Source: Candidatus Norongarragalina meridionalis
GTDB taxonomy: Archaea > Micrarchaeota > Micrarchaeia > Norongarragalinales > Norongarragalinaceae
Length of the DNA stretch: 48,053 nucleotides
Assembly: GCA_902384935.1 (NCBI GenBank)
Contig: CABMDO010000009.1
Location: forward strand, 138,983 to 187,035
Direction: 5' to 3'
Positions 1-48,053 of this stretch are shown here, in pieces. The notes under the pieces are model-generated. The model was not told where the DNA came from. It saw nothing but the letters and a program-made list of their open reading frames with translations, and did not search any database. Every line of letters starts with the position of its first letter. Position 1 is the stretch's first letter. The position numbers and the translations under genes were made by a program.

Positions 1-909
1 TTCAAAAAAGGGGAAAAGGTGCAGATGCGCGTCGACGCCGAACGCAGGCAGGCGATACGCAGGCACCACAGCGCTACGCATGTGCTCATACAATCGGCGC
101 GCAGGCTGCTTGGAAGGCACGTCTGGCAGTGCGGCAGCAAGAAGGAAGAGGACATCGCGCACGTCGACATAACTCACTACAAAAAGCTTACGAACGAAGA
201 GAAGGCGGCGCTCGAAGAACTGGCGAACCGCACCGTGCTCGAAGGAAGAAGGATAACCGCGAAGGAGATGGACCGCGGAGAGGCGGAGAAGAAGTACGGG
301 TTCCGTTTGTACCAGGGAGGCGGCGCAATCGGGAAGAGATTGCGCGTCGTCGAGATAGAGGGATTCGACGTCCAGGCGTGCGGAGGCTTGCACTGCAACA
401 ACACGCAGGAAATCGGGCTCGTAAAGATAGTGCAGAGCGAGCAGGTACAGGACGGAGTTCTTCGGCTATACTACAAGACGGGACTCGCGGCGCTTTCGCA
501 GTTCCAAAGCGACGAACGCATCATCGAGGAGGCGCGCGGCGTAATCGGCGTGCACAGGGACGAACTGCCGAAAACCGTTAACCGCTTCTTCGAGGAATGG
601 AAGCAGCGCGGGAAGGAGATTGAAAAGCTGTCGGAAGAGAACGCGGTGCTGAAGGCGAAGGAGTACGCTTCTGAAGCGAAAGGCGGAGTCGTGAATAAAA
701 CCATTTCCGCACCGCAGGACGTCGGCCAGAAGCTCGCGATTGCGGTTGCAAAGGAAGGCGCGGACGCGGTTATTCTCACGGAAGAGGGGTTCGCCTTCGC
801 GGCGACTCATGCTAAAAGCAAGAATGACGCCGTCGCGCTGCTGAAGGAAGCGGGCGCAGTAGGCGGCGGGAAAAAGGATTTCGCGCGCGGGAAACTCGTT
901 AAGGTGTGA
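1..909 (+). CDS. alaS: Alanyl-tRNA synthetase, C-terminal part (5' truncated by window edge)
   Basis: Frame is open from base 1; HHSATHVL and CGGLHC editing-domain motifs; C-terminal DHHA1-like region. Confidence 0.93.
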   Translation, partial: FKKGEKVQMRVDAERRQAIRRHHSATHVLIQSARRLLGRHVWQCGSKKEEDIAHVDITHYKKLTNEEKAALEELANRTVLEGRRITAKEMDRGEAEKKYGFRLYQGGGAIGKRLRVVEIEGFDVQACGGLHCNNTQEIGLVKIVQSEQVQDGVLRLYYKTGLAALSQFQSDERIIEEARGVIGVHRDELPKTVNRFFEEWKQRGKEIEKLSEENAVLKAKEYASEAKGGVVNKTISAPQDVGQKLAIAVAKEGADAVILTEEGFAFAATHAKSKNDAVALLKEAGAVGGGKKDFARGKLVKV

Positions 910-2197
910 GCCGAACCCTGTCTCTCGGAAACAGGGCAGCTTCGCGGATGTTCTTGAGGGAGCACAACTGCATGAGCAGGCGCTCGCAACCGATGCTCCA
1001 GCCCGCGTGCGGCGGCGCGCCGTACCTGAACGCGTCGACGTAGCGTTCGAAATTAGCGGGCTTCAAACCGTGGTATTTCAGCTGTTTTACGAGAAGTTCG
1101 GGTTCGTGAATCCTTTGCGCGCCCGAAGCGACTTCGACGCCGCGATAAACCAGGTCGTAGGCGAGGCAGATTTCGGGATTCTCTTCCGAAGGCATGCTGT
1201 AGAACGCGCGCGCTTTCGTGGGCCAGCGCGTTATGAAGAACGCTTCCTCTCCGATGGCGCCGGGAATCTTCGCTTCGGCTTCCTTGGAGAAATCCCCGCC
1301 CCATTCCATCGGGAACCCCGCATCGTTGAGCGCGTCCACAACCTGCGTATACGTGAAGCGTTTGAGCGACTTGGGAACGGAAAACGACGCGTCGAGCGTC
1401 TTGAGTTCGGCGGTATTGTTCTTCGCCACATCGGCGAGTATCGCTATGAACGTTTTTTCCAGCGCGTCGAGGGCGTCCTCTTCGCCCGCGAACCCGAGCT
1501 CGACGTCCATCTGCGTCACTTCGTTCAGATGCTGCGTCGTGTTGTGCTTCTCGGCGCGGAACACCGGCGAAACCATGAACACGCGGTCCATGCCGCCGAT
1601 TACGGCGAGCTGTTTGTAGAGCTGCGGCGACTGCGCTAGGAATGCGTCCTTGCCGAAATAATCCACCTTGAAGACGTCGGCGCCGCCTTCTGTCGAGGAA
1701 CCGACAAGTACGGGGGTGGTTATCTCCTGGCATCCCTGCGCTTCGCAGGAGACGCGGAACGCGCGGAGGACTTCGCTTCTGATTCTGAAAAGCGCGTTGG
1801 TTTCGATGCGGCGCAAGTCTATGAAACGGTTGTCGAGCCGCACGTCCAAATCAGCCGGAACCTTGCCCGTAACCTCGAAGGGAACGGTTTTGAAAACCTC
1901 GCCGACTACGCTCATCTCCGAAGGGATAATTTCGACGCCGCCAGGAGCCATCTTGCTCGCCTTGACGATGCCGGTGCACACGATCGCGGTCTCCTTTACG
2001 AGTTTTTTCGCAATTTCGACGAGTTTCGGGTCCGCCTCCTTCTTTTTGACGGTGATTTGCACGAGCCCCGTCCTGTCGCGGAGAATAACGAACTCCAAAC
2101 CTCCGAGGTCGCGGGTTTCGTGCGTCCATCCTGCGACGGTGACGATTTTCCCGTCCATAGTCGGCTTGACGTCGGTGGCGTAATGGGTGCGCATCAT
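899..2197 (-). CDS. aspS: Aspartyl-tRNA synthetase (class II)
   Basis: N-terminal OB fold (VAGWTHETRDLGGLEFVILRDRTG), class II motifs FRAEKHNTTQHLNEVTQMDVE and GWSIGCERLLMQL. Confidence 0.96.
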   Translation of the reverse strand: MMRTHYATDVKPTMDGKIVTVAGWTHETRDLGGLEFVILRDRTGLVQITVKKKEADPKLVEIAKKLVKETAIVCTGIVKASKMAPGGVEIIPSEMSVVGEVFKTVPFEVTGKVPADLDVRLDNRFIDLRRIETNALFRIRSEVLRAFRVSCEAQGCQEITTPVLVGSSTEGGADVFKVDYFGKDAFLAQSPQLYKQLAVIGGMDRVFMVSPVFRAEKHNTTQHLNEVTQMDVELGFAGEEDALDALEKTFIAILADVAKNNTAELKTLDASFSVPKSLKRFTYTQVVDALNDAGFPMEWGGDFSKEAEAKIPGAIGEEAFFITRWPTKARAFYSMPSEENPEICLAYDLVYRGVEVASGAQRIHEPELLVKQLKYHGLKPANFERYVDAFRYGAPPHAGWSIGCERLLMQLCSLKNIREAALFPRDRVRLTP

Positions 2198-2559
2198 TCG
2201 TGCCTGCCCCCGTGCCTTGTCAGGCGCATGTGCTCGCGCAGCGAGTGCGTCTTGTTCTTCTCGGTAAGATGCTCGATCACCCGCGCCTCCACCCTGCGCT
2301 CGGTATAGTATTCCCCTATCGTGGTGAGTGTATAAAGCGCAACTGAAACGCCGAGGAAAACGAAGAATATCGTGAACATCTTGCCCGTGTCGGTTATCGG
2401 ATAGTGGTCGCCGTAACCGACGGTAGTAAGCGTCGTGGCGCCGAAATAGAACGAATCGAGCCAGCGCCAGCCCTCAACGTAGTGGTAAACCACCGAACCG
2501 CCCGCCCATATGAGGAACAGCGAGACTATCGCCGCCAATACCTTGGTCCTTTGTTCCAT
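2194..2559 (-). CDS. Small two-TM potassium channel
   Basis: Selectivity filter TTVGYGD between two hydrophobic segments; no RCK domain in the ORF. Confidence 0.85.
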   Translation of the reverse strand: MEQRTKVLAAIVSLFLIWAGGSVVYHYVEGWRWLDSFYFGATTLTTVGYGDHYPITDTGKMFTIFFVFLGVSVALYTLTTIGEYYTERRVEARVIEHLTEKNKTHSLREHMRLTRHGGRHE

Positions 2560-2598
2560 GTCCGCACCGTATTACGCAAACCGCATTTAAAATGCGAA

Positions 2599-2671
2599 TG
2601 GGGCCGCTGAGATTCGGACTCAGGTCACCAGCTCCCGAAGCTGGTAGGATGCCAGGCTACCCCACGGCCCC
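2599..2671 (-). tRNA. tRNA-Pro (anticodon CGG)
   Basis: Cloverleaf: acceptor GGGGCCG/CGGCCCC, anticodon loop TTCGGGA, T arm CTGAG-TCCGAAT-CTCAG. Confidence 0.92.
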
Positions 2672-2734
2672 GTAAATTTCTAGGCGGCAAGTTATTTAAG
2701 CGCAACGTGAGTTGTTTTCGCGAGTAGACCCGCC

Positions 2735-3061
2735 ATGGTATTCAAGAGAATCGGCGCTGCACTGAAATCGATGCCTCGAATAGTCAGCATCCGCGAGAAA
2801 ACGCTGATGGATTACAGGCGCGTGCCCACCGGAGCGATGGCGTGGGAAGCCGGGCGTTTCCTTTCGGACAGGGAAGCGGTCATCCTTCTGTTGTGGGCGC
2901 TGATTTCGCCCGCAATGGGGCTCGCCTACATCATATGGACCAAATACCACCATCTGCGGTGGGTTGCGATTCCGCTTGTCATACTCAGTGCGATCCAGTT
3001 CATGTGGCAGTGGCGCGGCATAACCGGCATGGTCGAGGGCTTCCTAGCCTCCGGCGGCTGA
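2735..3061 (+). CDS. Small membrane protein of unknown function
   Basis: 108-aa ORF with two hydrophobic segments, in a gap between two tRNA genes. Confidence 0.6.
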   Translation: MVFKRIGAALKSMPRIVSIREKTLMDYRRVPTGAMAWEAGRFLSDREAVILLLWALISPAMGLAYIIWTKYHHLRWVAIPLVILSAIQFMWQWRGITGMVEGFLASGG

Positions 3062-3103
3062 ACGAAAGCGATAATAAACTCGTCGGCGGAATTATCCTTC
3101 CGT

Positions 3104-3215
3104 GCCGGTGTAGCTCAGCCTGGTTAGAGCGCCAGACTCATACGTGCGTACTCAAGGTCTGACTGGGTGCTGCTGAGCAATCTGGAGGTCGAGAGTCCAA
3201 ATCACTCCACCGGCA
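3104..3215 (+). tRNA. Elongator tRNA-Met (CAT) with 37-nt intron (about 3143..3179) at 37/38
   Basis: Acceptor GCCGGTG/CACCGGC; CCAGA CTCATA-[intron]-A TCTGG; T loop TCCAAAT. Confidence 0.88.
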
Positions 3216-3225
3216 TTTTTTCTTT

Positions 3226-3657
3226 TTACGCATCCCTGCCGTAAATCAGGATTTTCTTCCCCCAGAGCTTGCGGCGGAGGACGCCGCTTTTCTTGAATCC
3301 GAACTTGGCGTAAAGGGACTGCGCGGCGGCGTTGTCTTCGGCGACGAACATGACAACGCGCGAACAGCCGCGCTTCTTCGCCGCGGAAAGGCACTTCTTC
3401 ACCAGCGCGCGTCCTATTCCCTTTCCACGGAATTCGGGCAGCACCGCGAGCCCTAGAATCTTGGCCTGCTTCCCGCGGAATTCAACGTCCGCAAAACCGA
3501 CGGTATGCCCGTTCTCCTCGGCCGCGAAATAGAGGATGTTCTCGTTCTGCATGCGCTCGAGAATCGTCGAGAACGTGAAGCCGGTATACGGGAAGAAGTG
3601 GCGCGTCATCGCGGTGATGCTGTAAAGATGCCTGCGGGTCGCACGGGCGATTTTCAT
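3226..3657 (-). CDS. GNAT family N-acetyltransferase (RimI-like)
   Basis: Motif A LAVLPEFRGKGIGRALVKKCL, then AAQSLYAKFGFKKSGV. Confidence 0.9.
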   Translation of the reverse strand: MKIARATRRHLYSITAMTRHFFPYTGFTFSTILERMQNENILYFAAEENGHTVGFADVEFRGKQAKILGLAVLPEFRGKGIGRALVKKCLSAAKKRGCSRVVMFVAEDNAAAQSLYAKFGFKKSGVLRRKLWGKKILIYGRDA

Positions 3658-4226
3658 GCGGGCACTGCCTCTGTTCCCGCGGCCCAGTCCGATTCGAAGA
3701 TGCGTTCGAACGAACCGGCAACGTTTTCGTCGTCTATTATTACCGCCGCTTCGCGATTGAGGGTGAGGGCATGGCGCGACCAGTTGATGCTTCCGACAAG
3801 AACGCGCTTTCCGTCGGCAACCGCACTTTTGGAATGCGTGTTAGCGTAGGAAAGCGACGCCCAGCGCACGGAAACGCCGTGTGCCGCCAGATACGCGCCG
3901 GTCTCGAGATTGGCGTCTATGCGCGGCTCCAATATCAGGCGCACTGCCACGCCCCGGGCAGCCGCGTCCTGCAGCGCGCTCAAAAGCGGGGGGTATGAAA
4001 ACTGGTAGAGCTCGACGTCGAGCGTCTGCTTCGCGGAGGCGATGAAAGAAAGAAGCTGCCCGTCGGAATTGGGCGAAAACACTGGCGTTATCGCCGAGGA
4101 ATTGACGCAGAACGCGCGCTGGGCGGACGGAATAAGAAGGAAAAAGGCAGATGCCAGAATAATGCCTGCTAAAAAGGCGGCGCCAATTACTCCGAAGTTC
4201 CGCATACTGCGGCTAGAGCGTTGCAT
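3654..4226 (-). CDS. Membrane-anchored phospholipase D-like protein with a single HKD motif
   Basis: N-terminal TM; HSKSAVADGKRVLVGSINWS matches HxKx4D. Confidence 0.85.
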   Translation of the reverse strand: MQRSSRSMRNFGVIGAAFLAGIILASAFFLLIPSAQRAFCVNSSAITPVFSPNSDGQLLSFIASAKQTLDVELYQFSYPPLLSALQDAAARGVAVRLILEPRIDANLETGAYLAAHGVSVRWASLSYANTHSKSAVADGKRVLVGSINWSRHALTLNREAAVIIDDENVAGSFERIFESDWAAGTEAVPA

Positions 4227-5007
4227 CTTTTAACGCCGTCGAACACGGGCATTTCCTTTCGCGGGGCGTGCGCGCAATGAGTTCGAGGATGAGCTTGCGG
4301 ATGCGCTCGTTGTTCGAATTGAACACGCGCACTACCTCCTCGTGGGACACCGGCTTTACTCCGGGAACGCCTTCGAGCCCGACGTCGTAGTCGGTTATCA
4401 GCGATATGTTGACGTAGCACATCTCCAGCTCACGTGCGAGGGAAACCTCGGGATAGCCCGTCATGTTGATGACGCGCCATCCCATGGAGGAAAACCACCT
4501 GCTTTCGGCACGGGTGCTGAAGCGCGGGCCCTGAACCACCACCATCGTGCCTTCGGGATGCGCGCGGACGCCTTGTTTTTTCGCGACGTCGATCGCGAGG
4601 TTGCGCATCTCTTCGCAATACGGATCCGCGGTGCTTATGTGCACCGTTTTCGGACCGTCGTAGAACGTGTCGCGCCTCGCATTCGTCCTGTCCACGAACT
4701 GGTCGCATATGACGAAGTCTCCCGGCTTTACGTCCGCCTGCAGGCTGCCTACGGCGCACGGCGCGATTATTCTGGTAACGCCAAGCTCTTTCATCGCCCA
4801 CAGGTTAGCGCGGTAGTTTATCATGTGCGGCGGGAGCGTGTGCCTGTTTCCATGGCGGGGCATGAACGCGACCTTCCTGCCGCCCACTTCGGCGAGCGCG
4901 ATGGTGTGCGAGGGCTTGCCGTAGGGCGTATCCGCCTCCACTTCCTGCACGTCCTCGAGGAACGAATAGAAACCCGAACCGCCGAAAACGCCGATTTCCG
5001 CCTTCAT
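4213..5007 (-). CDS. mtnP: S-methyl-5'-thioadenosine phosphorylase / purine nucleoside phosphorylase family
   Basis: IGVFGGSGFY, MPRHGNRHTLPPHMINYRAN, GPRFSTRAES, NMTGYPEVSLARELEMCY; ATG at 5007 overlaps upstream stop (ATGA). Confidence 0.93.
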   Translation of the reverse strand: MKAEIGVFGGSGFYSFLEDVQEVEADTPYGKPSHTIALAEVGGRKVAFMPRHGNRHTLPPHMINYRANLWAMKELGVTRIIAPCAVGSLQADVKPGDFVICDQFVDRTNARRDTFYDGPKTVHISTADPYCEEMRNLAIDVAKKQGVRAHPEGTMVVVQGPRFSTRAESRWFSSMGWRVINMTGYPEVSLARELEMCYVNISLITDYDVGLEGVPGVKPVSHEEVVRVFNSNNERIRKLILELIARTPRERKCPCSTALKDATL

Positions 5008-5111
5008 CTCTTGCTCCGCCTCTGCGTCTTCATCCACGCGGACGCCTTGTGCCTGGACTTTCTTCGGAGCGAAAGCTTGCGGTGCCTGACAACTCTGTTC
5101 CTTAACGCCAT
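5004..5111 (-). CDS. 35-aa highly basic microprotein MALRNRVVRHRKLSLRRKSRHKASAWMKTQRRSKR
   Basis: ATG preceded by GGTGA with 5-nt spacing; ATGA overlap with mtnP; absent as a proper call in the ORF track because it is shorter than 60 aa. Confidence 0.7.
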   Translation of the reverse strand: MALRNRVVRHRKLSLRRKSRHKASAWMKTQRRSKR

Positions 5112-5116
5112 CCAAA

Positions 5117-5767
5117 TCACCTTTTCCTTAAGACTAGAAATTCGTGGTCCTGTTCGTACGGTTCGAGCTGCATCTTTTCGACTGTTTCGAAAGTGCCGGA
5201 AAGTTCTGCTTCGACCGCCTTGTAAACGCGCTCTGGCTGCTCGGCGCTCGAAACGCACCGTGCCTTCACCGCCAGCATTGCTATGCCGCCCTTCCTCAAA
5301 AACCTTGCGTTCTCTATCAGGATGCGCGCCTGCGCGGGATCCGCGACGTCCTCGAAAACAAAATCCACGTAGCCCGGCAGTTCGTTCGCGTAAGTTTCGG
5401 GCTTGCGTCCGTCCGCGAGGATTGGCAGCATGTTCTCGCGCTTCTCGCACACGCGGATTAAATCGCGCATCGCGCGCGCCGAAATCTCCACGCCGAACAC
5501 GGCGCCACCGGCGCCGACGAGGTCGCTGACGAAGGACGGCGTCGCGCCGTTCGCCGCGCCGAGATAAAGCACCGAGGCGCCGACGGGAATTTCCGTTTTC
5601 AAGCCGCGCATTATCGCCGCGCCGAGCTTGCTCTGGTTGGGGTTCCACTCGCGCCATTCCGCGCCGTTCTTCCGAAGCAGGCGCTCGCCGTGCACCTTGA
5701 ATTCCGGCACCATCGAACGCACGTACAGCCGCGACCCCTCGCGCACGAGGTTCGGATTGGAGAACAC
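5117..5767 (-). CDS. flpA: Fibrillarin-like rRNA/tRNA 2'-O-methyltransferase (probable GTG start)
   Basis: WREWNPNQSKLGAAI, VLYLGAANGATPSFVSDLVG, FEDVADPAQARILIENA; start chosen by family N-terminus. Confidence 0.9.
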   Translation of the reverse strand: MFSNPNLVREGSRLYVRSMVPEFKVHGERLLRKNGAEWREWNPNQSKLGAAIMRGLKTEIPVGASVLYLGAANGATPSFVSDLVGAGGAVFGVEISARAMRDLIRVCEKRENMLPILADGRKPETYANELPGYVDFVFEDVADPAQARILIENARFLRKGGIAMLAVKARCVSSAEQPERVYKAVEAELSGTFETVEKMQLEPYEQDHEFLVLRKR

Positions 5768-5805
5768 GTGAAGAATAAGGGAAAGGGGAAAAATAAAGGG
5801 ATGCC

Positions 5806-6846
5806 TTACGCGGGCACGCTCGCGGCTGGCGTCGCGGTCGCGTTCACGGACGGAGCGGCGGTCGGGGACGCCTTCGGAAGTTTCGCGCACACGTCGGGCC
5901 GCGCCGCGCAGATGTTCTGCTCCATTGCTTCGCCGCTGGGCGACGCCATATTCGCGAATACGTACTTGCAGTCGACTACGAACGCGGGCATCGCAACAGG
6001 CACGGCATCTGTTCCGTACTCCGCAGTCTTGGCCTGCGCCGCGGAGAAATTCGCCTCGCCCACCGCAGTAGCGCATTTCGAAGCGTCGGCGTCACTCGTA
6101 GCGACGCAACGTTTCTCAACTGACAGGAGCGGACCGAAGCGCGATTGCGCCTCCGCAACTCCCTCGTCCGCCACGTATTCGAAATTGGGGCCCTTCGGGT
6201 TAACAGGGAAACCGTCCGCATCCGTCAGGCGTTTGCACGCGGCGCACGACTCCGAATAGAAGTATTCAAGGGACACTTTGCTCGAGGAGGAGCAGCCGGT
6301 TCCGAGAACCACGGTACGCTGCGGGAAGTAAATGGCGTTGCCGTTTGACGGGTACGACACCGAGAACCCGGAAGTGGTGGAACTCAGCACCTGCGTCAGG
6401 TACGCGTTCAGGTATTTGTTGTTCATCACGTCTCCAGCCGAAGCATACATCGCGGGAACGCGTTTTATCCCGTAAGCAGTCGCAATAGTTTCCTGCCCTT
6501 TGACGTCGATCTTCTGGGCGGTCACGCGATACGCCGCCAGGTTGTTCGCCAAGCCGTCGAAGTATGAAAGCACGTCCGCGTTGTTGCAGAATTCGCACGA
6601 CGAGTCGTAGAACAACAGGATTTTTACGGGCTTTACGTCGCTGGTCGATTCGAGCACGGACAAGCGCGACTCCAGAGTGCTTAGGCGGCTGAGTATCGCG
6701 GTATCGTTGCCCGACGTCGCCTTCTGCGAAATCGCATTCATCTGCATCAGCGTGTAGCCCGCGAAAATCACGAAAACAAGCGCCAGCGCCGCCACCGCGT
6801 AAAGAAGCGTCTGCCCTTGCGTATCGTTCGTTTTGTGTTCTTCCAT
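5806..6846 (-). CDS. Membrane-anchored protein with two thioredoxin-like CxxC segments
   Basis: N-terminal TM; LLFYDSSCEFCNNADV and LEYFYSESCAACKRL; A/T/P-rich C-terminal tail. Confidence 0.75.
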   Translation of the reverse strand: MEEHKTNDTQGQTLLYAVAALALVFVIFAGYTLMQMNAISQKATSGNDTAILSRLSTLESRLSVLESTSDVKPVKILLFYDSSCEFCNNADVLSYFDGLANNLAAYRVTAQKIDVKGQETIATAYGIKRVPAMYASAGDVMNNKYLNAYLTQVLSSTTSGFSVSYPSNGNAIYFPQRTVVLGTGCSSSSKVSLEYFYSESCAACKRLTDADGFPVNPKGPNFEYVADEGVAEAQSRFGPLLSVEKRCVATSDADASKCATAVGEANFSAAQAKTAEYGTDAVPVAMPAFVVDCKYVFANMASPSGEAMEQNICAARPDVCAKLPKASPTAAPSVNATATPAASVPA

Positions 6847-6912
6847 AAGAAAGCACCTCGGAAAATTGTTTATTGCGAAACCGCTTTTAAATCGTTGGTT
6901 TAAAACAAGTTT

Positions 6913-7398
6913 GTGAGAGAATTCGCGCTTGCGGGGTTGCTGCTGGTATGCGTCGCCTATTTCGCGTATGGGGATTTGCGCGACGCCGACGCACAGGCAC
7001 GGCCGTGGATGAACACGGTAATCCTTCCGAACGAGGTGGCGGGGCTCGGCTGGGTCGTTCTTAACACTCAGGAGCGCACCGTTTTCGCCACGGACATCTT
7101 CAGCGGCGAAATGATGATGGGGCACACGCTGCGCGAGGGAACGGTCGGCGGCGACTGGGCGATAATACCGGACGTTGTCCAGCGCATGAACGACGTGCAG
7201 TACAAGATATACGGAGCCTCTGACGCGAAGCAGGCGCACGAGTACGCCGTGAAATACGGCGCGAAATACGTTTGGGTGCCCAAGCGCATGGTGTTCGCGG
7301 GATACGAATGGAAATGGCCCGCCAGCGTCTTCGGTGATACAAATTACTTCAAACGCGTCTTCGACAACGAAGGCGTTTCGGTCTACGAGGTGCTCTGA
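6913..7398 (+). CDS. Single-TM protein with a soluble domain resembling the C-terminal domain of GT-C membrane glycosyltransferases
   Basis: N-terminal TM (FALAGLLLVCVAYFAYG); VKYGAKYVWVPKR compares with FRKYGVDYVFIGPQ in the 9243..11111 protein; GTG start. Confidence 0.6.
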   Translation: MREFALAGLLLVCVAYFAYGDLRDADAQARPWMNTVILPNEVAGLGWVVLNTQERTVFATDIFSGEMMMGHTLREGTVGGDWAIIPDVVQRMNDVQYKIYGASDAKQAHEYAVKYGAKYVWVPKRMVFAGYEWKWPASVFGDTNYFKRVFDNEGVSVYEVL

Positions 7399-8468
7399 TG
7401 GACCGACGCGTTCTCCTGCTCCTCGCCGGCGCCCTTCTCCTGAGCCTTTACACGCATTCGATGATTTTCCAGGAGTGGCATATGCCCACGTACGGGAATA
7501 CGATGATCCACGTCGCGAGCGCCCGCAACTTGGTTGAGCACGGCTATTACCCGCTTGAAAACGACTATTCCTACGGCGGCGGAATACCGAATCTTTACGT
7601 TCCGGTTTACCGCTTCACGCTCGCCGAGGCGGTTTTCCTGACAGGCGCGGACTACGATTTGATAAGCCGCCTGCTCGTCGTCCTTTTTGCGCTGCTGGTG
7701 CCGTTAGGGTTCTTTTTGCTGGCCAGGGCTGCGTTTGGAGAATGGGCGGGACTGGCGGCGGCGTTTCTCGCCTCGTTGGTTCCTGAACTGCTCATCTACA
7801 CAGTCCGCCCGCTCCCGCAGGCGATGGGTTTGGCTCTGTTGCCCGTGGCGTTTTACCTGATGATGACGGGAAAACGCGGACCCGCGCTTGCCGCGGCGTT
7901 CATAATATCGCTCGTGCACCAGGAAGCCGCGGTTTTCCTGGTAGGTGTTGCCGCGGCGTTCTTCGGCTTGAAACTTCTCGAAGCCGCGCTGCGCTGGGCC
8001 GTTGACAAGGAAAAGTTCTCGCTCGACGGAACTGCGCTTACCGCGCTCGGCTGCGCGGCGGTCGGCACCGTAACGTACTTTGCATGGCACTTCTTCGTGA
8101 TGGGCAATCTCGACATTCTTTCGCTCGCGCAGTTCCAGCATCACGAAGGGAACTTTGTGGATTTCTCGCTCCTCGTACTGAAAACAGGCAAGGTAGTGCT
8201 CGCGCTTTCGGTTGTCGGCGTAATAGCGTGCGCCTGGGCGATTTACGAGAAGTGGAAGCCGCGGAAGATAAACGCGGAACTTTTCGCGTTCGGAATCGCG
8301 CTGGCGGGACTGGGCGCGATAAAGAACGACGTGTTCGGGATGCGCGTGTTCATGGACCGCTTCATCGTCTTCTTTGATTTGGGGCTGATTCTGCTGGCGG
8401 CGTACGGGCTCGCGGCGGCGCTCAGGCTGGTCGTGAGTCTTCAAAAGAAGATAGAGAAAAAAACCTAA
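7398..8468 (+). CDS. Multi-TM membrane protein, GT-C glycosyltransferase-like
   Basis: Multiple hydrophobic helices; LLARAAFGEWAGLAAAFLASLVPELL; TGATG overlap with upstream gene. Confidence 0.65.
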   Translation: MDRRVLLLLAGALLLSLYTHSMIFQEWHMPTYGNTMIHVASARNLVEHGYYPLENDYSYGGGIPNLYVPVYRFTLAEAVFLTGADYDLISRLLVVLFALLVPLGFFLLARAAFGEWAGLAAAFLASLVPELLIYTVRPLPQAMGLALLPVAFYLMMTGKRGPALAAAFIISLVHQEAAVFLVGVAAAFFGLKLLEAALRWAVDKEKFSLDGTALTALGCAAVGTVTYFAWHFFVMGNLDILSLAQFQHHEGNFVDFSLLVLKTGKVVLALSVVGVIACAWAIYEKWKPRKINAELFAFGIALAGLGAIKNDVFGMRVFMDRFIVFFDLGLILLAAYGLAAALRLVVSLQKKIEKKT

Positions 8469-8500
8469 TCTAATCGGAACGATTGACGGTCGCTATCTAA

Positions 8501-8794
8501 CTACGGAAAGTAATGGTAGCCCGACGGCTTCCCTTCCAACCCCATTTGAAAAACGGCTTTTTGAAGATATTCCGGATCTTTGAGCGCGTCCGTAACAGAG
8601 TAATAGCATTCGGTGACGCACGTCTGGTTGGTTCCTCCGCGGCAAGCGGAAAGACAGCCATACGTCACGCCTTTTTCAAGATAGGCGTTCTGGCTCTGGC
8701 TCGCGTACAGATAGCCGATGATGCTGCCCACCGCCAGGCAAACGGCGGCGATTCCTATGAGAATTGTCATGTTGCTATTTTTCTTTTCGGCCAA
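8501..8794 (-). CDS. Small single-pass membrane protein with twin CX3C motif (paralog of 8903..9199)
   Basis: TTG start after GGTGATGA; GCLSACRGGTNQTCVTEC. Confidence 0.75.
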   Translation of the reverse strand: MAEKKNSNMTILIGIAAVCLAVGSIIGYLYASQSQNAYLEKGVTYGCLSACRGGTNQTCVTECYYSVTDALKDPEYLQKAVFQMGLEGKPSGYHYFP

Positions 8795-8902
8795 ATCATC
8801 ACCCGAAAGAGCTAGGCGCACGGGATTTTATAAAACAGCACGTTGCAGCGCTGGTGCTCGCGGCGGAACTTCAAAAAAAAGATTGAAGGAAAAAATAACT
8901 CG

Positions 8903-9199
8903 TTACCACGAAACGCCGTGGCAATACTCGCCCCATATCACGCAGAGGTCATAGGGCGTCTTCATCTTTTGGAGGTAATCCGAACCGCTCGATGCGTCCC
9001 TTGCCGCGGCAAAGCATTCCGTAACGCACGCCTCGCCCGCATTGCCGCAAGCGGTTATGCATCCCAACGCCGCGCCTTTGGCGAGATACGTCTGCTGGTT
9101 CTGGTTTGCATACCAGTATCCGACGAACCCGCCCACGAGCAAGCCTACTATCGCGGCGCCCGCCAGCATCATCATGCAATTGCACTTCTTTTCCGCCAA
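8903..9199 (-). CDS. Small single-pass membrane protein with twin CX3C motif (paralog of 8501..8794)
   Basis: TTG start after AGGTGATAG; GCITACGNAGEACVTEC; aligns along its length with 8501..8794. Confidence 0.75.
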   Translation of the reverse strand: MAEKKCNCMMMLAGAAIVGLLVGGFVGYWYANQNQQTYLAKGAALGCITACGNAGEACVTECFAAARDASSGSDYLQKMKTPYDLCVIWGEYCHGVSW

Positions 9200-9242
9200 A
9201 CTATCACCTCTGATACAAGCAGGGAGCCGGATGTTTTTAAAA

Positions 9243-11111
9243 TCAGCACTTAACGCGGAATACGCGGAAACGATAGGTATCGAGCCGCGCATCGTAGACG
9301 TTTTCGAAATTCGGCGAGTTCTCGAACTTGGCGTAGTCAATGGACAGCCCCACCTCTTGCGGGCCTATGAAAACGTAATCGACTCCGTACTTCCTGAAAA
9401 TCGCGCAGACCGCCGTGCGGTACATCTCGGCGACGTCGCGCTCCTGCTGCGAATAGTCGAGCCCGTGCGTCCACAGCCACCCGCGGTATCCTAGAACGAC
9501 GCGCCTGCCAGCGAGCGTCGGAACAAGATGGTTGTGCGCGTCGCTTGTAAGAAACAGCGAATCCGCAGGCGTGTTCTGCCTGACCCAGTCGGCGACTATC
9601 AGGTCGCGCTGCGGGTAAAGTACGGGGTGGTCGCCCAACCACCATACCATGGTCAGCACTCCGGAAAGGACGGAAGCGGCTATCAAAACAGTCGCCAAAA
9701 CCTTGAACGCGTTTCCGCGCTTCCATATGTTTACGACGGTTAGCCCCGCCAGAACGCAGCCGACGAAGAACGGATGAATCAGCACCTTGATGGTGTCCCA
9801 GTCCTGCGGCTGGAAGCGGACGAAGTTGCACAGCAGGAACAGCATGCCGAACGGGATTGCGAAACGCCGCAGCCGCTTGTCGGCGAAGAACCATCCGATT
9901 ACCGCAAGGAACAGCGGCACGCCGAGGTTCTTCACCCAGAACACGGCGACATCGAACGCGCTGCTGTCGGAGTTCTGGTGCATCCACCCCCACTGCCAGC
10001 CGAAGAACGACGCGCCGGTCTGCTGTTTGATCCAGAGAATCTGCGGAACCGCCAGCGCCGCGACTATTGCCGCCGCATACACCCACTCGCGCCGTATTTT
10101 GCGTTCGTCGAAAATCTTCCACAGAAGCAGCAGTCCCGCAATGAAGGAGCACGCTATGAAGGAGTGCCCGTGCACCATCGGCAGCGAGCCGAGCAGAACC
10201 GCGGCGAGCAGTATTTCCTTCTTATTCTGCTTTTCGAGGTTGCGGAACAGGAGCCAGTAAAACAGGAGCGATATGGCGAAGCCGAGAATCGCCGAGCGCT
10301 GCGGGACGAATATGGAGAATACGAGGTTCATGAAGTGGATGCCTGCGGCGGGAACATGCGAGTAAGCGGCTGGCAACGCGGAGACGAACGCTATCGCGTT
10401 CCCCGAAGCGAGCATGTCCTTGAAGAAGTACGCGAACCCGAGGTCGCCGTTCAGGAAGAAGAACGCCGCCGCAACGCAGGACGCCGCCTTGTTGCCGGTC
10501 AGCGCGAGCGCGAGGAAATAGGCGAGGAAAACGAGCGAGAACGAAACGAGAAGGTTCGGGAGCAGCACCGAATCGCGGAGCGACAAGCCGCCTACCAGGA
10601 AAGCCGACGAGGAGAAGTCCATGAGGAACGGATACGCGAGCGGCGCTCCGTGCAGCACGGGATATTGGGGCGGGAAGTTCTGGCCGTAGGCGAACGACGT
10701 TATGAGCGAGAAATGGAACGCATAATCGCCCCAGACGTTCGCGGTGGCGGTGAGCCCGCCGCGGCCGTCGTCCGCGAGTATTCCGTTCCAGTTGATTACC
10801 GCGAGAAGCAGGAAAAGAAAAAGAAGGAACGCCTCGGCTTTTCCGAAGCGCAGCGGCTTGATTGACGGCTTGGATTTGCGCACGACGAACAGAGCGGCGG
10901 CGAGCAGAATCGCGGACGTAACCGCCACGACCTGCCACGAAAGCGAACCCAGAGCCCACGACAGCAACAGGGAAACCCACGCGGACGCCAGAACGCCCGC
11001 GAGGAAGGCGAACGAAACCTGCTTCAGAAGATCGTCGAGGAAATCGAACAGAAACGACAGCGCGAAACCGAACGCAAGCGCGGAAACGAGGAGAATAAGC
11101 GCGAGCAGCAT
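9243..11111 (-). CDS. Large multi-TM protein, GT-C superfamily glycosyltransferase-like
   Basis: About 10 or more hydrophobic helices followed by a soluble C-terminal domain (ADWVRQNTPADSLFLTSDAHNHLVPTLAGRRVVLGYRGWLW). Confidence 0.75.
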   Translation of the reverse strand: MLLALILLVSALAFGFALSFLFDFLDDLLKQVSFAFLAGVLASAWVSLLLSWALGSLSWQVVAVTSAILLAAALFVVRKSKPSIKPLRFGKAEAFLLFLFLLLAVINWNGILADDGRGGLTATANVWGDYAFHFSLITSFAYGQNFPPQYPVLHGAPLAYPFLMDFSSSAFLVGGLSLRDSVLLPNLLVSFSLVFLAYFLALALTGNKAASCVAAAFFFLNGDLGFAYFFKDMLASGNAIAFVSALPAAYSHVPAAGIHFMNLVFSIFVPQRSAILGFAISLLFYWLLFRNLEKQNKKEILLAAVLLGSLPMVHGHSFIACSFIAGLLLLWKIFDERKIRREWVYAAAIVAALAVPQILWIKQQTGASFFGWQWGWMHQNSDSSAFDVAVFWVKNLGVPLFLAVIGWFFADKRLRRFAIPFGMLFLLCNFVRFQPQDWDTIKVLIHPFFVGCVLAGLTVVNIWKRGNAFKVLATVLIAASVLSGVLTMVWWLGDHPVLYPQRDLIVADWVRQNTPADSLFLTSDAHNHLVPTLAGRRVVLGYRGWLWTHGLDYSQQERDVAEMYRTAVCAIFRKYGVDYVFIGPQEVGLSIDYAKFENSPNFENVYDARLDTYRFRVFRVKC

Positions 11112-11138
11112 TTTTCCACCGTAGTCGTGAGAACGGAA

Positions 11139-11263
11139 CGGGCCCGACGGGATTCGAACCCGCAACCTACTGGTTTCTCCCCTTTGCCAGGACCGAAGCT
11201 TCGACTTCCGTCCCTGTTTATGGATCGGAACCAGTCGCTCTATCCTGGTTGAGCCACGGGCCC
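11139..11263 (-). tRNA. tRNA-Arg (CCG) with 49-nt intron at 37/38
   Basis: Acceptor GGGCCCG/CGGGCCC; ACTGG TTCCGA-[intron]-A CCAGT; T loop TTCGAAT. Confidence 0.88.
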
Positions 11264-11306
11264 TTCTGAAGAATATACCCGACGCGGTTTATAATTGATT
11301 GGAAAA

Positions 11307-12452
11307 TCAGAGCTTCGCCAGAAGCAGCAGTTCCACCATCGCGAGGAACGTAAGCAGGAAGAACACCAGCGACGCCGCCGCGGTTACCGTAACCGCAACC
11401 GCGAGCGGGAAATTCAGGTACAGGAGTTTGAGCGGCGGGGAGGAATACGCTATCTGCTTTACCTTCTCGCTCGAGATATAGCCCGTGCTCACCTGCCTCG
11501 AAAGCTGGTCGGCAGCCTGCGCCTTGTATTTCACGGTAAGGTTGTACTCGGCGTCTATGAAACTGTTGTAACCGGAAGTGATCAGCTGCTCGCGCACCGC
11601 TCCCATTACGACTGTTTGGTTGGCGGGGCTCATGACGGCGAAAGAGGGGTCCTTGCTCAGCGCCGAACGCAGCAGGTCGTCCGAGAGGAACGCGCGCATA
11701 TCGTCTTTCGACACGGCGTTCGCTATTGTTCCACGGTCAAGCGGAACCGCGTCCAGGCATGCCGTCGCCAAAGCAGTCGTAGCGTTCTTCTGCGTCATCG
11801 CCTGGATAACGTTCGTGAAGAACACCGAAGTATACTCCGCCTTGTGCGCGTTTACCTTCATGAACATTATGCCGAACGTGGCTATCAGCAGTATCAGCAA
11901 ACAGACGTTGAACAGCGTCCAGGCGCGCGACAGTGATATTTTTTCCAGCCGTGAACCCATCACCGAGGCTAACGCCAGCGCGAACGAGAACGCGACGAAC
12001 ACCAGTACGAGCGCGGGCGTCATCAGGTAAAGCAGAAGCGCCGGCACCAGCGTGGCGGGAAGCACAAGCAGCGCGGTTCCCGCTGTCTGGCGGTACCCGA
12101 AATACGCCGCGAACGCCAGCGCGAGCGAGAACATGACGAGGAACAGCCCGAACGAAAGGCTGTACAGCTTTCCGACTGTGAACGCGAGCCGGGGCATATC
12201 GAACAAATCGCGCGTCGTGAAGCTCGCCTTGTCGAACAATATGCAGCAGAATACGAACAGGACCGCGATGATTATGAGGAGCGGAAGGCGCTTGCGCAGG
12301 CCGCTGCCGAAGGAAATCGTGACTGAAGGAATCGTGACTGCGATCTGGCGTCCCGGACTGGGCTGCAACGCGGGCTGGGCGGGCGGATGCGAGGCGATCA
12401 GCGCCGATTGCGCCTCGCGCTCGCGGATCTCCTTCTGCGTCCTCAAACCCAT
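11307..12452 (-). CDS. Multi-pass membrane protein of unknown function
   Basis: 382 aa; several TM helices, a soluble segment, then TM segments at the C-terminus. Confidence 0.7.
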   Translation of the reverse strand: MGLRTQKEIREREAQSALIASHPPAQPALQPSPGRQIAVTIPSVTISFGSGLRKRLPLLIIIAVLFVFCCILFDKASFTTRDLFDMPRLAFTVGKLYSLSFGLFLVMFSLALAFAAYFGYRQTAGTALLVLPATLVPALLLYLMTPALVLVFVAFSFALALASVMGSRLEKISLSRAWTLFNVCLLILLIATFGIMFMKVNAHKAEYTSVFFTNVIQAMTQKNATTALATACLDAVPLDRGTIANAVSKDDMRAFLSDDLLRSALSKDPSFAVMSPANQTVVMGAVREQLITSGYNSFIDAEYNLTVKYKAQAADQLSRQVSTGYISSEKVKQIAYSSPPLKLLYLNFPLAVAVTVTAAASLVFFLLTFLAMVELLLLAKL

Positions 12453-12512
12453 AACGAGACGAACGGAAACCGCTTTAAAAAACGTTGTCCTAACCCAATC
12501 TGGTGGAAACTG

Positions 12513-13559
12513 ATGAATGCTCCGACACGCGTAGGCATCGCCGGCAGGGTCGAAAACCCGCTGGCGATTAAAACCGCCGAACGCCTTTGGAATTTCCTGA
12601 AAAGGGAGGGCGTCAAGGCGGAGGTGCAGAAGGGTTTCCTGAAAAAACCGAACGCGCGCGAGATACGCGACTTCGACGCGGACCTGGTGCTTTCGTTCGG
12701 CGGAGACGGGACGCTGCTGCACGTGTTTCGAGAACTCGGCGAGCGGAGCGTGCCGGTGCTGGGCATCAACTGCGGGGAGCTGGGCTTCCTTACCGACGTC
12801 GACTACTCGATGATCGATGCGCACGCGCCCAACGTCATCAAGGGGCAATACTACGTCGAACCGCGCGCGCGGCTCGATTTCTCCGTCGACAGCGAACGCT
12901 TGCCGCCTGCGCTCAACGAGGGGGTGATCGTTCCTTCGAAACCTCTCACGATGCTGAGGTACGGGCTCAACATCAACCAGGAATACCTATGGAGGGACAA
13001 CTCCGACGCGCTCATAATTGCGACGCCCACGGGAACTACCGGACACGCGCTCAGCGCGGGCGGACCGGTGGTGAACTACAACGCGCGCGTCATCGTCGTG
13101 GTGCCGATGAACTCGACGAACCAGGCGAGCCGTCCGCTCGTCGTTCCCGAAGAAGCTACGGTGACCGCGTACGACATCAATTCCGCGTCGCCGCCCGAAC
13201 TCGTCATCGACGGACAAGTGCGGATGAAATGCGGGAGCGAGGTTTCCGCGAAGCATTCGAAACACGCCGCGCTTCTCGCGAGAATTTACGCGTCGAGCTA
13301 CGCCGCGCCGAGGAAGATACGCAAGAAAACCGAAACCGCGGAGATGGAGATACTGAAGGCGGCGCCGCCATCCTCGAAATTCATCTTCCGGCTCCTGGAG
13401 TTCGAGGGCCCGCTAACGCAGAAGGAAATAATCGCCGCCACGATGCTTCCCGCGCGCACGGTGCGCAGGGGGCTCGAATACCTGATAGGCAGGGGTGTGC
13501 TCGTGAAGAAGCCGTTCCTCGGCGATCCGCGGCAGTCGCTTTACGCCATAAGCAGGTGA
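12513..13559 (+). CDS. nadK: NAD(+) kinase with C-terminal winged-helix domain
   Basis: LSFGGDGTLLHVFRELG, ALNEGVI, ATPTGTTGHALSAGGPVV; extra C-terminus FRLLEFEGPLTQKEIIAATMLPARTVRRGLEYLIGRGVLVKK. Confidence 0.93.
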   Translation: MNAPTRVGIAGRVENPLAIKTAERLWNFLKREGVKAEVQKGFLKKPNAREIRDFDADLVLSFGGDGTLLHVFRELGERSVPVLGINCGELGFLTDVDYSMIDAHAPNVIKGQYYVEPRARLDFSVDSERLPPALNEGVIVPSKPLTMLRYGLNINQEYLWRDNSDALIIATPTGTTGHALSAGGPVVNYNARVIVVVPMNSTNQASRPLVVPEEATVTAYDINSASPPELVIDGQVRMKCGSEVSAKHSKHAALLARIYASSYAAPRKIRKKTETAEMEILKAAPPSSKFIFRLLEFEGPLTQKEIIAATMLPARTVRRGLEYLIGRGVLVKKPFLGDPRQSLYAISR

Positions 13560-13566
13560 GCGCATA

Positions 13567-14100
13567 ATGGCCGAACTGGACTTCGTTTTCGAACTCGGGC
13601 AGCTGAAGCGCGAGAAACGCAGCGGTTGGTGGATCGCAAAGGTTCCGAACCCTGAGAGCGTCGCGGAGCATTCGTTCAGGGCAGCCGTCATCGCGTACAT
13701 TATAGCCGAAGGGGAAGGAAAGACAAACGCGAGCGATTATTCGTTGGCGGCGCTGCTTCACGACTCCTGCGAAACCCGCCTCGGCGACAGGCACAAGATA
13801 AGCCAGAAGTATCTGAAAAAAGGCGGAAGCGAGAAAAAAGCAAGAAGCGAACAGCTCGCGCTCCTGCCTGCACGGCTCCGCCGCGCCATACTTTCCCTTC
13901 CAGACGACGCCATAGTCCGCGACGCGGACTTGTTGGAATGCGCGGTTCAGGCGAAGGAGTACCTGGACTGCGGATACCGCGACGCTAAGGGCTGGATGAA
14001 ACGCGCGGGAATGGGTTTGAAGACGAAAACCGCAAAGCGCCTGTACGCCGAACTGAAGCGCACTGATTCCGGAAAATGGTGGCACGGACTCAAAATTTAA
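13567..14100 (+). CDS. HD-domain phosphohydrolase
   Basis: SVAEHSF...AALLHDSCETRLGD...RDADLLE. Confidence 0.88.
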   Translation: MAELDFVFELGQLKREKRSGWWIAKVPNPESVAEHSFRAAVIAYIIAEGEGKTNASDYSLAALLHDSCETRLGDRHKISQKYLKKGGSEKKARSEQLALLPARLRRAILSLPDDAIVRDADLLECAVQAKEYLDCGYRDAKGWMKRAGMGLKTKTAKRLYAELKRTDSGKWWHGLKI

Positions 14101-14255
14101 ACGAGAGCGACGAACAGGAGAATCGCCGCGATTATCCAGAGCACCGAATCCGCAGCGAAGGAAAGGGGCCCGAAGAGCGTAACCGTCAGATAGTCGAAGA
14201 AGATGAGAGCGTTCACCTGCAGCTCCTCGATGAAGTCGCCTAACGCATCAAGCAT
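14097..14255 (-). CDS. 52-aa membrane microprotein
   Basis: MLDALGDFIEELQVNALIFFDYLTVTLFGPLSFAADSVLWIIAAILLFVALV; upstream GGAGG; shorter than the ORF-track cutoff. Confidence 0.6.
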   Translation of the reverse strand: MLDALGDFIEELQVNALIFFDYLTVTLFGPLSFAADSVLWIIAAILLFVALV

Positions 14256-14308
14256 TGCCTCTTGCCTCCGACGGAATACGGGGCGGAACTGAATTTAAAC
14301 GTTAGGAA

Positions 14309-14635
14309 TCAGGCGGAGCGGCGCGCGAGGCGGGAAACCGAACCGCATTTGCGGCAGACGCGCTCCTTCTTCTTCCAGTTCATGTCGAATTCCGTGCCGC
14401 CGCATTCGAGGCACGCCTTGATTTCCTGGTTGTGGAACGATTTCCACGCATCCTTAGTGTCGCCGTAAACCATGGACGAGCGCACGTGGGTTTTCTTGTC
14501 CGCGAACGCAACGGGCTCCTTCGGCGGCTCCTGCACCGCCGCCCTGCGGATGCGCCCGCTGCTGCAACGCGGGCATTTCTCAGGCTCTTCCTCGTCGAAA
14601 CGCGCGCGGCAGTTCAGGCACTCGTACGTTACCAT
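14309..14635 (-). CDS. Zinc-ribbon protein with three Cys-pair clusters
   Basis: YECLNCRARF...CPRCSS; CLECGG; CRKCGS. Confidence 0.75.
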   Translation of the reverse strand: MVTYECLNCRARFDEEEPEKCPRCSSGRIRRAAVQEPPKEPVAFADKKTHVRSSMVYGDTKDAWKSFHNQEIKACLECGGTEFDMNWKKKERVCRKCGSVSRLARRSA

Positions 14636-14674
14636 TAGATGTGATTTTTAAGGCGGCGAAGATATAAAAGCTTC

Positions 14675-15877
14675 GTGATTAGGCGGAAGGTTCTTTATTG
14701 CCTGCTTGACGGCTACGGCGATGTGCGCTACAAGGAACTCGGCGGAAAAACGCCGCTGGAATATGCGGAAACGCCCTTTTTCGACTCGCTTCTCGCGAAC
14801 GGGAAGTGCGGTTTCATGGAACCCGTCGGTTTGGGAAAGGAAGTGCCGATAACCGACGCGTCGGCGATGACTTTTTCATTCCTGGGTTACGACGTGAGGA
14901 AGTTTCCGCACGGGCGCGGCGTTATCGAGGCGATAGGCGAGGGAATGGCCGTCAAGGACGGCGATTTCGTCGCTCGGTGCAACTTCGCTACGGTTTCGAA
15001 GGACGGGACGATAACGGATTTGCGCGCCGGAAGAATAAGGGACACGAAAGCGCTGGCAACAGCGCTGAACCGCATGTCTTTTCCTGTCCCGTTCGAATTC
15101 AGAGCCACCGAAGGGCACCGCGGCATCGTCGTATTCAAAAGCGGAAAGGGCGAACGTTTCTCGGAAGACATTACTCAGGTGGATCCGCACGCAGTCGGTA
15201 AAAAAATCATGAAGGCGCGGCCGTTGAAACCGGCGGCGAAAGGCACCGCCGAACTCCTGAACCTGTTCGTCGAAAGAAGCCGCGAAGTTCTGGGCGCGCA
15301 TCCGTCCAACGGGAAACGCAAGGCGCGCGGGCTTCCTCCCGCGAACGCGATTCTTCCGCGCGGCTTTTCAGCGAAGGCGCCGAAGCTCGAGCCGTTCCGC
15401 AAGCGCTACGGAGTTACGCCGTGCGGCGTAACCGGCGTCGCGATAAACAAGGGGATATGCAAGCTCCTCGGCATTCCGATAATCGAAGTGGCGGAGGACA
15501 TGGGCGACAACGCGAAGGAGATGGCGACGAAACGCGCGCCCGCGCTTGCGGCGCTGCACAAGTGCGAGTTCGTGTTCCTGCATTTCAAAACCATCGATCT
15601 CGCGGGGCACGACGGCGACTTGTGGCGGAAAGTTTCGGAAATCGAGAGAACCGACGCGTTCCTCGGAAGCCTTTCGCTTGGCGGCGCCGTAGTCGCAATA
15701 GGCGCGGACCACTGCACGCCGTGCAAAATCAAAGGGCACAGCGCGGGTTTGATTCCGTATCTTTACGGAACCGCCGGCGCGCGCGGGAAGAAGAAATACG
15801 GGGATTCGGAATGCGCGAAGGGCAAACATATCAAACAGTACGACTTCGTCAGGGCCGTTTTGCGAGCGAGGGCTTAG
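14675..15877 (+). CDS. apgM: 2,3-bisphosphoglycerate-independent phosphoglycerate mutase (archaeal type)
   Basis: LYCLLDGYGDVRYKELGGKTPLEYAETP, TDASAMTFSFLGYD, FLHFKTIDLAGHDGD, GADHCTPC; GTG start. Confidence 0.94.
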   Translation: MIRRKVLYCLLDGYGDVRYKELGGKTPLEYAETPFFDSLLANGKCGFMEPVGLGKEVPITDASAMTFSFLGYDVRKFPHGRGVIEAIGEGMAVKDGDFVARCNFATVSKDGTITDLRAGRIRDTKALATALNRMSFPVPFEFRATEGHRGIVVFKSGKGERFSEDITQVDPHAVGKKIMKARPLKPAAKGTAELLNLFVERSREVLGAHPSNGKRKARGLPPANAILPRGFSAKAPKLEPFRKRYGVTPCGVTGVAINKGICKLLGIPIIEVAEDMGDNAKEMATKRAPALAALHKCEFVFLHFKTIDLAGHDGDLWRKVSEIERTDAFLGSLSLGGAVVAIGADHCTPCKIKGHSAGLIPYLYGTAGARGKKKYGDSECAKGKHIKQYDFVRAVLRARA

Positions 15878-16148
15878 ACGCCCGATAGTACGTATGCGCA
15901 AGGTCTACTGCTTTTTGCAGCGCGATTACTTTATTTTTCTGTTTTCTTGCCCGAATCGCTTTCAGATACAATCCGCGCATGCTATGAGTCGGATACCAGC
16001 GATACAGACGATAGTGAAAACGCAGCGCCGCGTCGCCAAATCTATGCCCCAAAACACCCAACACAATATCGTGTTCTTTCGACTGTTCTTTATCGAGGCG
16101 TATTTCCTCGCCGTGTATCGTCTTTAGTTTCAGTACGGGTTCAACCAC
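15849..16148 (-). CDS. Hypothetical protein (99 aa)
   Basis: Open frame overlapping the 3' ends of both convergent and upstream neighbours by short stretches. Confidence 0.5.
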   Translation of the reverse strand: MVEPVLKLKTIHGEEIRLDKEQSKEHDIVLGVLGHRFGDAALRFHYRLYRWYPTHSMRGLYLKAIRARKQKNKVIALQKAVDLAHTYYRASKPSLAKRP

Positions 16149-17787
16149 GGAGCTGCTCCTCGATCCTGAGAAGGCGGTTGTACTTGCTCGTGCGCTCGCC
16201 GCGCGCCGGCGCGCCTATTTTCGCGTATTCGGCGCCTATTCCCACCGCTAAATCCGAAATGAACGAATCGTCGGTTTCGCCCGAACGGTGGGACACCACG
16301 ACTTTCCAGCCCGCTTCCTTCGCGAGCCGCGCGGCTTCGAGCGCTTCGGAAACGGTCCCTATCTGATTCGGTTTTAGAAGAAGCGCGTTGCACGCGCCGC
16401 TTACTATCGCGGTTTTGATGCGTTCGGGGTTCGTGCAGAGCAGATCGTCGCCGACTATCGAAACGCGCGAACCGAGCGCCTTCGACACCGCCGCGAATTC
16501 CTCGAACGCGTCCTCGGCGAACGGGTCCTCCAGATAAGCCAGTGGGAATTTCTTGGCGAGCGCCGAATAATAATCGACCAACGCGTCGGGAGTGTATTTC
16601 TTCCCGTTGACGGCGTACATCTTGCCTTTGAGAAGCCGCGTAGCGGCGCAGTCCAGCCCGAGTTTTATTTTTTTCGAGTGCCCAGCTTCGGACGCGGCTT
16701 TCAATATAAGCTCCAACGGAAGCTCCGCGTCTTTCAACGGCGGCGCAAATCCGCCTTCGTCGCCCACGTTGATTGCGCTTTTTCCATATTTCTTTTCCAG
16801 CAGCGCCTTGAGCGCATGATAGGTTTCGGAAACGATTTCAGCTGCTTCCGCGAAGGATTTCGCGCCTACGGGCAGGACCAGATACTCCTGGAAGTCCAAA
16901 TCATTGCCCGCGTGCATGCCGCCGTTGATAAGATTAGCCGCGGGGCACGGCATGCTCCTGCTGCCGCCGAGCAAGGAATAAAGCGCCTTCCCCTCTATCA
17001 ACGACTGCAGGCGCCAGAGCGCCATGCTCGACGCGATAGTGGCGTTCGCGCCTATACGCTGCTTGTTCGGGGTGCCATCCACCGAAAGGATAACGGAATC
17101 GAACGCGCGCGCGTCCGCGTTTTTCCCGTGAAGCGCCGGCGAAATAATCGTGTTTACGTTCCGCACCGCCTTTGTCACGCCTTTCCCGAAATACCGCTTC
17201 CCGCCGTCGCGCAGCTCAAGGGCTTCGTGCGCGCCCGTCGAGGCGCCTGAAGGCGCCGCGGCGAGCGTGCGCCACTGCCCCGCCCACGCCTCCGCTTCGA
17301 CCGTAGGATTGCCGCGCGAATCTAGAACCTCGCGCGCCTTGAGCGACGAAAGCTTCGACGGCGCCTCGAGTTCCGCGAGTTTCACGAGCCGGCGGACGTG
17401 GCGTTCCGCGCGCGAAAAAGGCGTGCCCAGGAACACATCTATGATTTTTTCCGCGTCTTTCGCGGACGAAGCGAGAACCAGGACGTTGGCGTCCACATGC
17501 TCACGCGCTTGCCGCGCGGTTTCGGGCGACGCGCACAGCGCGGCGCGTATGCCCTTGATTTTGTTGGCGGCGACGCTCATGCCCACGCCGGTGCCGCACA
17601 CCAGCACGCCGAAGTCGGCAGCGCCGGAAACAACGGCTTCGCAGGCGCGGAGCGCGTAATCCGGGTAGTCGACGGAGTCCGAGCCGTGCGTGCCGTAATC
17701 CATCACTTCGTGCTTCTTCTTCAGGTAAGCCAGGATTTTGTTTTTGAGTTCGAAGCCCGCGTGGTCGGACCCGAGAGCGACGCGCAC
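16141..17787 (-). CDS. Fused ribose-5-phosphate isomerase B / enolase
   Basis: N-terminal RpiB: VALGSDHAGFELKNKI, VDYPDYA, GVLVCGTGVGMSVAANK; C-terminal enolase: AREVLDSRGNPTVE, NGGMHAGN, DEGGFAPP, YLEDPF, GDDLLCTN, LLKPNQIG, VVSHRSGETDD; GTG start after GGGGTGG. Confidence 0.92.
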   Translation of the reverse strand: MRVALGSDHAGFELKNKILAYLKKKHEVMDYGTHGSDSVDYPDYALRACEAVVSGAADFGVLVCGTGVGMSVAANKIKGIRAALCASPETARQAREHVDANVLVLASSAKDAEKIIDVFLGTPFSRAERHVRRLVKLAELEAPSKLSSLKAREVLDSRGNPTVEAEAWAGQWRTLAAAPSGASTGAHEALELRDGGKRYFGKGVTKAVRNVNTIISPALHGKNADARAFDSVILSVDGTPNKQRIGANATIASSMALWRLQSLIEGKALYSLLGGSRSMPCPAANLINGGMHAGNDLDFQEYLVLPVGAKSFAEAAEIVSETYHALKALLEKKYGKSAINVGDEGGFAPPLKDAELPLELILKAASEAGHSKKIKLGLDCAATRLLKGKMYAVNGKKYTPDALVDYYSALAKKFPLAYLEDPFAEDAFEEFAAVSKALGSRVSIVGDDLLCTNPERIKTAIVSGACNALLLKPNQIGTVSEALEAARLAKEAGWKVVVSHRSGETDDSFISDLAVGIGAEYAKIGAPARGERTSKYNRLLRIEEQLRG

Positions 17788-17888
17788 GCACCCACCCCCC
17801 GTAGTTCCAGTAATTCGGCTATCCTTCTCCTTCTTTCCTTCCAATAAACGTTTTATTAACAACTCATTTAAAGGGTTGGGTGGTTTAA

Positions 17889-18413
17889 ACGGCGATCCTT
17901 TCCAAAAACGAAATTTTGAAGGCGATTAAAAAAAAGGAAATCGCGGTTACGCCGTTCGTTCCCGCCTGCGTAGGCCCGTGCTCCGTCGACATGCACCTGG
18001 GCAACGACTTCAAAGTGTTTGTTAACGAGAAAGGAACGAAGGAAGTTAAGGATGCTCCGGACGCCATCGGGTTGGGCGCGTTCAGGCGCGTCGTGCTGAA
18101 AGACAGCGATTTTCTTTCCCTGAAACCCGGCGAGCTCGTTCTCGGTGTCACCAAGGAACGTATACGTATATCTAAACGTTACTGTGCTACGATAGACGGA
18201 CGAAGCCGCTTCGCCCGCGCTGGGCTTCTGGTGCATGTCAGCTCGAGTTTGATACAGCCGAACTGCGACAACGTCCAGGTTCTCGAAATTGCCAATCTTT
18301 CGCCTTTTACGCTGAAACTTAAGCCGGGTCTCCGCGTTTGCCAGGTGGTTTTCCACACGCTAACGAGCCCGGCGGAGTACAAGGGCGGCTTCAGGCTGCA
18401 GAAACGGCCGTGA
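17889..18413 (+). CDS. dcd: dCTP deaminase / dUTPase family protein, apparent ACG start
   Basis: ILSKNEILKAIKKKEIAV N-terminus; IDGRSRFARAGLLVHVSSSLIQPNC...LEIANLSPFTLKLKPGLRVCQVVF. Confidence 0.88.
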   Translation, partial: TAILSKNEILKAIKKKEIAVTPFVPACVGPCSVDMHLGNDFKVFVNEKGTKEVKDAPDAIGLGAFRRVVLKDSDFLSLKPGELVLGVTKERIRISKRYCATIDGRSRFARAGLLVHVSSSLIQPNCDNVQVLEIANLSPFTLKLKPGLRVCQVVFHTLTSPAEYKGGFRLQKRP

Positions 18414-18446
18414 GGCGGAACTCCGAATAGCGGAAGTGAGGGGGGT

Positions 18447-18851
18447 GTGGTGCCCGCGCCTAAAACAACAGACAAACCCGCAAAAACTCGCGAACATTAC
18501 GTGCGTCAGCGCGATTCTTCCTTCGTTTACTACCGCGTCCGCGCCGACGACGCCGCCAGAACCGCGGCGAACGCCTTCAACATCTACGATTTCGTAAGCA
18601 ACGCGTTCGCTTTTTCCCCGAAGCGCAAGGAGGCGTTCGTTCGGGTTCTCGAAGCGCTCCGAGAAAAGCCGCAGGGTTTCACCGAACTGATGGAAACGAG
18701 CGGGCTGGCAAGGAGCGCCTTGTATCTCCTCGTTCTTTCCCTCGAACGTTCGGGTTTGGTGCGCAAGGAAGGACGCAAGTACGCTCTGTCGGACGCGTTT
18801 TCCTCGTCCGCCGAGGCGTCCGCGGCGTGGTGGAAGCGCTGGAAGGCGTAG
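18447..18851 (+). CDS. Winged-helix transcriptional regulator-like protein
   Basis: REKPQGFTELMETSGLARSALYLLVLSLERSGLVRKEGRKYALSD. Confidence 0.75.
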   Translation: MVPAPKTTDKPAKTREHYVRQRDSSFVYYRVRADDAARTAANAFNIYDFVSNAFAFSPKRKEAFVRVLEALREKPQGFTELMETSGLARSALYLLVLSLERSGLVRKEGRKYALSDAFSSSAEASAAWWKRWKA

Positions 18852-18897
18852 CGCAAACATTTTATTGCTTGATGCGCTTCGCATTTCGGTGTTTTTC

Positions 18898-19299
18898 ATG
18901 GGTTTGTTTGATTTGTTCGGCAAGAAGCAGGTTGCGTCCGAGTTCCAGTATTCGCTCGAGTGCACTATGCATCCGATACGGCTGCCCGCGTTCAAGGAGG
19001 ATTACGTTGCGCTTAACGTCAGGCTCCAGAACACGTCGGACCAGCCGCTTTTGACGTCGCTGGTGCTCGCGGTTCCCAAAACCCTGGGGTTCGACAGGAC
19101 CGCGCTGCAGCAGGAGCACGAGACGCGCATAGGCGAACTCCCCGCGGGAGAGAGCAGGGAGTTCTCTTTCCGGATATGGAGCACGCAGCGCACGCGCGCG
19201 GGAAGCTATCCCCTGCGCGTCTATGCCGTGTCGCATTACCGCGACTACGGGCACGTGCTGAACGAGGTCCGCAAGACCGTGGACCTCCGCGTCGAATAA
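18898..19299 (+). CDS. Hypothetical protein, likely beta-sandwich/CARDB-like
   Basis: MGLFDLFGKK start; VALNVRLQNTSDQP...LPAGESREFSFRIW. Confidence 0.6.
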   Translation: MGLFDLFGKKQVASEFQYSLECTMHPIRLPAFKEDYVALNVRLQNTSDQPLLTSLVLAVPKTLGFDRTALQQEHETRIGELPAGESREFSFRIWSTQRTRAGSYPLRVYAVSHYRDYGHVLNEVRKTVDLRVE

Positions 19300-19388
19300 A
19301 AAGCAACCGCGCTTCCGTTTATTCGTAAGGTATTTAAGCAGAAGCCGCCTTCTCGGTTTGCGTTTATAGTTCGCAAGAGGTAGATGAC

Positions 19389-19709
19389 ATGGCAATAAAG
19401 GTTTCCCAACTGATGGGGATGGACGTATACACGGACAACGCCACCTTCGTAGGCAAGGTTTACGATGTGATTCTCGACCTGCAGAAGGGCGAGGTGGTGC
19501 GCCTGACGCTCGAGCCCATAAGCGCGTCGAGCAAGGACGACGCAAAACGCGTTTTCCGCGAGAAGACCATAATGTTCAAGAGCGTGAAGGCGGTTGAGCG
19601 CATCATAATCATCTCTTCCGCGCCGATCGCGGAGGAGCCCGAGGAAGAGGAGGCTCCCGCGCCGCAGAAGCCGATGCCGTACTCCTACAGGTACAAGCGC
19701 ACCGTCTGA
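19389..19709 (+). CDS. PRC-barrel domain protein
   Basis: VSQLMGMDVYTDNATFVGKVYDVILDLQKGEVVRLTL. Confidence 0.85.
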   Translation: MAIKVSQLMGMDVYTDNATFVGKVYDVILDLQKGEVVRLTLEPISASSKDDAKRVFREKTIMFKSVKAVERIIIISSAPIAEEPEEEEAPAPQKPMPYSYRYKRTV

Positions 19710-19793
19710 AAATATACGGAAAAATCCGCGTTTAGCGCGAGCCCGCGCTACGAAAGTATAATTAAGCGAACGCGGCAATACTTAATTCCGCAA

Positions 19794-19868
19794 AGCGGGG
19801 TAGGGTAGCCAGGAGTGCCCGCTGGGCTCATAACCCGGAGATCGTAGGTTCAAATCCTGCCCCCGCTA
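19794..19868 (+). tRNA. Initiator tRNA-Met (CAT)
   Basis: AGCGGGG/CCCCGCT with A1:U72; GGG CTCATAA CCC initiator anticodon stem; T loop TTCAAAT. Confidence 0.94.
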
Positions 19869-19871
19869 TTC

Positions 19872-20378
19872 TTATTTTTTCAGGATGGTGTCGATGGCGC
19901 CCAGCTGCTTTTCGAGTTCGCGCCTTTCGGCGGACGCGTCGACGGTGCGCATCTTCCCTTCGCACTTCGGGCAGCGGAACGCGCCCTCCATCGCTTCCTC
20001 GAACGGAAGCTTCACACATCCCTTAGGGCATCTGTACGTCTGCGCGCCGTCGAGGTTTTCGCGCATGCGGAGCAGGACTTCGTATTTCTTGCGGAGCTGC
20101 GTCATGTAGTTGCCCGTAGCCCGGGTCCTGTTGACGCGCCATGTATAAGTGAACCATCCGCTCTGCATGTTCTTGACGCGCGAATATTCGACGATGCCCG
20201 CGTCCTGCAGGCGGTTGAGAAGCGAACGGATTTCCGTCATCTTGTATTTCGTTTTTTTCTCGATGTGCTCGTCCGTCGCGCCGTCGCCGATCGCGTCAAC
20301 GACTCCCTTTCCCTTGCGGCCGCCGATATTTTTCACGTATTCGTTGAACAAAAGATTAGGTTGCGGCTTGGCGGGCAT
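19872..20378 (-). CDS. tfe: Transcription factor E subunit alpha
   Basis: N-terminal wHTH (TDEHIEKKTKYKMTEIRSLLNRLQDAGIV) and C-terminal zinc ribbon CPKGC...CPKC. Confidence 0.9.
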   Translation of the reverse strand: MPAKPQPNLLFNEYVKNIGGRKGKGVVDAIGDGATDEHIEKKTKYKMTEIRSLLNRLQDAGIVEYSRVKNMQSGWFTYTWRVNRTRATGNYMTQLRKKYEVLLRMRENLDGAQTYRCPKGCVKLPFEEAMEGAFRCPKCEGKMRTVDASAERRELEKQLGAIDTILKK

Positions 20379-20403
20379 GAAGTGTCCTGCGTTCGCTTTC
20401 TAT

Positions 20404-20916
20404 TTATACTTTCCCTCGTTCCTCGATTTTTTTACCACGCTCTTGGGGTATTATGCGGAGCCGCGGTTTTTCGAAGCGCGGGCGCAGTTCGAGGCCGTTT
20501 AGAAACACCGCGAGCGCTCCGGCTTCGGAATGGGGCTGGTTCGTGACGCCGAGGTTCCAATCGCACGCGGCGTAAACCGCGCCGGGAACCTTGGAACCGC
20601 CGACAACCACGAGGAGCTTGCCGCGCGTTTTCTTTACCGCGCCGATTTTTTTGCCGAACGGAATGCCGTACATCGTCAGGTGCGCCTTCTTTCCGTCGAA
20701 ACCGCCGAAAACGCGCTTCCACGAAGCGGCGTGTTTGATGAAAAAAGAGCCGCCCCAATTCTTAACGACCCCTTCTACGCTTTTCTCGACCGATTCGTCG
20801 CGCTCTCCCGTGTAATAGACTCCCTTGCAGCCGAAAGCCCGCGCGACGAGCGCGCAGTGCGTCGTGAGCCGTTTGTCGCGCGAACGGTGGTCCAGCCGCA
20901 GTACGAAAACATCCAT
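20404..20916 (-). CDS. tRNA (cytidine(56)-2'-O)-methyltransferase aTrm56
   Basis: VLRLDHRSRDKRLTTHCALVARAFGCKGVYY; SPOUT C-terminal region (VVVGGSKVPGAVYAACDWNLGVTNQPHSE). Confidence 0.9.
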   Translation of the reverse strand: MDVFVLRLDHRSRDKRLTTHCALVARAFGCKGVYYTGERDESVEKSVEGVVKNWGGSFFIKHAASWKRVFGGFDGKKAHLTMYGIPFGKKIGAVKKTRGKLLVVVGGSKVPGAVYAACDWNLGVTNQPHSEAGALAVFLNGLELRPRFEKPRLRIIPQERGKKIEERGKV

Positions 20917-20960
20917 AACGCTAATATATTCCGACGCAACTTAATTAGCTTCCGTTGTTC

Positions 20961-20990
20961 GGCGCGCCGTGATTAGAGCAGGCGCGCCAA
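20961..20990. repeat. 30-nt hairpin repeat, copy 1
   Basis: GGCGCGCC-12 nt-GGCGCGCC; 26/30 identical to 36441..36470. Confidence 0.65.
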
Positions 20991-20997
20991 TCGCGGT

Positions 20998-21112
20998 GGG
21001 CTCATAGCTCAGCTTGGTAGAGCGATCGGCTCTTAGCCACATTGACGCGTTCGGCAGAACGCGTCGTGCAGGAGAAACCGATCGGTCGAGGGTCCGAATC
21101 CCTCTGAGCCCG
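20998..21112 (+). tRNA. tRNA-Lys (CTT) with 41-nt intron (about 21036..21076)
   Basis: Acceptor GGGCTCA/TGAGCCC; ATCGG CTCTTA-[intron]-A CCGAT; T loop TCCGAAT; intron contains perfect hairpin GACGCGTTC-GGCA-GAACGCGTC. Confidence 0.9.
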
Positions 21113-21122
21113 TTCGAACCGC

Positions 21123-21179
21123 AGGGGAAGCGCGGTTGGATGACGCGTGCCGCGGCATGCGTCCGGCAAAGCTTCCCCT
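21123..21179. other. Nested inverted repeat, candidate structured RNA
   Basis: Outer 9-bp stem AGGGGAAGC/GCTTCCCCT enclosing 9-bp stem GACGCGTGC-CGCG-GCATGCGTC (one G-U). Confidence 0.5.
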
Positions 21180-21322
21180 TCGATTTCAAGATCCTCCTGT
21201 TTTCCCGTCCCTCGCAGTCGTTTTTACCTCTAAAATACCTTTAAAAAGACGAAACGTTTTTATTGGACAGACGATTAATGCGTTCAGCGGATTCTGTAAA
21301 GGTGGGTTGAACTGGTCGCCCT

Positions 21323-21346
21323 GCCAGCTCGCTTTAATGAGCTGGC
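21323..21346. repeat. Perfect 8-bp hairpin, GCCAGCTC-GCTTTAAT-GAGCTGGC
   Basis: Read directly; intergenic. Confidence 0.5.
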
Positions 21347-21408
21347 CTAATTCTATTTACGGCGGCCGTTCCATAACGTTTTATTGTCCGCCATGCTTGT
21401 TTTCGCAT

Positions 21409-22185
21409 ATGAAAATCCCGTGGGCGGCGCTGATTTTCGCCGCCGCGCTGCTGATTCCGTATTTTTGGCTGTCCGGAGGGACGTTGTATCTTCCCGACGA
21501 CGCCGTTCTTTCGCTTGCGTTCGGCGCGCCGCAGTCCGCCGGCGTGTTCACGCACATGTTCTTCCATGTCGGGCTGAACCACCTGCTCGGCAACCTCATT
21601 CCGCTGGTCCTGTTCGCAATCGTGCTTGAGGAGGCGGTTGCGTGGTTCGACGTGGTTTTCATATTCGTGGCTTCGGGCATGTTCGCCTCGCTGCTGTTCT
21701 CCTTCCTGAATCCCGGCTCGATAATAATCGGCGCGAGCGCGGGCGTTTCGGGGCTGATGGCGGCTGCGGTGATGGTGAAGCCGAAGAAGGCGCTCGCCCT
21801 GCTCATAGCGGTTCCGCTTCTCGTCACGTTCCTGGTGTTTCCCGTTTCCAATTTCTTCGTCCAGTGGCAGCTCGATTCCAAGAACACGCAGATTTCGACA
21901 ATGGAACAGCAGGTGACGACTCTCGTCAGCCAGAACAAAACCACGGAAGCCGCGCAGGTTACCACGCAGTTGAAGCAGGTCGAGGACGCGTACGAGCGCG
22001 AGTACGGCGGAAGGCAGCGCGAATCCTCGACTCCCACGGACTTCCTCGTGCACGCGTTCGGTGCGCTGTTCGGCGCGGGCTTCATTGCGTTCTTCCGAAG
22101 GGACGCGCTTCAGGAAGGGTACTATGAGTTCCAAGACCTGGGCAGGCAGTTGAACGAGAAGATAGATCAACTCAGGCGCCGCTGA
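21409..22185 (+). CDS. Rhomboid family intramembrane serine protease with coiled-coil insertion
   Basis: HMFFHVGLNHLLGN, catalytic-Ser motif GASAGVSG, TM6 His in VHAFGALFGAGF; insertion QLDSKNTQISTMEQQVTTLVSQNKTTEAAQVTTQLKQVEDAYERE. Confidence 0.87.
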   Translation: MKIPWAALIFAAALLIPYFWLSGGTLYLPDDAVLSLAFGAPQSAGVFTHMFFHVGLNHLLGNLIPLVLFAIVLEEAVAWFDVVFIFVASGMFASLLFSFLNPGSIIIGASAGVSGLMAAAVMVKPKKALALLIAVPLLVTFLVFPVSNFFVQWQLDSKNTQISTMEQQVTTLVSQNKTTEAAQVTTQLKQVEDAYEREYGGRQRESSTPTDFLVHAFGALFGAGFIAFFRRDALQEGYYEFQDLGRQLNEKIDQLRRR

Positions 22186-22259
22186 CGAGCGAATTATAAA
22201 TCGCCGAGTCTTATTTTTAGTGCAGGTTTTGCGAGTACAGCAGTGCGAGCAAAAAGTGC

Positions 22260-22330
22260 GTGGGGTTGGCAGAGCAGTTATGCGCTCGGCTGCAGACCGA
22301 GAAAGGGGGGTGCAACTCCCTCACCCCACT
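22260..22330 (+). tRNA. tRNA-Cys (GCA)
   Basis: Acceptor GTGGGGT/ACCCCAC; CTCGG CTGCAGA CCGAG; T loop TGCAACT. Confidence 0.9.
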
Positions 22331-22348
22331 CTCCGCTTTTTCCAAAGG

Positions 22349-22381
22349 TTTATATAGTTCGATATGTATATCTTCATACAT
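22349..22381 (+). promoter_or_regulatory. Promoter and candidate operator of the padR-iscS-iscU operon
   Basis: TATA-like TTTATATAG about 27 bp upstream of ATG 22380, with ATGTAT-ATCTTC-ATACAT palindrome (22364..22381) up to and overlapping the start codon. Confidence 0.65.
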
Positions 22382-22712
22382 GTCTGTTAAAAGAGGCGTC
22401 GAAATCGGCGCCCTTCAGATGCAGGCGCTCTGGCTGCTCGGCAAGAAGCCGGCGCACGGCTACGAGTTGATGAAGGAGCTCAACGCCATCAAAAGGACTA
22501 AGGTGACGCAGGGGACTCTTTACCCGCTGATGGCGAAGCTCGAACGCGCGGGTCTGGTGAAAGGCGAGCGAAAGGGTGCGCGAAACAAACGAGTGTATTC
22601 GCTCACCCCCAAGGGCAAGGCGGTCATGCGCGAGTCCTGCGCGGAATTCGTCAAGCTTTTCTCGGGAATAATTTCCGACTTCAGGTGCGGTTCCTGCGGT
22701 GGAAGAAAATGA
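22380..22712 (+). CDS. PadR family transcriptional regulator with C-terminal CGSC motif
   Basis: ALQMQALWLLGKKPAHGYELMKELNAI...VTQGTLYPLMAKLERAGLVKGE; C-terminus FRCGSCGGRK. Confidence 0.87.
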   Translation: MSVKRGVEIGALQMQALWLLGKKPAHGYELMKELNAIKRTKVTQGTLYPLMAKLERAGLVKGERKGARNKRVYSLTPKGKAVMRESCAEFVKLFSGIISDFRCGSCGGRK

Positions 22713-23872
22713 AAACATATTTGGACAACGCGGCTACTACGCGGTTGGACGAGCGCGTCCTGGCGGCGATGCGGCCCTATTTCTTCACGAAATATGGCAA
22801 TGCGTCTTCGTTGCATTCCTTCGGCGTCGAAGCGGCCGAGGCGCTTGAGGAGGCGCGCGGAACAATAGCCGACGCGATAAACGCGAAACCGGACGAAATA
22901 CTCTTCACGTCGGGAGGCAGCGAATCCGACAATCTCGCGCTGTTCGGCGCGGTTCGCGCGAACAAAATCCGGCGCGTCGCCACCACCCGAATCGAGCATC
23001 CCGCGGTTCTCAACACCGTCGGGGCGCTGGAGCGTTCCGGAGTAACCGCGGATTACCTGGGCGTTTCGAAAGAGGCGGTTGTTTCCGTCGGCGACGCGGC
23101 GGCCGCGGTGAAAAAAGCGGGCATGATTTCCGTGATGTACGCCAACAACGAGGTCGGAAGCATCCAGCCGATTCGCGAAATCGGCGAGGAAAAAGGAAAG
23201 GCGCTTTTCCACGTGGACGCGGTCCAGGCGCTCGGCAAGGAAAAAATCGACGTGCGCCGCCTGAACGCGGACCTGATGTCTTTTTCGGCGCACAAACTGC
23301 ACGGCCCTAAGGGAGTGGGCGCTCTTTTCGTCCGCGAAGGAACGCGTCTCGAACCGCTGATTTACGGAGGCGGGCACGAGCGCGGGCTTCGCGCCGGCAC
23401 GGAAAACATCGCGGGCGCAGTAGGTTTCGCGAAGGCGGTGGAGCTCGCTTACAAGGAGTTCGACGTCGCGGTTCCCAGGATGAAAAAAATGCGCGACGGA
23501 ATAATCAAGGACGTGCTTTCTTCGGTTCCGCAGTCGCATCTCAACGGGCATCCTTCCAAACGCCTGTGCAACAATGCGCACTTCCGCTTCGACAGGATAG
23601 AAGGGGAAGCGCTCGTTCTGAAGCTCGACGCACGCGGCGTCGCGGCGTCCACGGGCAGCGCGTGCTCCTCGAAGTCGCTGGAACCCTCGCATGTGCTTCT
23701 CGCGATGGGCCTTTCGCACGTGGAGGCTCACGGTTCTCTGCGGATGACGCTCAGCAGGTTCACTACCGCAAAAGAGGCTGCTTACGCGGCGAGGCAGGTG
23801 GCGCCTGTTGTCTCGGAACTGCGCGCAACGACTTCTCTGAGCGAGAAAATGATGAAGAACTACATGAGGTGA
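22709..23872 (+). CDS. iscS: Cysteine desulfurase IscS/NifS
   Basis: YLDNAATT, SFSAHKLHGPKGVGALFVR, GSACSSKSLEPSHVL; ATGA overlap with padR. Confidence 0.95.
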   Translation: MKTYLDNAATTRLDERVLAAMRPYFFTKYGNASSLHSFGVEAAEALEEARGTIADAINAKPDEILFTSGGSESDNLALFGAVRANKIRRVATTRIEHPAVLNTVGALERSGVTADYLGVSKEAVVSVGDAAAAVKKAGMISVMYANNEVGSIQPIREIGEEKGKALFHVDAVQALGKEKIDVRRLNADLMSFSAHKLHGPKGVGALFVREGTRLEPLIYGGGHERGLRAGTENIAGAVGFAKAVELAYKEFDVAVPRMKKMRDGIIKDVLSSVPQSHLNGHPSKRLCNNAHFRFDRIEGEALVLKLDARGVAASTGSACSSKSLEPSHVLLAMGLSHVEAHGSLRMTLSRFTTAKEAAYAARQVAPVVSELRATTSLSEKMMKNYMR

Positions 23873-23877
23873 ACGGG

Positions 23878-24312
23878 ATGGCGCTTTACTCGAAAAAAGT
23901 GATGGAGCATTTCATGAAGCCGAAAAACGTCGGCGAGATAAAAAACGCGGACGGCGTCGGCACGGTGGGAAACCCGGTCTGCGGGGACCTGATGACCGTG
24001 TACGTGAAGGTGAAGGCGGGAAAAATCGCGGACATAAAATTCAAGACGTTCGGTTGCGCGGCGGCGCTCGCCACCAGCGACATGATATGCGATCTGGCGA
24101 AGGGAAAAACGCTCGAAAAGGCGGCAACGCTTACGCGAGCGGACGTGGCGGGTTCGCTCGGCGGCTTGCCTCCGATAAAAATGCACTGCTCGAACCTAGC
24201 TGCCGACGCGTTGCACGAGGCGTTGTACAACTATTACAAAAAATCGGGGCTGACTATCCCCGAAGCGCTCTCCAAGGAGCACGAAAGCCGCAAAAAACAC
24301 GCGGAACACTGA
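23878..24312 (+). CDS. iscU: Fe-S cluster scaffold IscU
   Basis: GNPVCGDLM, FGCAAALATSD, MHCSNLAADAL with the three scaffold Cys and Asp. Confidence 0.95.
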   Translation: MALYSKKVMEHFMKPKNVGEIKNADGVGTVGNPVCGDLMTVYVKVKAGKIADIKFKTFGCAAALATSDMICDLAKGKTLEKAATLTRADVAGSLGGLPPIKMHCSNLAADALHEALYNYYKKSGLTIPEALSKEHESRKKHAEH

Positions 24313-24362
24313 AAAACGACAAAAAATCCCGTTTTTTTGCCTCTTGGCACGATATATTTAAA

Positions 24363-24410
24363 TATCTATGCCTTGTATTTAGTGAGAACCTAAAACACTA
24401 CCTATTGTGT
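24363..24410 (+). promoter_or_regulatory. Candidate tandem NrdR-box-like operator upstream of nrdD
   Basis: ACACTACCTATTGTGT (24395..24410) within perfect AAAACAC-N8-GTGTTTT; weaker core CTA-N4-TTG 32 bp upstream (24363..24378). Confidence 0.5.
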
Positions 24411-24432
24411 TTTTTGCAAGAGGTGGGAACCC

Positions 24433-26466
24433 ATGCTGAAACGCATCAAGAAACGAGACGGCCGCACCGTCTCTTTCGACCAGGAACGCATCACCGACGC
24501 GATATTCAAGGCAGCACAGGCGGTGGGCGGACACGACCGCGAAATCGCGCTCGAGCTTTCGAACGCGGTTCTAGACGAAATCGAGAAGCGTTTCGGCAAG
24601 GACGGCGTGCCCGGAGTGGAAGAAGTCCAGGACATCGTCGAAAAGGTGCTCATCGAGAAAGGGCATGCGAAAACGGCGAAAGCGTACATCCTTTACCGCA
24701 AGCAGCGCGCCGACATCCGCAACATCGAGGCGCTTATGAATTCCTTCGACCTGGTCGAGGGGTATGTGAAGGAAACCGACTGGCGCGTGCGCGAGAATTC
24801 GAACATGAGCTACTCGCTTCAGGGGCTCAACAACCACGTTTCTTCGGCAGTTATTTCCAATTACTGGGTAAAGAAACTCTACCCGCAGGAAATCGGCGAC
24901 GCGCATTCGGGCGGAGACTTCCACATACACGACCTCGGGGTGCTCGGCGCGTACTGCGTCGGCTGGGATCTCTACGATTTGCTGGCAACGGGCTTCGGAC
25001 ACGTCGCGGGAAAAATAGAGTCCAGCCCGCCGAAGCATTTCCGCACTGCGCTGGGGCAAGTGGTGAATTTCTTCTATACCCTGCAGGGAGAAGCCGCGGG
25101 CGCGCAGGCGTTCAGCAATTTCGACACCCTGCTCGCGCCGTACATCCGCTACGACGGGCTCGGCTACCCCGAAGTGAAGCAGGCGATGCAGGAATTTCTC
25201 TTCAATATGAACGTGCCCACCCGCGTCGGTTTCCAGACGCCTTTCACGAACGTCACGCTTGACCTGACGGTGCCGTCGCATCTCGCCGGAATGCCCGCCA
25301 TGGTGGGCGGAAAGCCGATGGAGGCGACGTACGGCGATTTCGTCGAGGAAATGCAGCTTTTCAACGAGGTGTTCGCGGAGGTGATGACCGAGGGCGACTC
25401 CCGCGGAAGAATTTTCACGTTCCCCATCCCCACGTACAACCTGACGCGCGAATTCCCGTGGGATTCCGCGGTTTCGCAGAAGATATTCGAGATGACGTCG
25501 AAGTACGGCGTTCCGTATTTCGCGAACTTCATAAACAGCGACATGAAGCCCGAGGACGCGCGTTCGATGTGCTGCCGTTTGCGCCTCGACACGAGGCAGC
25601 TGCGCAAGCGCGGCGGCGGCCTGTTCGGCGCGAACCCGCTCACCGGCAGCATAGGCGTCGTCACAATCAACCTCCCGCGCATAGGCTATCTCGCGAAGGA
25701 GGAGGGCGCGTATTTCGAGAAGCTCGGCGCGCTCATGGATTACGCGCAGAGTTCCTTGGAAGTCAAGCGCCGAGTGCTCGAGGGATTCACCGAACGCGGG
25801 CTGTACCCGTACTCGAAATATTACCTGCGCCACATCAAGGAATCGGAAGGCGCGTACTGGAAGAACCATTTCGCGACCATAGGGATAGTGGGCATGAACG
25901 AATCGCTCCTGAACTTCATGGGCGCGTCCATCGTGGAGCCCGAAGGCAAGAAGTTCGCCATCAAGGTTCTGGATTTCATGCGCGCGAAACTCGGCGAGTA
26001 TCAGGACAAGACCGGAAGCATCTACAACCTCGAGGCGACGCCGGCGGAGGGAACGAGCTTCAGGCTCGCGCGCATCGACAAGAAAAAATATCCCGACATA
26101 ATCGTTGCGAACGACAAGGCGGTCCGCGAACGCGGCGCGGCGCCGTTCTATACGAATTCTACGCATCTTCCGGTTGATTTCACGAACGACGTGTTCGAGG
26201 CGCTGGATTTGCAGGACGACCTGCAGACGCGCTATACCGGCGGCACGGTGTTGCACGGGTTCCTCGGCGAGCGGCTCTACGACTGGAAGGTGACGCGCGA
26301 CCTCGTGAGGAAAGTCGCCGAGAATTATTCGCTCCCGTACTTCACGATAACGCCCACCTTCAGCATATGCCCGAAGCACGGCTACGTCGCGGGCGAGCAC
26401 GAGTACTGCCCGCTGTGCGACGAGGAAATAGGCTTCGAGGAAGCGAAGGTAGTTGCCACGAGGTGA
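24433..26466 (+). CDS. nrdD: Anaerobic (class III) ribonucleotide reductase, catalytic subunit lacking the glycyl-radical C-terminus
   Basis: N-terminal ATP cone (KRDGRTVSFDQERITDAIFKAA); NrdD core; ends at zinc segment PTFSICPKHGYVAGEHEYCPLC...VVATR* with no RVxGY motif. Confidence 0.95.
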   Translation: MLKRIKKRDGRTVSFDQERITDAIFKAAQAVGGHDREIALELSNAVLDEIEKRFGKDGVPGVEEVQDIVEKVLIEKGHAKTAKAYILYRKQRADIRNIEALMNSFDLVEGYVKETDWRVRENSNMSYSLQGLNNHVSSAVISNYWVKKLYPQEIGDAHSGGDFHIHDLGVLGAYCVGWDLYDLLATGFGHVAGKIESSPPKHFRTALGQVVNFFYTLQGEAAGAQAFSNFDTLLAPYIRYDGLGYPEVKQAMQEFLFNMNVPTRVGFQTPFTNVTLDLTVPSHLAGMPAMVGGKPMEATYGDFVEEMQLFNEVFAEVMTEGDSRGRIFTFPIPTYNLTREFPWDSAVSQKIFEMTSKYGVPYFANFINSDMKPEDARSMCCRLRLDTRQLRKRGGGLFGANPLTGSIGVVTINLPRIGYLAKEEGAYFEKLGALMDYAQSSLEVKRRVLEGFTERGLYPYSKYYLRHIKESEGAYWKNHFATIGIVGMNESLLNFMGASIVEPEGKKFAIKVLDFMRAKLGEYQDKTGSIYNLEATPAEGTSFRLARIDKKKYPDIIVANDKAVRERGAAPFYTNSTHLPVDFTNDVFEALDLQDDLQTRYTGGTVLHGFLGERLYDWKVTRDLVRKVAENYSLPYFTITPTFSICPKHGYVAGEHEYCPLCDEEIGFEEAKVVATR

Positions 26467-26470
26467 GACT

Positions 26471-26611
26471 ATGGCTGACGAAAATCTTCAGGCGAAAAGG
26501 ACGAAATGCGAGGTATACAGCCGTATCGTAGGATACCTGCGCCCCGTATCGCAGTGGAACGACGGCAAGCGCGAGGAGTTCGCGATGCGCGCCACGTACG
26601 ACTCGAAATAG
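26471..26611 (+). CDS. Stand-alone glycyl-radical domain of NrdD (46 aa)
   Basis: MADENLQAKRTKCEVYSRIVGYLRPVSQWNDGKREEFAMRATYDSK; SD GAGGTGA 4 nt before ATG; +1 frame to nrdD. Confidence 0.85.
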   Translation: MADENLQAKRTKCEVYSRIVGYLRPVSQWNDGKREEFAMRATYDSK

Positions 26612-26619
26612 TGACTCGG

Positions 26620-27306
26620 ATGCGTTTCGGCGGAATCCAGAAGACGAGCCTCATCGACTTCCCAGGCCGCCTCAGCACCGTGCTTTTCACGCAGGGCTGC
26701 AACTTCCGCTGCCCGTTCTGCTACAATAAACAGCTCGTCATTCCCCAGCCCGACGATCCGTGGTTCGACGAGGGAACCGCCTTTGAAACGCTCGAGAACC
26801 GCAAGCACCTGATTGACGCCGTGGTGATAACCGGCGGGGAACCGACGCTGCAGAAGGATTTGCCGTCGTTCGTCGGCGGTTTGAAAGAGCGGGGCTTCGC
26901 AGTGAAGCTCGACACCAACGGTTCCAATCCCGCGATGCTCAAGGAACTGCTGCCCAGCCTCGATTTCGTAGCCATGGACGCGAAATGCGCGCCCGAATCT
27001 TATCCGCTCGTCACGCGTTCGGACGTTTCCGAGAAGGAGGTGCGCGAGAGCGCGTCGCTGCTCATGAAGTCGCGGACTCCCCACGAATTCCGCACAACCG
27101 CCGCGCCCACGATAGTGGACGAGGCGGAAATCGAGAAAATAGGCGCGTGGCTCGAAGGCGCCGAGCGCTACGCAATCCAGAAATTCCTCCCCAAGAACAC
27201 GCTGGACCCGCAGTTCGAGAAGGTGGTTCCGTATCCGCACGTGCGGCTGCTCGCATTGGTGGAAATAGCGAAAAAACACTTCAAGAACGTCGAGTTGAGG
27301 GACTAG
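26620..27306 (+). CDS. nrdG: Anaerobic ribonucleotide reductase activase (radical SAM)
   Basis: TQGCNFRCPFCYNKQL (CxxxCxxC), VITGGEPTLQ. Confidence 0.93.
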   Translation: MRFGGIQKTSLIDFPGRLSTVLFTQGCNFRCPFCYNKQLVIPQPDDPWFDEGTAFETLENRKHLIDAVVITGGEPTLQKDLPSFVGGLKERGFAVKLDTNGSNPAMLKELLPSLDFVAMDAKCAPESYPLVTRSDVSEKEVRESASLLMKSRTPHEFRTTAAPTIVDEAEIEKIGAWLEGAERYAIQKFLPKNTLDPQFEKVVPYPHVRLLALVEIAKKHFKNVELRD

Positions 27307-27947
27307 GCGCGCTCAACCGCAATCCCCTTCTCGCTGATGCCGAATTTATGGGCGGCGAGGCTGTGCCGCGTGCCCCTCATCTTGGGAATGCTCAGCATCC
27401 TGCTGTCGCCGTCGCGCGATAGCTCAAACACCCCGTCCGCAGCGGCTTCCTCTTCTCCTCCGCATTCAGACGTCGCTATTACCGTTATGCCCGCCTCCGC
27501 CGCTGCGTGAGCGAGTTTCGAGAATTCCCGCCTGTCGGCTCCGAGCGCGCTCCACGTGTCTACGACGAGCCTTTTAGCCCCGAGCCGTCTCGCGACGCGC
27601 AGCGCGATGTCCAGCGCGTCATCCCCGCGAAGAACGGAATGCTCCTCGCTGCTGGGCTTGCCGGCGCGGATGCTGGCAGCGTCTATTATCGCCAGTTCCC
27701 CCCTGCGCTCGGCGGAGCTCAGGTTCCATCCCAGCGATAGGGCGTCCTCGCGCAGTTTCTTCGGCGAATGCTCGGTAGTGAGAAAAACGGTTTTTTCGCC
27801 CTCGGTTCCGCCGCGAAGGGCGAACTGCATCGAAAATATGCTTTTTCCGGAGCCGGGCGCGCCTTTGACGACGAATGCGCGCCCCTGCGGCAATCCCCCG
27901 TCAACGAGCTCGTCGAGCCCGTGGATGCCGCTGCGTATCCGCTCCAT
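27303..27947 (-). CDS. KaiC/RecA-superfamily ATPase
   Basis: SGIHGLDELVDGGLPQGRAFVVKGAPGSGKS; Walker B-like RLVVDTWSAL. Confidence 0.85.
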   Translation of the reverse strand: MERIRSGIHGLDELVDGGLPQGRAFVVKGAPGSGKSIFSMQFALRGGTEGEKTVFLTTEHSPKKLREDALSLGWNLSSAERRGELAIIDAASIRAGKPSSEEHSVLRGDDALDIALRVARRLGAKRLVVDTWSALGADRREFSKLAHAAAEAGITVIATSECGGEEEAAADGVFELSRDGDSRMLSIPKMRGTRHSLAAHKFGISEKGIAVERA

Positions 27948-28004
27948 AAAACGCTTCAGCTCTCGCAAACATTTATATCTTTCCTTGGAGCCTAACCACT
28001 TCCT

Positions 28005-30032
28005 ATGCGCCTGATACTGACGGAAAAGCCGAGCGTCGCGGCGAAGATGGTGCGTGCGCTCGCTCCCAAGGCGGTGCAGAAGAAGCTGCAGGGCGTCGCC
28101 TACTACGAGTTCGAGCGGGACGGGCAGAAATACGCCGTCGCTCCCGCGGTAGGGCATCTTTATTCGCTGAAACAGGCGGGCGCTGCCGCCGGGCGCGACT
28201 ACCCCGTATACGAAATCGAGTGGGCGCCGGCGTTCGAAGTCAGCAAGGGCGCCGCCTTTTCGAAGAAGTACTGGGCGGTTCTGAAAAACCTCGCCGCGTC
28301 CGCGGATTCCGTGATAGCGGCGACCGACTACGACATCGAGGGTTCGCTCATCGCGTACAATATCGCAAAGTTCCTCGCGAAAGGGAAGCCCTTGTCGCGC
28401 ATGAAATTCTCCGTGCTCACCGACGACGCGCTTTCAGATTCCTTCGAGCACCAGCGGTCGTTCGACGAAACGAACGCGCTCGCAGGCGACGCGCGCCATC
28501 GCCTCGACTGGCTGTGGGGTATCAATCTTTCGCGCGCGTTGATGTCCGCGATCAAAACCGCCGGCGTTTTCCGCGTCATGAGCATCGGCCGCGTTCAGGG
28601 CCCCGCGCTGGCGATGCTGTCCGAGAAGGAGCGTGAAATCGCCGCCTTCAAGGCGGTTCCGTACTGGCAGGTTTTCGCGCTCGCGTCGAGTGTCACCTTC
28701 GAGCACAAAACCGACCGCTTCTGGAAAGAGGACGAGGCGAAAAAGGCGGTTGCCAACTCGTCGAAGGACGGCGTCGTGCTTTCGGTTGAGCGCAAGCGCG
28801 TCGAAGCCGAGGCGCCCGCTCCGTTCGACCTGACGACGATGCAGATGGAGTCGTACCAGGCGTTCGGCTTTTCGCCAGCGAAGACGCTGGAAATCGCGCA
28901 GAAACTCTACGAAGCCGCGCTCATTTCGTATCCGCGCACGTCGTCGCAGAAGCTTCCGCAGGAACTCGGGCTCAAGAAAATAATAGCGAAGGTGGGTGAG
29001 AATCCGGAGTACGCCGCGCTCGCGTCGAAACTGCTCGCCGCAAACCGCATCGTTCCGAAGGACGGCGCGAAAACCGACCCCGCGCACCCCGCAATATACG
29101 CAACGGGGCAGAGGCCCGGACCGCTCACCGTCGAGGAAAAGAAACTTTACGATCTCATAGCGAGGCGCTTCCTCGCGTGCTTCGCGCCTTCCGCTTTCAA
29201 GGAGAATCTTTCCGTAAGCGCGCGTTTCGGAACCGAAGAATACGATGCCAAGGGTTCCACCGTCACGGAGAAGGGGTGGCTCGAATACTATCCGTACGCG
29301 AAACAGGACGAGAAACTTCTCCCCAATTTTACCGAGGGGCAGAAACTTCTCGCGGAAAAAATATGGAGCGAAGCGAAGGAAACACAGCCGCCGAAACGCT
29401 ACACGCCCGCGTCCATCGTGAAAGAGCTCGAGAGCCGCGAACTCGGAACCAAGGCGACGCGCGCCGAGGTTATAGAGACGTTGTACAACCGCGGCTACAT
29501 CGCGGAGCCCAAGAGCATCCGAGTAACCGCGTTTGGATTGGCGGTAGCAGACGCGCTTTCGCACAACTGCCCCGACATTCTCAGCGAGGAACTCACGCGC
29601 GGGATTGAGCACGACATGGAGCTTATTGCCGACGGCAAGAAGAAATCCGAGACAGTAGTGGAAACCGGCAGGAAGGAGCTCAGCCGCATGCTCGACATCT
29701 TCCGGAAGCAGGAGTCCGCAATCGGAAAAGAGCTTCTCGTCGGATTGAATGAGGCGCGTTCCGACGCGAACACTCTCGGAAAGTGCAAGTGCGGCGGCAA
29801 CCTCGTCATGCGCAAGTCCAAATACGGGATATTCGTGGGGTGCGACGCGTATCCGAAGTGCACGAACACCTATCCGCTTCCGAAGGAGGCGTCCGTAACG
29901 CCGATGCGCAAAACCTGCGAGAAATGCGGTACGCCCATAGTGTTAATCAAGCGCAAAGGCAAGCGTCCGTGGCGCATGTGCCTGGACACGAACTGTCCGA
30001 CCAAGGCGTCGTGGGGCCAACAGAAAGACTAG
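28005..30032 (+). CDS. topA: DNA topoisomerase I (type IA)
   Basis: LILTEKPSVAAKM, ATDYDIEGSLIAYN, GRVQGPALAML, ISYPRTSSQKLP; C-terminal zinc fingers. Confidence 0.96.
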   Translation: MRLILTEKPSVAAKMVRALAPKAVQKKLQGVAYYEFERDGQKYAVAPAVGHLYSLKQAGAAAGRDYPVYEIEWAPAFEVSKGAAFSKKYWAVLKNLAASADSVIAATDYDIEGSLIAYNIAKFLAKGKPLSRMKFSVLTDDALSDSFEHQRSFDETNALAGDARHRLDWLWGINLSRALMSAIKTAGVFRVMSIGRVQGPALAMLSEKEREIAAFKAVPYWQVFALASSVTFEHKTDRFWKEDEAKKAVANSSKDGVVLSVERKRVEAEAPAPFDLTTMQMESYQAFGFSPAKTLEIAQKLYEAALISYPRTSSQKLPQELGLKKIIAKVGENPEYAALASKLLAANRIVPKDGAKTDPAHPAIYATGQRPGPLTVEEKKLYDLIARRFLACFAPSAFKENLSVSARFGTEEYDAKGSTVTEKGWLEYYPYAKQDEKLLPNFTEGQKLLAEKIWSEAKETQPPKRYTPASIVKELESRELGTKATRAEVIETLYNRGYIAEPKSIRVTAFGLAVADALSHNCPDILSEELTRGIEHDMELIADGKKKSETVVETGRKELSRMLDIFRKQESAIGKELLVGLNEARSDANTLGKCKCGGNLVMRKSKYGIFVGCDAYPKCTNTYPLPKEASVTPMRKTCEKCGTPIVLIKRKGKRPWRMCLDTNCPTKASWGQQKD

Positions 30033-31063
30033 CCGCGCCCAACCGATATCCCGGAAGTCTTCAGGACGCTCCTTACGAACTTTTTTCCCAGATTTTTCGC
30101 TAGGTTGTCTTCGGAGAATGGCATCTTGCCGAAAACGTCCAAGTCGTACGGGCACAGTCCCTCGCTGTTCCCCCACGTCGTTTCTTTTCCCAGGTTTATC
30201 AGGTACCCTGGGATTTTGTAGAACACGTGCGGGTGCGTACTCCTGCTCTTATACTGCTCTCCCCTCAGATATTTCTTGTCCTCGTCAACTTCTGTGGAAT
30301 AAAGCGGCATGTTTCGCGGGTCTGCCAAAAACATCCCAAGATCCGGCTTCGGGTTGTCGGACGCCCGCACTCCGGTGCAATCGAAGAATCCGCGATAGCT
30401 GGACCCTCCGCTGGCAAAGGGGCTATGCATTGCGTAGGCGTCCGTGAAGAAGTTCCGGTATCCTCCAACCGTCTTGCCCCCGGTTATTCCGCCGAGGGTG
30501 GGATACATGTCATCGTCCACGCTAAGCAGGTACGCAACTCCCCGTTTGCCATGCAGCGTGCGTATGTACGAAAGTGCGACGTTCTTCGCGCCGCCTGGGC
30601 CGAGTTTCGGTCCGTGTGCCCCGATGTGGAAGAACTCCCCGTCGTCAAGCAGCACCTTCGGTTTTATCGCCTCCATTTGGACCGGCGTTATGTAGTGCAC
30701 GAAAATGCCGTGCCTGTTTCCTACCGCGTTTAGCAGTCTCACGAAGCGCTGGGTTTCCGGAGTGTGCGTCTGTTTTACGGGCTTGCCCAGAAAATACGCC
30801 GTATTGTCGGCGACGACGAAATGGATTTCATCGGGAATCGCCGCCTTTCCGAGCAGATTCCTCTTCCTCAACCTGCCCGCCATACTTTCCAGTATTTTCC
30901 GCTGTTCGGGGCTCTTCGTCCTCTTGGCGGCGTCGTCAAGTTCTGTCAGGGCGCCTTCACTGGCGCGCGCCTCTAGTGCGTGGATAAACCAGCGCGCGAG
31001 TGATTCCCTAACTAGGGGGCGCACCGACGGCATGTGCACGTAGAGTCTCAACGGTTTTTCCAC
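30029..31063 (-). CDS. Hypothetical protein, possible GT-A-like nucleotidyl/glycosyl transferase (start uncertain)
   Basis: VAYLLSVDDDMYPTLGG resembles a DxD metal-binding motif; no other recognised feature. Confidence 0.4.
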   Translation of the reverse strand: MEKPLRLYVHMPSVRPLVRESLARWFIHALEARASEGALTELDDAAKRTKSPEQRKILESMAGRLRKRNLLGKAAIPDEIHFVVADNTAYFLGKPVKQTHTPETQRFVRLLNAVGNRHGIFVHYITPVQMEAIKPKVLLDDGEFFHIGAHGPKLGPGGAKNVALSYIRTLHGKRGVAYLLSVDDDMYPTLGGITGGKTVGGYRNFFTDAYAMHSPFASGGSSYRGFFDCTGVRASDNPKPDLGMFLADPRNMPLYSTEVDEDKKYLRGEQYKSRSTHPHVFYKIPGYLINLGKETTWGNSEGLCPYDLDVFGKMPFSEDNLAKNLGKKFVRSVLKTSGISVGRG

Positions 31064-31108
31064 GATATCCCTAGCGGCGTTCGGCAATAAAAACACTGTT
31101 GCCGTTTC

Positions 31109-31867
31109 ATGTATATGGTGAAGCTTGACGCGCGGCTCAACGCCCGGCAGAACGCGGCGCGCTATTTCGACGAGGCGAAGAAGTGGCGCTCGAAGGCGGA
31201 AGGCGCGCGCAAGGCGATAGCGGAAAACGAAGCCAAACTCGCGAAGCTTCCGGAATTCGTAGAAATTTCGCGCCCGAAAATCCGCGTTAAGGAGATGCGC
31301 GAGAAAAAGTGGTTCGAGAAGTTCCATTTCTTCACCACGAACGGGGGGTTTCTGGTGGTGGCGGGAAAAGACGCCAAGAGTAATGAACTGCTGGTTGCCC
31401 GCCATCTGGAGCCTTCCGACTTGTTCATGCACGCCGACATAACCGGAGCGCCGGCGACGATAATCAAAGACGGGCAGAAAGCCGGCGACGCGGACCTTAA
31501 AGAGGCGGCGCAGTTTTCCGCCTGTTACTCAAGTGCATGGAAGAACGGACTGCATTCGGTCGATGTTTACGCCGTCCTGCCTTCCCAGGTTTCCAAACAG
31601 TCGCACGGCGAATACGTGGGAAAAGGCGGGTTCATGATTTACGGCGAGCGCAGGTGGTTCCGCAATGCAAGGCTGGAACTCGTGCTCGCAAAGAAGGAGG
31701 GGGGCGTTCTCGCTTTCCCGTTGCTTTCGGGCGTTTCGGGCGCCCTTATCGCCCCCGGCCGCAAGTCAAAAAAGAACGTCGCCGACATTCTGGCGAAACG
31801 GCTGGCGGTAACCGCGGACTCGCTCATGCCCCTGATTCCCGGCGACGCGGATTTAAAACAAGAATAG
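31109..31867 (+). CDS. Stand-alone NFACT-R domain protein (C-terminal portion of RqcH/NEMF)
   Basis: KKWFEKFHFFTTNGGFLVVAGKDAKSNELLVARHLEPSDLFMHADITGAPATIIK; lacks NFACT-N. Confidence 0.85.
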   Translation: MYMVKLDARLNARQNAARYFDEAKKWRSKAEGARKAIAENEAKLAKLPEFVEISRPKIRVKEMREKKWFEKFHFFTTNGGFLVVAGKDAKSNELLVARHLEPSDLFMHADITGAPATIIKDGQKAGDADLKEAAQFSACYSSAWKNGLHSVDVYAVLPSQVSKQSHGEYVGKGGFMIYGERRWFRNARLELVLAKKEGGVLAFPLLSGVSGALIAPGRKSKKNVADILAKRLAVTADSLMPLIPGDADLKQE

Positions 31868-31920
31868 TAATAAAAGCACGAACGGCGTAATAGGTTCCCA
31901 CTTCTAGGAGCGTGTTTTCT

Positions 31921-34041
31921 ATGGCAGAAGTCGAACTTAAAGTCGCAGAAGCGATGCAGATTGACTACGGCAAGCGAGTCGTACGCCTGGATACCCGCGC
32001 CCGCGAGGCGATAGGCGTAGGCACCGGCGACGTCGTCGAGATAAAAGGCCCCAAGAAAACCACCGCGGCGGTTGTCCTGCCGGCGCACCCGCAGGACGAA
32101 GGGCTTAGCCTGCTGCGCATGGACGGCGTGCTCAGGCAGAACGCCGGTGTAGCGCTGGGCGACCGCGTCAAAATCAAGAAAGCGGAGATAAAGAACGCCC
32201 GCAAGATAATTCTCGCTCCGAACCAGCCGTCGCGCTATGCAACGGGGTTCGAGCAGTTCGTGAAGAAGAACCTTCTCGGCAAGCCGTTGGCTAAGGGCGA
32301 CATCATTTCCATCAATGTTTTCGGCACGGCGTTCCCGTTCGCGGTCGCGCAGACCGTCCCGACGGGGCTCGTCGTGATTTCCACCGACACCGAAGTCGTG
32401 CTTCGCGAGGAGCCGATGAAGGAGCTCGGACGCATTGCAACTATATCGTACGAGGATCTGGGCGGCATACGCGACGAGGTGCAGAAAATACGCGAGATGG
32501 TGGAGCTGCCGATGCGCCATCCCGAGCTGTTCGAGCGCCTCGGTATAGAACCGCCGAAGGGAGTCCTGATATACGGCCCGCCAGGTTGCGGAAAAACCCT
32601 TCTCGCCAAAGCCGTTGCGAACGAAAGCGAGGCGCATTTCATCACGATTTCGGGCCCCGAAATAGTTTCTAAATTCGTGGGTGAAGCGGAGGAGCGTCTT
32701 CGCGGACTGTTCAAGGAGGCGGAGGAGAACGCGCCCTCAATAATTTTCATAGACGAACTCGACGCCATAGCGCCGAAACGCGAGGAAGTCCTCGGCGAAG
32801 TGGAAAAGCGCATCGTTTCGCAGCTTCTCGTGCTCATGGACGGCTTGAAGAGCCGTGGGCAAGTCGTCGTAATAGCAGCCACGAACAGGCCGAACGCGAT
32901 AGATCCCGCGCTGCGTCGCCCCGGCAGATTCGACAGGGAAATTGAAATCGGCGCCCCGGACAAGAAGGGACGCCGCGAAATATTGCAGATTCACACGCGC
33001 GGCATGCCGATGGCGGAGGATGTCAATCTCGATGATTTCGCTTCCGTGACGCACGGCTTCGTCGGCGCGGATTTGCAATCCCTCGCAAAAGAGGCGGCGA
33101 TGCGCGCGCTGAGGCGCCTGCTGCCGAAGATAGATCTGGAGGCGGACGAGATTCCGCCGAAGATTCTCGCAGAACTCAAGGTAGACAAGCGCGATTTCAC
33201 CGACGCGCTGCGCGAAATTCAGCCCTCCGCGCTGCGCGAGGTTTTTGCGGAAGTGCCGAACGTGAAGTGGGACGAAATCGGCGGGCTCGAGGGCGTCAAG
33301 CGCGAGCTGATGGAGGCAGTCGAGCTGCCGCTGAAGAAACCCGAGGCGTTCACGAGACTAGGAATACGCCCCGTGCGCGGAATATTGCTGTTCGGCCCTC
33401 CTGGTTGCGGAAAAACCCTGCTTGCGAAGGCGGTTGCCACCGAAAGCGAAGCGAACTTCATCTCCATACGCGGCCCCGAACTCATCAGCAAGTGGGTGGG
33501 CGAGAGCGAAAAGGGAGTGCGCGAGGTTTTCAGAAAAGCTAAGCAGGCGGCGCCGTGCATAATATTCTTCGACGAAGTGGACGCAATCGCTCCGGGACGA
33601 GGCGGGGATGAGGGCTCGCACGTGATGGAACGCGTCGTAAACATGCTGCTCGCGGAAATGGACGGCATATCGACTGCGAAGGACGTCATCGTCATAGGCG
33701 CCACCAATCGCATAGACATAATCGACTCCGCGTTGCTCAGGCCCGGAAGGTTCGACAAACTCGTCGAGATACCGATGCCCGACGAGGCGTCGCGCCTTGC
33801 GGTGCTGAAGGTTCACGCTTCGAAGATGCCGCTCGACAAGGTGGATTTGAAGATTATCGCGAAACAGACGGACGGGTACAGGGGCGCGGACTTGGAGTCG
33901 CTGTGCCGCGAGGCGGGCATGATAGCGCTCCGCGAGAACGTGAACGCCGACAAGGTGACGCAGGAGCATTTCCGCAAGGCTGCGCAGTTCGCACGTCCGG
34001 CGCTCGTTCAGAAGCCCAGGGTCGACAGGGGTTATTCGTAA
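31921..34041 (+). CDS. CDC48/VCP AAA+ ATPase
   Basis: Double-psi N domain; two AAA modules ([15 protein letters not shown] twice) with Walker B and SRH motifs. Confidence 0.97.
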
Positions 34042-34464
34042 ATGAATTTCCGCGTCTTCGCAAAGTCGTTCATGCTGCTCGTCGCAGCCGCGCTGATATT
34101 GTACGGGACGTCGGGTTGGATAGGGAAGGCGACGGGAACGGACGTGTCTTTCCTGAACGACGCATGGCGCCTGGTTGCTATAGCCGTGGGAGCTTCGCTG
34201 CTCATCGGATTCGTTTATCCATCCGTGCGCGGCATCAAACAGGGCGATCAGCTTCTCGCGTTCGTGCGCAGGCACGTGGAACAGAACGGACAGTCCTTCG
34301 CCGTGTCGGACGCGGTGCTGGTAACCGCGCTTGAGAACGGCAGGCAGGGCGCGAGAATCCGCGTGCAGTTTCCGAACGGATTGCTCGCCGAGGGCGTGAT
34401 AGAGTCCTACGCGGGCACGCTGACTCCGCCGACGATACGCCTTACCGAAATGGAGACGCGATGA
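34042..34464 (+). CDS. Membrane protein of unknown function
   Basis: Two N-terminal TMs and a soluble domain. Confidence 0.6.
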   Translation: MNFRVFAKSFMLLVAAALILYGTSGWIGKATGTDVSFLNDAWRLVAIAVGASLLIGFVYPSVRGIKQGDQLLAFVRRHVEQNGQSFAVSDAVLVTALENGRQGARIRVQFPNGLLAEGVIESYAGTLTPPTIRLTEMETR

Positions 34465-34465
34465 C

Positions 34466-35029
34466 ATGAACCAGGAAGAAATTCTGCACATCGCGATTTC
34501 CGTAATCGGCATATCGCTCGCGTTCTCGCTTTTCAGGTTCGAGACGTTCAGCCCCTCGTATTTCTTCATCGTCCTCGTAACCGTCGGGCTCGGTTTCGTG
34601 CTTCACGAACTCGCGCACAAGTACGTCGCCATCCACTACGGCGCCCACGCGCAATACCGCATGTGGACCACCGGGCTTTTCCTCGCAATCGCCATGGCTT
34701 TCCTCACGCGGGGCGGGTTCGTGTTCGCGGCGCCGGGCGCGGTTTACATATACGGGCAGGTGAGCCGCGAAAAGAACGGCAGAATCGCGCTCGCGGGCCC
34801 GATGATGAACCTCCTGCTCGCGATTGTTTTCCTTGCGGTCGCCTTCATTTTCCCCGGAGCGCAGGAGCTCGCGTTCACAGGCGCGTTCGTCAACATATTC
34901 CTCGGCGGCTTCAACATGATCCCCTTCGCGCCGATGGACGGGCAGAAGGTCGCGGCGTGGGACCAGCGCGTCTGGGCGGGCGCGTTCGTGCTTTTCATAG
35001 CCGCTTTCATCGGGCTTTCGCTCGTCTAG
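34466..35029 (+). CDS. Site-2 protease family (M50) zinc metalloprotease
   Basis: VLHELAHKYVA (HExxH) in TM; FNMIPFAPMDGQKV. Confidence 0.87.
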   Translation: MNQEEILHIAISVIGISLAFSLFRFETFSPSYFFIVLVTVGLGFVLHELAHKYVAIHYGAHAQYRMWTTGLFLAIAMAFLTRGGFVFAAPGAVYIYGQVSREKNGRIALAGPMMNLLLAIVFLAVAFIFPGAQELAFTGAFVNIFLGGFNMIPFAPMDGQKVAAWDQRVWAGAFVLFIAAFIGLSLV

Positions 35030-35083
35030 GTTAGCTTTTAATAACCCCGCCGCGCTTGTCGTTCTTAAGGGGGCGTTGGTTAT

Positions 35084-35269
35084 ATGGGATTTTGGAGCGA
35101 CGAGTCCGCGCAGGTAAGCATCGAACTGATTATCGTCGTCGCCGCGCTAATCGCGGCTGCGGTTTTCCTGATAACGCAGTTGCAGAACACCGCGGTTAAG
35201 GGCGGCGAAACGCTGAACCGCACCGCGGACAAGGCGTTCAACGAAATCGAAGGGCTCGGCGGGCAATGA
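35084..35269 (+). CDS. Class III signal-peptide protein (pilin-like, 61 aa)
   Basis: SAQVSIELIIVVAALIAAAVFL; Glu at prepilin +5-like position. Confidence 0.7.
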   Translation: MGFWSDESAQVSIELIIVVAALIAAAVFLITQLQNTAVKGGETLNRTADKAFNEIEGLGGQ

Positions 35270-35688
35270 GGGCGCAGGCGAGCATAGAACTTCTTCTGGT
35301 TTTCCTCGCCGCAACCGCGTTTCTCCTGGCGATGGCGCCGCTCATACGCGACGTCGGCGGTTTGGCGCGTCATGCCGCGGTTTCCAAGCAGCAGGAGGCG
35401 TCGTTCGAGCGACTCTACGGGGACATGCGCGAGGCGTTCGTGCTCGGCGACGGCAGCCGCCTCAGACGTGACGGAAGTTTCGCCGCCAACACGACGCTGC
35501 GCACTCTCCCCGGCGGGGTGCTCGCCATGTTTTTCAACGATTCCTACGGCGAAGATAATTTCACGCGCGCGCTTGGCTTCGTGCCCGCGCTTCCAGACGG
35601 AGCGTTCGAAAAGGGCGCGTATTTGTTTGCGGTTCTGAACGATGGCGGGGAGGTTCGGCTGGAAATCACGCGGCGAACGACAGCGTAA
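35266..35688 (+). CDS. Pilin-like protein
   Basis: MRAQASIELLLVFLAATAFLL; overlaps previous gene by 4 nt. Confidence 0.7.
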   Translation: MRAQASIELLLVFLAATAFLLAMAPLIRDVGGLARHAAVSKQQEASFERLYGDMREAFVLGDGSRLRRDGSFAANTTLRTLPGGVLAMFFNDSYGEDNFTRALGFVPALPDGAFEKGAYLFAVLNDGGEVRLEITRRTTA

Positions 35689-36064
35689 AGCGGACGTCGA
35701 TGAATTCCTCGCCGCATAGCAATGCCCGCGAAGCGGTGACCTGAAATGCGCGACCTTCGGAACAGCCGACGTCCATGGTTTCGGTTCCCGCGCCGACCCG
35801 CAGGCAGTAACCGCCGAGCCGGGAAAGCAGTTCCGCGTAATATCCCTTCAGTTCCTTTTCATTCCCTCCTGCCGCGAACATGCAAAGCGCTTCCCGCGTC
35901 TCCGCGCTCCGCACGCTTACCTCCGCGAAATCCTGCGCCAGTTGGTGGCGATAGACGTCGCGATAAGACAGTCCCGTCGCGTCGTACGGATGCGACATTG
36001 AGAGGAGCCACGCGGCGGCGATTACGCTGAGCAGCGCTTCCGTCGTGAGAATAAACGCCCTCAT
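35666..36064 (-). CDS. Pilin-like / pseudopilin protein
   Basis: MRAFILTTEALLSVIAAAWLLSM; ATGA overlap with upstream gene. Confidence 0.6.
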   Translation of the reverse strand: MRAFILTTEALLSVIAAAWLLSMSHPYDATGLSYRDVYRHQLAQDFAEVSVRSAETREALCMFAAGGNEKELKGYYAELLSRLGGYCLRVGAGTETMDVGCSEGRAFQVTASRALLCGEEFIDVRFTLSFAA

Positions 36065-36495
36065 TCGGCGCATGCTGCCACCACCATCGCTTTCGTTCCG
36101 TTGAGCATCAGCCTTTTCGCGCAGATTCCTTCGGCGCTTTCGTTGGCGTAAGCGCGTATTGTCCTGCCGGTTGCGTTGGAAAGCGCGCGTTCCGCGTCGC
36201 CGATTCTTCCGCCGTATTCGTGCGGGAACGCGAATCCGAGTTCGCACCGCGCAACTCCGAGATTGCAATCCTTGACCAGGTAATCCGCCGCGGCTATCGC
36301 AACGCGTTCGCTTTCCAGAAGCGACGCGCCTTCCGTGAACGAGTGGACGCTCGTCGAGAACGCGGTCATGCCCATCACCATCACCGTTGCAACGAGCACG
36401 CTCGCCACGACCGCGTCGAAATCGAAAATCCCCCTTGAACGGCGCGCCGTTATTTCAGCAGGCGCGCCATTCCCGTTACGCCGTTTCCAAGCCAA
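36061..36495 (-). CDS. Pilin-like protein (probable TTG start)
   Basis: RRSRGIFDFDAVVASVLVATVMVMGM; TTG preceded by GGGGTGA. Confidence 0.6.
   Translation of the reverse strand: MAWKRRNGNGAPAEITARRSRGIFDFDAVVASVLVATVMVMGMTAFSTSVHSFTEGASLLESERVAIAAADYLVKDCNLGVARCELGFAFPHEYGGRIGDAERALSNATGRTIRAYANESAEGICAKRLMLNGTKAMVVAACAE
36441..36470. repeat. 30-nt hairpin repeat, copy 2
   Basis: GGCGCGCCGTTATTTCAGCAGGCGCGCCAT; 26/30 identical to 20961..20990. Confidence 0.65.
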
Positions 36496-36814
36496 CCTGT
36501 TTCACCCCTATCCTGTCGCCGCTTCTTACCGCCGCGATGCACGCCGTCGTCGCGCCCCCGACGGTTACGGTGCTCTCGCTCGCGGTTATCGTCGCGTTGC
36601 CGGTCCTGTCTAACGCCATCGCCGTGTTCCTTCCGTCCAAGGCGAAGAAGTCGAAGAGCATGCACGCCGCGTTCGCCTCCACCTTGTCCGCGGCGCCCTT
36701 CCCCTCGTCGAGCATGCGGCTGCCCAAACCCGTTTCAAAATGCGCGAACACCGCGATCAGCGAAAGGTAAGCCGCGAGTATGAGCATGAATTCCAGCGAT
36801 ATTTGCGCCCTCAT
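36476..36814 (-). CDS. Class III signal-peptide protein (pilin-like)
   Basis: MRAQISLEFMLILAAYLSLIAVF; ATGA overlap with upstream gene. Confidence 0.7.
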   Translation of the reverse strand: MRAQISLEFMLILAAYLSLIAVFAHFETGLGSRMLDEGKGAADKVEANAACMLFDFFALDGRNTAMALDRTGNATITASESTVTVGGATTACIAAVRSGDRIGVKQVGLETA

Positions 36815-37449
36815 CGGAATCCCTCGGGTGCGAGCGCGATTCCCGCGATTCCGGGCGCGGCGATACTCGCGCCTATTGCGAAAACGCCGGGTGCGCTTCC
36901 CAACAGCGCGTTCTCGGACGGCGACAGGTACAGCCCGTTGCGGGATATTTTCGGGGACACCGACGCATCGATGAACGCCGCCGCAATCGGAACCGTCTCG
37001 TCGTCGTATGCGGCTACGCTGGCGCCGATGTCGAGGCAGAGTGCGCATTTCAGCGCCTTTCCTTCGGCGAGCATGCGTTCGCGCATCGAGTCCGCCTCCT
37101 CTTTCGTGAGCACGCCCGCCCACGCGTCGAACGATATCCCCTCCTTGGAGTATTTCCCCTCGAGGAAGCGCTCGAGCGCCGCGAGCTTCCGTCCTGCGTC
37201 GATTGCTTTCGCTTCCGCGGTGTCTCCCCGCGCGCTTTCAAGAGCCTGCCTCGCGCCCTCCTTGAAGTCCATCTCGGCGTAGTACCTGCGTTCGAGAAGC
37301 AGCGCCTTGTCCCTGTAAAAAGCGGTGGTGCGCAGCGAGTCGTTCTCCAACGATGCGACGCGCAGCAACGGAAAAACGAAAAGAAGGACGAGCGCGATGG
37401 AAACGAAACCCCTCCGCCTTGAAATTGCGCGTCCCGCGTCCCCAAACAT
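36811..37449 (-). CDS. Pilin-like / pseudopilin protein
   Basis: SRRRGFVSIALVLLFVFPLL near N-terminus; start inferred. Confidence 0.55.
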   Translation of the reverse strand: MFGDAGRAISRRRGFVSIALVLLFVFPLLRVASLENDSLRTTAFYRDKALLLERRYYAEMDFKEGARQALESARGDTAEAKAIDAGRKLAALERFLEGKYSKEGISFDAWAGVLTKEEADSMRERMLAEGKALKCALCLDIGASVAAYDDETVPIAAAFIDASVSPKISRNGLYLSPSENALLGSAPGVFAIGASIAAPGIAGIALAPEGFR

Positions 37450-37477
37450 TATTAAGTCCGCTCCGAGTAATCCGCTC

Positions 37478-38200
37478 ATGCGCGCCGTGCTTAAATTCTT
37501 GTTGCTCGCACTGATGGCGTCGCCCGCGCTCGCCTATACATACTACTCGTTTTCCGTCAACGCAACGGTGAACGAGGACGGGAGCGCGCACGTGGTCGAG
37601 AAGACGGTTTTCATGCTGGACACCGCGGACGAGCAGCGCGAATTCGAGTACTACATGGGACTCGGGAAAACCACGCTCGCGGACTGGCAGAGCTTCTCGC
37701 CGCTCGTGCGCTACCATTTCAGCGGTTCGGTGACTAACCTGAAAATCATCGCGTCGCGCGAGTACTCGATAAGATACACCGCCGCTTCGGTCACCATCGA
37801 ATACGACGTCGCGGGGCTGTTCACGACGGAGCGCGTCGGGAGCAGGATCACGCACTATTCGCTGGACACGTCGCGGCTCGTATTCAGCGAGGCGTCGCGC
37901 ACGGGCGAACTGAGCCTTGGAAACAACATGCGCTTCGCGCTCGAGCTTCCCAATGACGCCGTTTCGTTGAAAGTCGTGCCCGCTCCCGGCGCGGAGGTTT
38001 CCGACCACAACACTGCGGTATGGAACGGGCCCATCTCCGGCAAATGGGAGGTGAGCTTCGAGCGCGAGAAACCGCTGAGCGACGAGGTGAACGAGTTCTT
38101 CATGGGCGTCTACCAGTGGCTGAACGGCGCCTACCTCTGGCTCATACTGCTGGTTTTCGTGGCAGTGTTTTTCCTGAAATTCTACGGAAAGAAAAAATAG
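37478..38200 (+). CDS. Secreted protein with signal peptide and C-terminal membrane anchor
   Basis: MRAVLKFLLLALMASPALAYTY signal peptide; YLWLILLVFVAVFFLKFYGKKK C-terminus. Confidence 0.7.
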   Translation: MRAVLKFLLLALMASPALAYTYYSFSVNATVNEDGSAHVVEKTVFMLDTADEQREFEYYMGLGKTTLADWQSFSPLVRYHFSGSVTNLKIIASREYSIRYTAASVTIEYDVAGLFTTERVGSRITHYSLDTSRLVFSEASRTGELSLGNNMRFALELPNDAVSLKVVPAPGAEVSDHNTAVWNGPISGKWEVSFEREKPLSDEVNEFFMGVYQWLNGAYLWLILLVFVAVFFLKFYGKKK

Positions 38201-38204
38201 GGCG

Positions 38205-39356
38205 CTACGCCTTAGCCTTCCTTTTAGCGTGAGGTTTTGCTTCCTTTACGACCTTCCCTTCCGCAAGGAACGCGGACTCTTCCTCGTCGAATCCGCAGTA
38301 TTTCTCCAGCGCCGCGCCGCCGAGGACGCGCAAATCCTCCTTCGCGCGGGAAACAGAGACGTGCGTTTTCTCCGCAACCTTGCGCGCCGCGTTTTTCAGG
38401 AGCGCGCGGGATTTCTTGGAGTCCGAGAGGGAACGCACGATTGACGGGAACGAATAGCCCGTCCACTTCGCGTACGGCGCGTTCTTGCTCGCCGCAACCC
38501 CGCCGAGCGTGAGCGCGCGGCTGTATTTTCCGAGCCCGTAATCCTGCCTTCGGTGTATGCGCGCGTCGAACACGCTTCCGCGCGACATCCATTCGTAAGC
38601 GTTGGCTATCTCTTCGGTATCCTCGTATTCCTTCGGTATGTTTTCCTCGAGCCATCGCGTCAGCATGTCCATATCAAGCTCGCTTTCGTTTCCCGCGCGC
38701 AGCGCGTCCGCCATCGACGTCGCCTTGAATACGCGGCCAACCGTCTTGAACACGTCCTCCTGCCTGTCCCTCGCTCCCCAACAGCCCGCCTGCATGTCGT
38801 TGATCGCCGCGCGCAAATCCCCGGAATAGCCGCCCAAGTCTGGTTCGTCCGCCCCCTCGACTTCGGCTATGCGCCCCAGCGCGGCTTTGGCGGCGTATTT
38901 GTTGACGCCCTTCATCTCCACTTTCGCGCAGAGCGCGCGCAACGGCGAAATCTTCTGCGTCCAATAGTCCTCCGCCGCGAGCACGACGGGCACGGTCGCC
39001 TCGCGCAGGAACGAGGCGATGGCGAAAACCGACGCCTTGTCGAACGCGGCGTCAACGTCGTCTATGAAAATCATGCGCTCGGTGCCGTCGAGGTTCGCGC
39101 CGTGCTTCGCGTGTTCGAGCGTTTTCTTGACGTCGTCGCCGTCGCTTATCTGCACGAGCGCCCATCCCATTTCCTTCGCGAGCGCGCGCACGAGTGCGGT
39201 TTTTCCGATTCCCGTTTTCCCGTATATCATCAACGGCGTCTTCTTGCCGCGCTTCCACTCGAACGCCCAGCGTTTCACCGCTTCCTTGGCGTCGTCGTTG
39301 CCGGCAACCTCGGCTACGCTCGCGGGTGCGTACTTCTGAGCCCAGAGTTCGGACAC
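38205..39356 (-). CDS. rfcL: Replication factor C large subunit
   Basis: WAQKYAPASVAEVAGNDDAKEAVKRW, LMIYGKTGIGKTALVRALA, MIFIDDVDA; Lys-rich C-terminus. Confidence 0.92.
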   Translation of the reverse strand: MSELWAQKYAPASVAEVAGNDDAKEAVKRWAFEWKRGKKTPLMIYGKTGIGKTALVRALAKEMGWALVQISDGDDVKKTLEHAKHGANLDGTERMIFIDDVDAAFDKASVFAIASFLREATVPVVLAAEDYWTQKISPLRALCAKVEMKGVNKYAAKAALGRIAEVEGADEPDLGGYSGDLRAAINDMQAGCWGARDRQEDVFKTVGRVFKATSMADALRAGNESELDMDMLTRWLEENIPKEYEDTEEIANAYEWMSRGSVFDARIHRRQDYGLGKYSRALTLGGVAASKNAPYAKWTGYSFPSIVRSLSDSKKSRALLKNAARKVAEKTHVSVSRAKEDLRVLGGAALEKYCGFDEEESAFLAEGKVVKEAKPHAKRKAKA

Positions 39357-39400
39357 AATTCCCCCTCTCGCATTAAAAACAGCGGCGCGCTAATAAAAGC

Positions 39401-40561
39401 ATGCTCATAGGCATCGTGGGGTTGCCGAACAAAGGCAAGTCGACTCTGTTCAACGCGCTTACCCACGGGCACGCCGCTGTCGCGAATTACCCGTTCACGA
39501 CAATAGATCCGAACAAGGGCGTAGCTTTTCTGCGCGTGACGTGCCCCTGCGCCGGCTTGGGGAAAAAATGCACGCCGCGGACCGGCTCCTGCAACAACGG
39601 CGAACGCGACGTTCCCGTGAACGTGGTGGATGTCGCGGGCTTGGTCGAAGGGGCGCACGCCGGACACGGCCGCGGCAACCAGTTTCTAGCCGATTTGTCG
39701 CAGGCAGACGCGCTGATATGCGTCGCCGATGCTTCGGGCGGGACGGACGGCGGAGGGAATCCCGCAAAAGGGCACGACCCGGCGGAGGACGTGCGCATAC
39801 TCGAAAGCGAAATCGATTACTGGTTCCTCGACATCATTAAGCGCAATCTTCTGAAGGCGAAAGGACGGGGTTTCTCGGAGTTGGCGGCGAATCTGTCGGG
39901 AATACGCGTTTCGGAGGAGGTTTTGCGGCGCGTATCGGCGCGACTCGGCATGACCGAGGAAATCGCGACGTGGAAGGAGGAGAAGCAGATGCTCGCGCTT
40001 GCGCAGGCGCTGCGGAAGGAGACTAAGCCGATAGCGATTGCCGCGAACAAGATGGATTTGCCGGGTGCGTCCGACGGACTGGCGCGTTTGAAGGAGGCAT
40101 TTCCCGACTACGTCGTGATTCCCACGGCGGCGGATGCGGAACTTGCGCTGCAGAAGGCGAAGGAACTGGGCATGGCGGACTACGACGGGAAAAGCCTGAC
40201 GATACGGGAAGGGATTCCGCCCAAACTCGCCGACGCCCTGCGTTCTATAGACGAACACGTCCTGAAAAAAACCGGCACCGGCGTGCGCGAGATTCTAAAC
40301 CGCGTCGCGTTCGACCTGCTCCGCTGCGTCGTTGCCTATCCGGTGGAGGATGAGAAGCATTTCTCCGACCATTTCGGCAAGGTTCTGCCAGACGCGATTC
40401 TTCTGCCGCCGAACAGCACCGCGCACCAGCTCGCGGCGGCGATTCACACGGATTTGGCGACGCACTTCCTCTACGCCCTGAATGCGAAGACTGGCATGCG
40501 CATAAGCAAGGACCACGTCATAGCCGACGGCGACATCATCAAGATAGTGTCGACGAAATGA
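39401..40561 (+). CDS. Obg/YchF-type GTPase with TGS domain
   Basis: IGIVGLPNKGKSTLFNALT, DVAGLVEGAHAGHGRGNQFL, ANKMDL; C-terminal TGS. Confidence 0.93.
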   Translation: MLIGIVGLPNKGKSTLFNALTHGHAAVANYPFTTIDPNKGVAFLRVTCPCAGLGKKCTPRTGSCNNGERDVPVNVVDVAGLVEGAHAGHGRGNQFLADLSQADALICVADASGGTDGGGNPAKGHDPAEDVRILESEIDYWFLDIIKRNLLKAKGRGFSELAANLSGIRVSEEVLRRVSARLGMTEEIATWKEEKQMLALAQALRKETKPIAIAANKMDLPGASDGLARLKEAFPDYVVIPTAADAELALQKAKELGMADYDGKSLTIREGIPPKLADALRSIDEHVLKKTGTGVREILNRVAFDLLRCVVAYPVEDEKHFSDHFGKVLPDAILLPPNSTAHQLAAAIHTDLATHFLYALNAKTGMRISKDHVIADGDIIKIVSTK

Positions 40562-40562
40562 C

Positions 40563-40844
40563 TCAGAGATCCGGGAGTATCTCCGGCCGCTCGTCGGTGA
40601 GCAGGTTGAAGTACGAGCCCATCTTCACCTGGTACGTCTGGTATGCCTTGATGTACTTCTGCATCGCCCCGTTCCTCTTGCCCGTGACGAGGATGACGAG
40701 CAACTGGATCACCCAGCATATCGATGCGAGTATTGCCAGGATAGTAATCACGATCACTAGCGGAATCCAATAGACGCACCTTACCAGTAGTTCCCATCTG
40801 CTCGCCTTTTCCGGCACCTTGACTTCGAACTTTACAGTCTTCAC
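40563..40844 (-). CDS. DUF4389-like small membrane protein
   Basis: Two TMs, VTGKRNGAMQKYI..., LLTDERPE C-terminus. Confidence 0.65.
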   Translation of the reverse strand: MKTVKFEVKVPEKASRWELLVRCVYWIPLVIVITILAILASICWVIQLLVILVTGKRNGAMQKYIKAYQTYQVKMGSYFNLLTDERPEILPDL

Positions 40845-40903
40845 TGCCTCACCTCAGAAGCCCAACCCTTTCCGTTTTTATAAACGCGCCGCTTTCTACG
40901 CTT

Positions 40904-41708
40904 ATGATGCGTTTCGGCACCGCGGGAATCCCGATACGCTGCAAAGCGGAGGGCTCGCTGGCGGGAATCAAATGCGTGCGCGAGCTCGGGCTGGACGCGA
41001 TGGAGTTCGAGTTCGTACAGGGGATACGAATGAGCCCCGTGCTGGCCAAAGAGTGCGGCGACGCGGCGAATAAGCTGGACGTCTCCCTTTCCGCGCACGC
41101 CCCTTACTTCATCAACCTCATCTCGGAAAAGCCGCAAACCCGGAACCTGAGCAAGCACAACATAATGGAAACGTGCCGCATACTCGATGCGGCCGGCGGA
41201 GGGCGGGCGGTTTTCCACGCGGGTTTTTACGGAAAAATGCAGCATCAGCAGGCGTTCGAAGAGATGCTCGTTATGTTCGCGGATTTGCGCGACAAAACCA
41301 AGGAGGCGAAACTTTCCGCGGTGCTCGCGCCCGAGCTTTCGGGAAAACCCACGCAGTGGGGCTCCTTGGCGGAGTTGTGCGACGCGGCGAAGCACATTTC
41401 GGGAATCAACCCGTGCATAGATTTCGCGCACATGTTCGCGCGCGGGGACCTGAAGAAGGATGACGAGGCGCATTACGGCGCGGCGCTCGATTCCCTCGAG
41501 AAGGCGCTGGGCAAACGGGCGCTGCAAACGCTCCACATACACTTCTCCGGCATCGAGTTCTCGGAAAAGGGCGAGCGCAGGCATCTCCCCGTAGGAAAAC
41601 CCGCGTTCGCGCCGCTTGGAAAAGCGCTGAAGGAGCGCAAGTGCTCGGGGACGGTGATATGCGAGTCGCCGCTGATAGAAGAGGACGCCCTGAGGATGCA
41701 GAAAGCGT

Positions 41709-41722
<14 letters not shown>
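40904..41722 (+). CDS. Endonuclease IV-like TIM-barrel protein
   Basis: LSAHAPYFINL, VFHAGFYG, PCIDFAHMFARG, HIHFSGIE. Confidence 0.82.
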
Positions 41723-42835
<1,113 letters not shown>

Positions 42836-42839
<4 letters not shown>

Positions 42840-43069
42840 AGCTTCAGCAGCCTCTTGATTTCGGGGACGTCGAATCCCTTTACTATTTTGCCGTCTATCT
42901 CGATGACGGGCACTCCCGTCTGACCGCTCTTGCGTATCATGTACTCGGCAGCGGCCGCGTCCTGCGACACGTCGATGTCGTCGAATTTGATGCCGTTTTT
43001 CTTCAAATAGTCCTTCGCCATGACGCAATACGGGCACGTCGGCGTCGAGTATACCTTCACGGATACCAT
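42836..43069 (-). CDS. Glutaredoxin-like protein
   Basis: VKVYSTPTCPYCVMAKDYL; TGVPVIEIDGKIVKGFD. Confidence 0.93.
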
Positions 43070-43152
43070 GAGCCCACCTCTTACCTGTTTTAAAACAAAC
43101 GGTTAAAAAAAGGGTTCCCCTTAAGGGTTTACCAGTTTTTGGGGGTTTTTGT

Positions 43153-44193
43153 ATGGAAGAACACCATGAGCACCACGAGCACAGCGTCGAGAAGCAGCAG
43201 CCGCCGCTTGGAATCCCGTTGCCGATTCTTCTCGTCATAGTTGCGATATTGTGCCTCGTAATCGGATTTTTCGCGTCTTCATTGATGCGTCCCGCTTCGA
43301 CCGGCGGAACCGTCGCGACGCCGACCCCCTCGGTCGACGCTCTCGCGCTTCAGTCTAAAGTGGCGACGTATCTTACGGACATGCTCGCGTCTCAGGGCGC
43401 GTCCGGCGTCGTAGTGCAGGGTACCTCCACGTCCGTGGAGAGCGGCATGTATGCGGTCAACGTCAGCATAATCCAGAACGGGCAGGTGGTGCAGAAGGCG
43501 GTTACGTACGTTTCGCTCGACCAGAAGAGCCTTTTCATCGGCCAGATATTGGATTTCACGAAGCCGTATCCGAAGCCCACGCCCGTGCCGACAGTTGAGA
43601 TACCCAAGGTAGCGAAACCCGAGGCGCAGATGTACGTCATGAGCTTCTGTCCGTACGGCAAGGTAGCCGAGGAGGGAATAGGTCCGGTTGCGCGCATATT
43701 GGGCGGCAACATGACGATAGAACCGCACTTCATCGTTTCCGTGTACAACGATTCGAGCTGCTTCAACAATTCCATCTGCTCGCTGCACGGCATCGACGAA
43801 GCGAAGGAGGACGGCAGGCAGGTGTGCATCTTGAAGTACCAGCCGGAGAAGTGGTGGAACTACGTCGATTACGTCAACGCGAACTGCACGCTAAGCGACA
43901 TAGGGACCTGCTGGCAAACCGCGGCGAACGCAACCGGCGTGAACTCGACTAAAATCGAGGCATGCTTGGCGAACGAAGCCACGGGGCTGCTGATCGCCGA
44001 GGCTGCGCTTTCCGACTCGAAGGGAGTAACCTCCTCGCCGACTATACTCATAAACGGAGCCGCCTATTCCGGCGGCAGGGCTGCCGAAGACTTCAAGAAC
44101 GCGTTCTGTTCGGCATTCACCAAACAGCCCGCGGCGTGCAACATGACGCTCTCGCAGGCCGAGGCTGCGGCGTCAGGCAGTTGCGGTTCGTAG
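43153..44193 (+). CDS. Membrane-anchored DsbA-like thiol oxidoreductase family protein
   Basis: N-terminal TM; YVMSFCPYGKVAEEGI; SSPTILINGAAYSGGRAAEDFKNAFCSAF. Confidence 0.8.
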   Translation: MEEHHEHHEHSVEKQQPPLGIPLPILLVIVAILCLVIGFFASSLMRPASTGGTVATPTPSVDALALQSKVATYLTDMLASQGASGVVVQGTSTSVESGMYAVNVSIIQNGQVVQKAVTYVSLDQKSLFIGQILDFTKPYPKPTPVPTVEIPKVAKPEAQMYVMSFCPYGKVAEEGIGPVARILGGNMTIEPHFIVSVYNDSSCFNNSICSLHGIDEAKEDGRQVCILKYQPEKWWNYVDYVNANCTLSDIGTCWQTAANATGVNSTKIEACLANEATGLLIAEAALSDSKGVTSSPTILINGAAYSGGRAAEDFKNAFCSAFTKQPAACNMTLSQAEAAASGSCGS

Positions 44194-44208
44194 TGAGGGG
44201 GTGTCTGA

Positions 44209-45552
44209 ACGCACGATTACGCAGCCGAGTGGCAGAAGCGCTTCTCCTTTTCGGGCGTAGGCAAGCTTGCGCCCGCGCTGTGCGCGTTCAACGCCAACAT
44301 AGACTACGTCGTGCATTTGAAGGCGCCCCGCGTCGCTACCGGCGTTACGCCCCGTTCCCCGCCGACGCTGAATAACGAGCAGGATTTCTGGGACGCGCTC
44401 GCGCAATGCATGTCCCTCGGAAAATCCATGCACGTCACCGGCTCCCCGGAGATAATCGACTGGTTTTCGAAAGCGATGAAGCCAGACGAGAAGCGCGCGG
44501 GCGGGCAGGCGGCGATAATGGCGAACCAGCTGACCGCTCTCGGCGGAGATGCGGTATTTTCACCGGCCATACTCTCGCCGCTGCAGGCGCAGCGCATAAA
44601 CGAAAAAGTGCGCGTCCCCGTTGCCGAAAAAGGGAAACTGCGGTTTACGACGCCCTCCGAAGCCGCGCGTCCGCAGGATGTCACGAAGATAAACTGGGTT
44701 TTCGAATTCAGGACCGGCGAGAAGCTGCGCCACAAAAACGGGGAAATCGCGGCGCCGCGTTCGAACCGCCTCATAGTGGCCTCGGTGGTTTTGAAGGAGA
44801 TGCCGCTGTTCCGCGAGGAGCTCGAGCCGCATCTGCCCGAAATAGGCGAGTCGGTTTCGTGCGCCCTTCTCGCGGGATACCACTATATATCGGATCCCGA
44901 GGTTGCGAAGAAGTGCGTGCCGCAGCTCGCCGCGCTGAGGCGCAGGAAGAAGATACTGCTTCATTTCGAGTACGTTCCGTTCGAGCACAAGTCCGCCGAG
45001 GCGCCCGTACTTCGGGAAATCACGAAGGAAGCGAAATCGTTCGGCGCGAACGAGGCGGAAACGGTGGAAGTCCTGCGCGCTCTCGGTTTCGGGCAGATAG
45101 CGGAAAGGTTGAAGGCGCGCGAAAATGCCTTTGTTTTATACGACGCGGCGAAGCACGTGTTCGAGCATCTGGGCCTGGAGCGCTTCCACGTGCACAATCT
45201 CGGCTATAATCTCGTGCTCTTGGACAAATCCGCGAACCCGGAAAAGGCGCGCGACGGCTGCGTGTTCGCCGCGCTAGCAGCGTCCGCGAAGGCGTCTTCG
45301 GGAAAAAGCTTCGTTTCGCCCCCCGATATATCCGCGCTCGTGCTTTCGAAGGGGCTGATGGATGCGCACGCCTTCGCGGCGGAAGTGGCGGACCTGTACC
45401 ATGCGGACGAAAAGGCGCTTCTTTCGGACGGGATTGCGGACATGGGCAAGCACTACCTAGTTTTCGTGCCCACGCCCGTAGTAGAGGCGAAGACTACGGT
45501 CGGGCTAGGCGACGTGGTTTCATCCGTTGCGCTCGCGAAGGAAATGATTTAA
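44209..45552 (+). CDS. ADP-dependent phosphofructokinase/glucokinase family, apparent ACG start
   Basis: CAFNANIDYVVHL; GGQAAIMANQL; catalytic TVGLGDVVSS. Confidence 0.9.
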   Translation, partial: THDYAAEWQKRFSFSGVGKLAPALCAFNANIDYVVHLKAPRVATGVTPRSPPTLNNEQDFWDALAQCMSLGKSMHVTGSPEIIDWFSKAMKPDEKRAGGQAAIMANQLTALGGDAVFSPAILSPLQAQRINEKVRVPVAEKGKLRFTTPSEAARPQDVTKINWVFEFRTGEKLRHKNGEIAAPRSNRLIVASVVLKEMPLFREELEPHLPEIGESVSCALLAGYHYISDPEVAKKCVPQLAALRRRKKILLHFEYVPFEHKSAEAPVLREITKEAKSFGANEAETVEVLRALGFGQIAERLKARENAFVLYDAAKHVFEHLGLERFHVHNLGYNLVLLDKSANPEKARDGCVFAALAASAKASSGKSFVSPPDISALVLSKGLMDAHAFAAEVADLYHADEKALLSDGIADMGKHYLVFVPTPVVEAKTTVGLGDVVSSVALAKEMI

Positions 45553-45576
45553 ACGCGTTCGCCGCCTAAACGCTTC

Positions 45577-46983
45577 GTGGCACTGCAGTTCTACAACACG
45601 CTCTCGCGGCGCAAGGAGAAATTCGAACCGTTGCGCGGCAAGAAAATCGGGCTTTACTCGTGCGGCCCTACGGTCTACAATTTCGCCCACATCGGCAACC
45701 TGCGCTCGTACGTTTTCGTCGATTTGCTCAAACGCTACCTCGAATGGAAGGGCTACGCCGTCACGCACGTGATGAACGTGACCGACGTAGACGACAAAAC
45801 CATACGCGGCGCGAAGCAGGAGGGCGTGCCGCTGCGCATTTTCACCGAGCGCTACGAGAAGGCGTTCTTCGACGACTTGTCTTCGCTGAACGTCGAGCCC
45901 GCGACCGTTTATCCGCGTGCGACGGAGCACGTGGGCGGGATGATAAAACTCATACAGAAGCTCCTGGACGACGGAATCGCCTACAAAAAAGAGGACGGCG
46001 TCTACTTCGCCATATCCTCGTTCAAGAAATACGGCGCGCTCTCGCATTTGAACAGGGAATCGCTGAAAAGCGGCGCGAGCGGCGTGCGCGCCGACGAATA
46101 CGCGAAGGATGCCGCGGCGGATTTCGCGCTGTGGAAGGCGTGGGATGCGGCGGACGGCGACGTGTTCTGGGAGGCGCCGTTCGGACGCGGACGCCCGGGT
46201 TGGCACATAGAATGCAGTGCCATGAGTTCGAAATATCTGGGCGACTCGTTCGACATACACACCGGCGGCGTAGACCTGGTGTTCCCGCACCACGAGAACG
46301 AAATCGCGCAGAGCGAGGCGGTGTCCGGGAAAAAATTCGTCAAATACTGGATGCATTGCGAGCACCTGATGGTGGACGGCAGGAAGATGGCGAAATCCCT
46401 TGGAAATTTCTATACCCTCCGCGACATCGAGGAGAGGAAGGGCGACGCAATGGCGCTGCGCTACCTGCTGATTTCGACGCACTACCGCAGCCAATTGAAC
46501 TTTACGTTTGACGCGCTTGAACAGGCGAAGAATACCGTCGATTCGCTGAACGATTTCGCGGAACGGCTTCGCGAGGCGAAGGGAAAGGGCGATCCCGCCC
46601 GCGTCGCGGACATGGTCGCGCAGGCGAAGCGGAAATTCGAGGCGTACATGGACGACGATTTGAACGTCGCGTACGCGCTCACCGTTGTGTTCGATTTCGT
46701 CCATGAGGCGAACAAGATGCTCGCCGCGGGCGAGATGGACCGCGTGTCGGCGAAGGAAGCGCTCGCGTTCATCGAGGACGTCGACCGCGTTTTAGGCGTG
46801 CTGAGTAAAAGGAAAAAACGCGCCGTTTCGGCGGAAGTGCGCGAACTCGTCGACGGCAGGGAGGCGGCGCGGAAAAAAGGCGATTTCAAGGAGGCGGACC
46901 GCCTGCGCGCCGCACTTCGCGAAAAGGGCGTGGTTCTAGAGGATTCCAAGGAAGGGGTTCGGATCAAATGGCTCGATTCGTAG
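45577..46983 (+). CDS. cysS: Cysteinyl-tRNA synthetase
   Basis: GLYSCGPTVYNFAHIGNLRSYVFVD, GRPGWHIECSAMS, DLVFPHHENEIAQSEA, KMAKSLGN. Confidence 0.97.
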   Translation: MALQFYNTLSRRKEKFEPLRGKKIGLYSCGPTVYNFAHIGNLRSYVFVDLLKRYLEWKGYAVTHVMNVTDVDDKTIRGAKQEGVPLRIFTERYEKAFFDDLSSLNVEPATVYPRATEHVGGMIKLIQKLLDDGIAYKKEDGVYFAISSFKKYGALSHLNRESLKSGASGVRADEYAKDAAADFALWKAWDAADGDVFWEAPFGRGRPGWHIECSAMSSKYLGDSFDIHTGGVDLVFPHHENEIAQSEAVSGKKFVKYWMHCEHLMVDGRKMAKSLGNFYTLRDIEERKGDAMALRYLLISTHYRSQLNFTFDALEQAKNTVDSLNDFAERLREAKGKGDPARVADMVAQAKRKFEAYMDDDLNVAYALTVVFDFVHEANKMLAAGEMDRVSAKEALAFIEDVDRVLGVLSKRKKRAVSAEVRELVDGREAARKKGDFKEADRLRAALREKGVVLEDSKEGVRIKWLDS

Positions 46984-47558
46984 TCGGCTTCGCGGGCTCC
47001 ATCGCCTCCGGAAAAGGGGAGGCTGTCGCGCAAGCCGCGAAGCTTCTGAAGGCGAAAACCTACAGCCTAAGCGACGAGCTGAGGGCGAATCTGCGGAAGA
47101 AACGGAAGCCGGTCACGCGCAAAGCCCTCCGCGCGCTGGGGAACGAACTTCGCAGGAAATACGGAACCGGCGTTCTCGCCGAAGCAGTTGCGAAAAAGGC
47201 AGCGGCCGTACGCGGCGCCGTAATCGTCGATTCCATCCGTTGCGTAGGCGAAGCGCAGGCGCTGCGCAAGGCGTTCGGGAAGAAATTCGTTCTGGTTTTC
47301 GTCGACGCCCCGTTGCGCGTCCGCTTCAATCGCGCTAAAAAACGCGGCCGCGAAGGAGAGGCTTCCTCCTTCACCGAGTTCAAGCGCGTCGATGCGAAGG
47401 AGATGGCGGATGCGGAAAAGTGGGGGCACTCGTTGCGCAAAGTAAAGAAGATGGCGGACGTGGTTCTGAAAAACGACGCGTCGCTTTCCATCCTTTATTC
47501 CCGCATTCGCCTACTGCTTACAAAATCTTCTTCGCGACTCCTTCGAGCCGTCCGCTGA
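46968..47558 (+). CDS. P-loop nucleotide kinase (dephospho-CoA kinase-like)
   Basis: VGFAGSIASGKGEAVAQAAKLL; VIVDSIRCVGEAQAL. Confidence 0.75.
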   Translation: MARFVVGFAGSIASGKGEAVAQAAKLLKAKTYSLSDELRANLRKKRKPVTRKALRALGNELRRKYGTGVLAEAVAKKAAAVRGAVIVDSIRCVGEAQALRKAFGKKFVLVFVDAPLRVRFNRAKKRGREGEASSFTEFKRVDAKEMADAEKWGHSLRKVKKMADVVLKNDASLSILYSRIRLLLTKSSSRLLRAVR

Positions 47559-48053
47559 GCCCGATTTTCGGGAGCACTACCGCGGCGATTTTCCTTCCTT
47601 TTATGTAGTCGCGCTTTATTTCGAGGAGCGTCTGCACTTCGACGCCGGTGAGCTTTATTCCGAGAAGCGAGCGCGCCTCCTCGTCGAAAAAGGCGCAGCG
47701 CAGGCTTCCCGTGTCGTCCTTTATTTCCGCGGTTACGAGCAGCAGGTCGCGTTCGGCGCCTCCGCAGCTGCACGGTTTCTTCGCCCCGCAGTCCCTGCAC
47801 TTCTTTATCACGCGCGCCTCGAACACGCCGGAAATTTCGCCTTCCACGAGCGATGCTTCGCCCTCCTTCAGTTCGGAGATTTTTTTGCGCGGATAGAGGC
47901 GTTTCGCCGCTTCCTCGTCCCGTTTCTTGGTGGCGTCCCGCACTATCCTTCCTTTTCCGACGTGCGCCTCGCCGTTCTTCAGGTACGCTCCTTCCACCAG
48001 CACGGCGTCGCCGACGCGCAGTCGTTCGGTGTATTCCGCGTTCGCGTCCCAGC
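47518..48053 (-). CDS. OB-fold single-stranded nucleic acid binding protein (RPA-like), truncated by window edge
   Basis: CRDCGAKKPCSCGG zinc cluster within OB-fold-like DLLLVTAEIKDDTGSLRCAFFDEEA; frame open to window end. Confidence 0.75.
   Translation of the reverse strand, partial: WDANAEYTERLRVGDAVLVEGAYLKNGEAHVGKGRIVRDATKKRDEEAAKRLYPRKKISELKEGEASLVEGEISGVFEARVIKKCRDCGAKKPCSCGGAERDLLLVTAEIKDDTGSLRCAFFDEEARSLLGIKLTGVEVQTLLEIKRDYIKGRKIAAVVLPKIGLSGRLEGVAKKIL

Follow-up and report, generated by a model that had tools for sequence, protein, structure and literature searches.

In bacteria, NrdR tetramers loaded with dATP and ATP bind two in-phase boxes and kink the DNA (PMC9110341, PMC12051234), and 15–17 bp are required between the two 16-bp boxes (PMC12051234). 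The CxxC, D15, R17 and RRRR residues touch DNA in the structure of S. coelicolor NrdR, and the G-C pairs equivalent to C4/G13 matter in this organism (PMC9110341). According to PMC9110341 and PMC12176259, the NrdR regulon is seldom encountered in archaea; in haloarchaea nrdR came with class I nrdAB by transfer from bacteria (PMC3019208).

The archaeal nrdD operon described here appears, on well-supported sequence grounds, to be a new member of this known regulon. With the regulons of S. coelicolor, E. coli and Listeria (PMC9110341, PMC12176259, PMC12051234) it shares a regulator of the same TIGR00244 family, a 16-bp palindrome with C4/G13, a gap of about 15–17 bp, and RNR genes, often together with nrdR, as targets. 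In contrast to the bacterial systems, in which the boxes overlap the sigma-factor promoter, box 1 here adjoins a TATA box, and the regulated enzyme is a class III RNR in two pieces, encoded in a micrarchaeotal genome in which no other RNR was found. As in haloarchaea, an archaeal NrdR is located next to RNR genes; however, in Micrarchaeota, a DPANN phylum, it occurs phylum-wide together with RNRs of classes II and III, whereas the haloarchaeal gene accompanies class I (PMC3019208).

The window, i.e. the whole analysed stretch of 48,053 nucleotides, originates from a micrarchaeotal genome of 927 kb in 23 contigs (90% complete). It contains the following features:

24352..24363, + strand, archaeal TATA-box-like element of the nrdD promoter (ATATTTAAATAT region, read directly)
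24363..24378, no strand, NrdR box 1, weak (TATCTATGCCTTGTAT, 9/16, C4 and G13 kept)
24395..24410, no strand, NrdR box 2, strong (ACACTACCTATTGTGT, 14/16 to the consensus)
24433..26466, + strand, nrdD, class III RNR with ATP-cone, catalytic barrel and zinc site (PF13597 592.8, PF03477 83.5 bits)
26471..26611, + strand, glycyl-radical-domain ORF, 46 aa (MADENLQAKRTKCEVYSRIVGYLRP..., Pfam NRDD positions 531-562, E=1.5e-10)
26620..27306, + strand, nrdG, activating radical-SAM enzyme, NrdG2 type (TIGR02495 179.7 bits, cut-off 131.15)

Sites were scored against acaCwAtATaTwGtgt, which, following the initial annotation, we take to be the NrdR-box consensus; it is supported by the unbiased phylum scan described below. 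Box 2 is set in a perfect AAAACAC-N8-GTGTTTT inverted repeat, ends 22 bp before nrdD, and is the top-scoring site of the window, the runner-up reaching 12/16. Box 1 starts exactly 32 bp before box 2. Direct reading and rescoring thereby bear out the initial annotation, which had described the strong palindrome as well as the weaker site upstream. The strict pattern ACACTA-N4-TAGTGT gave no match. At genome-like composition, sites of at least 14/16 are expected by chance about 0.21 times per 927 kb and about 0.0004 times in the intergenic stretch; the genome as a whole contains just two sites that reach 14/16. Of 1000 dinucleotide-shuffled versions of the upstream 250 bp, none matched the single site and none the pair.

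A 14/16 site was also considered upstream of purA (G000:C20:117905-117920; L003:1501-1516), where it adjoins an adenylosuccinate-synthetase-like gene. It lacks the conserved C4, and its best match in the congener G001, a genome only 71% complete, falls within a coding region; no such site was seen at purA there. Due to the missing C4 and the position of the counterpart inside coding sequence, this palindrome is probably a chance occurrence.

The final base of the TATA-like element abuts box 1, and box 2 is situated just beyond the transcription start that would be expected near 24385–24390 from archaeal promoter rules. The TATA-like element is identical in G001, and a T/A stretch touching box 1 is found in at least 12 relatives in the upstream alignment. 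In G001, whose NrdD is 94% identical, 16 of 16 bases of box 2 and 15 of 16 of box 1 are identical to the window, so that 31 of 32 box bases are kept, versus 10 of 16 in the spacer and 8 of 22 in the leader.

The NrdD polypeptide matches NCBIfam PRK08270 with 1036 bits, the match stopping at position 651 of 684, and ends after the zinc site without a C-terminal glycyl-radical domain. By NrdD, the closest named relative is Candidatus Micrarchaeota archaeon CG08_land_8_20_14_0_20_59_11 (94% identity). The motif SRIVGYLRP resides in the separate 46-aa ORF, which begins four bases after nrdD in a different frame, has its own GAGGTGA Shine-Dalgarno sequence and is followed by nrdG; 15 of its 22 differences from the G001 counterpart fall on third codon positions. 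Since a PF02867 search of the 90% complete genome revealed neither a class I nor a class II RNR, nrdD is the only RNR detected. The split recurs in other Micrarchaeota, Aenigmarchaeota, Woesearchaeota, Pacearchaeota, Nanoarchaeota, Diapherotrites and CPR bacteria (e.g. L037, L048, L091, L108, L113, L118 and L158), and in the sampled Bathyarchaeota, Thermoplasmata and Firmicutes the glycyl-radical domain is in the same frame as NrdD. An RNR in two polypeptides, NrdJa/NrdJb, is mentioned in PMC9669993; that enzyme is of class II, whereas the one in the window is of class III, with the glycyl-radical domain released as a small protein (about 46 aa). A split NrdD is not mentioned in the RNR surveys searched, an absence which does not prove novelty. 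In one relative (L059, G020:C61:19143-23180) the nrdD matches fall into three pieces over 4 kb, with an open frame of 1379 aa, a pattern suggestive of inteins.

A single nrdR gene is present in the source genome, located on another contig than nrdD (G000:C16:24162-24596(-)). Its product is a TIGR00244 equivalog (197.6 bits, cut-off 124.65, in a profile search) composed of a zinc ribbon (PF22811) and an ATP-cone (PF03477), the architecture that the initial annotation had named for the gene whose absence would have told against its proposal. Over 145 residues it shares 50% identity with E. coli NrdR, whose structure has been solved, and alignment with the latter revealed both CxxC motifs, D15, R17 and RRRR to be kept. 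As judged from these comparisons, NrdR is full-length, with its reading frame and DNA-contact residues intact. No recognisable box precedes the source genome's own nrdR and the gene is not beside nrdD; thus, no autoregulation is visible. Within the phylum, NrdR exceeds the TIGR00244 cut-off in 135 of 301 Micrarchaeota species genomes. The earlier statement that NrdR is mainly bacterial holds for archaea at large, but in Micrarchaeota the repressor is common. Stand-alone ATP-cone-only ORFs of about 90–160 aa were observed in G083, G117, G118, G125 and others (family f18, genus g44); these ORFs (e.g. G083:C25:643-885) match NrdR positions of about 47–125 and have no zinc ribbon.

The 250 bp preceding nrdD, nrdR-nrdD or the fused genes were scored in 27 regions of relatives. 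A pair spaced 31–33 bp start to start was found at shuffle p<0.05 in 21 of these, and over spacings of 18–60 the best pair falls at 31–33 in 17 regions, at exactly 32 in 11 of them; the combined shuffle p of about 7e-31 is inflated by kinship among the genomes. This is the spacing that bacterial NrdRs need (PMC12051234). Within 250 bp, no boxes were found upstream of the nrdDs of G092 and G020, in which NrdR was not detected, nor recognisable ones at nrdD of the NrdR-positive G011 and G013. The other two non-scoring regions belong to a second nrdD copy of G006 and to G064; in G064 the pair lies further upstream. Ahead of nrdR-nrdD in G039, G080 and G087, bacterial-type boxes are perfect (16/16).

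An unbiased scan of the 301 species genomes, allowing at most one mismatch to the consensus, detected a near-perfect box in 31, of which 26 are NrdR-positive (odds ratio 7.7, p=4e-6, a significance inflated by kinship); a reversed-pattern control in the same genomes had no association with NrdR (p=0.58). The genes behind the scanned boxes are mostly nrdR, nrdD or class II nrdJ of several types. Conservation of the palindrome at orthologous nrdD, on which the initial annotation had made its proposal depend, is found, and extends to nrdR-nrdD and nrdJ phylum-wide. Further boxes at other RNR genes, likewise raised there, occur in relatives, the source genome being without another detected RNR. 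In a wider nrdD sample, the upstream regions of Bathyarchaeota, Thermoplasmata, bacteria and others contained no pair at p<0.05; such pairs were found only in the Micrarchaeota L081 and L126, and in the remaining Micrarchaeota of that sample nrdR lies directly upstream of nrdD and the boxes precede nrdR. In family f12 (L004; G038, G033, G043, G054), NrdR adjoins an ATP-cone RNR; no recognisable box was found within 250 bp upstream of nrdR in its NrdR-positive genomes, and some boxes may sit in the interval that separates nrdR from the RNR gene (L010:1994, 2026).

In 6 of the 301 genomes, all belonging to the order of the window, NrdR is encoded in a long open frame running into NrdD:

L066:2346-4976 (G018), L065 (G021), L063 (G003), L067 (G012), L068 (G006) and L064 (G004), NrdR-NrdD fusion loci

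The fusions of G018 (877-codon frame) and G021 (892) are complete, and that of G003 (840) is complete apart from a separate glycyl ORF; the G012 frame is broken by downstream stops, and those of G006 and G004 reach contig ends. The domain order in G018, G021 and G003 is zinc ribbon, ATP-cone, ATP-cone, NrdD. All six fusions keep CxxC, D15, R17 and RRRR, all six are preceded by paired boxes, and no separate NrdR was found in their genomes (78–91% complete). Between G018 and G021, both parts have a dN of about 0.15 at a dS of 1.5 or saturated; this low dN relative to dS indicates purifying selection on the NrdR as well as the NrdD part. In the tree, the G004 fusion groups with the free-standing NrdR of the window and the other five group together; two origins of the fusion seem likely, though not strongly supported. 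Free NrdD possibly arises from internal starts, as a possible internal Shine-Dalgarno sequence and start is present in G003 and, with poorer spacing, in G018; these elements are not conserved in G021, G012 and G006. In a structure model of the fusion, of moderate quality (mean pLDDT 67, 17 rows), residues 142–153 look like a flexible linker. That in part of the order NrdR became the N-terminus of the enzyme which it controls, giving one protein behind its own paired boxes, is by a slight balance the probable interpretation. No description of an NrdR-NrdD fusion was found in the papers searched.

Could the palindromes have nothing to do with NrdR? A T run (TTTTTT) follows box 2, which is probably located at or after the transcription start, as would suit a chance inverted repeat, a terminator or a hairpin or riboswitch in the 5'-leader of the mRNA. 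However, the palindrome is located downstream of the TATA box and hence does not serve as terminator for the iscU-like gene ahead of it. In the predicted RNA fold, which is of unremarkable stability (z=-1.2), the palindrome does not form a hairpin. An Rfam search gave no match, every base of the palindrome is retained in the congener against a drifting spacer and leader, and the fixed 31–33 bp pairing recurs phylum-wide. Such an origin is considered very improbable. If the boxes are protein-binding sites, a transcription factor other than NrdR that recognises a similar palindrome might use them, given that box 1 is weak and departs from the consensus and that NrdR binding itself is only predicted. 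The perfect boxes ahead of nrdR-nrdD in G039, G080 and G087, the tracking of NrdR presence by the boxes and the targeting of RNR genes of different classes render this very unlikely.

The low score of box 1 (9/16) and the location of nrdR apart from nrdD could also be explained if the boxes were a relic of lost or degenerating NrdR control, non-functional in the source genome. This is very unlikely in view of the intact nrdR frame and DNA-contact residues and of the conservation of both boxes in the congener against a drifting spacer. On the strength of the sites, whose spacing, conservation and specificity are documented above, and of the intact NrdR, the tandem palindromes are very probably the operator of a functional NrdR regulon repressing the nrdD-glycyl-nrdG operon.

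Nucleotide response, tetramer binding and repression can be envisaged for this operator by analogy with bacterial NrdR. NrdR, supplied from its separate locus, would sense the balance of dATP and ATP via its ATP-cone. When dATP is plentiful, a tetramer would form, in which two zinc-ribbon pairs grip the boxes three helical turns apart, thereby clamping the promoter between the TATA box and a point shortly beyond the predicted transcription start, upstream of the start codon. Given that box 1 adjoins the TATA box and box 2 is situated past the predicted start, a kink in the DNA should result on binding, and the assembly of TBP, TFB and RNA polymerase, or the escape of the latter, should be blocked. 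Consequently, the operon, source of the only RNR found, would be shut down at high dATP.

This reading would extend the NrdR regulon to a whole archaeal phylum and provide an example of a bacterial-type repressor fitted to an archaeal TATA promoter. The split NrdD raises the question of how a glycyl radical functions when it is carried by a separable subunit. With the fusions, in turn, nature provides a system for testing whether an enzyme of metabolism can repress its own transcription; if so, the fused RNR would read dATP twice, shutting off its own catalysis and its own gene.
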